Source: Arthrospiribacter ruber
GTDB lineage: Bacteria; Bacteroidota; Bacteroidia; Cytophagales; Cyclobacteriaceae
Direction: 5' to 3'
NCBI RefSeq assembly: GCF_019343195.1
Contig: NZ_RPHB01000006.1
Span: 248,001-312,000, forward strand
DNA: 64,000 bases
Part shown: piece by piece, positions 1 through 64,000 of the stretch
Numbering within the stretch: position 1 is the first letter of the stretch
Layout: the number at the start of each line of letters is the position of its first letter
Made by a program: the position numbers and the translations under genes
The notes under the pieces: generated by a model
Seen by the model: only the letters and a program-made list of their open reading frames with translations
Databases searched by the model: none
What the model was told of the DNA's origin: nothing

Positions 1-17
1 CTTTTTTATTTTTAGGT

Positions 18-269
18 ATGTATACTGTCTATATTTTATATTCCTCCAAAACAAACAAATACTATATTGGATCCACAAATGACATTCAGGCTAGGATAAG
101 ACATCACAATTGTGGGGCAACTCCTTCTACTAAATCAGGAGCACCTTTGTGGGTGATAAAATATACTGAAATTCAACCTGATAAAAGTGCAGCAAGAAAA
201 AGAGAATTAGAAATCAAGAATAAAAAATCGCGAAAGTACATTGAATTTCTGATTAGCTCAGCTGGCTAG
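18..269 (+). CDS. small GIY-YIG domain endonuclease
   Basis: This 83-residue protein is a single GIY-YIG nuclease domain of the UvrC/URI type. The variant motif is visible as VYI (residues 4-6) and YIG (16-18). It is followed by the helix with R26 and R28, and by a charged C-terminal helix with candidate catalytic glutamates at 63 and 65. Family members cut DNA, but free-standing short copies in Bacteroidota have no assigned role. The last codons (SSAG-stop) are read from a tRNA D-arm-like sequence, so the gene ends inside a tRNA fragment. The ATG at 18 gives a full-length domain, so the gene is probably complete despite lying at the window edge. It does not look like part of the hemN transcription unit. 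Confidence 0.8.
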   Translation: MYTVYILYSSKTNKYYIGSTNDIQARIRHHNCGATPSTKSGAPLWVIKYTEIQPDKSAARKRELEIKNKKSRKYIEFLISSAG

Positions 270-290
270 AGCGTCCCGACGCAGGTCGGC
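251..290 (+). other. tRNA-like fragment (D-arm remnant)
   Basis: The stretch GATTAGCTCAGCTGGCTAGA reads like tRNA positions 7 to about 26, with the D-stem GCTC/GAGC and a GG-containing loop. The next bases form a short hairpin (CCGAC, loop GCAG, GTCGG), not a normal 7-base anticodon loop. No T-arm or acceptor 3' strand follows, so this is not a functional tRNA. The stop codon of the GIY-YIG gene lies within it. The likeliest reading is a leftover of insertion or recombination at a tRNA gene, or a degenerate tRNA copy carried with the nuclease gene. Confidence 0.5.
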
Positions 291-365
291 TCTTTTCAAA
301 GCCAAGATTTTTGATTTACCAATTACGAGGATCATTGATTTTCAATCATCTACACCATTTTTCAG

Positions 366-449
366 CTCTTGTCTCTTGTCTCTTGTTTCTTGTCTCTTGT
401 TTCTTGTCTCTTGTCTCTTGTTTCTTGTCTCTTGTTTCTTGTCTCTTGT
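366..449 (+). repeat. heptanucleotide tandem array, 12 units of YTCTTGT
   Basis: Twelve consecutive 7-base units read CTCTTGT or TTCTTGT with no other change. Only the first base varies, between C and T. The array is noncoding and sits between the GIY-YIG/tRNA fragment and the hemN control region. A shorter version of the same unit occurs at 40780-40814 beside rpsA. The array ends 35 bases before the FNR-type box of hemN. Such short arrays can vary in length by slippage. No function is known to me. Confidence 0.9.
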
Positions 450-484
450 TTCAAATCTCTCATCTCCCGTCCCCAATTTTCCAA

Positions 485-506
485 AAACATGACTTTTATC
501 AGGTTT
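485..506 (+). promoter_or_regulatory. FNR/CRP-type operator upstream of hemN
   Basis: The half-sites AAACATGAC (485-493) and ATCAGGTTT (498-506) flank TTTT. They match the perfect palindrome at 11151-11174, in front of the cbb3 operon, at 16 of 18 arm positions. The 5-4-5 core (ATGAC-N4-ATCAG) has the geometry of FNR sites (TTGAT-N4-ATCAA). The centre, 495.5, lies 58.5 bp before the last G of the -7-like CATCTTTG at 547-554. The same offset occurs at the cbb3 site. Binding by an FNR/CRP-family regulator is inferred. Confidence 0.6.
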
Positions 507-546
507 TGATCAAATTCGCATCATCCTTTTTGAGAAAAAACCACTT

Positions 547-554
547 CATCTTTG
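547..554 (+). promoter_or_regulatory. putative -7 element of hemN promoter
   Basis: CATCTTTG matches the Bacteroidota -7 consensus TAnnTTTG at all but the first base. No TTTG is found at the usual -33 spacing, which fits a promoter that needs an activator bound at the upstream palindrome. The hemN ATG follows 18 bases downstream. Confidence 0.4.
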
Positions 555-571
555 CATTCAAAGAAAATCAT

Positions 572-1933
572 ATGAATCAGCGCAAAGCTTCTCTGGTAGA
601 AAAGTACAATATACCGGCACCAAGGTATACTTCTTATCCAACTGTTCCATTATGGTCCAATGATCTTAGTGGGGAGTCTTGGAACATCTTGGTAAAAAAA
701 GCTTTTGATGACTTTAATGACTCAGAAGGGGTAACTCTTTACATACACCTGCCTTATTGTGAAAGTCTATGCACCTACTGTGGGTGTAACAAAAGGATCA
801 CTAAAAACCATCAGGTAGAAATTCCTTATATAGATGCTGTTATTGAAGAATGGAAACATTACCTGGAAATCTTCGGGAAAAACCCTAATCTATCAGGAAT
901 TCATTTAGGTGGAGGCACACCAACTTTTTTTTCGCCAGAATCCTTACAAAAACTTCTGGGGTTTATAAGAGATAGTGCAACTGTGCTACCTCATGCAGAA
1001 TTCAGCTTTGAAGGCCATCCCAACAATACTACCAGAGAACATTTGCAGACCTTGTACAATTTAGGATTCAGGAGAGTTTCTTATGGAATTCAGGATTTTG
1101 ACCTTGAGGTACAAAAAACCATTCATAGGATCCAAACCTTCGAAAAGGTGAAAGAGGCCACAGAGTTGGCCAGAGAAATCGGATACACTTCTGTCAATTT
1201 TGATTTGATCTACGGTCTACCTCATCAAAATATGGCCACCATTACTGACACTTTCTCTAAAGTTGCCTCCCTCAAACCTGATCGGATTGCCTATTACAGT
1301 TATGCCCATCTCCCTTCAGTATTCAAAGCCCAGAAAAGTTTTGAGGCTTTTCTCCCCAATGAAACGGAAAAAAGAAGACTGTATGAAAAAGGAAAGGAAA
1401 TCCTATCGGATATGGGATATTTTGAAATAGGTATGGATCACTTTGCTGTAGAAAACGAGCCACTTTATGAAGCTAAGCTTGCCAAAAAGCTACATAGAAA
1501 TTTCATGGGCTATACGACCTCCCCCTCTAGGGTTTTGATAGGCTTGGGCAACAGTTCTATTTCGGATATCTACTATGCTTATGGCCAGAATGACAAAAAT
1601 ATCGATACTTATAAGCAATCCGTTTTGCACAGTCAGTCTCCTATCCAAAAAGGCCATGTGATGTCCGAAACTGACCTCCATACCAAATCCCTGATCTTGG
1701 ACTTGATTTGCAATCACAGTACAGATTGGTCATACGACTTTTTCACTTCTTTAAACTATCAACAGCTGGAAAAGCTCAATGAATATCAAATGGAAGGCTT
1801 GATCAATTACAGTCCGAAAGGCTTGGAAATCCTCAAAGAAGGAATACCTTTTATACGCATTATCTGCATGACATTTGACCAAAGGATGATGGCCAAGAGC
1901 GAAAAACAATTTGGATTCAGCAAAGCCATCTAA
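572..1933 (+). CDS. hemN: oxygen-independent coproporphyrinogen III oxidase
   Basis: HemN is a radical SAM enzyme that decarboxylates coproporphyrinogen III to protoporphyrinogen IX without oxygen, in cytoplasmic haem synthesis. The [4Fe-4S] ligands follow the HemN pattern C63-x3-C67-x2-C70-x-C72, and a GGGTPTFF SAM-binding stretch follows near residue 112. The 453-residue length and the N-terminal YNIPAPRYTSYP stretch fit true HemN better than HemW. The ATG at 572 was chosen because the longer open frame runs back through the heptamer array from a TTG and would put the operator inside the gene. The convergent cbb3 operon and a shared operator type suggest haem supply for microaerobic growth. 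The 3' end stops one base before the safE-like gene. Confidence 0.95.
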   Translation: MNQRKASLVEKYNIPAPRYTSYPTVPLWSNDLSGESWNILVKKAFDDFNDSEGVTLYIHLPYCESLCTYCGCNKRITKNHQVEIPYIDAVIEEWKHYLEIFGKNPNLSGIHLGGGTPTFFSPESLQKLLGFIRDSATVLPHAEFSFEGHPNNTTREHLQTLYNLGFRRVSYGIQDFDLEVQKTIHRIQTFEKVKEATELAREIGYTSVNFDLIYGLPHQNMATITDTFSKVASLKPDRIAYYSYAHLPSVFKAQKSFEAFLPNETEKRRLYEKGKEILSDMGYFEIGMDHFAVENEPLYEAKLAKKLHRNFMGYTTSPSRVLIGLGNSSISDIYYAYGQNDKNIDTYKQSVLHSQSPIQKGHVMSETDLHTKSLILDLICNHSTDWSYDFFTSLNYQQLEKLNEYQMEGLINYSPKGLEILKEGIPFIRIICMTFDQRMMAKSEKQFGFSKAI

Positions 1934-1934
1934 A

Positions 1935-2639
1935 TCAACGGCACATGGTCATTTCTATTTTTTCATCACCATAATCAAATACCTGAAGCTTGGGGCTTAC
2001 ATAATGGATCCCCAAGCCCAATCCTCTGATGATAAACAATATCCCAATAAACATTGCGAAATAAGGCATTGTCTTGGTGAACTTATTTCTCCAATTGATG
2101 GAAACCAACTTCCCGGACAACATGACAACCATTAGCATGGGAATGGTTCCAAGTCCAAAAAAGGACATGTACAGTGCTCCCTGTATCGGACTCTGCAAGG
2201 CCATGGAAGCCACTAAAGCAAGGTAAACCATACCGCAAGGCAAAAGCCCGTTTAGCAAGCCTGTCACTACAAATGCAGAACTTCCACCTCTTTTGATGTA
2301 TTTACCCAAGCTGGACTTCAAGCGGAAGACTGCTCCAAAAAAGCCGGATCCCGCTATTAACTTTTCTGATTTTTTGTAAAAAAAGGCCAGAAGAACTATC
2401 AGCGCTCCCATAGTCAATGAGAGCCACTGCTGCACACCTGCCAAAGCCAAAGTAAAACCCAAAAATCCTACTAATCCTCCCAGCAGGGAATAGGTAAATG
2501 TCCTTCCCAAGTTATATAGGAGCTTGTTTCTCAAAAAAGCCGAACTGTCTTTGGAAGAAATGGCCATAGCAATAGGACCGCACATTCCCAAACAATGGAA
2601 TGAACCCAGAAATCCAAGAAGAAATGCTGTCCAAAGCAT
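1935..2639 (-). CDS. SafE/TauE-like membrane protein of the cco cluster
   Basis: This 234-residue, roughly six-helix membrane protein is of the kind annotated as sulfite exporter TauE/SafE (UreH-like). The first helix carries C16 and C20 in HCLGMCGP, a motif seen in homologues that accompany cbb3 oxidase genes. In that setting a role in metal or redox handling during oxidase assembly is more likely than sulfite export, but this is inference. It is the last gene of the minus-strand cco operon, three bases after ccoH, and converges with hemN. No strong terminator is visible in the one-base gap. Confidence 0.8.
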   Translation of the reverse strand: MLWTAFLLGFLGSFHCLGMCGPIAMAISSKDSSAFLRNKLLYNLGRTFTYSLLGGLVGFLGFTLALAGVQQWLSLTMGALIVLLAFFYKKSEKLIAGSGFFGAVFRLKSSLGKYIKRGGSSAFVVTGLLNGLLPCGMVYLALVASMALQSPIQGALYMSFFGLGTIPMLMVVMLSGKLVSINWRNKFTKTMPYFAMFIGILFIIRGLGLGIHYVSPKLQVFDYGDEKIEMTMCR

Positions 2640-2642
2640 GGC

Positions 2643-3068
2643 TTAAATATTTATTTTCTTTTCAAGATAAAATTCCTTACCACCCTCCTTCCAGGTCATT
2701 TTCACCCTCCAATAGCCTTCCTTAAGACTTGAAAGATCTACAGAATTGGAGTTGATTTCCAAAATCTCAAAATCTATCTTTCTATCCAGCCGTGCATCTG
2801 ATGGCCTAAAAAAGTGAAGCGTTCCCACTGAACCTACCTTTAGGTGAAGTGAAAGGGACTTTATCCCTTCATGATATTCAATCGCATTCATATCCAAATG
2901 ACTTGCATTGATCATTCTGTCAATCTGCTCCTGGTACTTGATCTCCTGTTCGTAGTAATCATGGGTCACCAGGTGTATATCATCCTGCTTGACACAAATG
3001 GTTACCATGGTGATCATGATAGCTGCAAATGCTACCAAAGTGAGTGTAATACCTTTTCCCCAATCCAT
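2643..3068 (-). CDS. ccoH: FixH/CcoH-like oxidase assembly protein
   Basis: This 141-residue protein has one N-terminal membrane helix (about residues 5-25) and a periplasmic beta-rich domain, as in FixH/CcoH. CcoH helps assemble or stabilise cytochrome cbb3 oxidase. The position directly after ccoG (11-base gap) and before the SafE-like gene is the usual order in Bacteroidota. No catalytic motif is expected. The family is divergent, so the name rests on context, length and topology as much as on sequence. Confidence 0.85.
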   Translation of the reverse strand: MDWGKGITLTLVAFAAIMITMVTICVKQDDIHLVTHDYYEQEIKYQEQIDRMINASHLDMNAIEYHEGIKSLSLHLKVGSVGTLHFFRPSDARLDRKIDFEILEINSNSVDLSSLKEGYWRVKMTWKEGGKEFYLEKKINI

Positions 3069-3079
3069 AGCTGTTTCGA

Positions 3080-4513
3080 TTATTGGTTGTTGTGTTGTTT
3101 TTGGGGCAATGGCCCCATAAAACTTGTTTTTATTCTATCTATCACTTTTCCGTTTTGCGTGAGCAACAAGACTACCTTATCCTGTACTGACTGAATATCT
3201 TCCCCTTGTTTCACCAGAAAAAACCTACCTTCAAATTTACCCTGGGCATCTAAGGTCCAATTTTGGTCTCCTACTATTTCTATTCTATAGGAATCGTTTT
3301 CAGGAATGAGATTCACTTCCTGTTTTTCGAAAGTTTTGTTAATAAATGTCACCTCGTACAGGTTGCTGATATCTCCCGTATCCCTAGCTTGATAAGTCAT
3401 CCCCCTGAAGCGTGTCACAGTAGCAGCCAGATCATCTCTAGTGCTCAGCAAGGCTACAAAGGCCCCAATCAGTACCAAAAGCAAAAATGAATACAGCCTT
3501 ACTCTAGGAGTCATGAGTTTTTGTGTTTGCTGAAGGACACTATTATCTGAGGCATATCGGATTAATCCTGTAGGCCTGTCGACTTTGAGCATGACTTCAT
3601 CACAGGCATCAATGCAGGCCGTACAATTGACACATTCCATCTGTACTCCATTTCTGATATCAATACCTGTGGGACACACCTGCACACAGAGTGTACAATC
3701 CACGCAATCCCCCTTAGGATCTTCTTCAACCTTGTTTTTTCGGATAGGACCGCGAGGCTCTCCCCTAACATGGTCATAGGTAACATTGATTGAATTGGCA
3801 TCCAGCAATACTCCCTGAAGCCTACCATAGGGACATACTACAATACAGGCCTGCTCTCTGAACCAAGAGAATACAAAGAGAAATATTCCTGTGAAGGCCA
3901 TCAATCCGATAAATCCGGCTAAATGCTCTGAAGGCGGTTGACTTACAATTTCCACTACCTGATCTACCCCTATCAGATACGCCATGACTGTATGGGAAAT
4001 TAATAAGGAGATCAAAACAAAGATGAACATCTTTAGCCCCTTTTTCCTTAATTTTTCTCCATTCCAAGGCATGGCGTTCAACTTTCTTTGCTGATTGGCA
4101 TCTCCTTCTATCCAATATTCTATTTTCCGGAAAACCATCTCCATAAACAAGGTCTGCGGACATGCCCACCCACAAAATACCCTACCGAATACTGCTGTGA
4201 AGAGAATGACAAACACAAAGAAGATCAGCAAAAGAAAAATCAACAGATGCGTATCCTGAGGCCAAAACGCAGCCCCAAAAATGATGAATTTTCTTTCGAA
4301 TATATTGAACAGCATATAGGGCCTTCCATCGATTTTGATAAAAGGTCCAATAAACAAAATAGCCAGTAATACCCAAGAGAGGTAAGTCCTCCATTGGTAG
4401 AACTTGCCACTCACTTTCTTTGGGTAGATCCAGTTTCGTTTACCGTCTGCTTGGACTGTCCCCAAAGAATCCCTGAATGTATCAGGCTGAAGATTTGAGT
4501 ATTTACTGGCCAT
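3080..4513 (-). CDS. ccoG: cytochrome c oxidase accessory protein CcoG (FixG)
   Basis: CcoG is a membrane iron-sulfur protein needed for cbb3 maturation; related proteins reduce copper for the oxidase active site. This copy has 477 residues, membrane helices near 43-60, 88-110, 160-182 and 200-218, and one near 335-355. Two ferredoxin-type ligand sets are clear: C270-C273-C276-C280 and C294-C297-C300-C304. Further CxxxC motifs lie at C114/C118 and C223/C227. The C-terminal third is a periplasmic Ig-like domain. It follows ccoP by 43 bases in the same operon. Confidence 0.95.
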   Translation of the reverse strand: MASKYSNLQPDTFRDSLGTVQADGKRNWIYPKKVSGKFYQWRTYLSWVLLAILFIGPFIKIDGRPYMLFNIFERKFIIFGAAFWPQDTHLLIFLLLIFFVFVILFTAVFGRVFCGWACPQTLFMEMVFRKIEYWIEGDANQQRKLNAMPWNGEKLRKKGLKMFIFVLISLLISHTVMAYLIGVDQVVEIVSQPPSEHLAGFIGLMAFTGIFLFVFSWFREQACIVVCPYGRLQGVLLDANSINVTYDHVRGEPRGPIRKNKVEEDPKGDCVDCTLCVQVCPTGIDIRNGVQMECVNCTACIDACDEVMLKVDRPTGLIRYASDNSVLQQTQKLMTPRVRLYSFLLLVLIGAFVALLSTRDDLAATVTRFRGMTYQARDTGDISNLYEVTFINKTFEKQEVNLIPENDSYRIEIVGDQNWTLDAQGKFEGRFFLVKQGEDIQSVQDKVVLLLTQNGKVIDRIKTSFMGPLPQKQHNNQ

Positions 4514-4556
4514 TTTTATTTACTTTTCATTCTTTATTATCGACTGAGACTTGTCG

Positions 4557-5489
4557 TCATTCGGCCTCTTCTACACCTAGCTCTTCTTCACCCAACACAT
4601 CGATAGGCTCTTCAATAGTAGGCTGATACTTTTCCCCTTGCGGTTCTTTAGGATTGGCAGGTGTAGTATTTGTCAAAGTCATGATGTAGCTGGAAACCTG
4701 TTGCATTTCTTCAGGGCTCAGCTGATCTTGCCATGGGATCATCCCCTTTTCAACGACACCATATTTGACCACCGTGAAAATATCCTGAATGCTGCCCCCA
4801 TGGATCCAATATTCATCGGTAAGGTTAGGACCTACACCACCTCCACCATCCATGGCATGACAGGCAGCACAATTGGCATCATATATTTTCTTCCCTGTAG
4901 TCAAAGCTTCGCGCGTTGCATCAAAGACCACCGAGTTTTCATCGATTGAACTGGCAGCCTGTGCTTTATATGCCTCTATTTGAATAGATGCTATGCGAAG
5001 TTCTTCTTCATATTCTTCCACTTGTGTCTTTCCCAGACCCAACACGGAGAAATAGGTAAAGTATAACACCCCAAATGCAATGGTAATGTAAAACACATTG
5101 GCCAACCAAGGCGGCATGTGGTTGTCCAGCTCTACAATGCCATCATAACTGTGGTCCAACTCCAAATCCCTTTCTTCTTTACTTCCGGCAGGCTTAAGCC
5201 TACCGGTAATGTATTTGAGTTTGAATTCATCCCACCAGGATGGTTGATTCGCCAAAGCCGGATTTTGTCTTTTGAAGACTTCTGCCATAAAGCTCATCAT
5301 GTACACCATCAGCACAAGAAGAATCAGGATAACGAGCAACACCACTCCTACGATAATCAGTAAGGTCAATTGACTGCTGTCCATTTTCCTGAGGTCCTCC
5401 ACCCATTGCAATTCGCTGCTCTGGGCCATAGCCGGCATGCACATCAACATACCGGCCATCATCATCATTATGGATTTAAACTTTTTCAT
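4557..5489 (-). CDS. ccoP: cbb3 oxidase c-type cytochrome subunit CcoP, single haem
   Basis: CcoP passes electrons from soluble cytochromes to CcoO and CcoN. The 310-residue protein has a signal-like N-terminus (1-22), membrane helices at about 41-65 and 131-151, the CcoP N-terminal domain stretch MPPWLANVF between them, and one haem c site C207-A-A-C210-H211. Proteobacterial CcoP has two haem motifs, so this is a mono-haem form. The C-terminal tail is rich in Pro and Glu. The start overlaps the ccoQ stop in an ATGA, indicating translational coupling. The early helix at 41-65 is additional to the classic single-anchor CcoP. Confidence 0.92.
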   Translation of the reverse strand: MKKFKSIMMMMAGMLMCMPAMAQSSELQWVEDLRKMDSSQLTLLIIVGVVLLVILILLVLMVYMMSFMAEVFKRQNPALANQPSWWDEFKLKYITGRLKPAGSKEERDLELDHSYDGIVELDNHMPPWLANVFYITIAFGVLYFTYFSVLGLGKTQVEEYEEELRIASIQIEAYKAQAASSIDENSVVFDATREALTTGKKIYDANCAACHAMDGGGGVGPNLTDEYWIHGGSIQDIFTVVKYGVVEKGMIPWQDQLSPEEMQQVSSYIMTLTNTTPANPKEPQGEKYQPTIEEPIDVLGEEELGVEEAE

Positions 5490-5668
5490 AGCTGCTGTTT
5501 TTTTTGATGTTCTTCGTCAAAAGGCAGATCCTTCATACGACTGATGTAATTTTTATCGGCTCTGATCACCCATATAAACATCCCCACAAAGAAGATCACA
5601 AAGATCAAAAGGGAAATGATGGGGTAGATTTCTATATTTTCTATCGAAGTCAAAATATCCTTTTTCAT
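5486..5668 (-). CDS. ccoQ: cbb3 oxidase small subunit CcoQ (FixQ-like)
   Basis: This 60-residue protein has one membrane helix (about 14-36) followed by a basic stretch (RADKNYISRMKDLPFD) typical of CcoQ/FixQ. CcoQ is a non-catalytic subunit that stabilises cbb3 oxidase. It lies 11 bases after ccoNO and overlaps ccoP by four bases. The assignment relies on size, topology and its fixed place between CcoNO and CcoP. Confidence 0.85.
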   Translation of the reverse strand: MKKDILTSIENIEIYPIISLLIFVIFFVGMFIWVIRADKNYISRMKDLPFDEEHQKKQQL

Positions 5669-5679
5669 ATCAATGAAGG

Positions 5680-7812
5680 TTATGGGTTAGTAGCTGTCGT
5701 TTTTTTGATATCAGTACCCAAGCGCTGCAAATATGCGATCAAGGCCACAATCTCTGAATCGGGCATCACTTCCACTCCCGAAGACTGCAGGTTGGAAACT
5801 ATCTGTGCAGCTTGTGTATCCAGGTCCGAATTGGCTACCTGATCATATCCATCAGGGTATGGAACACCCAATTTTTGGAGGGTTCTGATTTTGGCCGGCA
5901 CCTCCGAATGGTCCATGATATTGGTAGCCATCCAAGGATATGGTGGCATCAAGGATCCCGGAGACATACTTCTAGGATCTACCATATGGTGATAATGCCA
6001 GCTGTCGGGATATTTACCACCTACCCTATGCAAATCTGGCCCAGTACGCTTGGAGCCCCAAAGAAACGGTCGGTCATAGACAAATTCTCCTGCTTTGGAA
6101 TATTCCCCATACCTTTCTGTTTCTGACCTGAAAGGTCTGATCATTTGGGAATGACACCCTACACAACCATGGGAAATGTAAAGATCTCTTCCCTGCAATT
6201 CTAGGGGAGTATAAGGTTCCACACTACTGATGGTCGGCACGTTGGACTTGACAAGCAATGTTGGGATGATTTCTACCGCACCACCTATCGCAATAGCTAT
6301 CGTGGCAAGAATGGTGAAGAAAACAGGTTTTCTCTCCCATGCCCTGTGCCAAAACTCACCTTTTTCAGTCACATGGGCCTTGAGCGCAGGAGCTTCATCA
6401 GCCTCTTCGGCCATAAACTTACCCTGCTTGGCAGTTTTCACCATGTTATACACCATCAAGAATGCGCCTGAAAGGTATAGTAGGCCACCAAATGCCCTTA
6501 ACATGTACATGGGTACAATTTGGATCACTGTCTCCAGGAAGTTGGGATATGCCAATCTACCAGCTTCTGTGAATTCTTTCCACATTAATGATTGAGTCAA
6601 AGCAGCCACATACATAGGCAATGCGTAGAAAAGGATACCTATTGTGCCCATCCAGAAGTGGGTATTGGCCAGCTTGGTGGAATATAGGTTCGTCTTCCAC
6701 ATTTTTGGCCATAGCCAGTAAAGCATAGCAAAGGTGAAGAAACCATTCCATCCCAAGCCACCGATGTGCACGTGTGCTACTATCCAGTCTGTATAGTGCG
6801 CTATGGCATTGACGTTTTTCAAGGAGAGCATTGGGCCTTCAAAAGTCGCCATACCGTATGCGGTCACAGCCACCACCATAAATTTCAGTACAGGATCAAC
6901 CCTTACCTTATCCCAGGCACCCCTCAAAGTCAAGAGTCCATTCACCATACCTCCCCAAGAAGGGGCTATCAACATGATCGAGAAGACCACGCCAAGTACC
7001 TGTGCCCATTCCGGCAAAGCAGTATACAGCAAGTGGTGCGGACCCGCCCAGATATAAAGGAAAATCAAAGACCAAAAGTGGATGATGGATAGCTTGTATG
7101 AATATACAGGTCTGTTGGCTGCTTTGGGAAGATAGTAATACATCAATCCCAAAAATGGAGTTGTCAGGAAGAACGCTACCGCATTGTGGCCATACCACCA
7201 CTGAACCAAAGCATCCTGTACACCAGCATAGGCAGAGTAACTTTTAAAGAAAGAAACTGGCAGTGCGAGGGAATTGAATATGTGTAATACCGCCACCGTG
7301 ACAAATGATGCCAAGTAAAACCAGATTGCCACATACATGTGCTTTTCTCTCCTTTTGATCAGAGTTCCGATCATATTGGCACCAAAAGCTACCCATACCA
7401 ATGCGATAAGGATATCGATAGGCCATTCCAGTTCTGCATACTCTTTGGAAGTAGTCAGACCAAGAGGTAAAGTGATGGCTGCCAAAAGTATAATCAGCTG
7501 CCAGCCCCAGAAATTGATCCAGCTGAGGGCTTTACTCCACATAGGAGCCTTCAGAAGGCGGGGCATAGAATAATAAATCCCGGCAAAAATCGCATTACCT
7601 ACGAATGCAAAGATCACAGCATTGGTATGCAATGGCCTGATCCTGCCGAATGTAGTGTAAGGATTGCCCAAGTTGGCTTCAGGGAGAAACAGCTGCGTGG
7701 CAGCGATTACCCCGACCAACATTCCGACGAGGCCCCAAGCTATGGTGGCGACCCCGAAGTACTTTACGATCTTATTGTCGTAAGCAAACTTTTCAAGAGT
7801 TGTTCCTGACAT
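5680..7812 (-). CDS. ccoNO: cbb3 oxidase fused subunits I and II (CcoNO)
   Basis: One 710-residue chain joins the catalytic subunit CcoN and the mono-haem cytochrome CcoO, as in many Bacteroidota. CcoN part: haem ligand candidate H62 (PLHTNAV), Cu-B histidines H209 and H259/H260, and H347/H349 in the HVHIGGLGWNG motif. CcoO part: a membrane anchor near 495-520 and haem c site C550-V-G-C553-H554. The enzyme reduces oxygen to water with high affinity and pumps protons. The ATG at 7812 lies one base after the ccoS stop; the longer frame starts at a TTG inside ccoS and is rejected. It is the core gene of the operon. Confidence 0.97.
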   Translation of the reverse strand: MSGTTLEKFAYDNKIVKYFGVATIAWGLVGMLVGVIAATQLFLPEANLGNPYTTFGRIRPLHTNAVIFAFVGNAIFAGIYYSMPRLLKAPMWSKALSWINFWGWQLIILLAAITLPLGLTTSKEYAELEWPIDILIALVWVAFGANMIGTLIKRREKHMYVAIWFYLASFVTVAVLHIFNSLALPVSFFKSYSAYAGVQDALVQWWYGHNAVAFFLTTPFLGLMYYYLPKAANRPVYSYKLSIIHFWSLIFLYIWAGPHHLLYTALPEWAQVLGVVFSIMLIAPSWGGMVNGLLTLRGAWDKVRVDPVLKFMVVAVTAYGMATFEGPMLSLKNVNAIAHYTDWIVAHVHIGGLGWNGFFTFAMLYWLWPKMWKTNLYSTKLANTHFWMGTIGILFYALPMYVAALTQSLMWKEFTEAGRLAYPNFLETVIQIVPMYMLRAFGGLLYLSGAFLMVYNMVKTAKQGKFMAEEADEAPALKAHVTEKGEFWHRAWERKPVFFTILATIAIAIGGAVEIIPTLLVKSNVPTISSVEPYTPLELQGRDLYISHGCVGCHSQMIRPFRSETERYGEYSKAGEFVYDRPFLWGSKRTGPDLHRVGGKYPDSWHYHHMVDPRSMSPGSLMPPYPWMATNIMDHSEVPAKIRTLQKLGVPYPDGYDQVANSDLDTQAAQIVSNLQSSGVEVMPDSEIVALIAYLQRLGTDIKKTTATNP

Positions 7813-7813
7813 G

Positions 7814-7996
7814 TTACTTTGATTTAGGTGTTGGTACTTTTTTGCTATTGTTTGATTGTTTGTTTTCGAAGAGTATCCTGATCGCAGGAGTATGGCTATC
7901 TTCAAACTGCCCCCCTTTCATTGCCCTGAAAAACAGAAACAAGAAAGAGCCTGCTAGAATGAGACTGATCGCTATGAGTATGAATATGACTTCCAT
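7814..7996 (-). CDS. ccoS: cbb3 oxidase maturation protein CcoS
   Basis: This 60-residue single-helix protein matches CcoS: an N-terminal membrane segment (about 3-24), then an FFRAMKGGQFED stretch typical of the family. CcoS is needed to insert haem b and copper into the cbb3 catalytic subunit. It sits two bases after ccoI and one base before the ccoNO start, so translation of the three is probably coupled. Confidence 0.9.
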   Translation of the reverse strand: MEVIFILIAISLILAGSFLFLFFRAMKGGQFEDSHTPAIRILFENKQSNNSKKVPTPKSK

Positions 7997-7998
7997 GT

Positions 7999-10431
7999 TC
8001 AGAATATTTTTTCCTTTAATCCTTTTTTATATGCTATATAATTAGTGCTCAATGTGGTGAAAACCACTACTGAAATACTGCTTATCGGCATCAGAATGGC
8101 GCAGAATACCGGACTGACCAAGCCCTGCACAGCGAAGAAAACACCAATGGTATTGTAGGTGAAGCTCAGCCCAAAACTTGCCTTTATAATTTTGCGGCTT
8201 GTCTTGGCAAATTCCAGGAAAGCAGGCAGCTTATCCATCACAGAAGCATCCATAATGGCATCAGAGGCAGGTGAAAAATTACTGACCTTGTCTGTAACGG
8301 CTATACCTACATGGCTTTCCTGTAATGCTCCGGCATCATTGAGACCATCCCCCACCATGAGGGTGGTGGCGCCTTCATCGTTAAGTGCACTGAGGTAGCA
8401 GAGCTTGTCTTTTGGGCTTTGATTGAAATTCAGCTTGACTTCGTCACCAAACAGCCTTTTTAAATGATCTCTTTCATGATCTTGATCACCTGAGAGCAGG
8501 TGCACTGTTCTTTCACTTTCCAGATTTTTGACGACCTGATCGATATTTTTTCTGAGGCCGCTCTGTATAAAAAAGTATCCTAACACATTACCTTCTACAG
8601 AGAAAAAAACCAGGTTGCCGCCTTCAGGCAAATTTTGACCGGAAGCGCCCACGAATGAAGCCGAACCTAATTTCACTTCCTGATCTTTGTAAACACCTCT
8701 AAGACCCTGTCCATGAACTTCTTCCACATTCACCAATTTTTCGGGAATTACATTTTTCATCCAGGCATTGATCCTATTGCTCAAAGCATGGGTAGATTGA
8801 CTTACCAAACCTTTGATGATAGATTTGGATTCTTGGGACAATTCCTCACCTTGGAAGCTTACCTTCGCCTGAGAAGGAGCTGTCAAGGTTCCTGTTTTAT
8901 CAAAGACAACCGTGTCTGTTTTTGCAAGTTTTTCGATCACTTGGGCATTTTTGAGGTAGAATTTACCTTGCCCCAAGACCCTAAGTGAGTTTCCCAAAGT
9001 AAATGGAGTCGACATGGCAAGAGCACATGGACAGGTAATGATCAATACTGAGGTGAAAGCCAAGATCCCCAAGGAAACTTCTCCTAGATAAAGCCAAAAA
9101 GCCAAAGCTGATAATGCAATCAGAATAACTGTAACAGTGAATTTTCCTGAGATTTTGGTGGCTAAAGATTCCAGCCCCTTTTCTTTTGACTTATCAAATG
9201 TGTCACTGTTCCACAGGTCAGTGAGATAGCCTTGCGAAGGGGACTTTTGGACTGCCAGCATGATGGCCCCACCTTTTTGTCTGCCGCCAGCATAGATCAG
9301 CTCTCCTTTTTTTCTGATCACAGGTACTTCTTCTCCTGTAACAAAACTGTAATCCACTGCTGCTTCCCCATCCAGGAGAATACTGTCAGAGGGGATAAGT
9401 TCTTCATTTCTTACCAAAATGATATCTCCAACATTAAGCTTGGAAAGGGGGATTACTTCTTCCCTATCTGCCACTACCCTGCTTACTGCTATTGGGAAAT
9501 AAGATTTGTAATCCCGGTCAAAAGAAAGCGTGTCATAGGTCTTTTGCTGGTAATATTTTCCTATCAGGAGAAAAAAGAGCAGCCCTCCCAATGTATCCAT
9601 GTAGCCTTCATTTCCCAAAAGGAAAATGTCATAAAGGCTATAGAAAAACAGGGTCAAAATCCCTATTGCAATGGGCACATCCATATTGATGGCTTTGTTG
9701 CGGATAGATATCCAAGCAGACCGATAATAATCTGTCGCGGAGTAAAAAAATACCGGAAGTGCCAGCATGACATTCAGGTAATTGAAGGTCTTTTTGAACC
9801 CATTGCCCAATAGCTCAGCTTCCGCAAAGTACTCAGGAAGGCTGAACAGCATCATATTGCCAAAACAAAATCCTGCTACTGCAAGGCGGTATATCAACCT
9901 CTTATTGGATGGGGAAACTGTCTTTCTTTCACTGTCCGCAAGGTTGATATGTGGTTCATATCCGATTTTGGAAAGCAATACTACCACTTCCTTAAGGCTG
10001 ACTTTTTGGTGGGCAAACTTCACTTGCACTTTTTTCTTGATGAAGTCCACTCTGCCTGACACTATTCCCTCATTGAGCTTGTGGAGGTTTTCCAACAGCC
10101 AAATGCAGGAAGCGCAATGTATCAAAGGAATATAGAAAGTAATATGGGTTTCGTCTTCATTCCTGAAGTCGACCAGCTTTTTTATGATATCCACATCATC
10201 CAGGTAATCAAACCTATTGTCTCGTTTGGCACTGTTCTTTTGATTGATTCCTGGACTATCGGCAATGTCGTAATAGCTACAAAGGTCATTATCACTAAGT
10301 ACTTCGTATACCAGCTTACAGCCTGTACAACAAAACTCTTTTTGATCAAAATGAAGGATATCTTCCTTGCATGCCTCACCGCAATGGTAGCAAGTATGAG
10401 TAGAAATCGGGGTATCAGTTATCTTTCCCAT
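7999..10431 (-). CDS. ccoI: copper-transporting P1B-type ATPase CcoI (FixI)
   Basis: CcoI is an inner-membrane copper ATPase that supplies copper for cbb3 assembly. The 810-residue protein starts with a cysteine-rich metal-binding segment (C14-x2-C17, C34-C35-x2-C38) typical of cbb3-linked ATPases. It continues with an HMA domain (C106-A-S-C109), the transmembrane metal motif C467-P-C469, the phosphorylation site D511-KTGT and the hinge GDGLND near 700. The linked ccoS and ccoNO genes support copper export for oxidase assembly over detoxification. It begins 15 bases after the universal-stress-like gene. Confidence 0.95.
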   Translation of the reverse strand: MGKITDTPISTHTCYHCGEACKEDILHFDQKEFCCTGCKLVYEVLSDNDLCSYYDIADSPGINQKNSAKRDNRFDYLDDVDIIKKLVDFRNEDETHITFYIPLIHCASCIWLLENLHKLNEGIVSGRVDFIKKKVQVKFAHQKVSLKEVVVLLSKIGYEPHINLADSERKTVSPSNKRLIYRLAVAGFCFGNMMLFSLPEYFAEAELLGNGFKKTFNYLNVMLALPVFFYSATDYYRSAWISIRNKAINMDVPIAIGILTLFFYSLYDIFLLGNEGYMDTLGGLLFFLLIGKYYQQKTYDTLSFDRDYKSYFPIAVSRVVADREEVIPLSKLNVGDIILVRNEELIPSDSILLDGEAAVDYSFVTGEEVPVIRKKGELIYAGGRQKGGAIMLAVQKSPSQGYLTDLWNSDTFDKSKEKGLESLATKISGKFTVTVILIALSALAFWLYLGEVSLGILAFTSVLIITCPCALAMSTPFTLGNSLRVLGQGKFYLKNAQVIEKLAKTDTVVFDKTGTLTAPSQAKVSFQGEELSQESKSIIKGLVSQSTHALSNRINAWMKNVIPEKLVNVEEVHGQGLRGVYKDQEVKLGSASFVGASGQNLPEGGNLVFFSVEGNVLGYFFIQSGLRKNIDQVVKNLESERTVHLLSGDQDHERDHLKRLFGDEVKLNFNQSPKDKLCYLSALNDEGATTLMVGDGLNDAGALQESHVGIAVTDKVSNFSPASDAIMDASVMDKLPAFLEFAKTSRKIIKASFGLSFTYNTIGVFFAVQGLVSPVFCAILMPISSISVVVFTTLSTNYIAYKKGLKEKIF

Positions 10432-10446
10432 ATACTATCCTTCCGA

Positions 10447-11082
10447 TCAAAATGAGAGATAAAAAGAAAGCCTATTGTACCACATTCCACCTTTATAAAA
10501 ATGGAACAACACCTTAGCCAGATCAGCCTGATAACTTTTGGTAGTGACCAAAAGGGTACACTTATGCTTGACAGCATAGGACCAAAAATCCCCTATCCTG
10601 TTGAAATTGAACTTAATAAATGATGTTTCTGCGGTTTTGGAAGCAAGTAGTTGTACGATTTCCTGCTCTTCCCTCTGCTTGGATTTTGGAATAAAACAAG
10701 GAGATATGATTGTAGCATTGCTATCATGGATATTTTCTTCAAAAAGCTCCACAAAGTTTCTGATCAATCTGGCTGAAGCCGGAGTACCGTCATAATGAAA
10801 AAGCAGTTTGTCGAAGTTCAGCTCATCATCAAACAATAGAACCGGAATATTGCAGGGCTCCTTTTGAAGTGGAAGAGGCTTCTCATGCTGATGCAGCCAA
10901 TCCAGCACCTTAGGCAAATGGGCGGTATAAAGAGAAGGTCCTTCAAGTGGGCTACAGGAAATTTCTTGACCACCCTGATTGACATGATGCGAAAAGCCGT
11001 CCGGCAATCGCTTGCAAAAGTGAGTGGCAATGATTTCCTCCGGAAAAGTAAAGCCTGATTTGTTTTTGATTTCCCCCTGCAT
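10447..11082 (-). CDS. universal stress protein (Usp)-like protein, first gene of cbb3 operon
   Basis: This 211-residue soluble protein has a Usp-like pattern in its second half: LLFHYDGTPASARLIRNFVELF, a second-domain strand-helix start, then a KHKCTLLVTT strand near the end. The first half is weaker, and the G-x2-G-x9-G-S/T ATP-binding motif of classical UspA is not evident, so nucleotide binding is doubtful. It heads the cco operon, 15 bases before ccoI, and directly follows the FNR-type operator and -7 box. This suggests induction under low oxygen. The exact role is unknown. It could also be a Usp-fold scaffold without enzymatic function. Confidence 0.65.
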   Translation of the reverse strand: MQGEIKNKSGFTFPEEIIATHFCKRLPDGFSHHVNQGGQEISCSPLEGPSLYTAHLPKVLDWLHQHEKPLPLQKEPCNIPVLLFDDELNFDKLLFHYDGTPASARLIRNFVELFEENIHDSNATIISPCFIPKSKQREEQEIVQLLASKTAETSFIKFNFNRIGDFWSYAVKHKCTLLVTTKSYQADLAKVLFHFYKGGMWYNRLSFYLSF

Positions 11083-11103
11083 GGCATTCTTTGTTTGATG
11101 TTA

Positions 11104-11111
11104 CAAATCTA
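11104..11111 (-). promoter_or_regulatory. -7 element of the cbb3 operon promoter
   Basis: On the minus strand this reads TAGATTTG, a perfect TAnnTTTG. No -33 TTTG is present at 17-21 bases upstream. The FNR-type palindrome centre lies 58.5 bp upstream of the final G. With a start site near 11101 this corresponds to the class I activator position around -61.5. Confidence 0.6.
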
Positions 11112-11150
11112 GAGGGGGCAGTATTGGAATAGAGTGACAAATAGAAGGTC

Positions 11151-11174
11151 TAAACATGATAAAAATCATGTTTA
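11151..11174. promoter_or_regulatory. FNR/CRP-type palindromic operator of the cbb3 operon
   Basis: This is a perfect 10-bp inverted repeat: TAAACATGAT (11151-11160), spacer AAAA, then its exact reverse complement (11165-11174). The core ATGAT-N4-ATCAT has the spacing of the FNR consensus TTGAT-N4-ATCAA. It lies 69 bases before the ATG of the Usp-like gene. On the other side it faces only the decayed DUF1080 gene. A near copy precedes hemN. The binding protein is not encoded in this window. Confidence 0.75.
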
Positions 11175-11227
11175 GCATCGGTTGCAAAAAATTCTGGCTT
11201 TTTCCCTTCTATTTTTTAATTTAAGGA

Positions 11228-11530
11228 ATGCAAAAACATATTCTTTTACTCTTGGTTCTCGCTTCCTTCAGATTAAAATCTTCTGTAGCCCAAACTCTTT
11301 TCAATGGAAAAGAAAGAAGAATCAGAAATCTGACAGAAGGATCAGAGAGGCCTCTCGGGGAATGGAACCAAATGATCATAGACTGCAAAGAAGATCAGAT
11401 CACTGATTAGGTAAATGGAGACATGGTCAATCATGGATTTAATGCTACTGCTCAAAAGGGCCAGATTGCAATTCAGGCTGAAGGTGCTGAAGTAGAATTC
11501 AGAAAAATTGAATTGAATCCATATCCTTAA
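11228..11530 (+). pseudogene. decayed DUF1080 (3-keto-disaccharide hydrolase-like) secreted protein
   Basis: The reading frame opens with a signal peptide-like sequence and the DUF1080 N-terminal stretch TLFNGKE. It then jumps to the family C-terminal segment NLTEGSERPLGEWNQMII, so roughly 100 or more internal residues are missing. An in-frame TAG at 11408-11410 interrupts it. The frame then resumes perfectly with VNGDMVNHGFNA, GQIAIQAEGAEVEFRKIEL and a stop at 11528-11530. This is clearly a deletion plus a nonsense mutation of a secreted DUF1080 protein. The end overlaps the stop of the large surface protein gene on the other strand by four bases. Confidence 0.85.
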
Positions 11531-14500
11531 AATAAAGCTGTCACCTGCATCCTTCCAATATGAACGAGTCTGCCAAGCCCCTCAGAATTTCTGCCCTCAT
11601 AGACCATGTTCATTTGAAGCCCTTCTCCGATTTTTTGTAACCAGTTCAGGGTCCAAGTGACATTGCTTCCATTGGTAAGGGCCTGAAGCATCTCATAACC
11701 GGCAGGCGAGTTAGCTATACCATTGTAATCAATATGAATGTACCTGAAATTGGCATTAATCGTGGTCTTGATGGCCTTTGCATACCTGAAATCCAAACCG
11801 GTCTGATGCAACACAGCCCTTTCGTCCAGTTCTGTGTTGGCCAGGTTGATTTTGTCTGTATAGTTGTACGTAAAAGTAGTCCGGAATATACTGCTCGGCT
11901 GCCATGCAAATTCCGGACCTATTCCTGATTGCTCAATATTATAATTGCGGTTGTCCAAAAAATCAGAATTTGCAATGCGCTTTCCTGTCTGTCCGATAAT
12001 CCTGATATTGAGGTTAGGATTTAAGTTGTACCTGGTATTGAGCCTGAGGTCTTTCTGAATCAGGTCATCAAAGCCACCGGCAAGCAACTGCTTATTCTGA
12101 CTGTCAAATATAGAAAAGTCAAAACCATACTTTGCCGATGCCCTGTTAAAAAAGAAAGAGGAGCGGATGACTTGCCTGACAGAAAGCAGGTCTTCATCGG
12201 CAAAGCCTCCGACCAGCGGATTAATCCTGTCCCAAAACTCTGAGGAGGTGATTTTCTTTTCAATACTGACACTGCTATTGTTCGAAAACCGCTGTAAAAA
12301 CTGACGGATACCGCCTTCCTTGCGCCAAGCATCAGGAAATTTGGCATTGAGCCTGTAGTTGAAAATGGTGGTAAAAGCCTGAACAAAATCTGTGGTGGGC
12401 ACAAACACTTTGATAAAGTTTTTTTCTTCCGGATTGATCGCTATATAAAACTCGTTTAATTGCTGAATCCCATCTCCATTGTCATCCCTCCATGCATGGG
12501 TACCTTCTCCTGTTGGCACGGGCAAAAAGACAAATTCTCTCCTGAATTCCCTCCCATTACCCAAAGCATAGCTAAGCTCATTCCTTACATTTCCATTCCA
12601 TAGCGTCCCCAGATAGTCAACTTTCCCCAACACAGTGGTTTCCTTTTCTTGGGAAATCCTGACAAACTCCAACTCCCTATAAGTAAATGTAGCACTTAGG
12701 TCGTGTCCATTGAACCTTCTTTTCAACCCAAACATGGTCTGGAAAGCCTCTGTATCTGCCCTAAGTTCACCTGCTACAGGAAACTTATCCTCTCTGACCG
12801 AAGCATTTATAAAAAATGAGTACGGCAAAGTATCATTGCTGTTGAGGTAGGCTTGATGCTCCAAAAAATTCATGGCCGTACTGACCACAGAATCCCTTTC
12901 AGTATCTCTCACCGCATTTCTGTCTAGCATGATCTTATACCCCGGTACCAAAACCTTGGACCTATATTGTATATCACCCGTGTACCTTACCCAAGATGAA
13001 TTCAAGTCCCTGACATCCGAATCCAGCAGGAAAAAATCATTCCTTACAAAAAAACGTTTGCCCATTTGCTGGTTCCACCTCGCTACATGCTGGGTACCGG
13101 AAAGTATGTTTCCCCTGTTCCTAAAGTTAAACCTATAAGAAGCCAAGTTATTGGCATCCTTTTGAAACTCAAACTCAGTATTGAAAAGTCTCTCATGCCC
13201 GGCAAGGGCGGCATCTTCAGGAGTGAGACTCCAGTCCCGGTCAAATTCTATATACCTTAATCGGTCAATAAAGCTGAAGTTTGTAGAGTTGTATTCAAAT
13301 TCAGTCAGAGCATTAAGGGTATATCCTTTGAATTTGTCAAACTTCCTGTTCTGTGAAAGGACTCCGGACTTGATTCCAAAGCCCTGATTGTTTTCGTTAT
13401 CTATTTCCGAAAAAAGATTATCATCCCTCTGAGATATGGCCAATTCCGTAAATACCTCTTCGTGGCTACTGAGCCTCACCCTTGCCCCAGTGGTAAACAT
13501 TTGTCGCTTGTTTGGCGCTGGTAATGGCGACATAATAGAATAATTGCCTTGCTGCACTCCATTGATTCTTGGACGAAACAAAAAGACAGGCCCATTGGCG
13601 ATCTGTCTGTCTCTTACATAATCCCCATTGCCCTGTCCGACTTCACTGAAAGAAACTGCGAAATGCGCCTCTTCGGGATTGGTACTGTATTCAAAAAACT
13701 CTATCGGAAGCCCTTGATCGTCCACATCCCTCACTCTTCTGTAAAGCACCCTATTCGGATCAAAAGCAACGCTGTCAACCCTAGGCACAGCAGCAGCATC
13801 AATATTATCACCTACAGATGCGAGCAAGGCTTTGTCCGCATCAGAAAACTCAAAAAACAAAGGCCTGTTTCTATTGTCCTGTTCTCGGTAAAAATTCATG
13901 TACAAGGTTACCTTATCGGTTTCCTGTATGTGGTTGGCAGAAATGATGGATCTGGAAAAATTCCTCTCCGCATATTCAAAGTCAATTCTCACCCTGGAAT
14001 ATTGGGTAATGAGCACATTGGGTGTGAAAGTAATTTCCCCTTGATTGTAGTCAATCACATAATCATAGTTGAAGCCTCTTTGCAATTGCTTTCCATCCAA
14101 AAACACTTTTTCAGAATTTGCCATCACGATCACAAATCTTTCATTTTGAGGTCCTGGAATTCGGTAAGGACCTAATGTTCCTTCACTGATTTCCAGAATA
14201 ATGGAAGCAAACTTACCTTTGGCCACAGAAGCAGAACCTTGAGTGGATGCCCGCCACTTTTCCCCGATGGTATAATTGCTGGTAAGCTGGGCTCCTTGGA
14301 CGTTTTTATAATACCTCAAAAACTCCGACTTTCTTTGCTGGAGCACCACATCTCCGGCTGCTAAGTTAAACTTGTCATTGTACAGCTCTACCAGAACATT
14401 GTCGAAATCCTGAAGCTGCTGGGTGTTTCCTTCCGGCTGAAAGGGTACATTTTGATCAGTGATACTTGCCCGAATATTCAGGTTGTCGGCCAGTTGCCCA

Positions 14501-15003
14501 TTCATCTGAAGGTTGAGGGATGAATTGACAAAAAGATTTTGTGTATTACCGAAAGAAACGCCTCTAGTAAGGTTCCCTGATTTGTTCAGGTTGGTACTGG
14601 GAAAAAACTCCTCACGGAAGTCAAATGCCGGAGCAGCCTGCACCCTGTTGTCTTTGAACATCGCCATGCTGTCATAATCCACCATTAGGGTTCTTTTGGA
14701 TACTGCCTGATGAAATGCATAAGGAAATGTCCTGTAGCAAAAAAGCAAGGAGTCGGGAATTTCCTGCCACTTTTCCATTAAAAGTTTTCCTGTGCTCAGG
14801 GAATACTCAAAGGCATATTCCTTACCCTGAACATCTGTGACTTTGATGGACTCCTTTAGTACACTGAGGGAATCTAGGAAGAATTCTTCATTAATCTCCT
14901 GAGCAGGAAGCCACTTACAGTAATCAGACTGAGCGAAAAGAGGTGTCCAACACCCCACACAAAGTATCAACTGAAATAATAGATAACACCCTAACCTGAT
15001 CAT
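11527..15003 (-). CDS. very large predicted outer-membrane/surface protein, function unknown
   Basis: The 1158-residue protein has a signal peptide (MIRLGCYLLFQLILCVGCWTP, ending near LFAQS) and is otherwise dominated by alternating polar and aromatic strand segments typical of large outer-membrane barrels. It includes the stretch ITDQNVPFQPEGNTQQLQDF. Segments of this style also occur in SprA, the giant translocon of type IX secretion, but this protein is about half that size and I cannot assign it to SprA. It ends in a predicted barrel strand (MQVTALF) with a terminal Phe, a common outer-membrane sorting signal. The ATG at 15003 was chosen because the longer frame starts with TTG and would bury the signal peptide. 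It follows the histidine kinase by 70 bases on the same strand. Confidence 0.75.
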   Translation of the reverse strand: MIRLGCYLLFQLILCVGCWTPLFAQSDYCKWLPAQEINEEFFLDSLSVLKESIKVTDVQGKEYAFEYSLSTGKLLMEKWQEIPDSLLFCYRTFPYAFHQAVSKRTLMVDYDSMAMFKDNRVQAAPAFDFREEFFPSTNLNKSGNLTRGVSFGNTQNLFVNSSLNLQMNGQLADNLNIRASITDQNVPFQPEGNTQQLQDFDNVLVELYNDKFNLAAGDVVLQQRKSEFLRYYKNVQGAQLTSNYTIGEKWRASTQGSASVAKGKFASIILEISEGTLGPYRIPGPQNERFVIVMANSEKVFLDGKQLQRGFNYDYVIDYNQGEITFTPNVLITQYSRVRIDFEYAERNFSRSIISANHIQETDKVTLYMNFYREQDNRNRPLFFEFSDADKALLASVGDNIDAAAVPRVDSVAFDPNRVLYRRVRDVDDQGLPIEFFEYSTNPEEAHFAVSFSEVGQGNGDYVRDRQIANGPVFLFRPRINGVQQGNYSIMSPLPAPNKRQMFTTGARVRLSSHEEVFTELAISQRDDNLFSEIDNENNQGFGIKSGVLSQNRKFDKFKGYTLNALTEFEYNSTNFSFIDRLRYIEFDRDWSLTPEDAALAGHERLFNTEFEFQKDANNLASYRFNFRNRGNILSGTQHVARWNQQMGKRFFVRNDFFLLDSDVRDLNSSWVRYTGDIQYRSKVLVPGYKIMLDRNAVRDTERDSVVSTAMNFLEHQAYLNSNDTLPYSFFINASVREDKFPVAGELRADTEAFQTMFGLKRRFNGHDLSATFTYRELEFVRISQEKETTVLGKVDYLGTLWNGNVRNELSYALGNGREFRREFVFLPVPTGEGTHAWRDDNGDGIQQLNEFYIAINPEEKNFIKVFVPTTDFVQAFTTIFNYRLNAKFPDAWRKEGGIRQFLQRFSNNSSVSIEKKITSSEFWDRINPLVGGFADEDLLSVRQVIRSSFFFNRASAKYGFDFSIFDSQNKQLLAGGFDDLIQKDLRLNTRYNLNPNLNIRIIGQTGKRIANSDFLDNRNYNIEQSGIGPEFAWQPSSIFRTTFTYNYTDKINLANTELDERAVLHQTGLDFRYAKAIKTTINANFRYIHIDYNGIANSPAGYEMLQALTNGSNVTWTLNWLQKIGEGLQMNMVYEGRNSEGLGRLVHIGRMQVTALF

Positions 15004-15073
15004 AATCACACGCGAAGACCTTGCTAAGGTAATATTTTCGCTCAAACAATTTCAAACCTAAGACCTGAAACCA

Positions 15074-18000
15074 TCAATTGAGCCTTACCAAGTCAAATTC
15101 GAGGAAAAAACGGGTACCTGTACCAACTTGGGTTTCAAACCAGATTCTACCCCCGGCCGTCTCTACACCCCTTTTGGCAATGGCCAGTCCCAATCCTGAG
15201 CCTTCGGACTTGGTGCTGAAATTAGGGATGAATATTTTATCTTTCAACTCATCCGGAATGCCCTTACCATTATCCTTTATCATCAACACAACCTTTCCAT
15301 TATCGACTTTCATGGATACATCGACCACAGGTCTTTTCCTTCCATCCACTGCCTGTATCCCATTGATGATTAGGTTTGAAATTACCCTTCCGAAAAGCTG
15401 ATCATCTCCCATTACATAAACTGGAATTTCTTCAGTATGGTCAATAAAAGTAACAGTGCCCCTTTCCCTGTTTCTGAACAATTCGATGATCTCCTTCACA
15501 ACCTTCCTGAAATCCATCAGTTCATTTTTTGGCAGTGGCATTTTAGCAAAAGTAGAAAACGAGGTGGCTATATCACTTAATGTATCTACTTGAGTTATCA
15601 AAGTCTCTACTGGCTTTTTCAGCTTTGAAGGATCCTCCAACTTCCCTTCAGCCTGTAGTCTCAAAAGATGCTGTAGTGTAAGCTTCATTGGAGTCAGTGG
15701 ATTTTTGATTTCATGCGCCACTTGTTTGGCCATTTCCCTCCACGCACTTTCCTTCTCTGTGTTTGCAAGCACATTTTTACTGGCTTCAAGCTTATAGAGC
15801 ATGTTATTGTATTCATTTACCAAAAGTCCTATTTCGTCATTGGAAGGCCAATACATAGGCTCATTGTTTTCCAGGTCAGTGGCCTTCAGCTTTTGGGTAA
15901 GAAGTTTGAATGGAAAAGTCAGGCTTTTTGAAACGAAATAGGAGACAAACAAAAATATGATGAATACCAGCACAAAGATGTTGAGGATATTACTCAGTAC
16001 ATCAGCTATAAGGATATCCAACTCCGTTTCTGATTCAAAGAAAGGAATGGAAATAATAGCCTGTACCTCCTGTCCATCCGAACTCCGAATTGCTGAATAA
16101 ACGGCTTTATAATTCAATTTGCCTATACTTTCTTCTAAAAGAACAAGATTGTTTTGTCCTTCCAGCAATTCGGCAATTGCTTGGGGATTGACGTATCTGG
16201 TGACCACCCTTTTATCAAAAATATTGGGCTGGGAGCTGGTCATCAGGTAACCTGTCCTGTCAAAAACATTTATCTCTATATTGGCAGTCCCTGCAAGGTT
16301 ATTGACTTCTTCAAAGAAATCCTCCCTATCAGCTACTCCAGCACTTTGCTTTTCCATAATAGCCGATAGATTGTCTTTGACTAAAGTAGCCCTTTGGAAG
16401 TATTGCCTGTGAAGCTCGTCCTGGTAAGAATTCGCCAACAACCCTAAGATAATAGCCGAAATAATGAGTATAGGGAAGAAAAATGCAAAATTAAGGTACA
16501 TCTGTAGCCTTGTGGCATAATTAAAATTAAAGGTTTTGAGCCCTTTCATCAAGGCATAAACCACAACACTCAGCAAGGTCAGCAGAATGTAAAACAGAAA
16601 AAACAAGGAAATATCTGCAAGAATATAATAAACCGAATAAATGGGTGAGGAAACAATGACAACCCTGTCCTCATTTCGTACTCCAAGATGGTGGTACTGT
16701 TTTTTATATATCCCAGCAGAAAAAAGTGCACCGTTTTCTACGTAATTGTGCAGGTCGGATGCCCTGTAATTAAAAACTCCTACTGCATATTGAAGCTCTC
16801 CATCCTGATAAACAGCAAAATCATAGTACCTGTCATTGAAAGAGGCCTGATAATTTTGATCCATAAGAAGCTTCGGAAATACCGAACCAGGAAGAATCCT
16901 GATCTGATTGAGTTCTAGGTAGACTGTTCCGATAAACACATCATCCCTGTACAACGGGATAAAAGCGAAGTATTGATTGCTGCCGATCTCTTCCGTGCCT
17001 TTGATAAAATACAGGTCACGCACAGAAGTGATGTAATCACTTTTCACATAATTGACCCTAAGATCCTGAAGACTTTCCTCATCTCCCCGCTGAAGCACAT
17101 TATCTCCTGCAGCATTGAAAACTTTAACTTTCAGGGCATATTGATCAAAGTAATTGGTCATGTGAATCCTCCTGATTTTCCTTTCAATCGGCTCTTTGGC
17201 CTGCAGGGGATCTGTGAGTGCATTTTTGATAAAAATATCCTCTGAAATCCTTTTCATGATGTCAGAAAGGAAAAACTCCGCCATTACATCATTTTCAATG
17301 AGTTGTTGATTCCCAAAGCGCACTTTGGATTGTTGTTGTCTTTCGAGGTAAACTTGGTGGGCTGCGATTCCAGTGACAATGGCAGAAATCAAACAACCAA
17401 AGAAAAAGGTCAGAAAGGTATTGAGGCCTAGCCTGAAGATGTTTTTGTATAACTCAAAGCTGATGATGGAAATCAAAAATAAAAGATGTGTCAGATAAAC
17501 AAGCAAATAAATCCAATTGATAATCGAAAGCCCTATCACTATTGGGGTAGAAAAAATAAGCAGCACCTGCAATGCGTACACCTTACTATATTGCCTGTAC
17601 TCAAGCACAAGACTGAGGGCTATGATTGAAAACAGCAAGTATCCTGCACTTCCAAAGAAAACCAATAAAAGACTGATACCCTTAAAATAGTCAAAAGAAG
17701 GTATGCTCAAGATATTCAGATCCCATTGAGAATTACTGAGGATATTAATGTATAGAGAATAAAAACCTATCAATAAAACGGTAGAGAAAAAATACGCCAA
17801 TACGAAAAAATACCATCTTTTGTACTTTTGACTAAACTCCTGAAACCTTTGAATAAAAGCCTGGCCCAGTAGTATGGCCAATATCATTGCAAAAGGAATT
17901 ATCAGGCATATGACATTAAGAAGTAAATCTCCCAAGCTGGGATTGAGCAGTGAGGAAGCAAAGCGGCTTGAATCAAACAGACTGAAATCGAAATAATCCT

Positions 18001-18781
18001 GAGGGAAACCGAAAAAAAGCATAAACCCCCGAATAGAAAACAAAATGAGAGATGCATAAAATACAGCAATAAATTTCTGTCCTTTCTTCCAGATGGTTTT
18101 TACAAAATCGTATCCTGAAATCAAAATTAAAAAGAGCAGGGAAAAGAAAAATACCATCAGGGGAACATTGTTGGTCTGACCTATTGCCTGGTAACCTGAC
18201 TCAAAGCTGATTGAAAACAGGTACTCGTTTTTACTCCCCCGAACATCTACAAAACCATTTGCTTCTTCAGCGCTCAACTCTACCCTATCATTCCCAAAAA
18301 CCGATTTGTTGAATCCCGAAGAAAGAAATTCGTTTTGAATTTCCCGTTTATTGTAAAGAGGATAAACCTGCACCAAAAAGTACCCCTTGTCATTCCTGCT
18401 AAACCTCCTGATTTTAGAAAAATAAACCCCTTCTCTATCCTCAAGTAGCCTTTTGTTTTCTTGTACCCTGACGGTTTCGTAATCCGGAATATAGCTGAAA
18501 TCCGACCAGTAAATCAACTGCCCGTTTTCGTCAAAAAGAAAGTACTCATGGTAGGAATCAATGCTGAGATTTGAAAAAGTCAATGATTCATCAGGCCGGT
18601 TGCGCATCAGTATCTCTATGAAGTCAAGGTCAAACTCAGCTTCTACTTGATTGATTTTTTTTGAAATTGGCCTCAAAAACTTGTCATCTCCCTCCCTGTT
18701 GCTCAGAATAAAATTCAAAGCCAGGAGCAATCCTATTCCGAGGACGGACAACAAAAGGACAAAGCGCTTTTTCTTCAGCAT
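15074..18781 (-). CDS. large multi-membrane sensor histidine kinase (NtrY-like core)
   Basis: The 1235-residue kinase has an N-terminal helix, an extracytoplasmic segment (about 30-195), a block of roughly eight helices (about 200-480), a second outer segment, two helices near 730-790, a third outer segment, a helix near 930-950, then a HAMP-like linker. The cytoplasmic core is complete: phospho-acceptor H1023 in VAHEIKNPLTP, an N box (NLIINGIQAV), and G boxes DNGKGIP and GSGLGLA. No response regulator is adjacent, so it is an orphan here. The signal is unknown; membrane or envelope state is possible from topology alone. The ATG at 18781 is preferred because the longer TTG-initiated frame begins inside a transcription terminator. 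Confidence 0.9.
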   Translation of the reverse strand: MLKKKRFVLLLSVLGIGLLLALNFILSNREGDDKFLRPISKKINQVEAEFDLDFIEILMRNRPDESLTFSNLSIDSYHEYFLFDENGQLIYWSDFSYIPDYETVRVQENKRLLEDREGVYFSKIRRFSRNDKGYFLVQVYPLYNKREIQNEFLSSGFNKSVFGNDRVELSAEEANGFVDVRGSKNEYLFSISFESGYQAIGQTNNVPLMVFFFSLLFLILISGYDFVKTIWKKGQKFIAVFYASLILFSIRGFMLFFGFPQDYFDFSLFDSSRFASSLLNPSLGDLLLNVICLIIPFAMILAILLGQAFIQRFQEFSQKYKRWYFFVLAYFFSTVLLIGFYSLYINILSNSQWDLNILSIPSFDYFKGISLLLVFFGSAGYLLFSIIALSLVLEYRQYSKVYALQVLLIFSTPIVIGLSIINWIYLLVYLTHLLFLISIISFELYKNIFRLGLNTFLTFFFGCLISAIVTGIAAHQVYLERQQQSKVRFGNQQLIENDVMAEFFLSDIMKRISEDIFIKNALTDPLQAKEPIERKIRRIHMTNYFDQYALKVKVFNAAGDNVLQRGDEESLQDLRVNYVKSDYITSVRDLYFIKGTEEIGSNQYFAFIPLYRDDVFIGTVYLELNQIRILPGSVFPKLLMDQNYQASFNDRYYDFAVYQDGELQYAVGVFNYRASDLHNYVENGALFSAGIYKKQYHHLGVRNEDRVVIVSSPIYSVYYILADISLFFLFYILLTLLSVVVYALMKGLKTFNFNYATRLQMYLNFAFFFPILIISAIILGLLANSYQDELHRQYFQRATLVKDNLSAIMEKQSAGVADREDFFEEVNNLAGTANIEINVFDRTGYLMTSSQPNIFDKRVVTRYVNPQAIAELLEGQNNLVLLEESIGKLNYKAVYSAIRSSDGQEVQAIISIPFFESETELDILIADVLSNILNIFVLVFIIFLFVSYFVSKSLTFPFKLLTQKLKATDLENNEPMYWPSNDEIGLLVNEYNNMLYKLEASKNVLANTEKESAWREMAKQVAHEIKNPLTPMKLTLQHLLRLQAEGKLEDPSKLKKPVETLITQVDTLSDIATSFSTFAKMPLPKNELMDFRKVVKEIIELFRNRERGTVTFIDHTEEIPVYVMGDDQLFGRVISNLIINGIQAVDGRKRPVVDVSMKVDNGKVVLMIKDNGKGIPDELKDKIFIPNFSTKSEGSGLGLAIAKRGVETAGGRIWFETQVGTGTRFFLEFDLVRLN

Positions 18782-18796
18782 ATATAGCCAAAAGTA

Positions 18797-18830
18797 AAAA
18801 AGCAAAGTCTATAATCAAACTTTGCTTTTT
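18797..18830. terminator. bidirectional intrinsic terminator
   Basis: The arms AAAAAGCAAAGT (18797-18808) and ACTTTGCTTTTT (18819-18830) are exact reverse complements with a 10-base loop. Poly-A and poly-T tracts allow function on either strand. On the minus strand it ends the SCO/DUF420/CxxC unit just before the histidine kinase gene. Confidence 0.85.
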
Positions 18831-18834
18831 CAGG

Positions 18835-19098
18835 TCAGAATTTCTCTCCGTGAAAGATATATTTTGATTTCCTTTCCTTGGCCTTTTTATACCAAAGATA
18901 GCCGATCACCATTGCGATCAGATATGGCATCACAAAAAGGTATAGAATTCCGGTATTCAACCCAGCTCCGACTGAGGTTTCTCCAGTACTTACATTGTTT
19001 TCAACAGTAGCCCTACACATGGCACATTGTGCCCAGGTCTGCACCTGAAAGGATACCATGATAAGTAAGGTAAGCAAAATTTGTTTCAACCGATTCAT
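18835..19098 (-). CDS. small secreted/membrane CxxC protein of the oxidase cluster, unknown function
   Basis: This 87-residue protein has a signal peptide or first helix (about 1-22, ending in TWAQ), then immediately CAMC, a polar stretch (RATVENNVSTGETSVGAGLN), a membrane helix (about 47-69) and a basic tail. The CxxC next to the mature N-terminus would lie on the periplasmic face, where it could bind metal or act as a redox pair. It is last in a unit with SCO and a DUF420 protein, which suggests a part in aa3 oxidase copper or haem assembly. That is inference; I know of no characterised homologue. The ATG at 19098 is preferred to a GTG six bases earlier. Confidence 0.7.
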   Translation of the reverse strand: MNRLKQILLTLLIMVSFQVQTWAQCAMCRATVENNVSTGETSVGAGLNTGILYLFVMPYLIAMVIGYLWYKKAKERKSKYIFHGEKF

Positions 19099-19129
19099 AT
19101 CCACACAACGTCTGATTTCAAATATTAGT

Positions 19130-19684
19130 TTAGAAGTTATAATACGGACTGATCATCAGGTAGACCAACACTCCGGAAATGGTCACATACAACCAGATAG
19201 GGTAAGCATACCTGACCACTTTTTTATGTTTTTGTCTCTGATCGGTATAGCCATAATAGTATGCCAGCAATATCGGAAACAAAGCCACTGCAGCCAGGAT
19301 GATGTGGGTAATCAAAATAAAATAATAAACACTTCGGATAATACCTTCTCCACCAAAAGCAGTACTTTCAGCAGCCGCGTGATAAATCACATAGGAAACC
19401 AGAAATATTGCTCCCAAGCCAAAGGCAGTGGTCATAGCTGCCCTGTGAAGTTGTATGTTCTTTTGTTTGATAAAAACCAGACCTGCGATCAAGGCAACTG
19501 TCGCTGCTGAATTGATTACAGCATTTAAATGGGGTAGAAAATAAACCCATTCACTTGCTATGTCCAATTTGGATGGCATAAATAAAAGAACCGCAACCAC
19601 AACTGGAACAGCTATAGCAATCACTGTAATCCACTTGATTATCCCTGAATCCTGGGAAGTCTTCAATGCATTATTTCTTTCCAT
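19130..19684 (-). CDS. DUF420 family membrane protein
   Basis: This 184-residue protein has about five membrane helices (near 18-36, 49-67, 82-101, 118-140 and 157-178). It contains conserved-looking histidines in the VYFLPHLNAV, QLHRAAM and ILITHIILA stretches, as in DUF420 (CtaM/YozB-like) proteins. Members are repeatedly found with haem-copper oxidase genes, and the Bacillus/Staphylococcus relative CtaM is required for oxidase maturation. The gene overlaps the 3' end of the SCO gene by 14 bases, implying coupled translation. Function in this organism is inferred from context. Confidence 0.85.
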   Translation of the reverse strand: MERNNALKTSQDSGIIKWITVIAIAVPVVVAVLLFMPSKLDIASEWVYFLPHLNAVINSAATVALIAGLVFIKQKNIQLHRAAMTTAFGLGAIFLVSYVIYHAAAESTAFGGEGIIRSVYYFILITHIILAAVALFPILLAYYYGYTDQRQKHKKVVRYAYPIWLYVTISGVLVYLMISPYYNF

Positions 19685-20339
19685 GTAGCAAAATTTTAGT
19701 TTCCAAAATCAACCTGTCCACCTCATCTCTATTGGTTCCGCTGTAATAGCCTCTGATCCTTCCCTGATCATCTACGAGCACAAATTTGTCACTATGAACA
19801 AATTCCTCAGGATCACCATAACCATCCAAGGTAGGCAGAATAAACCCACACCTAGCCAAGTTGTAAATATCCTCCTTGTCCCCTGTTAGAAAATGCCATT
19901 TATCTTCGTTAGCATTATGCCTTGCTGCATATTCTGCCAGGACTTCTGGAGTATCGTACTCAGGATCTATGGAGATAGAATATATCTGGACATCATCCTG
20001 ATTCCTGAAAGCATCATCCACTCTTTCCATTTCGGTTGACATAACAGGACAAATACTTGGACAAGACGTGAAAAAGAAATCCACAATAGTGATTTTCCCT
20101 TCCATTTCCTTTCTTCCCCTCTTTTCTTCTTTTTGGGTGTAAAGAGAAAATTCAGGGATATAATGCTGCCCCTCTCCTGCAACCTCACATTCCTGAAAAG
20201 GGTTTTCTATTCCTTCTTCATAAAGTATGGGGATGTCATAATGATTGGTGCCAAATGATTTCAAAAAAACTATAATCAATACAGGCACCATAAGTACACA
20301 AACCAATATCAGCCCCTGTAAAATTCTTAGTCCTTTCAT
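19671..20339 (-). CDS. SCO1/SenC family copper chaperone
   Basis: SCO proteins deliver copper to the Cu-A centre of cytochrome oxidase subunit II. The 222-residue protein has an N-terminal membrane anchor (about 8-27), a thioredoxin fold, the copper ligands C93 and C97 in TSCPSICPVM, and the third ligand H182 in FVHSDKFVLVDD. All three metal ligands are present. The ATG at 20339 is used because the longer frame begins with GTG inside a strong terminator. The adjacent Cu-A oxidase genes fit the role. It appears to start a separate short unit with the DUF420 and CxxC proteins. Confidence 0.92.
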   Translation of the reverse strand: MKGLRILQGLILVCVLMVPVLIIVFLKSFGTNHYDIPILYEEGIENPFQECEVAGEGQHYIPEFSLYTQKEEKRGRKEMEGKITIVDFFFTSCPSICPVMSTEMERVDDAFRNQDDVQIYSISIDPEYDTPEVLAEYAARHNANEDKWHFLTGDKEDIYNLARCGFILPTLDGYGDPEEFVHSDKFVLVDDQGRIRGYYSGTNRDEVDRLILETKILLHGKK

Positions 20340-20358
20340 ATATTTTTTATCAGTAAAC

Positions 20359-20399
20359 AAAAAAGTAGGTTGAAGTGTCACACCCCAACCTACTTTTTT
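20359..20399. terminator. strong bidirectional terminator between subunit IV and SCO genes
   Basis: The arms AAAAAAGTAGGTTG (20359-20372) and CAACCTACTTTTTT (20386-20399) are perfect 14-bp reverse complements with a 13-base loop, and T-tracts flank both sides. It lies 18 bases after the subunit IV stop and 20 bases before the SCO start, all on the minus strand. It splits the oxidase structural operon from the assembly genes. Confidence 0.9.
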
Positions 20400-20416
20400 T
20401 TATAAATTATGTGTGA

Positions 20417-20746
20417 TTACCACCTTATCATGAAGATATCACTTCCTTCTCTCATCAAGGCGATTACAAGCCAAACCAAGAAAATCAACGGCACTATTAT
20501 GGAATAAAACAAAGGCTTTGCTTCTTCGCCAAGGTGCATAAATTCCATCATAATGTATTTTGCTTTCCAAATAGTCAGCCCGATGAATATTGCATAGAGC
20601 AACAGGCCTCTAGGAAGGGTGAAAGCAAAAAGAAATTCAATGGAAGTCAAAACCAAAAGAATACCCGCAGTTTTCCAGATTTTCTTGATTTTCTCTTCGT
20701 TTCTAGGTATTACTTCAAGAGAAGATTTATTTTCATTAGTTGCCAT
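20417..20746 (-). CDS. cytochrome c oxidase subunit IV (bacterial type)
   Basis: This 109-residue protein has three membrane helices (about 25-45, 50-66 and 82-102). The WKAKYIMMEFMHLGEE segment after helix 2 is typical of the CtaF/CoxD-like (COX4_pro) family. It is a small structural subunit of the aa3 oxidase and not catalytic. It is the last gene before the strong terminator and follows subunit III by 19 bases. Confidence 0.9.
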   Translation of the reverse strand: MATNENKSSLEVIPRNEEKIKKIWKTAGILLVLTSIEFLFAFTLPRGLLLYAIFIGLTIWKAKYIMMEFMHLGEEAKPLFYSIIVPLIFLVWLVIALMREGSDIFMIRW

Positions 20747-20765
20747 AATGCTATTTATTAATAAG

Positions 20766-21542
20766 TTAGATCAAATAGAAGAAGGTAAACACAAATACCC
20801 ATACTAAGTCTACAAAGTGCCAGTAAAGGCCAATTTTTTCCACCATTTCATAGTGTCCTCTTCTTTCATAAACACCTACTGCTGCCTGATAAAACGCTAA
20901 GAACAAGAGGAAAACTCCTATAGTAACGTGAAATCCGTGGAATCCAGTGATAAAAAAGAAAAGTTGGGCAAAAGCTGCAGGTCCGTATTCATTTACAGCA
21001 AGATTGGCTCCATATACTGTTTCTGAAACAATCTGACCTAGATTGTTGACGTAAGTCATTAAAGAGCCCCCATCCGTCCCATGTATAAAGTGGGACCATT
21101 CCCAAGCCTGACAGCTCAAGAAAGTGATGCCACCAAGAAGAGTCCAAAGCAACCATTTAACCACATCAGGTCTGTCATTTCTGTGACCAGCTTCAACAGC
21201 CAAAACCATAGTAACAGAACTCATGATAAGGATAAAGGTCATCAAACCTACAAATGCCAATGGAATATGTACCCCATGAAAAAACGGAATGGCGTCAAAT
21301 ACCATTTCAGGAACAGGCCAGTATTCATTGGAGCCTACAAATACATCCTCAGGCCCGGCATATCCAGGGTAAGATACTCTGATCGCAGCATAAGCTGTCA
21401 AAAAGGCGGCAAATGTAAAGATATCTGAAAGAAGGAAAAACCACATCATAAGTTTTCCATAGCTGGCTTTAAGTGGTTCGTTACCACCTCCCCAGATTCC
21501 TCTTTTGGAGCTTACTCCAACAGCAGTCGCAGTCGTTGACAT
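20766..21542 (-). CDS. cytochrome c oxidase subunit III
   Basis: This 258-residue, roughly seven-helix membrane protein has the subunit III hallmarks: an ITGFHGFHVTIGVFLL helix and a C-terminal EKIGLYWHFVDLVWVFVF segment. Subunit III binds lipid and stabilises the proton-pumping oxidase core. It is the longer of two tandem subunit III-like proteins (the other ends at 21567), a common arrangement in Bacteroidota. It lies in the ACIII-aa3 operon. Confidence 0.93.
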   Translation of the reverse strand: MSTTATAVGVSSKRGIWGGGNEPLKASYGKLMMWFFLLSDIFTFAAFLTAYAAIRVSYPGYAGPEDVFVGSNEYWPVPEMVFDAIPFFHGVHIPLAFVGLMTFILIMSSVTMVLAVEAGHRNDRPDVVKWLLWTLLGGITFLSCQAWEWSHFIHGTDGGSLMTYVNNLGQIVSETVYGANLAVNEYGPAAFAQLFFFITGFHGFHVTIGVFLLFLAFYQAAVGVYERRGHYEMVEKIGLYWHFVDLVWVFVFTFFYLI

Positions 21543-21566
21543 ATGAGTTAAAATTTACTTTTATTT

Positions 21567-22148
21567 TTAATGATTCAATAACAAGAACATAAATAGATAT
21601 AACCAAAGCCCACCAAGAAAGTGCCAATAAGTGACACACATTTCCATGGTATCCATATTTTTGGAATGAACTTTATATCTAAAGGACGAAATTAACACAA
21701 TAATTAGAAAAATCACACCGCTTATGAGGTGTAATGCATGGAGTCCAGTGAAAACATAAAGAAATGAACCCGCAGGATTACCTACGAAAAACACATCTCT
21801 GTCTACCAAAGCCACCCAACTGTACCATTGACCTACTAAGAAGGCTAACCCTAGAACAGAGGTCAATATCATACCCAACCTAACTTTTGATAGCTCATCT
21901 TTCTTGGCAGAAACATAAGCAAAATGAAGTGTTATGCTACTCAATATTATAATACCGGAAGTATAATAGAAAATATCAGGCAGCTGAAACTCCAGCCAAT
22001 TGCCTTCTGCTTGACGGACTATGTAAGCACTCGTCAAAGAAGCAAATATCATCACCACAGTAACTATAAAAAGCCACAGGGCAAATTTTTTGGGATGCAT
22101 GGAAATAGGTTGTTCCGCTCCCTCTATGTATGCAAATTTCTCTTCCAT
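21567..22148 (-). CDS. cytochrome c oxidase subunit III-like protein
   Basis: This 193-residue, five-helix member of the haem-copper oxidase subunit III family has FTGLHALHLISGVIFL and a C-terminal CVTYWHFLGGLWLYLF motif parallel to those of its downstream neighbour. It lacks the two N-terminal helices of the longer form. It probably forms a second subunit III, or a heteromeric partner, of the aa3 oxidase. It starts three bases after the heme O synthase stop. Confidence 0.9.
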   Translation of the reverse strand: MEEKFAYIEGAEQPISMHPKKFALWLFIVTVVMIFASLTSAYIVRQAEGNWLEFQLPDIFYYTSGIIILSSITLHFAYVSAKKDELSKVRLGMILTSVLGLAFLVGQWYSWVALVDRDVFFVGNPAGSFLYVFTGLHALHLISGVIFLIIVLISSFRYKVHSKNMDTMEMCVTYWHFLGGLWLYLFMFLLLNH

Positions 22149-22151
22149 GTT

Positions 22152-23054
22152 TTAAATTTTATCCAGCAAGAATGCTATCTGTACAATAGGAAGGTACAAG
22201 AATGAACCAAACATAATTTTCAGAGCAGATTTTCTGGAACAATCTCTCATTAAGGAGAAAGTCTGTGCCAAAAACAAAACCCCACAGATGGTAACCACTA
22301 CGGCAGAATTGATCCCAGTAAGTCCAAAATACATTGGCAATAGACCAAGAGGTATCAGGAAAAGCGTATAAATCATTATCTGAATAGCAGTATTAAGATC
22401 TTTTTTGCCGCCACTAGGCAATAGCTTGAATCCAGCCCTTTTGTAATCTTCATCACTCACCCAAGCAATTGCCCAGAAATGAGGAAACTGCCAGATAAAT
22501 TGTATTCCAAAGATTATCAGCGCTTCAACACTGATTTGTCCGGTAGCAGCTGTCCATCCCAACAGAGGAGGCATTGCTCCTGGAATCGCTCCAACAAATA
22601 CTGCTATAGGACCAACTCTTTTAAGCGGTGTATAAACGAACACGTATAAAACCATGCTTACTACTCCAAGCAATGTAGTAAGAGGATTGGTAAACAGCCA
22701 AAGAATGCTGATCCCAAGAAATGCAGTAATGAAAGTAAACCAATATGCTTCCTGAACAGAGATCTGCTTCATCGGTAAAGGTCGCTTTTCAGTTCTTTTC
22801 ATCAACTTATCATATTCCTTCTCCAATATTTCATTGGCTGCACCAGAAGCACCGGTTATTAGGAAACCTCCTGTCATCAAGGCGAAGAAAGCTCCCCAGG
22901 AAAACAAGGTGCCTGAATCTCCCAGAATAAAACCAAATACAGCAGAGAAAGTGACCAAAGCAGATAGCCTAAGCTTTATCAACTCTAGGTAGGCTTTTGC
23001 TCTAAAGGAAATCGCCTCGAATAAGGCCTGTTCTGAAATATTAATTGTTCTCAT
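22152..23054 (-). CDS. ctaB: protoheme IX farnesyltransferase (heme O synthase)
   Basis: CtaB/CyoE converts haem B to haem O by adding a farnesyl group, the first step to haem A for the aa3 oxidase. The 300-residue UbiA-type membrane protein has the allylic diphosphate-binding motif NEILEKEYDKLMKRTEKRPLP, with its Asp-rich centre, and a second motif, WVSDEDYKRAGFKLLP. About eight or nine helices are visible. Its start overlaps the ctaA stop by 14 bases, coupling the two haem A pathway genes. Confidence 0.95.
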   Translation of the reverse strand: MRTINISEQALFEAISFRAKAYLELIKLRLSALVTFSAVFGFILGDSGTLFSWGAFFALMTGGFLITGASGAANEILEKEYDKLMKRTEKRPLPMKQISVQEAYWFTFITAFLGISILWLFTNPLTTLLGVVSMVLYVFVYTPLKRVGPIAVFVGAIPGAMPPLLGWTAATGQISVEALIIFGIQFIWQFPHFWAIAWVSDEDYKRAGFKLLPSGGKKDLNTAIQIMIYTLFLIPLGLLPMYFGLTGINSAVVVTICGVLFLAQTFSLMRDCSRKSALKIMFGSFLYLPIVQIAFLLDKI

Positions 23055-24129
23055 GAACCTTTTCTAATTGTAATTTTTGTTGGTCTTTCAATTGCAATAA
23101 TAACACGAATTGAACCCCAATAATCAATGAACCAAACAACAGGTGAACAGGCTGAAGAAAAGCTGGAATTCCAAAGTATGCCATGGCAACACCTGAAACT
23201 ATTTCCAGACCTATAAAGCCGATTAGAATCAAAGACCAGTTGTAAAGCATTGTATTCCTCATGGAATACTTGTAAACTTTATAAATGAAAAGAAGGTGGA
23301 TACCCAATAGAAGCAAGGAGAAAGACCTATGGATGTAGAATGTCAACCCTAACTGATCAATCCACTCATTTCTGAGTAGATACCCATATTCAAAGGCAAC
23401 TTTATCAATTTCTTCTCTGACCTGCGTACCAAAGACAACCTGCACGAGCATTAGAATAAAACCCACCGTAAGAATATAAAACAAGCGCTTAGGCATTTCA
23501 GTCGCATATCCGGTACGAACAGCCAATCTATATGATCTGTAGTAGGTATACAGCAACAAGCAGACAATCACCAAGGCCAAAACCATATGAAGAGTAATCA
23601 TCCAAGGCAACAGATTGGTAGAAACCACTATAGAACCTATCCAAGCTTGGAACAATACCAAAAAGAGGTTGAATACCGAGATAAGGGTTATGGTCTTATC
23701 CGTTTTCCACAAAGCCAAAGACCTGTACACCGTAAACAGAACCAGCAGACCTATTACAGCTCCTACCAACCTATTTAGGTATTCAATCCAGGTTTTAACC
23801 GGATTAAACTCCTCCTCAATCAGAATGGTCTTGTCATTTCGGATCTCATCTGCTTTTTGATGAAATCCAAGAGCATCGAGTTGAGCAACAAACTTTTCAT
23901 TTTTCTTAACCCTTTTGGCTAAGTATATGTCCTGATAATCGTTTGGGAGCTGGTCCACACTTGTAGGTGGAACCAAACTCCCAAAACATTTTGGCCAGTC
24001 GGGACAGCCCATTCCTGAGCCTGTACTTCTAACGATCCCGCCGACTAATATCAGAAAATAAACAGCTATCACAGTAATCAAAGCTATACTGCGAAAGCTG
24101 TTAATTGATTTAAGAATTTGTGGATTCAT
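23041..24129 (-). CDS. ctaA: heme A synthase (COX15/CtaA)
   Basis: CtaA oxidises the haem O methyl group to a formyl, giving haem A. The 362-residue protein has about eight helices, the N-terminal TGSGMGCPDWPKCFG stretch and the conserved glutamate and histidine region around EYLNRLVGA. Other candidate haem histidines lie in the TLHMVL, YIHRSFSL and QPVHLLFG helices. The ATG at 24129 was chosen over an upstream TTG; it overlaps the subunit I gene end by 20 bases. Its product is needed only by the aa3 oxidase in this operon. Confidence 0.93.
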   Translation of the reverse strand: MNPQILKSINSFRSIALITVIAVYFLILVGGIVRSTGSGMGCPDWPKCFGSLVPPTSVDQLPNDYQDIYLAKRVKKNEKFVAQLDALGFHQKADEIRNDKTILIEEEFNPVKTWIEYLNRLVGAVIGLLVLFTVYRSLALWKTDKTITLISVFNLFLVLFQAWIGSIVVSTNLLPWMITLHMVLALVIVCLLLYTYYRSYRLAVRTGYATEMPKRLFYILTVGFILMLVQVVFGTQVREEIDKVAFEYGYLLRNEWIDQLGLTFYIHRSFSLLLLGIHLLFIYKVYKYSMRNTMLYNWSLILIGFIGLEIVSGVAMAYFGIPAFLQPVHLLFGSLIIGVQFVLLLQLKDQQKLQLEKVHENN

Positions 24130-25999
24130 TGGCGACCAATACAGCCTCTTCTTCAGCAATAATCTCTTTTTCCAATTTCACCAACTCCTGCTCATGAGGA
24201 AGATTGGATTCTGGAGTAGCTGACAAAGGCACAGTCTGAGGAATGAAATCTTCTGGAGCACCAGGCTTAGAATAATCGTAAGGCCATCTGTAAACAGAAG
24301 GTATTTCTCCAGGCCAGTTACCATGTCCTGGATGAAGTGGAGTAGTCCATTCCAGTGTATTAGATCTCCAAGGGTTAAGAGGAGCTACCCTTCCCCTGTA
24401 CATAGAATAGAAGAAGTTGAATAGGAATATCAACTGTGCACCAAATGTAAGAATGGCTGCAATTGAGACAAACATATTCAAATCTGTATACATGTTGGAA
24501 AATTCAAATCCGGTCCACGTATAATATCTTCTTGGGAAACCGGCAATACCGATATAGTGCATTGGGAAAAACACTAAATAAACTCCAATGAAAGTTGCCC
24601 AGAAGTGAATGTATCCCAGCTTGGCATCCATCATTCTTCCAAACATCTTAGGGAACCAATGGTATACACCCGCCATCAATCCAAAGAAAGAGGCAGAACC
24701 CATTACCAAGTGGAAGTGAGCTACTACAAAGTAGGTATCATGCAATTGAATATCGATAGCCGAGTTTCCTAGGAAAATCCCTGTAAGACCACCCGATATA
24801 AAGAAGGACACCAGACCTATAGAGAATAACATTCCCGGAGTGAAAATCAAGTTACCCCTCCAAAGTGTAGTAAGGTAATTGAATACCTTAACCGCAGATG
24901 GAATCGCAATGATCAATGTCAAGAACATGAAAATTGAACCAAGGAAAGGATTCATACCTGACACAAACATGTGATGCGCCCATACTACGAATGAAAGAAT
25001 AGTGATTCCCAACATGGAAATGATCATGGCCTTGTAACCAAAGATAGGCTTTCTGGAATTGGTAGCGATGATCTCTGAAGTAATACCTAATGCTGGCAAC
25101 AATACAATGTATACTTCAGGGTGTCCCAAGAACCAGAACAAATGTTGATATAAAACAGGACTACCACCTGTGTTTGGCAATGCCTCACCACCAATGTAGA
25201 TATCTGCTAAGTAAAAGCTTGTTCCAAAGCTCCTGTCAAATACCAAAAGTAATGCTGCTGAGAACAATACAGGAAAGGACAATAAACCAATAACTGCTGT
25301 TAAGAAAAAGGCCCATATGGTCAATGGAAGCCTGGAAAATGACATGCCTTTGGTCCTTAGGTTGATAACAGTAGTAATGTAATTGATACCACCCAACAAA
25401 GAAGAAGCAATAAAGAAAGTCATTGATATCAACCACAAAGTCATTCCCAATCCTGAACCGGGAATAGCCTGTTCAAGAGCTGAAAGTGGAGGGTATACTA
25501 CCCATCCTCCTGCTGCAGGTCCGGTTTCAATAAATAAGGAAATAAACATGATCACACCGGAAACAAAAAAGAACCAATATGAAAGCATGTTCATAAATCC
25601 GGAAGCCATATCTCTTGCTCCGATTTGAAGTGGAATTAAATAATTGGAGAAGGTACCTGAAAGACCAGCAGTCAAAACAAAGAATACCATAATAGTTCCG
25701 TGCATGGTTACCAATGCAAGGTAGAACTCAGGATCCAAGGTACCTGTTTCATCAATCCACCCTCCAAGAATCGGCTTCATGAAAGACATATCCATTTCAG
25801 GAAAACCTAATTGTAGTCGGAATATTAGGGAAAGTAAACCACCAATAATTGCCCAAAACATACCGGTAATTAAAAACTGCTTACCGATCATTTTATGGTC
25901 AGTACTGAAAATGTACTTGGTGATAAAATTATCGTGGTGCTCATGATCATGATGATCATGTGCAGCACCACTATGAGAAGCTACACTAGCTGTTGCCAT
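24110..25999 (-). CDS. cytochrome c oxidase subunit I (aa3 type)
   Basis: This catalytic subunit holds haem a and the haem a3-Cu-B centre, where oxygen is reduced and protons are pumped. The 629-residue protein has about twelve helices, the Cu-B His-Tyr pair in FLGHPEVYIVLLPALG, and the haem histidines in HDTYFVVAHFHLVMG. The cytoplasmic N-terminus is unusually rich in histidine and aspartate (HDHHDHEHHD near residues 14-23). No covalent cytochrome is attached. It follows subunit II by 15 bases. Confidence 0.97.
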   Translation of the reverse strand: MATASVASHSGAAHDHHDHEHHDNFITKYIFSTDHKMIGKQFLITGMFWAIIGGLLSLIFRLQLGFPEMDMSFMKPILGGWIDETGTLDPEFYLALVTMHGTIMVFFVLTAGLSGTFSNYLIPLQIGARDMASGFMNMLSYWFFFVSGVIMFISLFIETGPAAGGWVVYPPLSALEQAIPGSGLGMTLWLISMTFFIASSLLGGINYITTVINLRTKGMSFSRLPLTIWAFFLTAVIGLLSFPVLFSAALLLVFDRSFGTSFYLADIYIGGEALPNTGGSPVLYQHLFWFLGHPEVYIVLLPALGITSEIIATNSRKPIFGYKAMIISMLGITILSFVVWAHHMFVSGMNPFLGSIFMFLTLIIAIPSAVKVFNYLTTLWRGNLIFTPGMLFSIGLVSFFISGGLTGIFLGNSAIDIQLHDTYFVVAHFHLVMGSASFFGLMAGVYHWFPKMFGRMMDAKLGYIHFWATFIGVYLVFFPMHYIGIAGFPRRYYTWTGFEFSNMYTDLNMFVSIAAILTFGAQLIFLFNFFYSMYRGRVAPLNPWRSNTLEWTTPLHPGHGNWPGEIPSVYRWPYDYSKPGAPEDFIPQTVPLSATPESNLPHEQELVKLEKEIIAEEEAVLVANESTNS

Positions 26000-26014
26000 A
26001 ATTATTTAATTTAA

Positions 26015-27049
26015 TTACTTATACTCGCTGATGGTTATTTCAGCCAATTCTTTTAAGTCTGCAGGAAGATTTTCTACCAGAGAAGGATTATTTACAATAT
26101 AAGGCTTTTGATCGGCCAACCACTTTCTGTATTCCTCTGGTTCCACTACACGAATTTCTTTTCTCATAGAATTGTGACCACGGCCACAAATCTCTGTACA
26201 TGCAATTTCATAAACGAATTCATCATTGCCTGTTTCTCTCCTCATTTCTTCGGTGGTCTTGGTTGGAGTAAACCAAAATCTTGTAGGCATACCTGGTACT
26301 GCATCCATCTTAAGCCTCATGTGTGGAGCAAATACAGAGTGAAGTACATCTCTTGCTCTGATTTTGAAGAGAACAGGTTCACCTTTTGGGATTACCACTA
26401 CAGGTGAAGAGAAGTCGTCCAAAGCATTTTTATCAGAAAAATCCACGCCAGAAACATTCGTTGCAGATGTCAACCTATAATCATGCTCACCAAGCACATT
26501 GTCCATGCCGGGATATCTCACCTCCCATGCAAACTGATACCCAAGAATTTCAACAACATGAGAGTTTTCAGGAGCTGGTGCAGTTATATCAGACCAGGCT
26601 CTCCATCCTCCTATCACCAAAACGGTAAGGGCTATAGCAGGAACAATTGTCCAAATCACCTCAAGTTTGTTGTTGTCAGGATAAAATGAAGCTACTCTAT
26701 CTTCCTTCCACTGATATTTATAAGGGAACCAGAATAACAATACGTGGGTAATAAGAAATACCACACCTGTTACTGCCATAGTGATCCAAAACAATTGATC
26801 GGTTACTACACCGTGTTCGGAAGCTACAGGCAATTGATAATTGTCAAACTCCTTAATAGAATACCAAAACATAAGAATGGTAGCTCCAACCAAGAAGAAC
26901 ACAAACATCAAAGCATTAATTTTATTGCTACCTGAAGCGATTTTTTTATCACTTCCTTTAACAACTGATACTAGGGTTTGAATCCTGTACACCATCCAAA
27001 TAATGGATAGTAACAACAAAGCGCCTACTGCAATTAGAAATCCGTACAT
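26015..27049 (-). CDS. cytochrome c oxidase subunit II (Cu-A)
   Basis: Subunit II takes electrons from cytochrome c, or directly from ACIII, into the Cu-A centre. The complete Cu-A ligand set is present: H237, C284, E286, C288, H292 and M295. The 344-residue protein has four hydrophobic segments (about 3-22, 46-64, 86-108 and 132-150), two more than the classical two-helix form. There is no CxxCH, so this is an aa3 and not a caa3 enzyme. The extra N-terminal hairpin and adjacency to ActF could favour docking to ACIII, which is inference. Confidence 0.95.
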   Translation of the reverse strand: MYGFLIAVGALLLLSIIWMVYRIQTLVSVVKGSDKKIASGSNKINALMFVFFLVGATILMFWYSIKEFDNYQLPVASEHGVVTDQLFWITMAVTGVVFLITHVLLFWFPYKYQWKEDRVASFYPDNNKLEVIWTIVPAIALTVLVIGGWRAWSDITAPAPENSHVVEILGYQFAWEVRYPGMDNVLGEHDYRLTSATNVSGVDFSDKNALDDFSSPVVVIPKGEPVLFKIRARDVLHSVFAPHMRLKMDAVPGMPTRFWFTPTKTTEEMRRETGNDEFVYEIACTEICGRGHNSMRKEIRVVEPEEYRKWLADQKPYIVNNPSLVENLPADLKELAEITISEYK

Positions 27050-27070
27050 AATTTTAAATTTTTCGGATAA

Positions 27071-28360
27071 TTAAATATGATGATGATAACTCTCTTCCAA
27101 CATCGGATGATTTTTGGCTACCAAAGGTCTTTTGGCCAAATTGCTCAATACTACTAAGGCTACAGCTGAGCCATAAAGTAAGAACATGCCTATTTCCATC
27201 AAACCAAATCCACCATTCTGTCCCAATGTTCCAGGCTGTACCATCAAGAAGAAATCAAACCAGTGTCCAAGAATGATCAAAGAACAAACTACCTTCAAGA
27301 AAATAGCATGTCTTTTTGCATCTCTAGTCATAAGAACAAGGAAGGGAAGAAAGAAGTTTAGCACTAGATTTACAAAAATGAACGGGCTATACACGTCGCT
27401 CTCCAATCTTTCAATAAAGTAAACTGATTCTTCAGGGATATTGGCATAATAGATCAACAAAAACTGTGAGAACCAGATGTATGTCCAGAATATAGAAAAG
27501 GCAAATACAAATTTTCCGAGGTCATGAACGTGGTTTTCATTTACCATTTCCAAGTATCCATTTTCTCTAAGGTAAACTACCACTAAAGTAATCGCAGATA
27601 GACCTGCTACAAACCAAGAGGCAAACACATACCAACCAAACATGGTAGAGAACCAGTGCGTGTCAATAGACATGACCCAATCCCAAGCTGATATAGAAGA
27701 AGAAACAGCAAAGAAAACTAAAAACAGGGCTGACCAAGTTCTGATTTTTCTCCAATAATCTGTTCCTCCATGAATGTCTTCTTCATAAGCCAATGTTCTT
27801 AGCTTGTTGAAAAAGAACACCCAGAATCCAAAGAAAACAACCAATCTAATTACAAAGAAGATCGGAAAACTTCCTTTTTCCAGAGGCCAATAGAAGTAAC
27901 CACCTTTTCCATCAATGATTTTGTCATAATGAGAATCATTTGGATCAAACAGGTCACTGTGCGTCCAGTGGAAAATATCATGATTTACTATAAAAAAGCT
28001 CACGATCATCAATACAGCTGCAAATGGCAACCAGTACCCAAATGATAACATTACTCTTAGAATCCCAGCAGACCAACCAGCTTGCGCAGCATATTGGATG
28101 GCAAAAAAGAATACTCCAATAACAGCTATTCCTGTAAAATACACATTATTGATCCAGAGGTTGGCGAACAACCTTTGATACCAATGATATCCATGATCTC
28201 CTCCTTCGGCATGGTCATGACCGCCACCAAGCATGGCAGTGATAATTCCAATCGCAAGGATTACGGCACCGATCACCAATACCGTCATAATTGACTTCTT
28301 CAGCGCAGCTGTGAACTCAAATTTTTGATCCAAATTGTAGTTTGTAGTGCTATGAGCCAT
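27071..28360 (-). CDS. actF: alternative complex III subunit ActF (NrfD/PsrC-like membrane subunit)
   Basis: ActF is one of two polytopic NrfD-like subunits of the menaquinol:cytochrome c oxidoreductase ACIII. The 429-residue protein has about ten helices and a histidine-rich loop (GGGHDHAEGGDHGYHWYQ) near residues 46-63. ActF is generally the subunit with the weaker quinone site; ActC is the main one. It starts three bases after actE and is followed by the oxidase subunit II gene, linking the two complexes transcriptionally. Confidence 0.93.
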   Translation of the reverse strand: MAHSTTNYNLDQKFEFTAALKKSIMTVLVIGAVILAIGIITAMLGGGHDHAEGGDHGYHWYQRLFANLWINNVYFTGIAVIGVFFFAIQYAAQAGWSAGILRVMLSFGYWLPFAAVLMIVSFFIVNHDIFHWTHSDLFDPNDSHYDKIIDGKGGYFYWPLEKGSFPIFFVIRLVVFFGFWVFFFNKLRTLAYEEDIHGGTDYWRKIRTWSALFLVFFAVSSSISAWDWVMSIDTHWFSTMFGWYVFASWFVAGLSAITLVVVYLRENGYLEMVNENHVHDLGKFVFAFSIFWTYIWFSQFLLIYYANIPEESVYFIERLESDVYSPFIFVNLVLNFFLPFLVLMTRDAKRHAIFLKVVCSLIILGHWFDFFLMVQPGTLGQNGGFGLMEIGMFLLYGSAVALVVLSNLAKRPLVAKNHPMLEESYHHHI

Positions 28361-28362
28361 GA

Positions 28363-28989
28363 TTATTGTTTCTGAATTTCTTGTTTAACATAGTGAACAA
28401 TTTTCCAGATTCTTTCCTGTGGAATCTGAGAACCGTGTGCACCCATACGGCCTTTACCTTTCATGATCACGTGGAAAATGTGACCTTCCGGAAGGTCTAT
28501 GTAAGCGCCACCTTTTAGGTTTGCCACACCACCAACTACTTCACCGGCTTTACCATCTCCTTCACCACCAGCTCCATGGCAAGTAGCACAATATTGGGTA
28601 TAAAGAACCCTACCTTCAGCAATCACCTCATCTGTAGCTTCAATTGGGCTCTTCAGTTCAGCGGCTTTTTCAAGTTCAAAAGCTTTAAGTCTGTAAGGAA
28701 GGTATCCGTCTCTGGTTCTTGGAACGGTATTCTCAACAGGTTCTCTCATGTTCATTCCATGAGGGTTGTTAGGATTACTATTAAAAAACTCTCCTTTACC
28801 ATCTTCTCTGCTGGAAAGCCAACTTCCTTCATCTTCATTCTTGATCTGAGAAAGAGGCTCATAGGCAACTGAATTATACATTTGTGGTGCATATTCATAT
28901 CCAGGGTGATCTCCTGACGCACCGCAGGAGGCTACTCCGAAAGCAACACCTGCCATGGCGATTGTATATAGATATCTTTTGATTTTCAT
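28363..28989 (-). CDS. actE: alternative complex III subunit ActE (mono-haem lipoprotein)
   Basis: This 208-residue lipoprotein has a signal peptide ending in the lipobox VASC (C22) and one C-terminal class I haem c domain with CATCH. Near its end, GKGRMGAHGSQIPQERIW supplies a candidate Met ligand. ActE is the peripheral mono-haem cytochrome of ACIII, near the electron exit to the oxidase. It sits between actD and actF with gaps of 13 and 2 bases. Confidence 0.92.
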   Translation of the reverse strand: MKIKRYLYTIAMAGVAFGVASCGASGDHPGYEYAPQMYNSVAYEPLSQIKNEDEGSWLSSREDGKGEFFNSNPNNPHGMNMREPVENTVPRTRDGYLPYRLKAFELEKAAELKSPIEATDEVIAEGRVLYTQYCATCHGAGGEGDGKAGEVVGGVANLKGGAYIDLPEGHIFHVIMKGKGRMGAHGSQIPQERIWKIVHYVKQEIQKQ

Positions 28990-29002
28990 GACTTCAATTT
29001 AC

Positions 29003-29533
29003 CTATTCAAAACTTTTTTTATTGACTTCAGTAGCTCCCGAAAGTTTCAATACTTCGGCAAGCTTTTCTTCTCCAATACCTGCATTGGTAGCCAAATCAA
29101 TGGCCATTACATGCTTGTCATCCGTGATTCTTAAGTCAAATATTCTTACTTGCCCCCATGGCTTCAAGTTGGAAGACACCATAAATACACCCACCATCCC
29201 GAAAGCAGCCAATAGTACAGTCAGCTCAAAGGTAACCGGAATAAATGCCGGGAATGCAGCATGGTCCTTACCACCTATGATCATTGGCCAGTCAAACTTC
29301 ATCATGTAAAACTGCATAGTAAGCGCTAGCGTAGTACCCAGCATCCCGAACAAAAAGGCTGCTATTGGCAAGCGGCTTCTTTTATATCCAAGCACTTCAT
29401 CCAAACCATGAACAGGGAAAGGAGAATATACTTCTTGTATCTTGACCCCACTGTTTCTTACCTGAGTCACTGCATTTAATAATACATCCTCATCGTCAAA
29501 CACACCGAGGATAAAATTCTTATCTCTTTCCAT
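29003..29533 (-). CDS. actD: alternative complex III subunit ActD (DUF3341)
   Basis: This 176-residue DUF3341 protein has a cytoplasmic N-terminal alpha/beta domain (FILGVFDDEDVLLNAV), two membrane helices (about 57-76 and 103-122) and a short C-terminal domain. ActD is a structural subunit of ACIII without cofactors. It lies two bases after actC. Confidence 0.93.
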   Translation of the reverse strand: MERDKNFILGVFDDEDVLLNAVTQVRNSGVKIQEVYSPFPVHGLDEVLGYKRSRLPIAAFLFGMLGTTLALTMQFYMMKFDWPMIIGGKDHAAFPAFIPVTFELTVLLAAFGMVGVFMVSSNLKPWGQVRIFDLRITDDKHVMAIDLATNAGIGEEKLAEVLKLSGATEVNKKSFE

Positions 29534-29535
29534 GA

Positions 29536-30900
29536 TTATTTAGCTTCTTTAGTGGATGAAGATTTAATGATAGATTTGATTTCAAACATGTTGATTACCG
29601 GAAAGAACTTCGCGAAAAGGAAGAACAAGGTAAAGAACAGTCCGAATGTGAAAAGGTAAACCCCAACATCAGCCCAAGTCGGATAAAACATCGCCCAAGA
29701 TGAAGGAAGGAAATCTCTATGCAATGAAGTTACGATAATCACAAACCTCTCAAACCACATCCCGATGTTTACTACCAATGAGAGGATGAAAGTCAACACA
29801 ATGGAGGTTCTGATTTTCTTGAACCAGAATAGCTGAGGAGAAATTACATTACAGGTCATCATTGCCCAATATGCCCACCAATAAGGTCCAAATGCCCTAT
29901 TGACAAATGCATACTGCTCTGCTTCTACTCCAGAATACCATGCGATGAAAAATTCAGTGATATAGGCTATACCGACAATCGAACCTGTAATGATGATTAC
30001 AATGTTCATCAATTCGATGTGGCCAATGGTAATGTAGTCTTCCAACTTGAATACCTTTCTGGTCACAATCATCAGCGTCAATACCATCGCAAATCCAGAG
30101 AAAATTGCACCCGCCACAAAGTACGGAGGGAAGATGGTAGTGTGCCATCCCGGAATAACTGAAGTCGCAAAGTCAAAGGATACAATGGTGTGTACTGAAA
30201 GTACAAGAGGCGTAGCCAAACCAGCCAAAATCAAGGAAACAGTTTCAAATCTGCTCCAGGTTTTTGCTGCTCCATCCCATCCGAATGCCAATCCACTATA
30301 AATTACTTTTCTCAATCCTGTGGCTCTATCTCGGATAGTAGCAAAATCAGGAATCAATGCGATGTACCAGAAAACCAATGATACTGAAAAATAAGTAGAG
30401 ATCGCAAAAACGTCCCAAAGAAGTGGAGAGTTGAAGTTTACCCAAAGTGATCCAAAGGTGTTTGGCAATGGAAGTGCCCAATAAGCACCCAACCAAGGCC
30501 TACCCATGTGGATAATAGGGAACATGGCAGCACAGATTACGGCAAAAATCGTCATCGCTTCCGCAGCTCTGTTGATGGCCATTCTCCATTTTTGTCTGAA
30601 AAGCAGCAATACTGCTGAGATCAATGTACCTGCGTGACCGATACCAACCCACCATACGAAGTTGGTAATATCCCAAGCCCAACCAATGGTCTTGTTAAGG
30701 CCCCACATTCCGATACCTTCCCAAAGTGTGGCTGCCAAGGCGATAAAGCCAAGCGCCAATGCACCTACAGATACAAGCAATGCCAGAAGCCAAAGCATAC
30801 TAGGCTTGCCTTCTACTTGCCTTGATATATCATGAGTGACGTCCTTGAGGGTCTTCCCGCCTGTAATCAGCGGTTCACGTACGGATGAAGTAACTTGCAT
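29536..30900 (-). CDS. actC: alternative complex III subunit ActC (NrfD-like quinol-binding subunit)
   Basis: ActC is the NrfD/PsrC-family membrane subunit that forms the main menaquinol site of ACIII next to the ActB iron-sulfur domain. The 454-residue protein has ten helices and characteristic stretches including [14 protein letters not shown] and [15 protein letters not shown]. Both carry conserved histidines seen at the quinol site of the family. It follows actB by 17 bases. Confidence 0.95.
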
Positions 30901-30917
30901 ATCTTATAAAATTATTA

Positions 30918-33900
30918 TTACGCTTCTGATTTTTCCTTATTTCTGATTTTGGTAAAATACCATACGTTTGGACTCACATTGATCTCTTCCAATACGTGAT
31001 ATGCTCTCTCTTCATTCACTTCTTTCACTGCGGAAGTAGTGTTTTCTTCGATCTTGAGCATTTTGGTGATTTTACTTTCCGGATCGTTCATGTCACCAAA
31101 TACAATCGCATCAGTAGGACATGCCGCAGCACATGCAGTGTTGATCTCTCCGTCCTGAACTTTTCTTGCTTCTTTCTTAGCAGTAAGTTTTCCAAGTTGG
31201 ATTCTCTGCACACACATGGAGCATTTTTCAATCACACCTCTAGCCCTAACGGTAACATCAGGGTTAAGAACCATTTTACCCAAATCATCATTTTGAGCAA
31301 CGTTAACCGTAGAGAAGTCCTTGTTGTCATGATATTTGAACCAGTTGAACCTTCTTACTTTATATGGACAGTTATTAGCACAATATCTTGTACCTATACA
31401 TCTGTTGTAAGTCATTTGGTTTAGACCTTCGGAAGAGTGAGTGGTTGCAGCTACAGGACATACTGTCTCACAAGGAGCGTTGTTACAGTGCTGACACATC
31501 ATAGGCTGGAAGGTAACTTCAGGATTATCTGCAGCTTTTTCCAATTCACTGTTTGAACTTGCACCTTCAGGAGAACTGTAATACCTGTCTATCCTTATCC
31601 ATGCCATCTCTCTTCTGTTGAGAACCTCCTGCTTGCCTACTACAGCCACGTTGTTTTCAACCTGACAGGCAACCGTACAGGCACCACAACCAATACAAGA
31701 GTTCATGTCTATCGCCAATCCCCAGTGGTGTTGGCTGTATTTGTGACCTTTCCACAAGGAAACCTTTGAAGGTTTTACAAATTCACCTTCTTTGTAGATT
31801 TTTGGTTGGTATCTGCCTGCTGAAGCATCTTTTTTGTAATCAGCCAATGTAGCTTCCTGGATCACAAAGTCCCTGCCCATGTAAGTTTGGTGTGTCTGAG
31901 TCTGTGCGATCTTGTAAGCATCCGAAGTGATTTCAACACTTACTCCTTCTGTGATGTCATAGTTGACAAAACCTTTGGATAGGTCAAGCAACTCATATGC
32001 ATTTACACCTACTCCGTTAGCAACCCTGCCCGCTTTGGTTCTACCATATCCAAGTGCAAGACCAAAAGTACCATCGGCTTGACCAGGCTGTACCAAAACA
32101 GGAACTACCAAAGACTTATCGCCAACAGTAATTTTAGCTTTCTTGGTAGCACCTTCTACCATTTTTACATTATTGTCTTTGGCCCATTTCTGAGATACTG
32201 TAAGGTAGTTGTCCCAAGTAGCTTTGGAAATAGGATCTGACATCTCCTGAAGCCAAGGGTTGTTGGCATAGGTTCCGCTTCCAATTCCTACCTTGGTGTA
32301 TATAGAAAGTTCTGCACCTGCATTGTCCGCCTTATAAGACCTTCCAATAGCAGTAGCAGCAGCGGATACATCTACAGATCCACTTACCTCTTCACTTTCA
32401 GAACCATCAGAATACACACCATTATATAATGATCTGTCCCAGAATTCCTGACTGTCAGAAATTTCGGATTGTGTTCCCATCAGGGATTCAGACCAGTTAT
32501 CTTTCAAGAAATCAAAGTAATTGCTTGATTCACCTGCCCATACCAAGAAAGACTCCTGAGCCTGTCTGGTATCAAAAAGTGGGGAGATAGTAGGCTGGGA
32601 TAAGCTGTATTCTCCGCTTCTAGGATTAAAATCATTCCAAGATTCCAAGTAATGATGATCCGGAGCTACAAATTTCACCAAAGAAGCTGTTTCATCCATG
32701 GTGCTGTTGGTAGATACGGAAACTTTTGCTTTAGAAATGCCTTCTTCCACATCAGCGCCTTTTGCAAAATCATACACAGGGTTACAGTTGTAGAAAACTA
32801 CTCCGCCAACTCTTCCTGCTTTTAGATCAGTTACAAACTTGTTCATTTTCTCGTCATCACCTTTTCTAAAATAAGAAGGCTTGGAGAAATCTACAGTCTT
32901 ACCATTATTCCCCAAAAGGTCATTGATTGCGTTGATCACAATCTGAACATTTGGATCATTGGAACCTGAAACCACAATAGAATTTCCTCTATTGGACCAA
33001 AGTTCATTAGCAGCCTGATCGATATTGGCTATTTCAACACTGGCACCTGACACTGTAGCAGCACCACCTTTTCTTGCAAGGGCATTGTAAAGCGCAAGAA
33101 CCGCAAGTCCAGACTGGGACGGCTTGATAGGAGTTCTGTAATCAGCATTGGCGCCGGTCAAAGATAAATTTGACTCAAATTGGAAATGCCTTGACATATT
33201 AGGGTTTTCCTTGGTAATCTTTCTTCCCTTTACATATTGCCTTGCAAATTCAGTCGGAGAAATCCATGTACCTAAAAAGTCTGCTCCAAAACTTACAATA
33301 ACCTTGGCATTGTCAAATTTATAAGTAGGCAACCCACTTACTCCATAGGAGGTCTCAGCTGCTTTAAGTATACCATAGTTGGATACGGGATCGTAAGTAA
33401 TGATTTCCCCACCTACAGACTCAGCAAATTTATCCAATGCCTTCTGGGTAGAAGGTGAAAGGATAGTGTTGGTTACAATTTTCACAGAACCTGCTGACCC
33501 AAGAGCTGATTTCAACTGGCTGTCCAAAGTAGACCAATCAGTCAGTTCCCCATCAATATGAGGACCTTTAAGTCTTTGCTTGTCATAAAGTGACAATACA
33601 GAAGCCTCTACAATGGCATTGACACCTTTTCCATTAATAGGAGAAAGTTCGTTACCATCAATTTTAATAGGTCTGCCTTCTCTGGTTTTTACTACAATGG
33701 AGGCATAATCACCACCTGAAGCAAAAGTAGAAGCATAGTAGTTCGGAATGGAAGGGTTTACATCAACAGGCTTGTTGACATAAGGGATGGCTTTTCTTAC
33801 CGGTGCCTCACAGGCTGCAAGAGAAGCCGCGGCCAAGCTGAATCCCATCAATTTGAGGAAATCTCTCCTGGAAGCCCCTTCTTCTCCACCCAAAACAGAT

Positions 33901-33998
33901 GGTGCCTCAGGGAATTCCCTTTCAGCATTCTTTACAAACTCCGGCTGGTTTGTCAATTCCTCTAGCCCTTTCCAATAGGTCTTTTTATTTTCCTTCAT
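30918..33998 (-). CDS. actB: alternative complex III subunit ActB (molybdopterin-like plus FeS fusion)
   Basis: This 1026-residue fusion joins a molybdopterin oxidoreductase-like domain without known cofactor to a ferredoxin domain. The N-terminus has a twin-arginine motif (S43-R-R-D-F-L-K49) and a lipobox-like LAAC at 60-63, suggesting Tat export and possibly lipid anchoring. The C-terminal part carries the four cysteine groups expected for one 3Fe-4S and three 4Fe-4S clusters: CIGCGACTVAC, CQHCNNAPCETVCP, CIGTRYCANNCP, and CSMC paired with CAAACP. ActB passes electrons from quinol to ActA. Confidence 0.96.
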   Translation of the reverse strand: MKENKKTYWKGLEELTNQPEFVKNAEREFPEAPSVLGGEEGASRRDFLKLMGFSLAAASLAACEAPVRKAIPYVNKPVDVNPSIPNYYASTFASGGDYASIVVKTREGRPIKIDGNELSPINGKGVNAIVEASVLSLYDKQRLKGPHIDGELTDWSTLDSQLKSALGSAGSVKIVTNTILSPSTQKALDKFAESVGGEIITYDPVSNYGILKAAETSYGVSGLPTYKFDNAKVIVSFGADFLGTWISPTEFARQYVKGRKITKENPNMSRHFQFESNLSLTGANADYRTPIKPSQSGLAVLALYNALARKGGAATVSGASVEIANIDQAANELWSNRGNSIVVSGSNDPNVQIVINAINDLLGNNGKTVDFSKPSYFRKGDDEKMNKFVTDLKAGRVGGVVFYNCNPVYDFAKGADVEEGISKAKVSVSTNSTMDETASLVKFVAPDHHYLESWNDFNPRSGEYSLSQPTISPLFDTRQAQESFLVWAGESSNYFDFLKDNWSESLMGTQSEISDSQEFWDRSLYNGVYSDGSESEEVSGSVDVSAAATAIGRSYKADNAGAELSIYTKVGIGSGTYANNPWLQEMSDPISKATWDNYLTVSQKWAKDNNVKMVEGATKKAKITVGDKSLVVPVLVQPGQADGTFGLALGYGRTKAGRVANGVGVNAYELLDLSKGFVNYDITEGVSVEITSDAYKIAQTQTHQTYMGRDFVIQEATLADYKKDASAGRYQPKIYKEGEFVKPSKVSLWKGHKYSQHHWGLAIDMNSCIGCGACTVACQVENNVAVVGKQEVLNRREMAWIRIDRYYSSPEGASSNSELEKAADNPEVTFQPMMCQHCNNAPCETVCPVAATTHSSEGLNQMTYNRCIGTRYCANNCPYKVRRFNWFKYHDNKDFSTVNVAQNDDLGKMVLNPDVTVRARGVIEKCSMCVQRIQLGKLTAKKEARKVQDGEINTACAAACPTDAIVFGDMNDPESKITKMLKIEENTTSAVKEVNEERAYHVLEEINVSPNVWYFTKIRNKEKSEA

Positions 33999-34036
33999 TT
34001 TATATTCAAGAAAAGTAAGTTCTGAATTTATTTAGA

Positions 34037-35296
34037 TTAATAGTGGCATTTGGCACATTCCAAGCCGCCAATGTCTTTTACTTTCAAAGGCTCTTTGGAA
34101 TCTTTGTGCAACTGCACCAACTTGTCGTAGTACTCGTTTTTCTCAAAACGGATATTGGTCTGTCTGTGACAGTCTATACACCAACCCATGGTCAATGAAC
34201 TGTGCTGATAAACCACTTCCATTTCCTCTATCGGACCGTGGCAAGTCTGACATTCCACACCCCCAACCACAACGTGCTGTGCGTGGTTGAAGTAAGAAAG
34301 GTCAGGAAGGTTATGGACCCTTACCCATTCTATTGGCTGATCATTGTCTACAGCATTATAGATCTTTTGTATCTCAGGAGAGATTCCGTCTTTTCCACCT
34401 ACATTTTGGATATGCATGTGGCAGTTCATACAAATATTCGCGGACGGGATATTGGCAGACTTGCCTAGCTCAACACCTGTGTGGCAATACTGACATTGGA
34501 TTTCATATTGCCCTGCATGAAGTTCATGGGAAAAAGCAATTGGCTGCTTTGGCGCATAGCCTTGCTGTACACCCACGGTGTAAAGCTCATCAATTGCTGT
34601 CTTGGCCACCAAAGCAATCACAATGGTTGTTATGATGATAATAAAAGCATCTGACTTCAGGATCTTTCCGAAATCATATTTCTGATTGACAAATTGCTTA
34701 TCATCTTCTTCCAATTTCTGGGTATCCAGATACTTGTTAAGAATAGAAATGATCAGGCCCAATACTACTAGAATCAGGAAAAGCACCAAAACCAAGACTC
34801 CCAAAATTATAGTCAGGTATTCACTTGGTACTCCAGTACCTCCGGCAACTCCTTCTCCACCTTCTCCACCAGCAGCTGCGGCAGAAGCATCAGCTTTGTC
34901 GCCATATTCAATGTAGGCAAGCAAATCCAGTAACTCATCATCAGAAAGGAATTCATGTGATGGCATTGCCAGCTGATTGTACTCATTGTAAATAGCCACA
35001 GCTTCAGCATCTCCTGAAGCAATAAGAGCCTGGGAATTTCGGATAAATCTTTTTGTCCAATCGATGGAATGACGGTCGGTAACGCCTCTTAATGCCGGTC
35101 CGACATTTTTCTGGTCTAACCTGTGACAAGTCCTACAATTGGCGTTGAAAATCGACTTACCTGCTGCAATGGCTTCTTCAGCATCAGAAACATCAGGGTG
35201 AGCCGCAAAGACTTGTGTCCCAAAACTCAGGAAGAATAGCATCACCAGGGTGCTAATTTTCATCGGAACACGTGATAACGAGCGATTGATCGACAT
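34037..35296 (-). CDS. actA: alternative complex III subunit ActA, six haem c motifs (fused mono-haem domain)
   Basis: ActA is the multihaem cytochrome of ACIII. This 419-residue form has a signal peptide (about 12-31), then a mono-haem class I cytochrome domain (C54-R-T-C57-H58), a Gly/Ala-rich linker (136-155), a helix (160-186), a second helix (216-234), and the usual five-haem region with motif starts at C268, C289, C349, C373 and C414. The canonical ActA is penta-haem with one anchor, so the N-terminal cytochrome looks like a fusion. An ATG at 35263 would also give a good signal peptide; 35296 is used because A-rich sequence precedes it. It is the first gene of the ACIII-aa3 operon. Confidence 0.93.
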   Translation of the reverse strand: MSINRSLSRVPMKISTLVMLFFLSFGTQVFAAHPDVSDAEEAIAAGKSIFNANCRTCHRLDQKNVGPALRGVTDRHSIDWTKRFIRNSQALIASGDAEAVAIYNEYNQLAMPSHEFLSDDELLDLLAYIEYGDKADASAAAAGGEGGEGVAGGTGVPSEYLTIILGVLVLVLFLILVVLGLIISILNKYLDTQKLEEDDKQFVNQKYDFGKILKSDAFIIIITTIVIALVAKTAIDELYTVGVQQGYAPKQPIAFSHELHAGQYEIQCQYCHTGVELGKSANIPSANICMNCHMHIQNVGGKDGISPEIQKIYNAVDNDQPIEWVRVHNLPDLSYFNHAQHVVVGGVECQTCHGPIEEMEVVYQHSSLTMGWCIDCHRQTNIRFEKNEYYDKLVQLHKDSKEPLKVKDIGGLECAKCHY

Positions 35297-35344
35297 ATTT
35301 ATACTTGATTAAACAGTTTTTTGCACGGTTTTGAATAAACATTG

Positions 35345-35375
35345 CAAATGTACTACCCCGATTCTATATTTCAAA
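35345..35375 (-). promoter_or_regulatory. consensus Bacteroidota promoter of the ACIII-aa3 operon
   Basis: On the minus strand TTTG (35375-35372) is followed after exactly 19 bases by TACATTTG (35352-35345), a full match to TTTG-N19-TAnnTTTG. The predicted start site near 35340 lies about 45 bases before the actA ATG. The rest of the interval to the tRNA (35376-35664) is AT-rich with no other feature I can support. Confidence 0.85.
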
Positions 35376-35664
35376 CTTAACAGAAATACGAGTGCCGTAT
35401 ATGTAAACATGCGTATACTTATTGTAAGCCTTTGTTTGACAGAAGTTTACAAAGATTAAGATTTCAGTCCAAATAATTTAGAAACATTATAAATAAACCA
35501 AAAACTGGTACCTTTTATACCAATGGCCACTCCTGGAATTCAGCAGATTAATTTCGGGATGATTTTTCCTCAAGACATTTGGATTAATATCATTAAAATT
35601 TTATCACTCACATACTTTTGTAAAAAAGCCGAATATCCATACATTTGCATTCCGATTGGCACAG

Positions 35665-35738
35665 GGTCGCGTGGCCGAGCGGTTAGGCAGAGGTCTGCAA
35701 AACCTTGTACAGCGGTTCGAATCCGCTCGCGACCTCCA
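35665..35738 (+). tRNA. tRNA-Cys (anticodon GCA)
   Basis: A full cloverleaf is visible. Acceptor GGTCGCG (35665-35671) pairs with CGCGACC (35728-35734). There is a D-arm with GGTTA, an anticodon loop CTGCAAA with GCA, and a T-arm GCGGTTCGAATCCGC. The discriminator base is T. The 3' CCA is encoded (35736-35738). The short open frame on the opposite strand is a false gene made by this tRNA. Confidence 0.97.
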
Positions 35739-36005
35739 CATAAAAGCATCTCTGTATAGGGATGCTTTTTATTTTTAGAAAAAATAACCTGCAACCCAAA
35801 CCATTCTCTGGAATTCATTTTTGACAAATGTTCAGATTTTGAGACTATCGAAAAACCTGCTGGATAAATGAAGTCCCATAAGGCCACCACAAAAATGCAA
35901 TAGTTCATAGCTCCCAATTAATAATCGAAATTAACTTCTCACTCAATTACAGGGCTTTGTCTCAATCATATTGTCTAAATTCCTTCTTAATAAAATGAAT
36001 TCACT

Positions 36006-36581
36006 ATGAAAAAACTGGCCTGTACCTTCACCATTCTATTTATTTTTACTTCCTGTGAACTTGTCGAAGAACTACTGAATACATCCTATTCCACGACATT
36101 CAAAGAGTCTTTTGATGTTCAGATTCCTGCTGGGGAGTACACAAGCGATTCACCATTTTTGATCCTGAAAGAAGAAGATATTGATCTTACAGATGATGAC
36201 TTTCCCCAAGATGTCCGAACCGGTGTTTCTGAATTGCTTGACATTCAATTCAAATCTGTAGAATTACTTTTTAAAGGAGAGGTTGCTTCAGAAAGTGGAA
36301 AAATATTGGAAAGTGAGGGAGTGATCAGCGGAACAATACTTTTTTCGAACCCCGATGACCCTACCCAAAACGTAGAAGTGGTAGTACCTCCAGTTTCTTC
36401 TTTGAGCACAGAGCCTGTAAGCCTTCCTCTCCCTGATAATGTAGCCAATTCCATTACCCAATTGTTTTTTGGAAGCCCTAGGGTACAATTTATAATGAAC
36501 CTCCAGTATGTAGGACCTGCACCTTTTGAGGGAGAAGTGGTCATGGAGATCCCCATGGAGATTTCTATAGGCTTGATCTAA
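36006..36581 (+). CDS. hypothetical lipoprotein
   Basis: This 191-residue protein has a lipoprotein signal peptide (MKKLACTFTILFIFTSC, lipid-accepting C17). The mature part is acidic and beta-rich, with hydrophobic strand ends such as VQFIMNLQYVG and a final MEIPMEISIGLI. I do not recognise a named family. A short gap separates it from the molybdenum hydroxylase pair downstream, on the same strand, but no functional link is evident. It is probably a periplasm-facing outer-membrane or inner-membrane lipoprotein. Confidence 0.75.
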   Translation: MKKLACTFTILFIFTSCELVEELLNTSYSTTFKESFDVQIPAGEYTSDSPFLILKEEDIDLTDDDFPQDVRTGVSELLDIQFKSVELLFKGEVASESGKILESEGVISGTILFSNPDDPTQNVEVVVPPVSSLSTEPVSLPLPDNVANSITQLFFGSPRVQFIMNLQYVGPAPFEGEVVMEIPMEISIGLI

Positions 36582-36631
36582 TAATTTTGTTTCTCTTGTA
36601 GGCGGTCAAAATATAGGGCCTTCTGTCCTCA

Positions 36632-36639
36632 TACTTTTG
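36632..36639 (+). promoter_or_regulatory. putative -7 element before the IorAB-like genes
   Basis: TACTTTTG matches TAnnTTTG fully. It lies 51 bases before the ATG of the 2Fe-2S subunit gene. No TTTG is found at the expected -33 distance, so this is only a candidate. Confidence 0.35.
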
Positions 36640-36689
36640 GATACTCTTCTGATAATGGCTAATTTATCGGAAGATTAACCGGACCCCTT

Positions 36690-37157
36690 ATGCCTATCAA
36701 GCTAAAAGTAAATGGAACTGCCCGTTCTTTGGAAGTGGAGAGTGATGAGCCATTGTTGTATGTATTGAGAGATGAATTTGGACTGAATGGTGCCAAATTC
36801 GGTTGTGGATTGCAGCAGTGCGGTACCTGCATGGTGTTGGCCGACGGAGAAGCTGTTCCCACCTGTGTTCAGCCTTGCAAAAACTTTGAGGAAATGGAAA
36901 TCCAGACCATAGAAGGTCTGGCTAATGGAGACAATCTCCACCCTATTCAAGAGAGTTTTTACAAAGAACAGGCCGCCCAATGTGGATATTGCCTCAATGG
37001 CATGCTGATAGCCGGATTGGCCCTGCTCAAAAAAAACAGCAATCCGGATGAAGAAGAAGTGAGAAGTGCTCTGGATAAGGTGATCTGTCGCTGCGGTACA
37101 CACAATAGGTTTATCCGTGCTATATTGAAAACAGCAGAAACCAACTCCAAATTCTAA
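36690..37157 (+). CDS. 2Fe-2S subunit of a molybdenum hydroxylase (IorA-like)
   Basis: This 155-residue protein has the two [2Fe-2S] domains of xanthine dehydrogenase-family small subunits. The plant-type cluster is in FGCGLQQCGTCMVLADG with the fourth Cys in PTCVQPC. The helical-domain cluster has CGYCLNGM and CRCGTH. It passes electrons from the molybdenum centre to an outside acceptor. It lies three bases before the large subunit gene. Related pairs (isoquinoline 1-oxidoreductase, periplasmic aldehyde oxidases) have diverse substrates, so the substrate is unknown. Confidence 0.92.
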   Translation: MPIKLKVNGTARSLEVESDEPLLYVLRDEFGLNGAKFGCGLQQCGTCMVLADGEAVPTCVQPCKNFEEMEIQTIEGLANGDNLHPIQESFYKEQAAQCGYCLNGMLIAGLALLKKNSNPDEEEVRSALDKVICRCGTHNRFIRAILKTAETNSKF

Positions 37158-37160
37158 GCC

Positions 37161-39383
37161 ATGGCAATACCAAAACCAAGCCGAAGGGATTTCCTAAAAA
37201 CTTCCGGGCATCTATTAATAGGTTTCAACCTTCTCCCTCTGGCCTATTGCCAACCCAAAGATGAAGAAGGGCTTGGGTATTCCACCTACGAAGGAATTCC
37301 CGAAAGGCCTCATTTGGATAAGAATCTTATTGATTCCTGGATCAGACTTGATGCGGATGGCCACGTCACCGTGTTGACTGGGAAACAGGAACTAGGCCAG
37401 GGGATCCGCACCGCACTGTTACAAATAGCAGCTGAAGAACTGGATGTGGACATAGATAGGTGCCATATCATCAACGGTGATACAGGGCAAACAGCCAACG
37501 AAGGCTATACCGCGGGAAGTAATTCTGTAGAAGGAAGTGGCAAAGCCATACGTGAAGCGGCAGCTACAGCCAGAAATTACATGCTCTCCCTTGCTTCTGT
37601 AAATTGGGACATCGATATCGAGAGTTTGGAAGTGAAAAATGGAGAAATTCTAGGCCCCAGTGGTCAAAAGGCAAGCTATTGGGAACTTTTGGATGGCAAA
37701 TACCTAGAATCTAAAGTAGATAATAAAATAGCTTTCAAAGACGCTAAAAACCATCAGGTAATCGGCAATTCCATTCTCAGAGAGGATATCCTGAATATGG
37801 TTTTGGGAAAAACCCACTTCGTCCATGACCTGAGGCTTCCCGGAATGCTACATGCCAGAATCGTCCACCCTCCCAGCTATAGTGCCAGACTGGTGTCAGT
37901 AGATGTGGAGTCGGCAATCAGCCTTCAAGGGGTGCTCAAAGTTATCCAAGACGGCTCCTTTTTGGCTGTAGTGGCAAAAAGGGAATACCAGGCCATCAGA
38001 GCCTGGGAAAAACTCAAAGAGCTCTCAACTTGGGAAAGCGAAAAAATAACGGTTTTGCCTGATCAGCTTTTTGAAGACCTGAAGCGCAAAAGCCAATCGC
38101 CACAGACAATTGAGCAAAACAACAGCATTCTGTCCAAAATCAATCAATCCAATAAAAAACACCGGGCTTCATTTTTCAGACCCTATCACATGCATGGCTC
38201 TACGGGACCTTCTTGTGCATTGGCAAAATGGGAAGCCGGGAAGCTGACAGTTTGGTCACCCACCCAAGGAGTGTATCCCCTTAGAAATACCCTTGCGGAT
38301 CTGTTTGACATAAACGAAGAAAGTATCCGCTGTATTGGACTTCCCGGCTCGGGCTGCTATGGGCACAACGGGGCCGATGATGTATCTGCCGAGGCTGCCT
38401 TGATTGCCAAAGCTTTTCCCAATGTACCCATTCGCCTGCAATGGATGAGAGAAAATGAGCATATGTGGGAACCCTATGGTTCAGCGATGCGGATAGAGCT
38501 CAGTGCAGGAATGGATGCCCAAGGCCTGATCACGGCTTGGGATACTCAGATATGGTCCGACACCCACAGCACAAGACCCCGAGGCGACGCTGGCAATTAT
38601 GTTTCTGCCAGACATCTCGAGAATCCCTTCACTTTTGACAAGGGAGGTTTTTCTGGTGGCTCTTATAGAAATGCCACACCTCTATATAATATAAGCGATA
38701 AAAGGCTGCTATTGCACAATTACGATGGTCCGCTCAGAACATCAGCCTTGAGAGGCCTTGGGGCCTATGGGAATATTTTTGCTCTGGAATCTTTTATAGA
38801 TGAACTGTCTCACTTGGCAGATCAGGATCCGCTTAATTTCCGCAAAAACAACCTAGATGATCCAAGAGCAATAGCTGTCTTGGATAAATTGGCCAAAGAA
38901 ACAGGCTATCATGACAGGATTAAAAAAAGTGATACCGGGTATGGCTTGGCTTTTGCCAAGTACAAAAATTCAGCTGCTTACCTGGCTGTGCTAGCAGAGG
39001 TAACGGTATTTAAGGATAAAAAAAGCTTTCACCTCAAGAGACTGACGGCCGTGATAGACGCGGGTCTCTGTATCAATCCTGATGGACTGATCAACCAGAC
39101 AGAAGGCGGAATGATACAGTCTGCCAGTTGGACACTGTTGGAAGAAGTCCATTATGATGAAAACGGCATTTTGAGCAAAGACTGGAATTCATACCCGATA
39201 TTGCGCGCAATGAAAACCCCAGAAGTAAAAGTGCATGTGATCAACCGTCCCGAGGAAAAACCTCTAGGTGCTGGAGAAGCTGCGCAAGGTCCAGTGGCAG
39301 CAGCCATTGCCAATGCTGTTTTTGACGGAACAGGAACAAGGGTGAGGGACTTGCCAATTAAGGCTGAGAAGATTGATTGGTGA
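37161..39383 (+). CDS. molybdopterin-binding subunit, isoquinoline 1-oxidoreductase/aldehyde oxidase type (IorB-like)
   Basis: This 740-residue large subunit of the xanthine oxidase superfamily starts with a twin-arginine signal (S7-R-R-D-F-L-K13) ending in a lipobox-like LAYC (C30), so the enzyme is probably periplasmic and membrane-tethered. Molybdopterin-site stretches include GKQELGQGIRTAL, GSGCYGHNGADD and PLGAGEAAQGPVAAAIANA; the last contains the GAGE catalytic glutamate. It hydroxylates an aldehyde or N-heterocycle in the IorB family. No XdhC-type maturation gene or dedicated cytochrome lies nearby. It forms a two-gene operon with the 2Fe-2S subunit. Confidence 0.92.
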   Translation: MAIPKPSRRDFLKTSGHLLIGFNLLPLAYCQPKDEEGLGYSTYEGIPERPHLDKNLIDSWIRLDADGHVTVLTGKQELGQGIRTALLQIAAEELDVDIDRCHIINGDTGQTANEGYTAGSNSVEGSGKAIREAAATARNYMLSLASVNWDIDIESLEVKNGEILGPSGQKASYWELLDGKYLESKVDNKIAFKDAKNHQVIGNSILREDILNMVLGKTHFVHDLRLPGMLHARIVHPPSYSARLVSVDVESAISLQGVLKVIQDGSFLAVVAKREYQAIRAWEKLKELSTWESEKITVLPDQLFEDLKRKSQSPQTIEQNNSILSKINQSNKKHRASFFRPYHMHGSTGPSCALAKWEAGKLTVWSPTQGVYPLRNTLADLFDINEESIRCIGLPGSGCYGHNGADDVSAEAALIAKAFPNVPIRLQWMRENEHMWEPYGSAMRIELSAGMDAQGLITAWDTQIWSDTHSTRPRGDAGNYVSARHLENPFTFDKGGFSGGSYRNATPLYNISDKRLLLHNYDGPLRTSALRGLGAYGNIFALESFIDELSHLADQDPLNFRKNNLDDPRAIAVLDKLAKETGYHDRIKKSDTGYGLAFAKYKNSAAYLAVLAEVTVFKDKKSFHLKRLTAVIDAGLCINPDGLINQTEGGMIQSASWTLLEEVHYDENGILSKDWNSYPILRAMKTPEVKVHVINRPEEKPLGAGEAAQGPVAAAIANAVFDGTGTRVRDLPIKAEKIDW

Positions 39384-39458
39384 AAAACTGAACCTTTCTC
39401 TTTATAGACCATCCAACAAATGAATGGACCTTAATTATTCCACTTTTCAAAAACCCGT

Positions 39459-40592
39459 TTATTTTCTTTGCAAGTGCAACTTATAAAAAGTGATATAATC
39501 CTGCTCCTCTCCAAGAAAATCATCATCACGAATTGCATAAAAGGGTTTATCCAAACCTTCAATGTTTAGAATCGCCCCTATTTTGTAAGGCACTACGATT
39601 TCATTCGAAAGTGAAGAGTCAGGAAGAACTATTTTCATAACCTTATTTTGGAAATTTTTGTATTTAGGGAAGTTCATTGGTTCTTTCAGTTCATTTTGCA
39701 TAAATGTATCTTCATCTATTCCTTCAAGGTAAATCAAGACAACTCCCATTTCAGTTACAAATAGCTGTCGGATATTCCCATCCAGCATTCTGGTTCTGGA
39801 GATGTACTGATATTTTTCTGAATGCTCCCCATTATCCAAAAATTTAGATGGCTTAAAATCCACTGAATTTAAATATTTCCCTCCTTTGCTCAAGTCATAA
39901 GTATGGATTAGAGTCTCATTGTTTAAAACCAAATGAAGCATATCCCCAGATATCCCAAATTGAATCCAGGCCCTTTCATAGTATTTATCAGAAGAGTATC
40001 TGGAAGTATTTGGGATACGGATTATAGGAACCGATGCTCCTGTGTTTGGGTCAATTTTTTCCAAAAGAAAATTATCTCTGATAAAGTGGGGATCATAAGG
40101 ATTGACACCGCCTCTGCCAGGGTAATAGCTGATCAGAGAATCATTCCAGTGCCCAAGGTTCTGAATAAAGCCTCCCCCGTCTTTTGCCAAAGTTGGAAAA
40201 GAAAGCTCAATTTGTTGTTTAAGGCTAAGGTCTGAATTTAACTCATACAACCAACCCATAAAGCTAGCCGCAAAAAGCCCCCCCTCTTCAGTAAATTTCA
40301 ACTGTGTAGGGTATTCTACACGGCCTGGTCCGTCTTTTGGGTAGGAGGATTCTTGGAGTACCCTTCCACTTGAATCAAACTTGATTAATTTATTTTCCTT
40401 AAAATTGAAAAAAACACCTACACCATTTTTAAAATCTCCCCCATCCACATTCCCCAAATAATCCACTTGGATAGAATCCAAGATAACAAGTTCCCAATCG
40501 CTTGAGTCAGTTGTGGTTTGAGAATCATTATCTCTTTCACTACAGGCAAAAAATACATTCAAAAGTAAAATCAGGGGGAAGTAATATCTCAT
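39459..40592 (-). CDS. lipoprotein, probable six-bladed beta-propeller
   Basis: This 377-residue protein has a lipoprotein signal (MRYYFPLILLLNVFFAC, C17) and a repeated strand pattern with motifs such as LIKFDSSGRVL, DGPGRVEYPTQLKF and LIHTYDLSKGGKYL. These are typical of the 6-bladed beta-propeller lipoproteins common in Bacteroidota. The GPGRVEYP segment is a usual blade signature in that group. The ligand and role are unknown. It stands alone on the minus strand. Confidence 0.75.
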   Translation of the reverse strand: MRYYFPLILLLNVFFACSERDNDSQTTTDSSDWELVILDSIQVDYLGNVDGGDFKNGVGVFFNFKENKLIKFDSSGRVLQESSYPKDGPGRVEYPTQLKFTEEGGLFAASFMGWLYELNSDLSLKQQIELSFPTLAKDGGGFIQNLGHWNDSLISYYPGRGGVNPYDPHFIRDNFLLEKIDPNTGASVPIIRIPNTSRYSSDKYYERAWIQFGISGDMLHLVLNNETLIHTYDLSKGGKYLNSVDFKPSKFLDNGEHSEKYQYISRTRMLDGNIRQLFVTEMGVVLIYLEGIDEDTFMQNELKEPMNFPKYKNFQNKVMKIVLPDSSLSNEIVVPYKIGAILNIEGLDKPFYAIRDDDFLGEEQDYITFYKLHLQRK

Positions 40593-40735
40593 TCTGGAAA
40601 TTACATAATTTCACCCAAAACCGCTATACTTAGTTGTCTTATCCTTTGTTGCCCCCCTCTTTAGAGTGAAATCAATTAAGAAAAAAAAATCCATTGAGGC
40701 CTCTAAAACATCGAAGGATACATCAAAGACACAAA

Positions 40736-40765
40736 AAAAGTGGCCGCCTCTCAGCAGCCACTTTT
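40736..40765. terminator. intrinsic terminator of rpsA
   Basis: The arms AAAAGTGGC (40736-40744) and GCCACTTTT (40757-40765) form a 9-bp stem with a 12-base loop. On the minus strand it is followed by seven T residues. It lies about 50 bases after the rpsA stop. Confidence 0.8.
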
Positions 40766-40779
40766 ATCTATATTGAACC

Positions 40780-40814
40780 GTCTTGGTTCTTGAATCTTGT
40801 CTCTTGTTTCTAGA
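40780..40814 (+). repeat. short heptanucleotide array of the TCTTGT family
   Basis: Five 7-base units (GTCTTGG, TTCTTGA, ATCTTGT, CTCTTGT, TTCTAGA) follow the same NTCTTGN pattern as the 12-unit array at 366-449. The edges are degenerate and the centre is exact. They lie in the 3' untranslated region of rpsA, between its stop and its terminator. Confidence 0.75.
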
Positions 40815-40816
40815 GA

Positions 40817-42580
40817 TTATTTCTTTCCACCTTCCATTTTCTCCTTCAACTCAGCAAGAGCGTCAAGATCTCCAAGGGTAGATTTCTCTTCCGGAGCACT
40901 TTCTGCTTTTTTCTTAGGGGCTGATTTCTTAGGAGCTGGAGCCACTTTTGCTTCTTCCTTGAACATTGCTGTATGGGAAAGAACAATTCTCTTGTCTTCT
41001 TTTGAGAATTCAGTTACTCTGAAGTCCAAAGATTCGCCTACTTCTACAGAAGATCCGTCTTCTTTCTCTAAGTTTTTGTTGGTTGCGAAACCTTCCAAAC
41101 CATAAGGAAGCTCAAGAACTGCTCCTTTGTCATTTTTAGAAACTACAGTACACTTATGCACAGATCCTACAGGGAATACAGATTCGAAAGTATCCCAAGG
41201 ATTTTCTTCCAACTGCTTATGTCCTAGAGCTAGTCTTCTGTTGTCAACATCAAGTTCCAACACAGCTACTTCCAATTCGTCTCCTACTTTGACAAATTCA
41301 GACGGGTGTTTGATTTTCTTAGTCCAAGAAAGATCAGATACGTGAACCAAACCGTCGATACCTTCCTCAAGCTCGAGGAACAATCCGAAGTTGGTAAGGT
41401 TTCTTACCACACCTTTGTGCTTAGAACCTACCGCATACTTGGTCACCATGTCACCTTTGGTCCATGGATCTTCAGTAAGCTGCTTGATGCCCAAAGACAT
41501 TTTTCTTTCGTCCTTGTCCAAAGTCAATACTACTGCTTCGATTTCATCACCTACCTGTACAAAGTCAGCAGGATTTCTCAAGTGCTGTGACCAGCTCATT
41601 TCAGAAACGTGAATCAATCCCTCTACACCAGGAGCAAGCTCTAGGAATGCACCGTAATCGGCTACATTGACGATCTTACCTTGTACTTTGGAACCGACTT
41701 CAAGATCAGCAGACAAAGCATCCCATGGATGGGCAGTCAATTGCTTCATACCCAAAGAAATTCTCTTCTTGTCATCATCAAAGTCAAGAACAACGATCTG
41801 AACTTTGTCATCAAGGTTGAGTACTTCTTCAGGATGGTTGATTCTACCCCAAGAGATATCAGTAATGTGTAGCAAACCATCAACACCACCCAAATCGATG
41901 AATACACCGAAGTTGGTCATGTTTTTGATCACACCTTCAAGTACCTGTCCTTTTTCAAGGTTGTTCAGGATCTCAGCTTTTTGCTTCTCAAGATCTTTTT
42001 CGATCAAGACTTTGTGTGATACGACTACGTTATCATTGGTGTGGTTGATTTTCACCACTTTGACTTCCATTTTCTTACCTACATAGATATCGAAATCTCT
42101 GATAGGCTTCACGTCGATCTGAGAACCTGGCAAAAACGCTTCTACACCGTAGATATCTACGATAAGACCACCTTTGGTTCTTCTTTTAACAAGACCTTCG
42201 ATCACAGAATCATTGGCCAGGGCATCTTCGATATCCTGCCATGCACGTACCATTCTGGCTTTCTTTCTGGAAAGTACCAACTGGCCCAATGCATTCTCCT
42301 GCTCTTCGATAAACAATTCCACTTCGTCTCCGATCTTAAGATCAGGAAGGTCACGGAATTCCGAAACAGGAACCAATCCGTCAGATTTGAAGCCGATGTT
42401 GATGATCACGTCTTTGTCATTGATACCAACTACAGTACCTTTGATGACTTCTTTTTCGGTGATTTCATTAAGAGTACCTTCGTAAAGGGCCTCCATTTCA
42501 GCTCTTTTTTCTTTGGAATAGCCTTCACCAAATCCTTTGGTGTCGAAATCGTCCCAGTTAAAATCTTTTTGATTTGACAT
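40817..42580 (-). CDS. rpsA: 30S ribosomal protein S1
   Basis: S1 unfolds and recruits mRNA to the 30S subunit. The 587-residue protein has six S1 RNA-binding repeats at roughly 40-110, 125-190, 205-275, 290-360, 380-448 and 465-530, with motifs such as GVFIDLGGVDGLLHITD and GAFLELAPGVEGLIHVSE. A Bacteroidota-type acidic N-terminus and a Lys/Ala/Pro-rich tail (about 545-587) flank them. It is transcribed alone, from a -7 box at 42695-42702 through a leader of about 105 bases to the terminator near 40740. Confidence 0.97.
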   Translation of the reverse strand: MSNQKDFNWDDFDTKGFGEGYSKEKRAEMEALYEGTLNEITEKEVIKGTVVGINDKDVIINIGFKSDGLVPVSEFRDLPDLKIGDEVELFIEEQENALGQLVLSRKKARMVRAWQDIEDALANDSVIEGLVKRRTKGGLIVDIYGVEAFLPGSQIDVKPIRDFDIYVGKKMEVKVVKINHTNDNVVVSHKVLIEKDLEKQKAEILNNLEKGQVLEGVIKNMTNFGVFIDLGGVDGLLHITDISWGRINHPEEVLNLDDKVQIVVLDFDDDKKRISLGMKQLTAHPWDALSADLEVGSKVQGKIVNVADYGAFLELAPGVEGLIHVSEMSWSQHLRNPADFVQVGDEIEAVVLTLDKDERKMSLGIKQLTEDPWTKGDMVTKYAVGSKHKGVVRNLTNFGLFLELEEGIDGLVHVSDLSWTKKIKHPSEFVKVGDELEVAVLELDVDNRRLALGHKQLEENPWDTFESVFPVGSVHKCTVVSKNDKGAVLELPYGLEGFATNKNLEKEDGSSVEVGESLDFRVTEFSKEDKRIVLSHTAMFKEEAKVAPAPKKSAPKKKAESAPEEKSTLGDLDALAELKEKMEGGKK

Positions 42581-42674
42581 AATATTTTGTAACTCTGACT
42601 TTCAACAATCCTAGAGTCATCGGATTGAGGTTTTTGTTTTTAGATAAAGCCCCTGATTTTCAACCGCAAGGACC

Positions 42675-42702
42675 CCGTTCACCCGAACGGACTGCAAAGG
42701 TA
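42675..42702 (-). promoter_or_regulatory. rpsA promoter -7 element and leader hairpin
   Basis: On the minus strand TACCTTTG (42702-42695) matches TAnnTTTG perfectly. Just downstream, where the transcript should begin, CCGTTC and GAACGG (42675-42680 and 42685-42690) can pair as a 6-bp hairpin with a 4-base loop. The leader to the ATG at 42580 is about 105 bases. Autogenous control by S1 is known in enterobacteria; whether this leader has a similar role is unknown. Confidence 0.5.
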
Positions 42703-42823
42703 GAAAATTTTATCAAAACCAGCATTCCATAGCCTGAAAATAGCCAATCGACTTCCAAAGTTTTTTTGGGATATTTGAAACTAAAGCAAAATATTGGAGT
42801 CTTTTTCATTAAAACCCCGGACC

Positions 42824-43534
42824 ATGTTCAAAACAACTAGCACTTTATGCCTTTCATTTTTATTGTTTTTCCCTGTTTTCTTAAATGCCCAAAACTGGGG
42901 ACTGGGATTTGAGGCAGGAGTAGGTTTGCCCACAGGAAACCTAAAAGAGGCCAGTTCAGGAACGGTCTTTCCGGAACTCAGCACTTCTTTGATCTATGAA
43001 TTCTGGAACCTACCGATCGACCTTGGGCTTAGCGTAGGGTATGGCATGTATGGAACAAAGCTTGAAAAAAGAACAGACCTTTATCGGGGCTTTTCGGACG
43101 AGCTACGCCTGAGGAGAAACAACAACTTGCTTAGCATCATGGGAATGTTCCGCTACCTTCCTGAGGTTGACTGGAAACTCAAGCCCTTTATCGAATTGCA
43201 GGGAGGAACTAACTACCTCTACACGCGATACAAAATCAGGGAAAGCCGCTTTGAAGAACCCATCGAGGAGGACAGGGATTTAGCCAATTGGATAGGAGCT
43301 TTCAGACTGGGAGGTGGCTTGAAAATACCTTTCAAAACACCCGATGATGGCTTTTTCCAACTCAAAATAATGTATCAGGATACCCGAAGAGTGGAATTTC
43401 TTCTCAAAGAGGGAACAAAATTCGACCCCGAACCACAAGGAGGCGGTTCTTTTTCCTATCAACCTGTTCGCTCAGTGCTGACCTGGATACAGCCTTCAAT
43501 AGGTGTAGTGCTCTACATGGATGTATATGAATAA
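42824..43534 (+). CDS. outer-membrane beta-barrel family protein
   Basis: This 236-residue protein has a signal peptide (about 1-22, ending FLNAQ) and short alternating beta strands throughout, for example WGLGFEAGVGLPTGNL and LRLGGGLKIPFK. It ends in a strand (SIGVVLYMDVYE). It fits the small PorT/OmpX-like barrels of Bacteroidota, but no specific function can be given. The ATG at 42824 was chosen because the longer frame begins with TTG and would extend the signal peptide by ten polar residues. It is followed by a terminator. Confidence 0.8.
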   Translation: MFKTTSTLCLSFLLFFPVFLNAQNWGLGFEAGVGLPTGNLKEASSGTVFPELSTSLIYEFWNLPIDLGLSVGYGMYGTKLEKRTDLYRGFSDELRLRRNNNLLSIMGMFRYLPEVDWKLKPFIELQGGTNYLYTRYKIRESRFEEPIEEDRDLANWIGAFRLGGGLKIPFKTPDDGFFQLKIMYQDTRRVEFLLKEGTKFDPEPQGGGSFSYQPVRSVLTWIQPSIGVVLYMDVYE

Positions 43535-43607
43535 CAAACAAGCCCCCTATTGGCACAGTACTTGTTTAATTTCTGTCACGACACTAAACCAACTATTAAT
43601 TCCAACC

Positions 43608-43638
43608 AAAATGGCCTTGCAGATTGTAAGGCCATTTT
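43608..43638. terminator. intrinsic terminator after the beta-barrel gene
   Basis: The arms AAAATGGCCTT (43608-43618) and AAGGCCATTTT (43628-43638) form an 11-bp stem with a 9-base loop and T-rich 3' flank. It separates the barrel gene from the serine hydrolase gene. Confidence 0.8.
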
Positions 43639-43710
43639 TCATTAAAAAACTTTTGATTTTGCCGGATAAACAGGATTTGATAACTTCAAGTCGCCTGAAA
43701 AAACTTTAAC

Positions 43711-45243
43711 ATGAAAAAAACTCTACTCGCTTTATTCCTGAGCTTCCAATTTATCCATACAGCTATTTCCCAACAATCCCCGGAGCTGGACAAGCTGGAT
43801 CAATATTTTGAAAAAATGGTAAAAGACTGGGATGTCCCCAGTGCAAGTATAGGAATTGTAAAAGACGGTGAACTGATCTTCACCGGCAATTACGGAACAA
43901 AAGAAACAGGCAAATCTGACAAACCGGATGAAAACACACTCTATGCCATTGCCTCCAACTCCAAAGCTTTCACGGCAAGTCTACTGGGAATACTGGTACA
44001 GGAGGACAAATTGAACTGGAACGACCGGGTCAAAGATCACTTGCCGTACTTCTCCCTCTTCGACGATCCTTGGATCAGCAGTCAGGTCACCATCAGAGAT
44101 CTGCTCAGCCACAGAGTAGGTTTGGGTACATTCAGCGGTGATGTCATCTGGTATAAAAACGAGGGCTCTGCTGAAGATTTCATCAGAAGAGCAGGCAAAT
44201 TGCCCCAAGCCTATGATTTCAGATCAGGATATGGCTACTCCAACCTCATGTACATCACTGCTGGGGAAATCATTCAAAAAGTCACTGGAAAAAGCTGGGG
44301 AGAAAATGTAAAAGAGCGGATTCTCCAGCCATTGGGCATGGACCGCACCCTGACTACTGCTAAAGCTTTGGAAAACACAGACAATGTAGCAACCCCACAC
44401 GGAAGAGAAGATGAAAAAAATTTCCCCATAGCTTTTGAAGACTGGGAAACCATCGCTGCCACAGGTGGACTGATATCTTCTGTAAAGGATATTTCAAAGT
44501 GGATGATTTTTAACATGGACCACGGCATATTAGGTCAAGACACCTTGCTGACCAAGCAAACCAGAAACATGGTCTGGACCTTACACAATGTATTCCCTGT
44601 GGATCATACCGTCAAAAATGACCTGGGAAGACACTTCAGTGGATATGGTTTGGGCTGGACTATAGGTGACTTCCACGGAAAAATGATGGTGGGACATACC
44701 GGCGGATACGATGGGATGATCACTGCAGTCACCATGATTCCGGACGAGAAACTTGGAGTAGTAGTACTGACCAATGGACACCAAAGCCCCATCATGGCGG
44801 CCACTTACTATGCACTTGACAGGTTTTTGGGAACCGGAGATAAAGATTGGTCCTCCGACATGCTGAAGAGAAGGTCTGAGAATGAAAAAGAAGACAAAAG
44901 GGTTGCTGACATCAAAAAAACCAGAATCAGCGGGACCAAAGCCAGTGTTGCTAAAGATAAACTTGTAGGAAAATACCAGTCGGACATTTATGGACTTATC
45001 GAAGTAAAGTATGAAAATGAAAAGCTAAGACTGTATTTTGAGGATGCTCCTAGACTTTCTGCTTCACTAGAACATTGGCATTTTGACACCTACGAAATAA
45101 AGTGGGACGAAAAACACGCCTGGTTTGATTTTGGGACTTTACAGTTTTTGATCAACAACAAATTGGAAGTACATGGAATGGAATTCAACGTTCCCAATGA
45201 TGATATTTTCTTTGAGGAGCTGAAGCCTAAAAAAATCAAATAA
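43711..45243 (+). CDS. beta-lactamase-fold serine hydrolase with C-terminal DUF3471
   Basis: This 510-residue exported protein (signal peptide about 1-21) belongs to the class C beta-lactamase/penicillin-binding-like family. The three active-site motifs are present: S82-N-S-K85 (SxxK), Y176-S-N178 (YxN) and H329-T-G331. The last ~100 residues form a DUF3471-type lipocalin-like domain, common in D-amino-acid peptidase or esterase relatives. The substrate cannot be read from sequence; peptides or esters are more likely than antibiotics. It appears monocistronic between a terminator upstream and a long gap downstream. Confidence 0.9.
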   Translation: MKKTLLALFLSFQFIHTAISQQSPELDKLDQYFEKMVKDWDVPSASIGIVKDGELIFTGNYGTKETGKSDKPDENTLYAIASNSKAFTASLLGILVQEDKLNWNDRVKDHLPYFSLFDDPWISSQVTIRDLLSHRVGLGTFSGDVIWYKNEGSAEDFIRRAGKLPQAYDFRSGYGYSNLMYITAGEIIQKVTGKSWGENVKERILQPLGMDRTLTTAKALENTDNVATPHGREDEKNFPIAFEDWETIAATGGLISSVKDISKWMIFNMDHGILGQDTLLTKQTRNMVWTLHNVFPVDHTVKNDLGRHFSGYGLGWTIGDFHGKMMVGHTGGYDGMITAVTMIPDEKLGVVVLTNGHQSPIMAATYYALDRFLGTGDKDWSSDMLKRRSENEKEDKRVADIKKTRISGTKASVAKDKLVGKYQSDIYGLIEVKYENEKLRLYFEDAPRLSASLEHWHFDTYEIKWDEKHAWFDFGTLQFLINNKLEVHGMEFNVPNDDIFFEELKPKKIK

Positions 45244-45610
45244 TAATATAAACATGATTATACGCTTCTTTACCAGTAGCATCAATTTCCGACATAATTG
45301 GAGGGGGGCAAAACAATATCTACCAGTAATTGGTCCACCGTGGCGGATCAAAATCAATAAATATCGATTTAACCTGAAAATAAACGCTTAATTTCATTAC
45401 TGGCAAAGTTCCGTGTATACATAATGTAAATGATTAAATCCAACATCAGAGTCAGATGAAATTTGAAATGAACCCATGAAGTATGGCCATATCTTCTTCT
45501 TATAGAAAAAGACCTTTCACTCACCCATAAAGCGGGTTTGTTCATCCCGCTCGGAGGTTTTGTCCGATTTTGTGTATTTTGGATTTTGTCCAGAACAAAA
45601 ATCCAAAAAT
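45244..45610. other. intergenic region without a supported gene
   Basis: These 367 bases have no convincing open frame. They contain a lone half-site TAAACATGAT (45249-45258), identical to one arm of the FNR-type palindrome but without a matching second arm. Three TTACTGG/CCAGTAA words and a weak hairpin, AGCGGG/CCCGCT (45531-45551), are also present. The last 60 bases are T-rich and probably contain the promoter of the downstream gene. Confidence 0.6.
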
Positions 45611-47605
45611 ATGACTTTATCCAAAGCACGATTAATTTTATTTTTTTGTATTTGCTTGGTGCTACAGGCACCAATAGTGGGCTTATCTCAGGACACCCAA
45701 GTAGAAATGGAAGACATGCTGGAAAAAAACAGCATTGAAGGCATTTCAAAGATTTTTGTCATCGTAAGCCCTTTGACCAGTATACCCGAGATACAAGCTT
45801 ACCAAAGTTTGAACTTTGCTACCGAAGTCAGGAAAATAGAAGCAGACCGAGTAGAAATTGTCAATACGCTTGCCAGCGAAATGCCCCAACCTATTGATCC
45901 CTTTCCTTTAAGCGGAATACCTGCTTCTTTGGATTCCCGATACCTAAAGCCAAGCCCTAAAATAGAAAGCCAAGATCCTAGAATAGCCTCTTTGGCCCAA
46001 GAGATCACCTCCAAACTCAATCAGCCCAGCACAAAAGATGTAGTAGTAGAAGTGCTCCGCTGGAACAGAGGACACCTGGCTTGGGGCAATCCAAATGAAG
46101 TACCTTCGGCATTAGAATCTTTGGCCAACCAAACTGTCAACTGTATTGGTTTTACCCACCTACCTGCAGCTATATTGAGGCATTTGGGAATTCCTGCCAG
46201 AACGGTCAGGACATTTATCGCCAGGCCCGATCAAAACCGGCTTATTCCCCATTACCTCCTAGAGGTATTTTACCCATCTCTAGGTGGATGGATTACCTAC
46301 GAACCTCAGGGACCGGGCATGCCCTTCGTGGAAAACATCGTCCTCTATACCCATCATGACTGGGATACGGAGGGGCAGAGAACTTTTAGGCCCCTTGCAC
46401 GGGACATGAACATCACCGTATCCGGTGGATTGGATGCCAGCATCCCCAATCCAGACCTCAGCCCACCTGAATTGATATCTCTTGATTTTTCTCCTTCTCA
46501 TTTTGACAGGGATCAGGGACATGAAAGTGTAATAGTCACTCTAAAAGCCAGAGATCTGGAATCGGGAGTAGATGAGATCAGGATTGATATGCAAGCACCG
46601 GATTTTTCGGGGCCAGGTAAATCACTCTTTTTCCACCTGAAGGATGGAGATGAATTTGAAGGCACCTTTACAGCACAGTTGGGCTGGAACATGCAGACAG
46701 CCAATCACGCCAGGGAATACCGGGTTACCAGGATGAGAATGTCCGACAAGCTTGGAAATGTAAGAGAGTACCAAGCCAGACATTTGGAGGAAAAAGGCCT
46801 TCCTACAGGAATAAGCATGGAAACATGGAAAGCATTGGACGATGGACCTCCCGAACCGGTGTACATTTCTCCCTTTTTCCCTGAAAGAATCCCTTCAGCT
46901 CCAAATGGCATTCATCACACTTTTTTCTATACCGTATCCAAGACTTCTAGCCAAGCTCAGGGAAGAATCAACACAACTTGCGATTTTGTACATAAAGACG
47001 GAATGCGTGTGAGGGCCATTTCTACCAGTAATCTTAAATCAGGAGAGTATCATATAGAATTTCATTTCCTCCAATATGTTCCCCCGCATCATCCATTGGG
47101 TAGATACCACATGAATGCTTTGTATTTACGTGGACCCAATGACAGACAATTCAATATTTTGCCCCAAAATTTTGACCGGGAAATGATGGATTACAGCTTC
47201 GAGCTCGTAAAAGATAAACCCATGTACTCAGGGGAGGTCGGCATAGTATCCATCATCATCTTTTCTCAGCAGGAAGGTCAACTCAATACCAACCAGGACA
47301 TGATCCTGATAGAATCCTCAGGAGCAATTGAACCTTTGAATGATAAACCTCAGGAAAACAACCCCTCATTCCGGATATTCTACGAAACCTTGGACGGAAA
47401 AAAAATAAGCAACAGAAGGTCTGTCTGCTCAAGAAGATTTGGTTCACACCATTTATTTTTCAGATCAAACGGACCTAGGGACACTCCTGTCCAAATCGAA
47501 CGGATTGAGCTGGATGATAAAGATGGAAGGACGCATACCTTTTTCCGGAAGGACTTCGAAGGAAAAATCCTCAAAACTATTCCTGAATACATGGTCATCA
47601 ATTGA
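45611..47605 (+). CDS. exported transglutaminase-like protein
   Basis: This 664-residue exported protein has a signal peptide (about 1-27, ending VGLSQ). It carries a transglutaminase-like cysteine-protease-fold segment with C178 (VNCIGFTHLPAAILRHLGIPAR), H214 (LIPHYLLEVF) and an acidic residue in the third position, E231 (GGWITYEPQ), where Asp is usual. The remaining ~430 residues are beta-rich, with Ig-like features resembling bacterial surface or protease accessory domains (SGVDEIRIDMQAP). The substrate is unknown. The ATG at 45611 is preferred over an upstream TTG that would disrupt the signal peptide. Confidence 0.8.
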   Translation: MTLSKARLILFFCICLVLQAPIVGLSQDTQVEMEDMLEKNSIEGISKIFVIVSPLTSIPEIQAYQSLNFATEVRKIEADRVEIVNTLASEMPQPIDPFPLSGIPASLDSRYLKPSPKIESQDPRIASLAQEITSKLNQPSTKDVVVEVLRWNRGHLAWGNPNEVPSALESLANQTVNCIGFTHLPAAILRHLGIPARTVRTFIARPDQNRLIPHYLLEVFYPSLGGWITYEPQGPGMPFVENIVLYTHHDWDTEGQRTFRPLARDMNITVSGGLDASIPNPDLSPPELISLDFSPSHFDRDQGHESVIVTLKARDLESGVDEIRIDMQAPDFSGPGKSLFFHLKDGDEFEGTFTAQLGWNMQTANHAREYRVTRMRMSDKLGNVREYQARHLEEKGLPTGISMETWKALDDGPPEPVYISPFFPERIPSAPNGIHHTFFYTVSKTSSQAQGRINTTCDFVHKDGMRVRAISTSNLKSGEYHIEFHFLQYVPPHHPLGRYHMNALYLRGPNDRQFNILPQNFDREMMDYSFELVKDKPMYSGEVGIVSIIIFSQQEGQLNTNQDMILIESSGAIEPLNDKPQENNPSFRIFYETLDGKKISNRRSVCSRRFGSHHLFFRSNGPRDTPVQIERIELDDKDGRTHTFFRKDFEGKILKTIPEYMVIN

Positions 47606-47751
47606 GCAGCTTTAAATACTAATGATGCACAATTGTTAGCTCTAAAACCCAAATATAAACCCGACAATAGCTAAAAACTGATTATCATTCACTTATTAAT
47701 TTAAAGTGATCAGCTGTCGAAGTCAGGAAAACAAATTCAGGTCCCCTCACT

Positions 47752-48879
47752 TTACAGACCTAGATCAGCCATTGTGGCAACCTTAATATCTTTTCTGGAG
47801 AAATCTTTCAGAGGCAAGACATCCTGCCTTGGGTAGACAAAGCCTTCATCCGTCAGTGGGTAGAGCAAAGGCGCGAGATTTTGTACAGCTGCCTTACACC
47901 CTTGAACGATAGCTCCCATTTTGCCAGTTTGCTTGGACAATTTGGCCTCATTTTCTATTTCAAAAGGGCCAGAGAAACCCTTTTCTTTCAGGATATCCAC
48001 AAATTTTCTCCAATCCATACTGTCTCCCAATCCAAATCCAGGTAGCGTCGCCTCATAATGATGCCTGTCCCATTCATTGGTGCTGAAAGGAATACCTACT
48101 TTCTCTGCCCATTCGGCTTTGACCTTTTGCATGGGATACATATTCCCCCAATAAGGGCAAGGATTATTTCTGGTAGACTTTACGTGGATCCGCTTCAACC
48201 GCTTCATATCTGTATGGCTTATCACAGAAATGGGATCGGTCTGCTGCCAGATGTCATGGGATGGGTCGTATATTTCACCATGATTGGAGCTTGGAATAAG
48301 TTCATACATGATTTTCCTTGCGGCCAAGACTCCCGGCAGGTTATTGTAGGTGGTCGTATAGCCCGAAGATCTCCATCCTTCCATGGGACAGTTTTCGTAG
48401 AGAACAGTTACCCCAAGATCTTCTGCGTAATTTATGATAGGTGTAAAAACCCTCTGGTATTCTTCAAGGTTCTTTTCAAATCCGTTTTCCTGAATACCCA
48501 ACTCATGGTTGTATCCCACAAAAGTCCCTACTTTCACATCATTGTCATCCCCACCCAATAGGTAAGCCATCCTTATCAATTTGAGCAGGTGGTTTTGATT
48601 TTTGATCCTGGCATCCGGATCGCCTCCTATGAGATTGTCAAAAGCCCCAATGGAAATCCTTAGCTGCGCTGAGTTGAATTTTTCCAGAATCATTTTGGCT
48701 TGATCAGGCCCAAACCCATCATAGTCCATGTGGGTAGCCACAAAATCATCCCTTGTTCCATCTTTTCTAAAAACACAAACATCCAGTCCCTGCACGCCAA
48801 TTTCTTTGGCTTTATCTATGGTCTGATCCAGATTAAGCTGATCAAAAGCAGATGTCATGATCCATATTTGATTGGTCAT
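47752..48879 (-). CDS. sugar phosphate isomerase/epimerase family TIM-barrel protein
   Basis: This 375-residue AP endonuclease-2-type TIM barrel matches the IolE/xylose isomerase-like family. Metal-ligand positions are suggested by E in VLYENCPMEGW, D and H in EIYDPSHDIW, H in RIHVKSTR and E in FEIENEAK. Members isomerise or epimerise sugars or act on cyclitols. There is no signal peptide, so it is cytoplasmic. It is monocistronic and divergent from the PQQ sugar dehydrogenase gene, which also handles sugars, but a shared pathway is only a guess. Confidence 0.88.
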   Translation of the reverse strand: MTNQIWIMTSAFDQLNLDQTIDKAKEIGVQGLDVCVFRKDGTRDDFVATHMDYDGFGPDQAKMILEKFNSAQLRISIGAFDNLIGGDPDARIKNQNHLLKLIRMAYLLGGDDNDVKVGTFVGYNHELGIQENGFEKNLEEYQRVFTPIINYAEDLGVTVLYENCPMEGWRSSGYTTTYNNLPGVLAARKIMYELIPSSNHGEIYDPSHDIWQQTDPISVISHTDMKRLKRIHVKSTRNNPCPYWGNMYPMQKVKAEWAEKVGIPFSTNEWDRHHYEATLPGFGLGDSMDWRKFVDILKEKGFSGPFEIENEAKLSKQTGKMGAIVQGCKAAVQNLAPLLYPLTDEGFVYPRQDVLPLKDFSRKDIKVATMADLGL

Positions 48880-48995
48880 AGGTCTTTTCGGTTAGATTGT
48901 ATTCATAATGTTACTCGACATGCTAATTTAATGGGATTTTGATCCAAAAAACCACCACTGGTAAAACAGCCAAAACATTTGAGCTATAAATTGAT

Positions 48996-49003
48996 TAACT
49001 TTG
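48996..49003 (+). promoter_or_regulatory. putative -7 element of the sugar dehydrogenase gene
   Basis: TAACTTTG matches TAnnTTTG fully and lies 22 bases before the ATG. A TTTG at 48978-48981 is only 14 bases upstream, shorter than the usual 17-21, so the -33 part is uncertain. Confidence 0.4.
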
Positions 49004-49025
49004 AAGAAAAACCGACTTAAATTAT

Positions 49026-50189
49026 ATGAAAAACCTAAAGAATCTATCTTTTATTCTGACAGGAGCAGCATTGTTAGCTTTCACTTCTTGCGAGGAGGGC
49101 AACAGCACCGTGGATGAGCCAAGTTCTGAGCCCTCCCCTTATGCCATTTCTACAGATAAAATGAATATCAAAGTAGATACACTCCACACGGATTTTATCA
49201 ATCCTTGGGGGATGACCTGGCTTCCAGACGGAAGGATGCTTGTGACCGAAAGGAAAGGTGAAATCCTCATTTTTGAAAATGATGCCTACACCGGGGAAAA
49301 AATAAGCAGTATGCCAGCCGTGAAAGAAGTCAATCAGGCAGGCCTATTGGACATTACTCTTCACCCCAATTACGAAAGCAATGGATGGCTTTATCTCTCA
49401 TATTCCAGAGAAGAAGGTGATGGAGAAGTTTTGGTGATATCCAGAGCCAAATTGAACGGAAATACACTTACCGACTTAGAAGAAATATTTGTAAACGGCC
49501 CTACTTGGAAAGGTGGACGTCACTTTGGAAACAGAATGGTATTTGACAATGCCGGCTATCTATACTTTACCAATGGCGACAAGGGTTCAAGGCCTGAAAA
49601 TGCTCAGGAGCTTGACAACGACCATGGCAAAATCCACAGAATCAAAGACGATGGAAGCATTCCTGAAGACAATCCCTTTGTAGGAAAAGACGGAGCCAAT
49701 CCTTCTATCTGGACTTATGGCAACCGTAACCCTCAGGGTATGATCTATGACTCAGAAAATGACAGAATCTGGTCTGTAGAGCACGGACCTAAAGGCGGTG
49801 ATGAGCTTAACCTGATCCAAAAAGGCAAGAACTATGGCTGGCCTAAAGTAACTTATGGAATTGATTATGATGGATCAATCATCTCTGAAGAAACCCAAAA
49901 AGAAGGAATAGAAGACCCGGTGACCTATTGGGTTCCTTCTATCGCTACCTGTGGTATGGCTATGGTCACTTCTGACAAGTACCCTGCTTGGAAAGGCAAC
50001 CTCTTGGTGGCCGCGCTAGCTGGTCAGCACATTGCACGAGTAGAATTAGACGGAACAGAATACGTCACTGAAGAGAAGCTCCTTGATGGAATCGGAAGGG
50101 TAAGACAAGTATCCCAAAGCCCAGATGGTTACATTTATGCCGTTACAGAAGCTACAGGCCTTTTGATCAAGCTGATCCCTCAGGAATAA
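49026..50189 (+). CDS. PQQ-dependent sugar dehydrogenase-like lipoprotein
   Basis: This 387-residue lipoprotein (lipobox LAFTSC, C23) is in the soluble glucose dehydrogenase/Hhip-like six-bladed propeller family. Signature segments include INPWGMTWLPDGRMLVTER, GGRHFGNRMVFD, the YGNRNPQGM loop and EHGPKGGDELNLI. Members oxidise aldose sugars in the periplasm with PQQ and a calcium ion. No PQQ synthesis genes are in the window, so the cofactor may be taken up. A perfect-stem terminator follows closely. Confidence 0.92.
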   Translation: MKNLKNLSFILTGAALLAFTSCEEGNSTVDEPSSEPSPYAISTDKMNIKVDTLHTDFINPWGMTWLPDGRMLVTERKGEILIFENDAYTGEKISSMPAVKEVNQAGLLDITLHPNYESNGWLYLSYSREEGDGEVLVISRAKLNGNTLTDLEEIFVNGPTWKGGRHFGNRMVFDNAGYLYFTNGDKGSRPENAQELDNDHGKIHRIKDDGSIPEDNPFVGKDGANPSIWTYGNRNPQGMIYDSENDRIWSVEHGPKGGDELNLIQKGKNYGWPKVTYGIDYDGSIISEETQKEGIEDPVTYWVPSIATCGMAMVTSDKYPAWKGNLLVAALAGQHIARVELDGTEYVTEEKLLDGIGRVRQVSQSPDGYIYAVTEATGLLIKLIPQE

Positions 50190-50209
50190 AAAGACCCTAT
50201 TTAAAAATC

Positions 50210-50248
50210 AGACCTGCCATGGATTGATAACATGGCAGGTCTTTTTTT
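50210..50248 (+). terminator. strong intrinsic terminator after the PQQ sugar dehydrogenase gene
   Basis: The arms AGACCTGCCATG (50210-50221) and CATGGCAGGTCT (50231-50242) form a perfect 12-bp stem with a 9-base loop, followed by seven T residues (50242-50248). Confidence 0.92.
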
Positions 50249-50362
50249 ATGTGTATCCGGATCTTTGCACGTTTAACTTTAAGAACCAGACCCACAACTT
50301 AACTTCTGACTGTAAATTGAAACTTTGGAGGGTGGGATGAATTTCGACCATGCCAGCGCAGG

Positions 50363-51184
50363 CTACTGAAAATGAAGGTAAAGGGTTATGGATTTCCTTC
50401 TCAGGTCGGAAATGACATCCCTGAATGCGGGATCTGTTTCCTCCGGTCGGTACAGGTTGACCAAGCCATGGGAAAACCTTAGCTCTGGTGAAAATTTGAA
50501 ATACTTGAAATACATGTCAAAACCGATACCCAGGTCAATGGTAAAATCCCTACCTGTGGTCACCAAAGCTTCCAGATCTGCTTCTTCCTGATCTTTTGTC
50601 CTCCACATGGCACTTCCTCCACCTGTAAAAAACATCCTGCTGTTATTAAAGCGCTGCGCTTTGTATTTAAAGATCAAAGGCAGCTCGATCATGGTTGATT
50701 CTGTCACTACGCTTCGTGTCCCGGTTTGTTGTATGAAATCATTGCCTGTATTAGCTCCATTCGAAGGATCTGGAATAGTGGTGACGAAATCACTCTCATG
50801 TCCATAAAAATTGATATCCGTACGGAATTCATAGAAACCAATTTTGGGTGTCAGCATGATATTGAATTGATCATGCACCCTGAATACCGCCAAGAAGCCA
50901 AGGGAGAATCCAGGTGTCATAACAGGAACCACACTTCTGACCCTGGAGGTTGTTGCATTGTTGGGGTTCAAAAACTCCTCAGAATACCTCATTTGGTAGT
51001 AATTGGTATGCCCTGCCAAGAAAAAGCCATATGAAAGCAGCTTGTCATCCTGACCCGCTCTGCTAATTGCATTGAATCTTGCCTGAGCCATGATACCATG
51101 GCTGAAAAAAACAAAACCTAAAGCAAGTAGGCTTATTTTTCTCCAATGTAAATGGAGCTGATTCCAAATGTGAGTGGTTTGCAT
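50363..51184 (-). CDS. porT: type IX secretion/gliding outer-membrane protein PorT
   Basis: This 273-residue outer-membrane barrel has a signal peptide (about 14-34, ending HGIMAQ) and a C-terminal strand [12 protein letters not shown], a PorT hallmark. PorT is needed for type IX secretion in Bacteroidota, which exports adhesins and gliding proteins. Adjacency to the UbiE/MenG gene (52-base overlap on the same strand) is a conserved arrangement in the phylum and supports the name. Other secretion-system genes are not in this window. Confidence 0.88.
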
Positions 51185-51855
51185 TTTGTGTTTTTAAAGC
51201 CAACTTTCTCCAAAATAGCCAGAAAATCATTTCCATCAGGAAAAACCTGTACAGATTCAGGCAAATAGGTATAGGCAGAATTGTCTTTGGAGACAAGTTT
51301 TCCTATTTGAGGCAAAATATATTTGAAATAAAAATTATATCCTTGCTTCATCGGAAATTTATTCGGCTTGGAAAACTCCACAATTACTGTTTTGCCTCCA
51401 GGCTTCAACACCCTGTACATATCTGACAGTCCTTTTTCGAGATTTTCGAAGTTTCTGACTCCAAAAGAAACGATGACAGCATCAAACTTATTATCCTCAA
51501 AAAGCAACTTCTCCGAATCGCCCAGCTGCATATCTATGATGTGATCCAGCTTTCGCTTTTTCATTTTTTTGCGGCCTTCATTGAGCATACCTTCCGAAAT
51601 GTCCACACCGATCACCTTTTCAGGATTGAGTTCAAGTGCTTCTATGGCAAAATCACCAGTGCCGGTAGCAATATCCAGAATGATTTTCGGTTGATCCTTT
51701 TTAAGCAGCTTGATGGCCTTTTTTCTCCAGATAATATCTATCCCCAGGCTGAGTAAATGATTCAAAAAATCATACTTCTTGCTGATGTTGTTGAACATTT
51801 CAGCTACCTGCTCCTTCTTTCCTTCCTGCTTATCTTTATATGGTACTACTGACAT
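51133..51855 (-). CDS. ubiE: demethylmenaquinone methyltransferase (UbiE/MenG)
   Basis: This 240-residue SAM-dependent methyltransferase performs the last step of menaquinone synthesis; menaquinone is the electron donor for ACIII and the oxidases in this window. Motifs include [15 protein letters not shown] (SAM loop), [11 protein letters not shown], and the UbiE signature pair [15 protein letters not shown] and [17 protein letters not shown]. The 3' end overlaps the porT start by 52 bases. It is divergent from engB. Confidence 0.95.
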
Positions 51856-51990
51856 CGGTATACATTTAATGGTGCAATATTACTAAGTAAACCTGAGCAT
51901 ATGAAAAATGTTGAGAAGTAATGGCAGGTTGTCGGCCAAAGTTTCTTTCGAAGTGGTTGGCAGCAAGGGCCTGAATTGGAACAAAAAACT

Positions 51991-51998
51991 TACCTTTG
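51991..51998 (+). promoter_or_regulatory. -7 element of the engB promoter
   Basis: TACCTTTG matches TAnnTTTG perfectly and lies 16 bases before the engB ATG at 52015. It supports that start over an upstream TTG at 51976, which would lie before the promoter. Confidence 0.5.
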
Positions 51999-52014
51999 CA
52001 AAAAACCGAATGAA

Positions 52015-52623
52015 ATGATCAAGAACGCAAAATTTGTCATCAGCAATACAGATTATAAGAAATGCCCCCCTCCCAACATGCCTGAATTTGCCTTTATCGG
52101 CAGATCCAACGTGGGGAAAAGCTCTCTTATCAACATGCTGACCAACAATAAAAACCTGGCAAAAACCTCCGGAAAACCAGGAAAAACCCAATTGATCAAT
52201 CATTTTGAAATCAATGGAAACTGGTACATGGTCGATCTCCCGGGCTATGGTTTTGCCAAAGTAAGCAAGTCCATCAAATCCACTTGGGAAAAGATGATTT
52301 CCGATTACCTCACCAACAGGGAGAACCTCGTCGCGGTCTGTGTTTTGATCGACAGCCGTCTTGATCCACAGCAAATCGACCTTGAATTCATCACTTGGTG
52401 TGGACAGCAAGAAATCCCTTTTGTGATCATTTTTACCAAATCTGACAAGCAGGGTAAATCCAAAACTCAGGGAACTGTGAAGAAATTTTTGGATGAATGC
52501 ATCAAAATTTTCGGTGATGCTCCTGACTACTTTGTCACTTCCGCCCAAAATGCTGAAGGAAAGGAAGATGTAATTTCCTTCATAGATAATGAAGTAAATG
52601 AATATTATGATAGCCTGAAGTAA
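52015..52623 (+). CDS. engB: ribosome biogenesis GTPase EngB/YsxC
   Basis: EngB is a GTPase for late assembly of the large ribosomal subunit. The 202-residue protein shows G1 GRSNVGKSSLIN, G3 DLPGYGFAKV, G4 TKSDK and G5 SAQNAEG. Length and the N-terminal AKFVISNTDYKKCPP extension fit the family. It is separated from the DUF5606 gene by a short gap with its own promoter. Confidence 0.95.
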   Translation: MIKNAKFVISNTDYKKCPPPNMPEFAFIGRSNVGKSSLINMLTNNKNLAKTSGKPGKTQLINHFEINGNWYMVDLPGYGFAKVSKSIKSTWEKMISDYLTNRENLVAVCVLIDSRLDPQQIDLEFITWCGQQEIPFVIIFTKSDKQGKSKTQGTVKKFLDECIKIFGDAPDYFVTSAQNAEGKEDVISFIDNEVNEYYDSLK

Positions 52624-52625
52624 AC

Positions 52626-52656
52626 CTTGGGCATTCGACGGTATATCCTATATTTG
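52626..52656 (+). promoter_or_regulatory. promoter of the DUF5606 gene
   Basis: TATATTTG (52649-52656) matches TAnnTTTG fully. CTTG (52626-52629), one mismatch from TTTG, lies exactly 19 bases upstream. The ATG is at 52679, giving a leader of about 17 bases. Confidence 0.7.
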
Positions 52657-52678
52657 TAGCCTCAAAACAGATTAGTTT

Positions 52679-53122
52679 ATGAATTTTAATGAAATAGCAA
52701 CGGTATCCGGTAAGCCCGGGCTTTACAAAATATTGAAACCTACTAAAGGTGGCGTCATCCTGGAAAGTCTGGATGAAAAAAAATCCAAATTGGTAGTAGG
52801 AGCAAATCACAGAGTCAGCATCCTTGCAGAAATCTCCATTTACACCATGAATGAAGACGGTGCTACTCCACTCCAAAATGTGATGGCCAAAATCGAAGAG
52901 GAATTTGAAGGAGACTTGGGACTGGAAAGCGGTGCCGATGCAGACGAGCTTAGGGCTTTTCTAAAGCACGTATTGCCCGATTATGATGAGGCAAAAGTTT
53001 ACCCATCTGACATCAAAAAACTAGTGGCCTGGTATCAGATCATCAGAAACAATGCTCCTGAAGCTTTGCAAGCCTCAGATGATGCTGAGGAAAACACCGC
53101 CGAAGAGGACAAAGGAGAATAA
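52679..53122 (+). CDS. DUF5606 domain protein
   Basis: This 147-residue protein matches the Bacteroidota-specific DUF5606 family through its N-terminal core EIATVSGKPGLYKILKPTKGG, LVVGANHRVSILAEISIYT and PLQNVMAKIEEE. The first ~50 residues look like a small SH3-like beta barrel. The C-terminus is acidic. No function is established. It is followed by a modest terminator (arms ACTGCC/GGCAGT at 53135-53156, then T5) and a short unknown gene. Confidence 0.88.
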   Translation: MNFNEIATVSGKPGLYKILKPTKGGVILESLDEKKSKLVVGANHRVSILAEISIYTMNEDGATPLQNVMAKIEEEFEGDLGLESGADADELRAFLKHVLPDYDEAKVYPSDIKKLVAWYQIIRNNAPEALQASDDAEENTAEEDKGE

Positions 53123-53134
53123 AAACACTTTAAT

Positions 53135-53161
53135 ACTGCCGGGATCCTCTGGCAGTTTTTC
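53135..53161 (+). terminator. modest intrinsic terminator after the DUF5606 gene
   Basis: ACTGCC (53135-53140) and GGCAGT (53151-53156) form a 6-bp stem with a 10-base loop, followed by TTTTTC. It probably gives partial termination before the next gene. Confidence 0.55.
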
Positions 53162-53189
53162 TTTTGACACTTTTCTAATCCCCGACCAG

Positions 53190-53483
53190 ATGGATACACT
53201 CCAACAGGCTTACATTTCTCTCACCCGGGACTTTGAGCTGCCTCCTTATTCGCAGCAATCCAAGAAAGAAGAATTGGTACAGCTACTCACCCCTGTATTG
53301 AAACATCTTCTCGATCGGGACTTTGAGCGGCTTTTGCAGATTTGCTACAAAATAGATCTCGGGGAAGCCAAACTGAAAAGTATCCTGTACGAGTCCCTAC
53401 CTGAGCAAATGGCTACAGACTTGGCCCAAGCCTTGGTGGACAGACAAGTCCAGAAAATAGAGATCAGAAAAAGATATAGCTAA
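53190..53483 (+). CDS. conserved-looking hypothetical protein, 97 residues
   Basis: This short, mostly helical cytoplasmic protein (MDTLQQAYISLTRDFELPPYS at the start) has the heptad-like segment LLTPVLKHLLDRDFERLLQICYKIDLGE and a basic end (QKIEIRKRYS). I do not recognise a domain. The ATG at 53190 is chosen because the longer frame runs back through the DUF5606 gene and its terminator. It sits between the DUF5606 gene and the convergent fbp gene. Coding-like composition and a terminator directly after it support a real gene. Confidence 0.65.
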   Translation: MDTLQQAYISLTRDFELPPYSQQSKKEELVQLLTPVLKHLLDRDFERLLQICYKIDLGEAKLKSILYESLPEQMATDLAQALVDRQVQKIEIRKRYS

Positions 53484-53492
53484 AAAGCAAAA

Positions 53493-53515
53493 CGGCTACC
53501 GATTTTCGGTAGCCG
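53493..53515. terminator. bidirectional terminator between the 97-residue gene and fbp
   Basis: CGGCTACCGA (53493-53502) and TCGGTAGCCG (53506-53515) form a perfect 10-bp stem with a 3-base TTT loop. T-rich flanks on both strands suit the convergent gene pair. Confidence 0.85.
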
Positions 53516-53533
53516 CTTATTTTTCCGGATGGC

Positions 53534-54571
53534 TTAGGTTGAGGCCGGAGCCATTGATTTACTTTGGAATTTTTCCACTTCATCCACCATTACCGTAGAT
53601 CCAATATACAAAGGAGTTCGCTGGTGTAAAGAGCTAGGCATAATTTCCATGATTCTTTGTTGCCCGTCTGTAGCCTTTGCTCCGGCTTGTTCTGCAATGA
53701 ATGCCAAAGCATTGGCTTCATATAACAGGCGCAACTTGCCATTCGGTGCTTTGGAGGTTGCAGGATAAATGTAAATCCCCCCCTTGAGCAGATTCCTGTG
53801 AAAATCTGCCACCAAGCTGCCAATATACCTTGCACTGTATTCCTTCCTCTTACAGTCTTCTATATAAGCCTTTAGCCCATCATCGAAGTGATTGTAGGTA
53901 CCTTCGTTGATACTGTAAATTTTTCCATCCTGAGGAGCTTTCATATCAGGATGTGAAAGAAAAAATTCGCCTAAGCTGGGCTCATAAGTAAACCCGTTCA
54001 CCCCGTGACCGGTAGTGTATACCATCATGGTTGAAGAGCCATACAGGACATAGCCTGAAGCAACCTGATTGGCCCCGGGTTGCATCACATCTTCCAATTG
54101 GACAGGACTGCCAACAGGCGTCACCCTCCTAAAGATCGAAAAAATCGTCCCAATTGAGATATTGACATCTATATTGGAAGATCCATCCAAAGGATCTATG
54201 GCTACTACGTATTTTCCGGATTTGTTTTGAAGGTCTATGACCTCATCATCCTCTTCAGACACTATGGCGCACACTTCTCCTCCTTTGGAAAGCGCCCTCA
54301 TAAACCTGATATTGGCAATGACATCGAGCTTCTGCTGTTCTTCACCTTGGACATTGGTATGACCAAATGCCCCACCAATATTGGCCAAACCTGCTCTGTT
54401 GGTTTCCCGATTTACTATCTTTGCCGCAAGGGCGATATCCCTCAGCAGCTGGGACAGTTCACCTGAAGCAAACGGGAAGTCTTCTTGCTTGATCTTGATA
54501 AACCTGTCCAGGGTCACACCTACCGAATAGGCCAATCCAGACTTGTCAGGAGCGTATTTTTTGATTTGCAT
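53534..54571 (-). CDS. fbp: fructose-1,6-bisphosphatase class I
   Basis: FBPase hydrolyses fructose 1,6-bisphosphate to fructose 6-phosphate in gluconeogenesis. The 345-residue protein has the metal/phosphate motif [14 protein letters not shown], a preceding acidic EEDDEV site, the [23 protein letters not shown] segment and the [21 protein letters not shown] signature. These are all class I features. It is monocistronic, convergent with the 97-residue gene and divergent from the aspartate kinase gene. Confidence 0.96.
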
Positions 54572-54630
54572 AAATATTAGAAAAGTTATATTTAGGGTTT
54601 ATTTCTTTCGAAAATTACAAATAAATTTCA

Positions 54631-55905
54631 ATGGCAAAAACTTTTGTTTTCAAATTTGGAGGTGCTTCCATTAAAGATGCGGATTCAATCAAAAACTTAT
54701 TCAATATTTTGCACAATCGATTGCGAAATCACACCATTATAGTGGTTTCCGCTATGGGAAAAACCACAAACGCACTTGAGAAAATCTTGAGCAAAAAACT
54801 TACAGATGAGGATTATTCTTTGAATATTACAATTTTAAAAGATTTTCACCTTGACATTTGCAAACAACTTTTCCCAAGCTCCCACCCCATTTTCTCCCAG
54901 CTTGAAAATGATTTTTTAAGGCTTCAAAGAGCCATTAACAAAACCGTCGATAAGCAAAACTATGATGAAGTGTATGACAGCATCATTTGTTTCGGGGAGT
55001 TGATTGCCTCCAGAATTGTCTACCAATTCCTCTGCACACAAGGTCTGATTTGTCTGTGGCAGGATGCCAGAGAAATCATCAAAACAAATGAGGACTTCCG
55101 GTTTGCTCTGGTTGATTGGCAAACGACCCGCCAAAACTGCCACAATTATTTGATGCCAAAGCTCCTTCAATTCCCTGTAGTCACACAAGGGTTTATTGCC
55201 ATGTCAAACTCAGGCAAAACCACCACCTTGGGGCGAGAAGGCTCGGATTTTTCAGCCGCTATTCTGGCTTCCTGTCTTCAATCCCAGTCTGTCACCATCT
55301 GGAAAGACGTACCGGGCGTACTTAATGCAGACCCCAAGAGGTTTGCGCAAACTATTAAATTTGACGAGCTGGATTACAGAGAAGCAGCAGAACTGACCTA
55401 TTACGGTGCTTCAGTAATTCACCCCAAGACGATCAAACCCCTTGCGAATCACCACATCCCTTTATTTGTGAAATCCTTCCTAACACCTGATGACCCAGGC
55501 ACAAAAATCCATGAGGTGGAACAGTCTCAAAAAATTCCATGCTTCGTTGTCAAGGACGATCAGGTTTTAGTAAGCTTTAAAGTTACCGACTTTACTTTTA
55601 TCGATGAAGGACACATCCATCAAATCTACGCAGAGCTTCAAAAACTCAAGTTAAGAGTAAACCTGCTTCAGATATCCGCTATCAGCATATCCCTTGTCAT
55701 TGAGAAGCAGGTGTTTAAGCTAGAACAGTTAATTGAAGGACTTGAAGCCGATTTTGAAATCAGGTACAATGAAGGACTACAATTAGTCACCATCAAAAAC
55801 CATCATCCGAAGCTGATTCAAGAAGTTACCGAAAAAAGAGAAGTATTGTTGGAACAGGTGACAAGAGCTACATTTCAAGCGGTCATGACGCCACTAGCGC
55901 AATAA
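54631..55905 (+). CDS. aspartate kinase
   Basis: Aspartate kinase makes aspartyl phosphate, the first step to lysine, threonine and methionine. The 424-residue protein starts with FKFGGASIKDADSI (KFGG ATP motif) and has TLGREGSDFSAAILA and the DPK and DYREAAELTYYGASVIHPKT segments of the catalytic domain. A C-terminal region of about 130 residues is ACT-like but divergent, so feedback control is uncertain. It is monofunctional (no dehydrogenase part). It starts 59 bases from fbp on the opposite strand. Confidence 0.93.
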   Translation: MAKTFVFKFGGASIKDADSIKNLFNILHNRLRNHTIIVVSAMGKTTNALEKILSKKLTDEDYSLNITILKDFHLDICKQLFPSSHPIFSQLENDFLRLQRAINKTVDKQNYDEVYDSIICFGELIASRIVYQFLCTQGLICLWQDAREIIKTNEDFRFALVDWQTTRQNCHNYLMPKLLQFPVVTQGFIAMSNSGKTTTLGREGSDFSAAILASCLQSQSVTIWKDVPGVLNADPKRFAQTIKFDELDYREAAELTYYGASVIHPKTIKPLANHHIPLFVKSFLTPDDPGTKIHEVEQSQKIPCFVVKDDQVLVSFKVTDFTFIDEGHIHQIYAELQKLKLRVNLLQISAISISLVIEKQVFKLEQLIEGLEADFEIRYNEGLQLVTIKNHHPKLIQEVTEKREVLLEQVTRATFQAVMTPLAQ

Positions 55906-56769
55906 GCGTTCGACTGTTTTCTGTATTCCTGAGAGATAACTTTTTCCAAAAAGCAAAAGATGGACTAGTAGCGGATAAAGGTTATATACCGGTTCTCTTT
56001 CGTCAAAACCGGGCTCTAAGGGGAACAAAGTGTGATACGCGTGATAAAACTCATCATCAAATCCTCCAAAAAGCTTGGAAAATGCAAGGTCCATTTCCCT
56101 GCTCCCGTAATACACTGCAGGGTCTACAAGAACGGGACCTCCATTTTGACCCTGCATGATATTGCCCGACCAAAGATCGCCATGCAGCAAAGAAGGTTTC
56201 TCATTAGGAAAGAAGTCTTCCAAGATGGGATAAATTTTCTGGAACTTCTTATAAAAATCCAGATCAACAAGACCTTCATAATAGGCTTTGCCCATTAGTG
56301 GCTCCAACCTTTTTTCCCTGTAAAACTCTGACCATGAATCGTGATGACCATTTGGCTGTACCAGAGATGCGATATAGTTGTCAGTGTGATAGCCAAATTT
56401 GCTTTGGGTAGCCATGTGGAGCTGTGCCAACCCTAGGCCTAACTCTTTCCAATAGCTCATACTTGGTTTCTCGGCCTGAATCCAATCCATCAAAAGATAG
56501 TTCTGATCACCTATTCTTCCATAACCATAAACTTCAGGAATTTCTAAAGGGGTGTTTTTCTGAAGTGATTTGAGGCCATCAGCCTCTTTTTCAAAAATAT
56601 CCTCATTATGCTCAAAGTTAACTTTGAAAAAATATCGGCCCTCCTTTGTTTCCAAGAATACTCCTTGATTAATGTTGCCTGCTGCTATCAGCTTTGCTTG
56701 GAGTATAGGAATACTTTGACCAAGACTTAGAAATAATGCTTCTTCAAAAAAAGAGGTATTATCAAACAT
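55894..56769 (-). CDS. fructosamine kinase family protein
   Basis: This 291-residue aminoglycoside phosphotransferase-fold kinase shows KVNFEHNEDIFEKEADGLKSL (Lys/Glu pair), the catalytic loop LLHGDLWSGNIM with the HGD motif, and PVLVDPAVYYGSREMDLAF (metal-binding Asp). Family members phosphorylate ketosamines on glycated proteins or sugars to start their repair. It converges with the aspartate kinase gene, overlapping it by 12 bases, and starts inside the phosphatase gene end, an 8-base overlap. Confidence 0.92.
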   Translation of the reverse strand: MFDNTSFFEEALFLSLGQSIPILQAKLIAAGNINQGVFLETKEGRYFFKVNFEHNEDIFEKEADGLKSLQKNTPLEIPEVYGYGRIGDQNYLLMDWIQAEKPSMSYWKELGLGLAQLHMATQSKFGYHTDNYIASLVQPNGHHDSWSEFYREKRLEPLMGKAYYEGLVDLDFYKKFQKIYPILEDFFPNEKPSLLHGDLWSGNIMQGQNGGPVLVDPAVYYGSREMDLAFSKLFGGFDDEFYHAYHTLFPLEPGFDEREPVYNLYPLLVHLLLFGKSYLSGIQKTVERLLR

Positions 56770-57247
56770 ATTCCTGATGTTCCACCTTAAGGTATTCCAG
56801 AAAATGATCTATGGATTCATCTAGAATTTTGTATACATTTTCGAAACCCTCTTCCCCTCCGTAGTATGGATCCGGCACATCAAGATTGTCTGAATTGGGC
56901 TGAAATTCCCTGATCAAATAGATATGATCGTGTGAAAGCCTGTATTTTTGCAGATCTATTTCTATGTTCTTTTTGTTAGAGTGATCCATGGCCAAAATGT
57001 AATCAAACTCTCTGGCATCTACCCTATTAAGTTGCCTAGCCCTATGATGAATAGGTATCTGATGTCTCTTGGCACAGGCTATGGTTCTTTCATCCGGCAA
57101 TTCGCCGATATGATAATCAGATGTGCCACAACTGTCACATTTGAAATTCTGGGATAATCCAAATGCCTTGACCTTTTGGTTAAATATGGCTTCTGCTAAA
57201 GGTGATCTGCAGATATTGCCAAGGCAAACAAATAACACTTTAATCAT
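56762..57247 (-). CDS. low-molecular-weight protein-tyrosine phosphatase
   Basis: This 161-residue phosphatase has the active-site loop C8-x5-R14-S15 (VCLGNICRSP) and the general acid Asp in the VPDPYYGGEEGFENVY motif, both intact. Members dephosphorylate tyrosine on proteins, often linked to capsule or stress control. The ATG at 57247 places the P-loop at the family-standard position; the longer TTG frame is rejected. It overlaps the fructosamine kinase gene start by 8 bases and may be co-transcribed with it. Confidence 0.93.
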   Translation of the reverse strand: MIKVLFVCLGNICRSPLAEAIFNQKVKAFGLSQNFKCDSCGTSDYHIGELPDERTIACAKRHQIPIHHRARQLNRVDAREFDYILAMDHSNKKNIEIDLQKYRLSHDHIYLIREFQPNSDNLDVPDPYYGGEEGFENVYKILDESIDHFLEYLKVEHQEYV

Positions 57248-57446
57248 GAGGACTTTAATGGGTTTGGGAGATTGACAATAAGGATACAATTTAAATAAAT
57301 TTTTTGCAGAATACTTTCCCCTCCATAAAACTTATCTTTCTTTTTTTCCGATTTCATACCCTTAAATCATTGACAACCAAATTTTTAACAAAATCAAAAT
57401 GGCAAAAATATGCATTAAGCAAAATTATTTATCGATTTAATTATTG

Positions 57447-57464
57447 TTCGCAATCGATTACGAA
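57447..57464. promoter_or_regulatory. 18-bp near-perfect palindrome upstream of the PerR-like gene
   Basis: TTCGCAATCGATTACGAA is symmetric except for one mismatched pair (positions 5 and 14). It lies in the 308-base gap between the phosphatase and PerR-like genes, directly before the imperfect 7-1-7 repeat. A transcription-factor operator is likely, but the factor is unknown. Confidence 0.5.
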
Positions 57465-57478
57465 ATAATATTCTTATT
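57464..57478. promoter_or_regulatory. imperfect PerR-box-like repeat (7-1-7)
   Basis: AATAATA, one base, TCTTATT form an inverted repeat with one mismatch, in the same 7-1-7 layout as the perfect copy at 57531. It directly precedes a -7-like TTACTTTG (57479-57486), so a bound repressor would block that promoter. Confidence 0.45.
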
Positions 57479-57530
57479 TTACTTTGCTTCCCAAAAAAGC
57501 AATTATTACTTTTGTGGAGTAATTACCAAG

Positions 57531-57545
57531 TAAGAATTATTCTTA
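57531..57545. promoter_or_regulatory. perfect PerR-box-like repeat (7-1-7)
   Basis: TAAGAAT, one T, ATTCTTA form an exact 7-1-7 inverted repeat, the architecture of the Bacillus PerR box (TTATAATnATTATAA). It ends ten bases before the PerR-like ATG. This suggests autoregulation of the regulator and its peroxiredoxin neighbour. Confidence 0.65.
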
Positions 57546-57555
57546 TCAAATAGTA

Positions 57556-57969
57556 ATGAACTCTGAAATAGTCAAAAATAAAATCACAGACAGCGGATTG
57601 AAATTTACTCACCAAAGGTGGGTAATTTATGCTGCTTTGGAAGAAGCAGAAAGCCATCCTACTGCCGATCAGGTTTTTGAACAGATCAGAGAAGCCAACC
57701 CAAGCATTTCATTGGGGACGGTCTACAAGACTTTGGACAGCTTTGTACAAGCTGGGCTCATTCAGAAGTTTATGGACCAAAATGGCGTGATGAGATTTGA
57801 TTCTATCGTAGATGCCCATAGTCACTTCTATTGCAAGGAATCTCACGAGATCAAAGATTACAGAAACGAGGAACTGGAAAAAATCATCCGCAACTTCATT
57901 GCCGCACAAAACATCAATGATTTTGAGGTAGAAGAAGTTTCCATCGTCTTCAAAGGCAGAAAAAAATAA
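57556..57969 (+). CDS. Fur-family peroxide regulator (PerR-like) lacking the Cys4 zinc site
   Basis: This 137-residue Fur-family repressor lines up with Bacillus PerR at a constant offset of three. The regulatory Fe/Mn ligands H37, D85, H91, H93 and D104 correspond to H34, D82, H88, H90 and D101 here. The Asp at the last position marks PerR-type peroxide sensing. The structural zinc cysteines are mostly missing: C93 remains, the second is S96, and the C-terminal CxxC is absent. DNA-recognition helix: SISLGTVYKTLDSFVQAG. It lies 32 bases before a peroxiredoxin gene and just after a PerR-like box, so peroxide control of both is likely. Confidence 0.9.
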   Translation: MNSEIVKNKITDSGLKFTHQRWVIYAALEEAESHPTADQVFEQIREANPSISLGTVYKTLDSFVQAGLIQKFMDQNGVMRFDSIVDAHSHFYCKESHEIKDYRNEELEKIIRNFIAAQNINDFEVEEVSIVFKGRKK

Positions 57970-58001
57970 ATAAAATTATAAACCAATAACGATTTAAAAT
58001 T

Positions 58002-58631
58002 ATGTCACTAGTAGGAAAAAAAGCACCTTTATTTTCAGCACCGGCAGTAATCAACGGTGAGGAGATCGTAGAAGGATTCTCTCTTGAGCAATATATCGGC
58101 AACAAAGAAGTGGTATTCTTCTTTTACCCGAAAGATTTCACTTTTGTATGTCCGACTGAAATCCTTGCATTTCAAGAGAAGCTTGCTGAGTTCGAAAAAA
58201 GAGGCGTAGCAGTAGTAGGTGCTTCCACCGATACTGAAGAAACACACCTTGCTTGGTTGATGACTCCAAAAGCAAACGGAGGCATCGAGGGCGTTACTTA
58301 TCCTCTTGTAGCTGATCCGGCCAAAACTATCGCCCACAACTTCGGCGTATTGGCAGGCGAGTGGAACTACGACGAAGAAGGTAACTTGACTTATGAAGGC
58401 GCTCCTGTTGCTTTCAGAGGTTCATTCTTGATCGATAAAGCTGGTGTAGTAAGACACGAGACCATCAATGACCTTCCATTGGGAAGAAACATTGACGAAA
58501 TGATCAGATTGGTAGATGCACTTCAGCATGTTGAAAAATTCGGTGAAGTTTGTCCGGCCAACTGGGAGGAAGGTAAAGAAGCCATGTCTGCTACCAGAGA
58601 AGGTGTTGCTGAATATTTGAGCAAAAATTAA
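58002..58631 (+). CDS. typical 2-Cys peroxiredoxin (AhpC/Prx1 type)
   Basis: This 209-residue thiol peroxidase reduces hydrogen peroxide and organic peroxides. The peroxidatic C50 is in FTFVCPTEI, the resolving C184 in GEVCPANW, and a C-terminal helix ends EYLSKN. The catalytic Thr and Arg of the family are present (T47 and the FRGSFLID strand region). It is directly downstream of the PerR-like gene in the same direction and is followed by a strong terminator, forming a two-gene peroxide-defence unit. The reductant is not encoded nearby. Confidence 0.95.
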   Translation: MSLVGKKAPLFSAPAVINGEEIVEGFSLEQYIGNKEVVFFFYPKDFTFVCPTEILAFQEKLAEFEKRGVAVVGASTDTEETHLAWLMTPKANGGIEGVTYPLVADPAKTIAHNFGVLAGEWNYDEEGNLTYEGAPVAFRGSFLIDKAGVVRHETINDLPLGRNIDEMIRLVDALQHVEKFGEVCPANWEEGKEAMSATREGVAEYLSKN

Positions 58632-58646
58632 TTTTAATCAAGTATA

Positions 58647-58686
58647 AAAAAAGCTCTGGGCCTACAGGTCCAGAGCTTTTTTTTTG
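58647..58686 (+). terminator. strong intrinsic terminator after the peroxiredoxin gene
   Basis: AAAAAAGCTCTGG and CCAGAGCTTTTTT form a 13-bp stem around an 11-base loop. A run of nine or more T residues ends it at about 58685. Confidence 0.9.
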
Positions 58687-58774
58687 ACTAGCGGGCTATA
58701 TCAATTAAGTTTAGAATCATTCCTCATCAATATTATTTTGCAAAGAGTAATGGATAATAAAGCTTCCATATTTT

Positions 58775-59623
58775 CTATACAGATTGCTTAAACCTTTCCG
58801 GTATTTTGATTACTGGTTTTTCTGACAAAGTCCCTGGCTTATTCCAGGCAAAAAACGGTCTGAATAAATTCTGCCGTCTCCTGGCCTCAGGGAAAAATCT
58901 ATCCCCATCTAGTACCTGAGCCGTTTTGATCAGGTCAAACAATTGATTTCGTCTGTCCAAGTGCCCCTCCCAGCCTTGGGCTAAACGAGAATGGTCCTTG
59001 GTTTTGGAACTGGACTTTTCAAAATCCACCATTCCAAAATGAAACAAAAATAGGTTAGGGTCAATATGGAAATTCTTGCCCTTCACCCGATGAAATCCAG
59101 ATCCCCAGGTCAAGGGACAATGGGCCACCACAGGCTTGGTATATCTTGCCGAAACATGGGCATAGCTTCTTTGACTCAAAAAGGGTTTGGCAATGTCTAT
59201 CGGTTTCTCTTCATCCAAATGCTGACCTACATCAAGCCCCAAAGCGGAAAGAGAACTTCCTGAAAAACTCTTTTCCAAGTATTTACAAAGTCTCATTCCT
59301 AACTTAGGGTCAATGACCAAAAACTCATCTATATCCAGAGCAATAACCTTATCAAACCTGTAAAACAGTGTTTTTGCAAGGCTGGAAATCATTCTTGCCC
59401 GATTTTTATCCCCTGCAGCCCTTCCAAGAGGCAAATGAGGAACACGCATCACATTCACTGAAGCATTTATCTCAGGAATAAATTGATCATGGCCGTCCAG
59501 TACCAAGAACAGGTTTTCATAACCAAATTCATTGCCGTAATATGACACCCATTTGGGAATAAAAAAGTCATCATTCCTGGCCATGGATATAACTCCTATT
59601 TTTTTTTTACCTTTATCGGACAT
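58775..59623 (-). CDS. glycosyltransferase family 2-like protein
   Basis: This 282-residue soluble protein starts with KIGVISMARNDDFFIPKWVSYY, typical of GT2/GT92-like enzymes that act on processive or surface glycans. It contains a DxD-type metal motif in VIALDIDEFLVID near residue 98. The second half has WGSGFHRVKG and LFLFHFGMVDFE with conserved histidines. The acceptor is unknown. It is transcribed divergently from the Stealth-type phosphotransferase gene 134 bases away, which suggests a joint role in cell-surface polysaccharide. Confidence 0.8.
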   Translation of the reverse strand: MSDKGKKKIGVISMARNDDFFIPKWVSYYGNEFGYENLFLVLDGHDQFIPEINASVNVMRVPHLPLGRAAGDKNRARMISSLAKTLFYRFDKVIALDIDEFLVIDPKLGMRLCKYLEKSFSGSSLSALGLDVGQHLDEEKPIDIAKPFLSQRSYAHVSARYTKPVVAHCPLTWGSGFHRVKGKNFHIDPNLFLFHFGMVDFEKSSSKTKDHSRLAQGWEGHLDRRNQLFDLIKTAQVLDGDRFFPEARRRQNLFRPFFAWNKPGTLSEKPVIKIPERFKQSV

Positions 59624-59756
59624 GAAATCCTTTTATTTATCCTGATTTGATTTTGAGGCAAGTTATCAATTTCTCATCAAACATTCTGCGACCTTCTTCC
59701 TACCATTTGGGACAGGAACATTTTCACACCTTTAGATCAAAACTTTACCTTACTCA

Positions 59757-60779
59757 ATGAACGATTTTTCCAATGCACAAAAACCTATCGATGTAGTAAT
59801 TGCATGGGTAGATGGCAATGACCCCGTTCACCAAAAAAAAATTGATGGTCAATTACCCGAAGGCAAAAAGAAAAATATCCCGGGAGCTCAAAAAACCAGA
59901 TTTGGAAATGTGAATGAACTAAAATACTGCGTGCTGTCAGTCTTCACTTTTGCTCCTTTTGTAAGAAATATATTTATTGTGACCGACAGACAGACTCCTC
60001 CGATTTTGGAAGATATAAAGTCTGTTTTCCCTGATAGGGTTGGAAATATCCGATTGGTAGATCATCAAGAAATTTTTGAGGGATTTGAAAATCATTTACC
60101 TGTTTTCAACAGTAGATCAATTGAATCTATGATCTGGAGGATCAAAGACTTATCGGAAAATTTCGTTTATTTCAATGACGACTCATTTTTGATCAGACCC
60201 GTTCGGCCAGAGGATTGGTTCATAGATGGAAGGCCGGTAATCAGAGGCCAATGGATGCCTTCTGCGGCAATCCGGGTCTTTTGGGACAAAATAAGAAGCA
60301 AATTCCAAAGGCATGTGATGGGCAAAAAGGAATTTGAACCCAGGGCTTCCTACCATACAGGTCAATGGAACGCCGCAAAACTTCTCGGGTTCAAATGGAG
60401 GTACTTTGTTCTTGACCACACTCCACATGCAGTAAATAAACAAACATGCAAACAGTTTTTTGATCAAAACATAGACAGGATCAAGAAAAACATCTCATTT
60501 AAATTTCGACATTTCAGCCAATTCAACTTTTTATCTTTGACTTATCATTTGGAAATTCTGGCCGGAAAAACGCAAATCCGGCCCCCACAATTGGCGTACC
60601 TACAACCTTTGGGAAGGAAAGCCGATTATATTGACAAAAAAATCAAACTTTGTGAATCCAATTCAAAAATCATATACATGTGTGTTCAAAGCCTGGATCT
60701 TTGTGCAAAAGCTGATGTAGATAAAATTTTTGGGTGGTTGGAAAAAATAATGGACTTGGAAACAAATGATAAAAGGTAG
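59757..60779 (+). CDS. Stealth family sugar phosphotransferase
   Basis: This 340-residue protein shows the Stealth conserved regions: CR1 DVVIAWVDGNDPVHQKK, CR2 RFGNVNELKYCVLSVFTFAPFVRNIFIVTD, then NSRSIESMIWRIKDLSENFVYFNDDSFL, which includes the FNDD acidic motif. Stealth proteins transfer hexose-1-phosphate to build phosphoglycan capsules; the human relative is GlcNAc-1-phosphotransferase. Its 3' end overlaps rsgA by 14 bases. The paired divergent glycosyltransferase suggests surface glycan work. Confidence 0.9.
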   Translation: MNDFSNAQKPIDVVIAWVDGNDPVHQKKIDGQLPEGKKKNIPGAQKTRFGNVNELKYCVLSVFTFAPFVRNIFIVTDRQTPPILEDIKSVFPDRVGNIRLVDHQEIFEGFENHLPVFNSRSIESMIWRIKDLSENFVYFNDDSFLIRPVRPEDWFIDGRPVIRGQWMPSAAIRVFWDKIRSKFQRHVMGKKEFEPRASYHTGQWNAAKLLGFKWRYFVLDHTPHAVNKQTCKQFFDQNIDRIKKNISFKFRHFSQFNFLSLTYHLEILAGKTQIRPPQLAYLQPLGRKADYIDKKIKLCESNSKIIYMCVQSLDLCAKADVDKIFGWLEKIMDLETNDKR

Positions 60780-61692
60780 AGTAATAAAATCCACAGGCAG
60801 TTGGTATGTTGTCAAAACCGATGAAGGCATAAAAAATGCCCGACTAAGGGGGAAATTTAAACAAAACGACCTAAAGCTCACCAACCCAATCGCAGTCGGA
60901 GACTGGGTAACATTGGAAAATGAAGGAGATCAGGAATCCACAGTAATCGCCGACATACTTCCCCGAGAAAACTACATCATCCGAAAATCAACACGAAAAG
61001 CGCATCATTCGCATATCATCGCTTCCAATATAGATCAGGCTTTTTTGATCATTACCCTAAGAAACCCCAGGACTTCATTGGGTTTTATTGACAGGTTTTT
61101 GGTGAGTACAGAAAGTTTCCGGATACCTGCCAGCATTATTGTGAACAAGATGGATTTGGAGTACAAAGATAAAGACCTTGATTTCCTTCAGGACATCCAC
61201 GAAATATATGAACCGCTGGGATACCCCGTTATTGAAATTTCAGCATTGGATCAAAACAGTTTTGAAAAACAATTTTCAAAGCTTCTCGAAGGCAAAACAA
61301 CCCTGCTATCCGGTCATTCTGGAGTTGGAAAATCTACTTTGCTCAATAGACTCGTTCCTTCAGCCCAACAGACCACCAAAGAAATCTCAAAGTTCAGCTC
61401 CAAAGGAGTACATACCACCACCTTTGCAGAATTGTTTGAGCTTCCCACTGGCGGCTACTTGATTGATACTCCGGGCATCAAGGAATTTGGGATCTTGGAC
61501 ATTGATGACTTTGAGCTGTCCCATTATTTTGTCGAAATGAGACAATATTTGGGTCAATGCAAATACAATAACTGCAAGCACCTCAATGAACCGGGCTGCA
61601 TGGTCTTACAAAAGCTCGAGGAAGGATACATCCACCCATACAGGTATGACAGCTACGTAAATATTCTCCACGAAGAAGACGACCACAGGTGA
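60766..61692 (+). CDS. rsgA: ribosome small subunit-dependent GTPase A
   Basis: RsgA is a circularly permuted GTPase that checks late 30S assembly. The 308-residue protein has an N-terminal OB fold, then G4 VNKMDLEYK, G1 GHSGVGKSTLLN, G3 DTPGIKEFG, and a C-terminal zinc knuckle (C and H residues in GQCKYNNCKHLNEPGC). It overlaps the Stealth gene by 14 bases; both may share a transcript although their functions differ. Confidence 0.96.
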   Translation: MIKGRVIKSTGSWYVVKTDEGIKNARLRGKFKQNDLKLTNPIAVGDWVTLENEGDQESTVIADILPRENYIIRKSTRKAHHSHIIASNIDQAFLIITLRNPRTSLGFIDRFLVSTESFRIPASIIVNKMDLEYKDKDLDFLQDIHEIYEPLGYPVIEISALDQNSFEKQFSKLLEGKTTLLSGHSGVGKSTLLNRLVPSAQQTTKEISKFSSKGVHTTTFAELFELPTGGYLIDTPGIKEFGILDIDDFELSHYFVEMRQYLGQCKYNNCKHLNEPGCMVLQKLEEGYIHPYRYDSYVNILHEEDDHR

Positions 61693-61778
61693 GTATCAAC
61701 TTTGGGACCATACACTTTGAATCCACTTGCAATTGACTTAATTTTCCCTTCTCAAAAAATGGCTTTTAATATCAGCAC

Positions 61779-62282
61779 ATGAGCAGCACCAAGACTTTGG
61801 TCATGGACCAAAAAAAGATCAGGCAGAAAATCACCAGAATGGCCTTCGAGATTTTTGAAAGAAATGCCAGCGAATCCTCAGTGATTTTTGCAGGAATCAC
61901 CGGCATGGGCCATTATCTGGCAAAATTGCTGGCAGAAAACCTACAGGAAATTTCCCCGATCCAAACCACCGTTTTGGAAATCCATCTTGACAAAAATGAT
62001 ATATACAGAGGAGATGTCAACCTCTCAGAAGACATTAACCTGACGGACCGCTGCGTGATCATTGTCGATGATGTTCTCAATACCGGCAAAACTCTGGTAT
62101 ATGCCCTTAAGCCATTTTTGGACATGCCTATCAAAAAAATGGAAGTAGCTGTTCTGGTCAATAGAAGCCATAAGCTTTTTCCTGTCACTCCGGATTATAC
62201 GGGGCTGGAATTAGCCACCACGCTCAATGAGCATATTACCGTAGATCTTACGCCCGAAAACCAAACTGTACACCTTCACTGA
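61779..62282 (+). CDS. phosphoribosyltransferase domain protein (PyrR-like)
   Basis: This 167-residue type I phosphoribosyltransferase fold has the PRPP loop VIIVDDVLNTGKT and a flexible-loop region around LDKNDIYRGDV, close to PyrR and xanthine/uracil PRTases. PyrR proteins regulate pyrimidine genes or salvage uracil. No pyr genes or PyrR-type RNA leader are seen here, so the role is open. It precedes panB by 6 bases and may be co-transcribed with it. Confidence 0.85.
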   Translation: MSSTKTLVMDQKKIRQKITRMAFEIFERNASESSVIFAGITGMGHYLAKLLAENLQEISPIQTTVLEIHLDKNDIYRGDVNLSEDINLTDRCVIIVDDVLNTGKTLVYALKPFLDMPIKKMEVAVLVNRSHKLFPVTPDYTGLELATTLNEHITVDLTPENQTVHLH

Positions 62283-62288
62283 TCACCC

Positions 62289-63110
62289 ATGTCTATCCAT
62301 CAATCCTCCAATATCAAAAGAATCACGACACACATTCTTCAGGAAATGAAAAACCGTGGGGAAAAGATCTCCATGCTCACCGCTTATGACTTTTCCATGG
62401 CAGGCATCGTAGATGCTGCGGGGACTGACATCATCTTGGTAGGTGATTCCGCCTCCAATGTGATGGCCGGACATGAAACTACCCTACCCATTACCTTGGA
62501 CCAGATGATCTATCATGCCACCTCCGTGGTACGTGCTGTAAAAAGGGCCTTCGTGGTAGTGGATATTCCTTTTGGTTCTTACCAAGGCAACTCCTCAGAA
62601 GCACTCCGCTCAGCCATTCGTATCATGAAGGAGTCCGGAGCGCATGCTGTGAAGGTAGAGGGCGGCTCGGAGATCAAAGAATCGGTGGTCAGAATACTCA
62701 GTGCAGGTGTCCCGGTGATGGGACATCTAGGACTTACTCCCCAGTCCATATACAAATTCGGGACTTATACGGTGAGGGCAAAAGAAGAGGCCGAAGCCCA
62801 AAAATTGCTGGAAGATGCCAAGCTATTGGAAGCCTGCGGTTGCTTTGCCATTATCCTCGAAAAAATCCCAGCCACTCTTGCCAAGAAAGTAGCTGAATCA
62901 GTAACTATCCCAGTAATCGGTATCGGAGCCGGAGGGGATGTGGACGGACAGGTTTTGGTAGTCCACGACATGCTGGGCATTAATCAGGAATTCAAGCCGA
63001 GATTTTTGAGACAATACGCCAACCTTCAGGAAGTCATGACCGGAGCAGTCCAAAATTATATCTCAGATGTAAAAAGCAGGTCCTTTCCAAATGAAAATGA
63101 GAGCTATTGA
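62289..63110 (+). CDS. panB: 3-methyl-2-oxobutanoate hydroxymethyltransferase
   Basis: PanB makes ketopantoate, the first dedicated step of pantothenate and coenzyme A synthesis. The 273-residue protein has the metal-binding segment [58 protein letters not shown] and the [21 protein letters not shown] signature. All are typical of the family and full length. It follows the phosphoribosyltransferase gene closely; panC is not in the window. Confidence 0.96.
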
Positions 63111-63217
63111 TAGCTTAGGCTCCATTTTTCCAGATCAGCGAAAACCTTCTATTTTTTATTTTAATTTTTTAACCAATAAATATCATATTTAGCTATTTTA
63201 ATGGCAAATATGGTCAA

Positions 63218-64000
63218 ATGAAAAATTTTCTGTCGTTTTTCATCCTAGTCTTTTTATTTATTCTTGAAGCGAAGCCTCAAAGTTTGGCCTCATTACTGGA
63301 CTCTGCCCTAAGTTCAGAAAATGAGGCTGAATCAATTTTTGAATTCGTAAAATCAAAGATTTCCAGTGAGGAAGAGCTTAAAGATTTTTGGATTGCCAAA
63401 CACAAACACTATAGCAGGACAAACGACCGCGAAAAAATGATGCAGGTAGAAAAAGAATTGCTACCCATCTTAACCGAATTAAATGACCATAAAGAGCTTA
63501 CAGATTTTCACTACAGAATCTCTTATTATTATGAAGTGGCAGGTTTGTATGACCAAGCCATTGCTTTTTCATTCAAAGCACTTGATCATGCCAAAAAAGC
63601 AGGGAACCCCGGCCTCATCAGCTCTATGTATAAATCCCTTTCCCAAAACCATAGGCTTTTCCATGACTTTGATAAAGCAATAGAGTACGGAAAACTTACA
63701 TTTATTAGCGCCGAAGAAGCAGGAGAAAAATATATAAATGAGCAGGTTCTGGGCCTAAATATTACCGGGGCCGCTTTCAGTGAAATTAATGAACCCGACA
63801 GCGCTATTTACTACTACGATAAAGTTTTGACCTTATTGCCATTACTGGACTCCATGTCTGTAGCTCCTACCATTGGCAATATAGCCTACGCTTATTTACT
63901 TGCTGGAGACATTGAAAAATCAAGAAAATACAACCTGGCAGCTCTTGATCTTTTTCTCAAGACTGATAATTACTACGCCATAGCGGTGGTGTATATCAAT
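63218..64000 (+). CDS. exported TPR-repeat protein, 3' end outside the window
   Basis: An open frame of 261 codons starts at ATG 63218 and runs past the window edge without a stop. It has a signal peptide (MKNFLSFFILVFLFILEAKPQS) and then a helical region with TPR features such as FHYRISYYYEVAGLYDQAIAFSFKALDHAKK and a second repeat FDKAIEYGKLTFISAEEAGEK. In Bacteroidota such N-termini often precede a membrane helix plus a histidine kinase or LuxR-type domain, but that part is not visible. The start is a reasonable ATG after an AT-rich promoter region. Confidence 0.8.
   Translation, partial: MKNFLSFFILVFLFILEAKPQSLASLLDSALSSENEAESIFEFVKSKISSEEELKDFWIAKHKHYSRTNDREKMMQVEKELLPILTELNDHKELTDFHYRISYYYEVAGLYDQAIAFSFKALDHAKKAGNPGLISSMYKSLSQNHRLFHDFDKAIEYGKLTFISAEEAGEKYINEQVLGLNITGAAFSEINEPDSAIYYYDKVLTLLPLLDSMSVAPTIGNIAYAYLLAGDIEKSRKYNLAALDLFLKTDNYYAIAVVYIN

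Follow-up and report, generated by a model that had tools for sequence, protein, structure and literature searches.

The region upstream of hemN in Arthrospiribacter ruber carries a double-site element that, judged from its sequence and conservation, is real, lies far outside what chance would produce and belongs to a conserved regulon of larger size. Taken as a whole, the observations are best explained if this region is a promoter dependent on a CRP/FNR-type activator, most likely driven by an FNR-like protein, referred to here as type A, and active at low oxygen; we consider this reading highly probable. The window analyzed is a stretch of 64,000 nucleotides belonging to a 5.36-Mb genome (G000, contig C17).

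Results

The hemN and cbb3 promoters share a two-part architecture

The hemN gene (572-1933, + strand; ATG start codon at 572) encodes a 453-aa oxygen-independent coproporphyrinogen III oxidase of the radical SAM type. It is a true HemN (TIGR00538, 413.7 bits against a curated cut-off of 324.95), with 73% and 67% identity to its counterparts in the closest named genomes, Indibacter alkaliphilus and Aquiflexum lacus, respectively. Its distal operator, AAACATGACTTTTATCAGGTTT (485-506, + strand), consists of the arms AAACATGAC-TTTT-ATCAGGTTT, with the core TGAC-N4-ATCA at 490-501, and is kept before hemN orthologues. The centre of this operator lies 58.5 bp from the last G of a -7-like box, CATCTTTG (547-554, + strand), which agrees with the Bacteroidota sigma-A box TAnnTTTG at 5/6 positions, the sole mismatch being a C as the first base. 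A degenerate proximal site in a TGA-N6-TCA frame, of which only the TCA (521-523) is kept, stands at 512-523 (+ strand), centred 36.5 bp from the same G. Immediately 5' of the promoter, the 7-bp unit CTCTTGT is repeated in tandem 12 times (89% matches) at positions 366-449, and gattagctcagctggctagagcg at 250-275 is similar to the 5' portion of a tRNA gene. No tRNA was called at 250-275, and an Rfam scan of positions 1-12000 gave no match, i.e., no RNA element was recognized there.

The operon for the high-affinity cbb3 oxidase (about 11082 down to 1935, - strand) is convergent with hemN, the ends being two bases apart, so that the two promoters bracket an 11-kb island. It is headed by a gene for a 211-aa protein (10447-11082) without a match in Pfam or NCBIfam models, whose family occurs 10 times downstream of this type of promoter. 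Domain and family scans identified a ccoI-type copper P-type ATPase (7999-10431) and a fused ccoNO for cbb3 oxidase subunits I/II (5680-7815; NF011053, 1283.8 bits, above the cut-off; COX1 and FixO). A ccoP-like c-type cytochrome subunit (4557-5489), a ccoG-like ferredoxin-type membrane protein (3080-4513) and a FixH-like protein (2643-3068) were assigned from sequence and gene order, and the last gene (1935-2639), for a ccoH/sulfite-exporter-type membrane protein, from gene order and a weak match below the cut-off. All of these genes are on the - strand, as is their promoter. A motif search located its distal operator, the perfect palindrome AAACATGATTTTTATCATGTTT (11152-11173), with the arms AAACATGAT-TTTT-ATCATGTTT (read from 11173 to 11152). 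A degenerate proximal site follows at 11135-11146, with its TCA kept at 11137-11135, and then the -7 box TAGATTTG (11104-11111; 6/6 of TAnnTTTG), whose last G is 58.5 bp from the centre of the distal operator and 36.5 bp from that of the proximal site. On the other side of this operator (11230-11530), a short secreted-type reading frame broken by an in-frame TAG looks like a gene remnant.

The original prediction held that the hemN and cbb3 operators are identical at 16 of 18 arm positions, that both stand at the same 58.5-bp offset from the last G of the -7-like box, and that two such loci are unlikely to arise by chance. The first two statements are accurate, and the third was confirmed by an operator search of the window allowing up to 3 mismatches, with the palindrome counted on both strands. 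This search returned 3 matches against 0.10 expected, a number reached by none of the shuffles, and it found no operator beyond the hemN and cbb3 sites. The combination of core, TCA and TTTG likewise occurs in the window only at hemN and cbb3, and 0 times in 200 first-order Markov windows.

Both palindromes have the TGA-N6-TCA core of CRP/FNR-family sites and conform to TGAY-N4-RTCA. The box TTGAT-N4-ATCAA, canonical for Anr/FNR of Proteobacteria, is not found at hemN and cbb3, where the core is preceded by A or C and followed by G or T rather than by T and A. Sigma-A promoters of this type carry a -33 TTTG element; no such element is conserved at its expected place in the aligned promoters, where the proximal TCA stands instead. 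The sigma-A box TAnnTTTG of Flavobacterium psychrophilum covers positions -12 to -5 (PMC9723704). On this transcription start scale, borrowed from another family, the distal and proximal sites would be centred at about -63.5 and about -41.5.

The element is conserved before hemN orthologues

Orthologues of hemN were drawn from 78 genomes, each representing a different genus of the family, and the upstream regions of the 30 best of the 78 were scored. All 17 nearest orthologues keep the site, 16 at exactly 58.5 bp and one (G052) at 59.5 bp; two more distant genomes (G037 and G036) also have it at 58.5 bp. TCA is found at +31 in every operator-bearing orthologue but G052, in a set that was not selected for the proximal site. 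In G052 it is at +32, so that the proximal site keeps its distance from the -7 box despite the altered distal spacing. It is the distance between the elements that is conserved, not the sequence separating them. In G016 and G074 the operator pair is present with TTTA instead of TTTG. Directly before hemN, the site is missing from the majority of the more distant genomes, and several of them have it before a gene group closed by hemN. No tandem site was detected at the hemN loci of Weeksellaceae (the Chryseobacterium group, L019-L031), which means that the rule does not hold for the whole phylum.

The original prediction was staked on the hemN motif accompanying the cbb3 site in relatives, and the nearest relatives with the cbb3 site all have the hemN site. 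Its proposal that hemN and the cbb3 operon form one low-oxygen regulon is supported, as the same two-part promoter is kept together at both units in relatives; the role of low oxygen is what we infer.

Spacing is fixed and a second site stands 22 bp downstream

To assess spacing, 41 genomes were searched for TGAYNNNNATCAK separated by 34-54 bases from a downstream TANNTTTG, the sample being taken by genome and not by spacing. Among the 150 matches listed, 40 fall at 58.5 bp, against a mean of 5.5 for the 20 other spacings (maximum 9; Poisson 2e-21). These 40 promoters, for which the first site and the -7 box had been the sole criteria of choice among the matches listed, were then used for the second site: TCA is present at +31 in 21/40 and TGA at +22 in 14/40, with 0-5 occurrences at other positions. 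A second TGA-N6-TCA site stands exactly 22 bp downstream of the first. It had been overlooked in the original prediction, and both hemN and cbb3 retain its promoter-proximal TCA; the plain single-operator reading was dropped because this site appeared.

It could be argued that AT-rich upstream regions resemble one another by chance, as the core is short and the spacing histogram of this genome alone is weak (9 matches at 58.5 bp, but 11 at one other spacing). This is refuted by the shuffles, by conservation in hemN orthologues, by the family-wide spacing peak and by the near-empty controls, and we rejected it as having a practically negligible probability.

The tandem promoter is shared by a larger regulon

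The strict tandem pattern was found in 67/78 genomes of the family, mostly in 1-5 copies and up to 9, with 2 control matches in total. A sample from the phylum gave frequent matches in several families belonging to the same class as this one, as many as 14 in one genome, and counts close to background outside the class. An ORF start lies nearby in 139/144 distinct tandem promoters, at a median of 30 bp below TTTG. The downstream gene groups, named from scanned representatives or window genes where given and otherwise from a reading of their sequence, are hemN (23), universal-stress-like proteins (15), the 211-aa cbb3 leader (10), ccoNO (9), ccoI (5), FixH (5), another Usp-like group (5), pta (4), the kinase of the REC-CRP operon (3) and PEP carboxykinase (2), besides single cases that include glutamyl-tRNA reductase (hemA).

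The original prediction had also suggested searching the genome for further copies at the same offset. In this genome, tandem promoters precede pta and the kinase/REC-CRP operon in addition to hemN and cbb3, while the single-site pattern occurs at a Usp/SDR pair and in a stretch by the anaerobic ribonucleotide reductase gene nrdD. The regulon is larger than the hemN and cbb3 units alone. Its wider content (cbb3 assembly genes, Usp proteins, pta, hemA, a sensor kinase) is what FNR/Anr-type regulators control. A 601-aa protein without a Pfam or NCBIfam match is encoded 3' of a 58.5-spaced site on another contig (L122, 510-2315; G000 C20).

An FNR-like protein is the leading candidate regulator

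The genome encodes seven CRP-type proteins, among them type A (G000 C1:48052-48762), which combines cNMP_binding (PF00027, 76 bits) and HTH_Crp (PF13545, 66.8 bits) domains. Conservation to the two closest relatives is 92-93% for type A, against 73-74% for HemN. It aligns with FNR of Aliivibrio fischeri and E. coli (5e44, 5cvr and others; 6e-21 in a PDB sequence search), and the solved sequence nearest to it is another Crp/Fnr protein, 2gau. Nearly all complete type A sequences have a Cys-x2-Cys corresponding to FNR Cys20 and Cys23 and an equivalent of FNR Cys122. An equivalent of Cys29 is absent, so the four-cysteine 4Fe-4S set (C20, C23, C29, C122) is incomplete; a third cysteine occurs at variable positions, and there is an extra invariant Cys138. 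Type A would thus work like FNR as far as its targets go, yet it is not classed as FNR proper.

Of the type A genes, 13/35 have a tandem site within 1 kb, compared with 2/31 of the REC-CRP genes and 0/27 of the other non-REC paralogues. An own TGA-N6-TCA site was found 55-77 bp 5' of the type A gene in 18/19 close-clade genomes, mostly at a fixed spacing to TANNTTTA. This box, at +22, would mean autorepression; a box at +35 (TAnnTTTG-like, in 7) would mean self-activation at the same -41.5 distance. The regulon is probably run by this FNR-like protein, whose gene adjoins such sites and carries its own. The motif is present in 43/45 genomes with type A and in 24/33 without it (p 0.007), a value that is only indicative because the genomes are related. 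In the 24 genomes that have the motif and no close type A protein, another CRP/FNR member, a REC-CRP fusion or other, must serve.

The same promoters might instead answer to the REC-CRP response regulator that accompanies a PAS histidine kinase (C19:233704 onward), the kinase sensing oxygen or redox. This operon has its own tandem promoter in this genome, 6/31 REC-CRP genes have a tandem site within 3 kb, and several tandem-rich genomes have REC-CRP without a close type A protein. We nevertheless find this unlikely, since the presence of REC-CRP does not predict the motif (31/36 vs 36/42), its genes are within 1 kb of a tandem site less often than those of type A, and a tandem site before the kinase is equally expected of a mere target gene. 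The locus itself (L185, 1205-4340; G000 C19) comprises the PAS histidine kinase and a REC-cNMP-HTH_Crp fusion under the tandem promoter, and fusions of this kind occur widely in the family.

A second FNR-like protein, with a CxxC-x4-C motif, is encoded between norCB-like genes and a nirK-cytochrome fusion (L199, 2367-6827; G000 C20), where the divergent promoter has a perfect palindrome of the same class that is conserved in G039. The sites could belong to a denitrification regulon that answers mainly to nitric oxide or nitrite through this protein. That palindrome, AAACCTGATGTAGATCAGGTTT, lies between its gene and norC both here and in a relative, and hemN is a DNR/NnrR target in some Proteobacteria (PMC1274295). 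Such a regulon seems still less probable than control by REC-CRP, as 0/27 such paralogues have a tandem site within 3 kb, the palindrome on C20 does not have the 58.5-bp spacing, and the regulon is dominated by cbb3, Usp and pta genes.

Discussion

With type A as the most likely regulator, active at low oxygen, two adjacent dimers would bind the same face of the DNA, one near -63.5 and the other near -41.5, the 22 bp between them amounting to about two helical turns. The proximal dimer would stand in for the missing -33 element and recruit sigma-A RNA polymerase in a class II-like manner, while the distal dimer would hold it there and contact the alpha subunit. Activity at low oxygen would let an oxygen-independent enzyme provide haem at the very time when demand for the haem-rich cbb3 oxidase arises. 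In E. coli class II/III CRP/FNR-dependent promoters, a site at about -41.5 has a second dimer upstream, as proposed here; unlike in those promoters, the -41.5 site here is the weak and degenerate one, its partner is only 22 bp away, and the arrangement is known from sequence alone.

Co-regulation of hemN and cbb3 genes by FNR/Anr-type proteins is already known in Proteobacteria; the Anr core regulon of Pseudomonas includes hemN and cbb3 oxidase genes (PMC6588701). Anr/FNR systems of Proteobacteria resemble the one described here in having a CRP/FNR-type palindrome before these genes. They also count ack-type fermentation genes among their targets and are activated at low oxygen, a condition that we infer here. 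The promoters described here differ from them in their ATGAY/CTGAY half-sites, in the paired site 22 bp further in, and in the Bacteroidota -7 box without a -33 element.

Within the same phylum, and with the same promoter type, transcripts for the cbb3 oxidase and for enzymes of haem synthesis are reported to rise in oxygen-limited F. psychrophilum (PMC9723704). The main text of that study names no such operator or regulator, and the terms FNR and Crp are absent from it. PgRsp, CrpPg and HcpR of Porphyromonas/Bacteroides are also CRP/FNR proteins of Bacteroidota (PMC6955866, PMC12040651, PMC1274295). PgRsp is described as haem-binding and redox-related, the HcpR2 sites are GTAAC-N4-GTTAC, unlike the sites here, and the passages covered, for CrpPg the abstract, report no hemN/cbb3 regulon. 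Our literature search found no paper on a Bacteroidota FNR/hemN/cbb3 operator, and the fixed tandem geometry appears to be undescribed in this phylum as far as the literature searched shows.

A broader proposal would make this a class-wide promoter type of Bacteroidia, in which a fixed pair of CRP/FNR dimers (about -63.5 and -41.5) replaces the -33 element, is run by FNR-like proteins with non-canonical cysteines and defines the low-oxygen regulon; we see the chances of this generalization as evenly balanced. Oxygen control of respiration is poorly described in Bacteroidota, though its members abound in soil, water and hosts. With these promoters, the action of CRP/FNR activators could be tested directly on a sigma-A that recognizes -33/-7 rather than -35/-10 boxes. 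As the fixed two-site geometry is nearly free of false matches across the 78 genomes, the low-oxygen regulon may be readable from sequence in many uncultured relatives.
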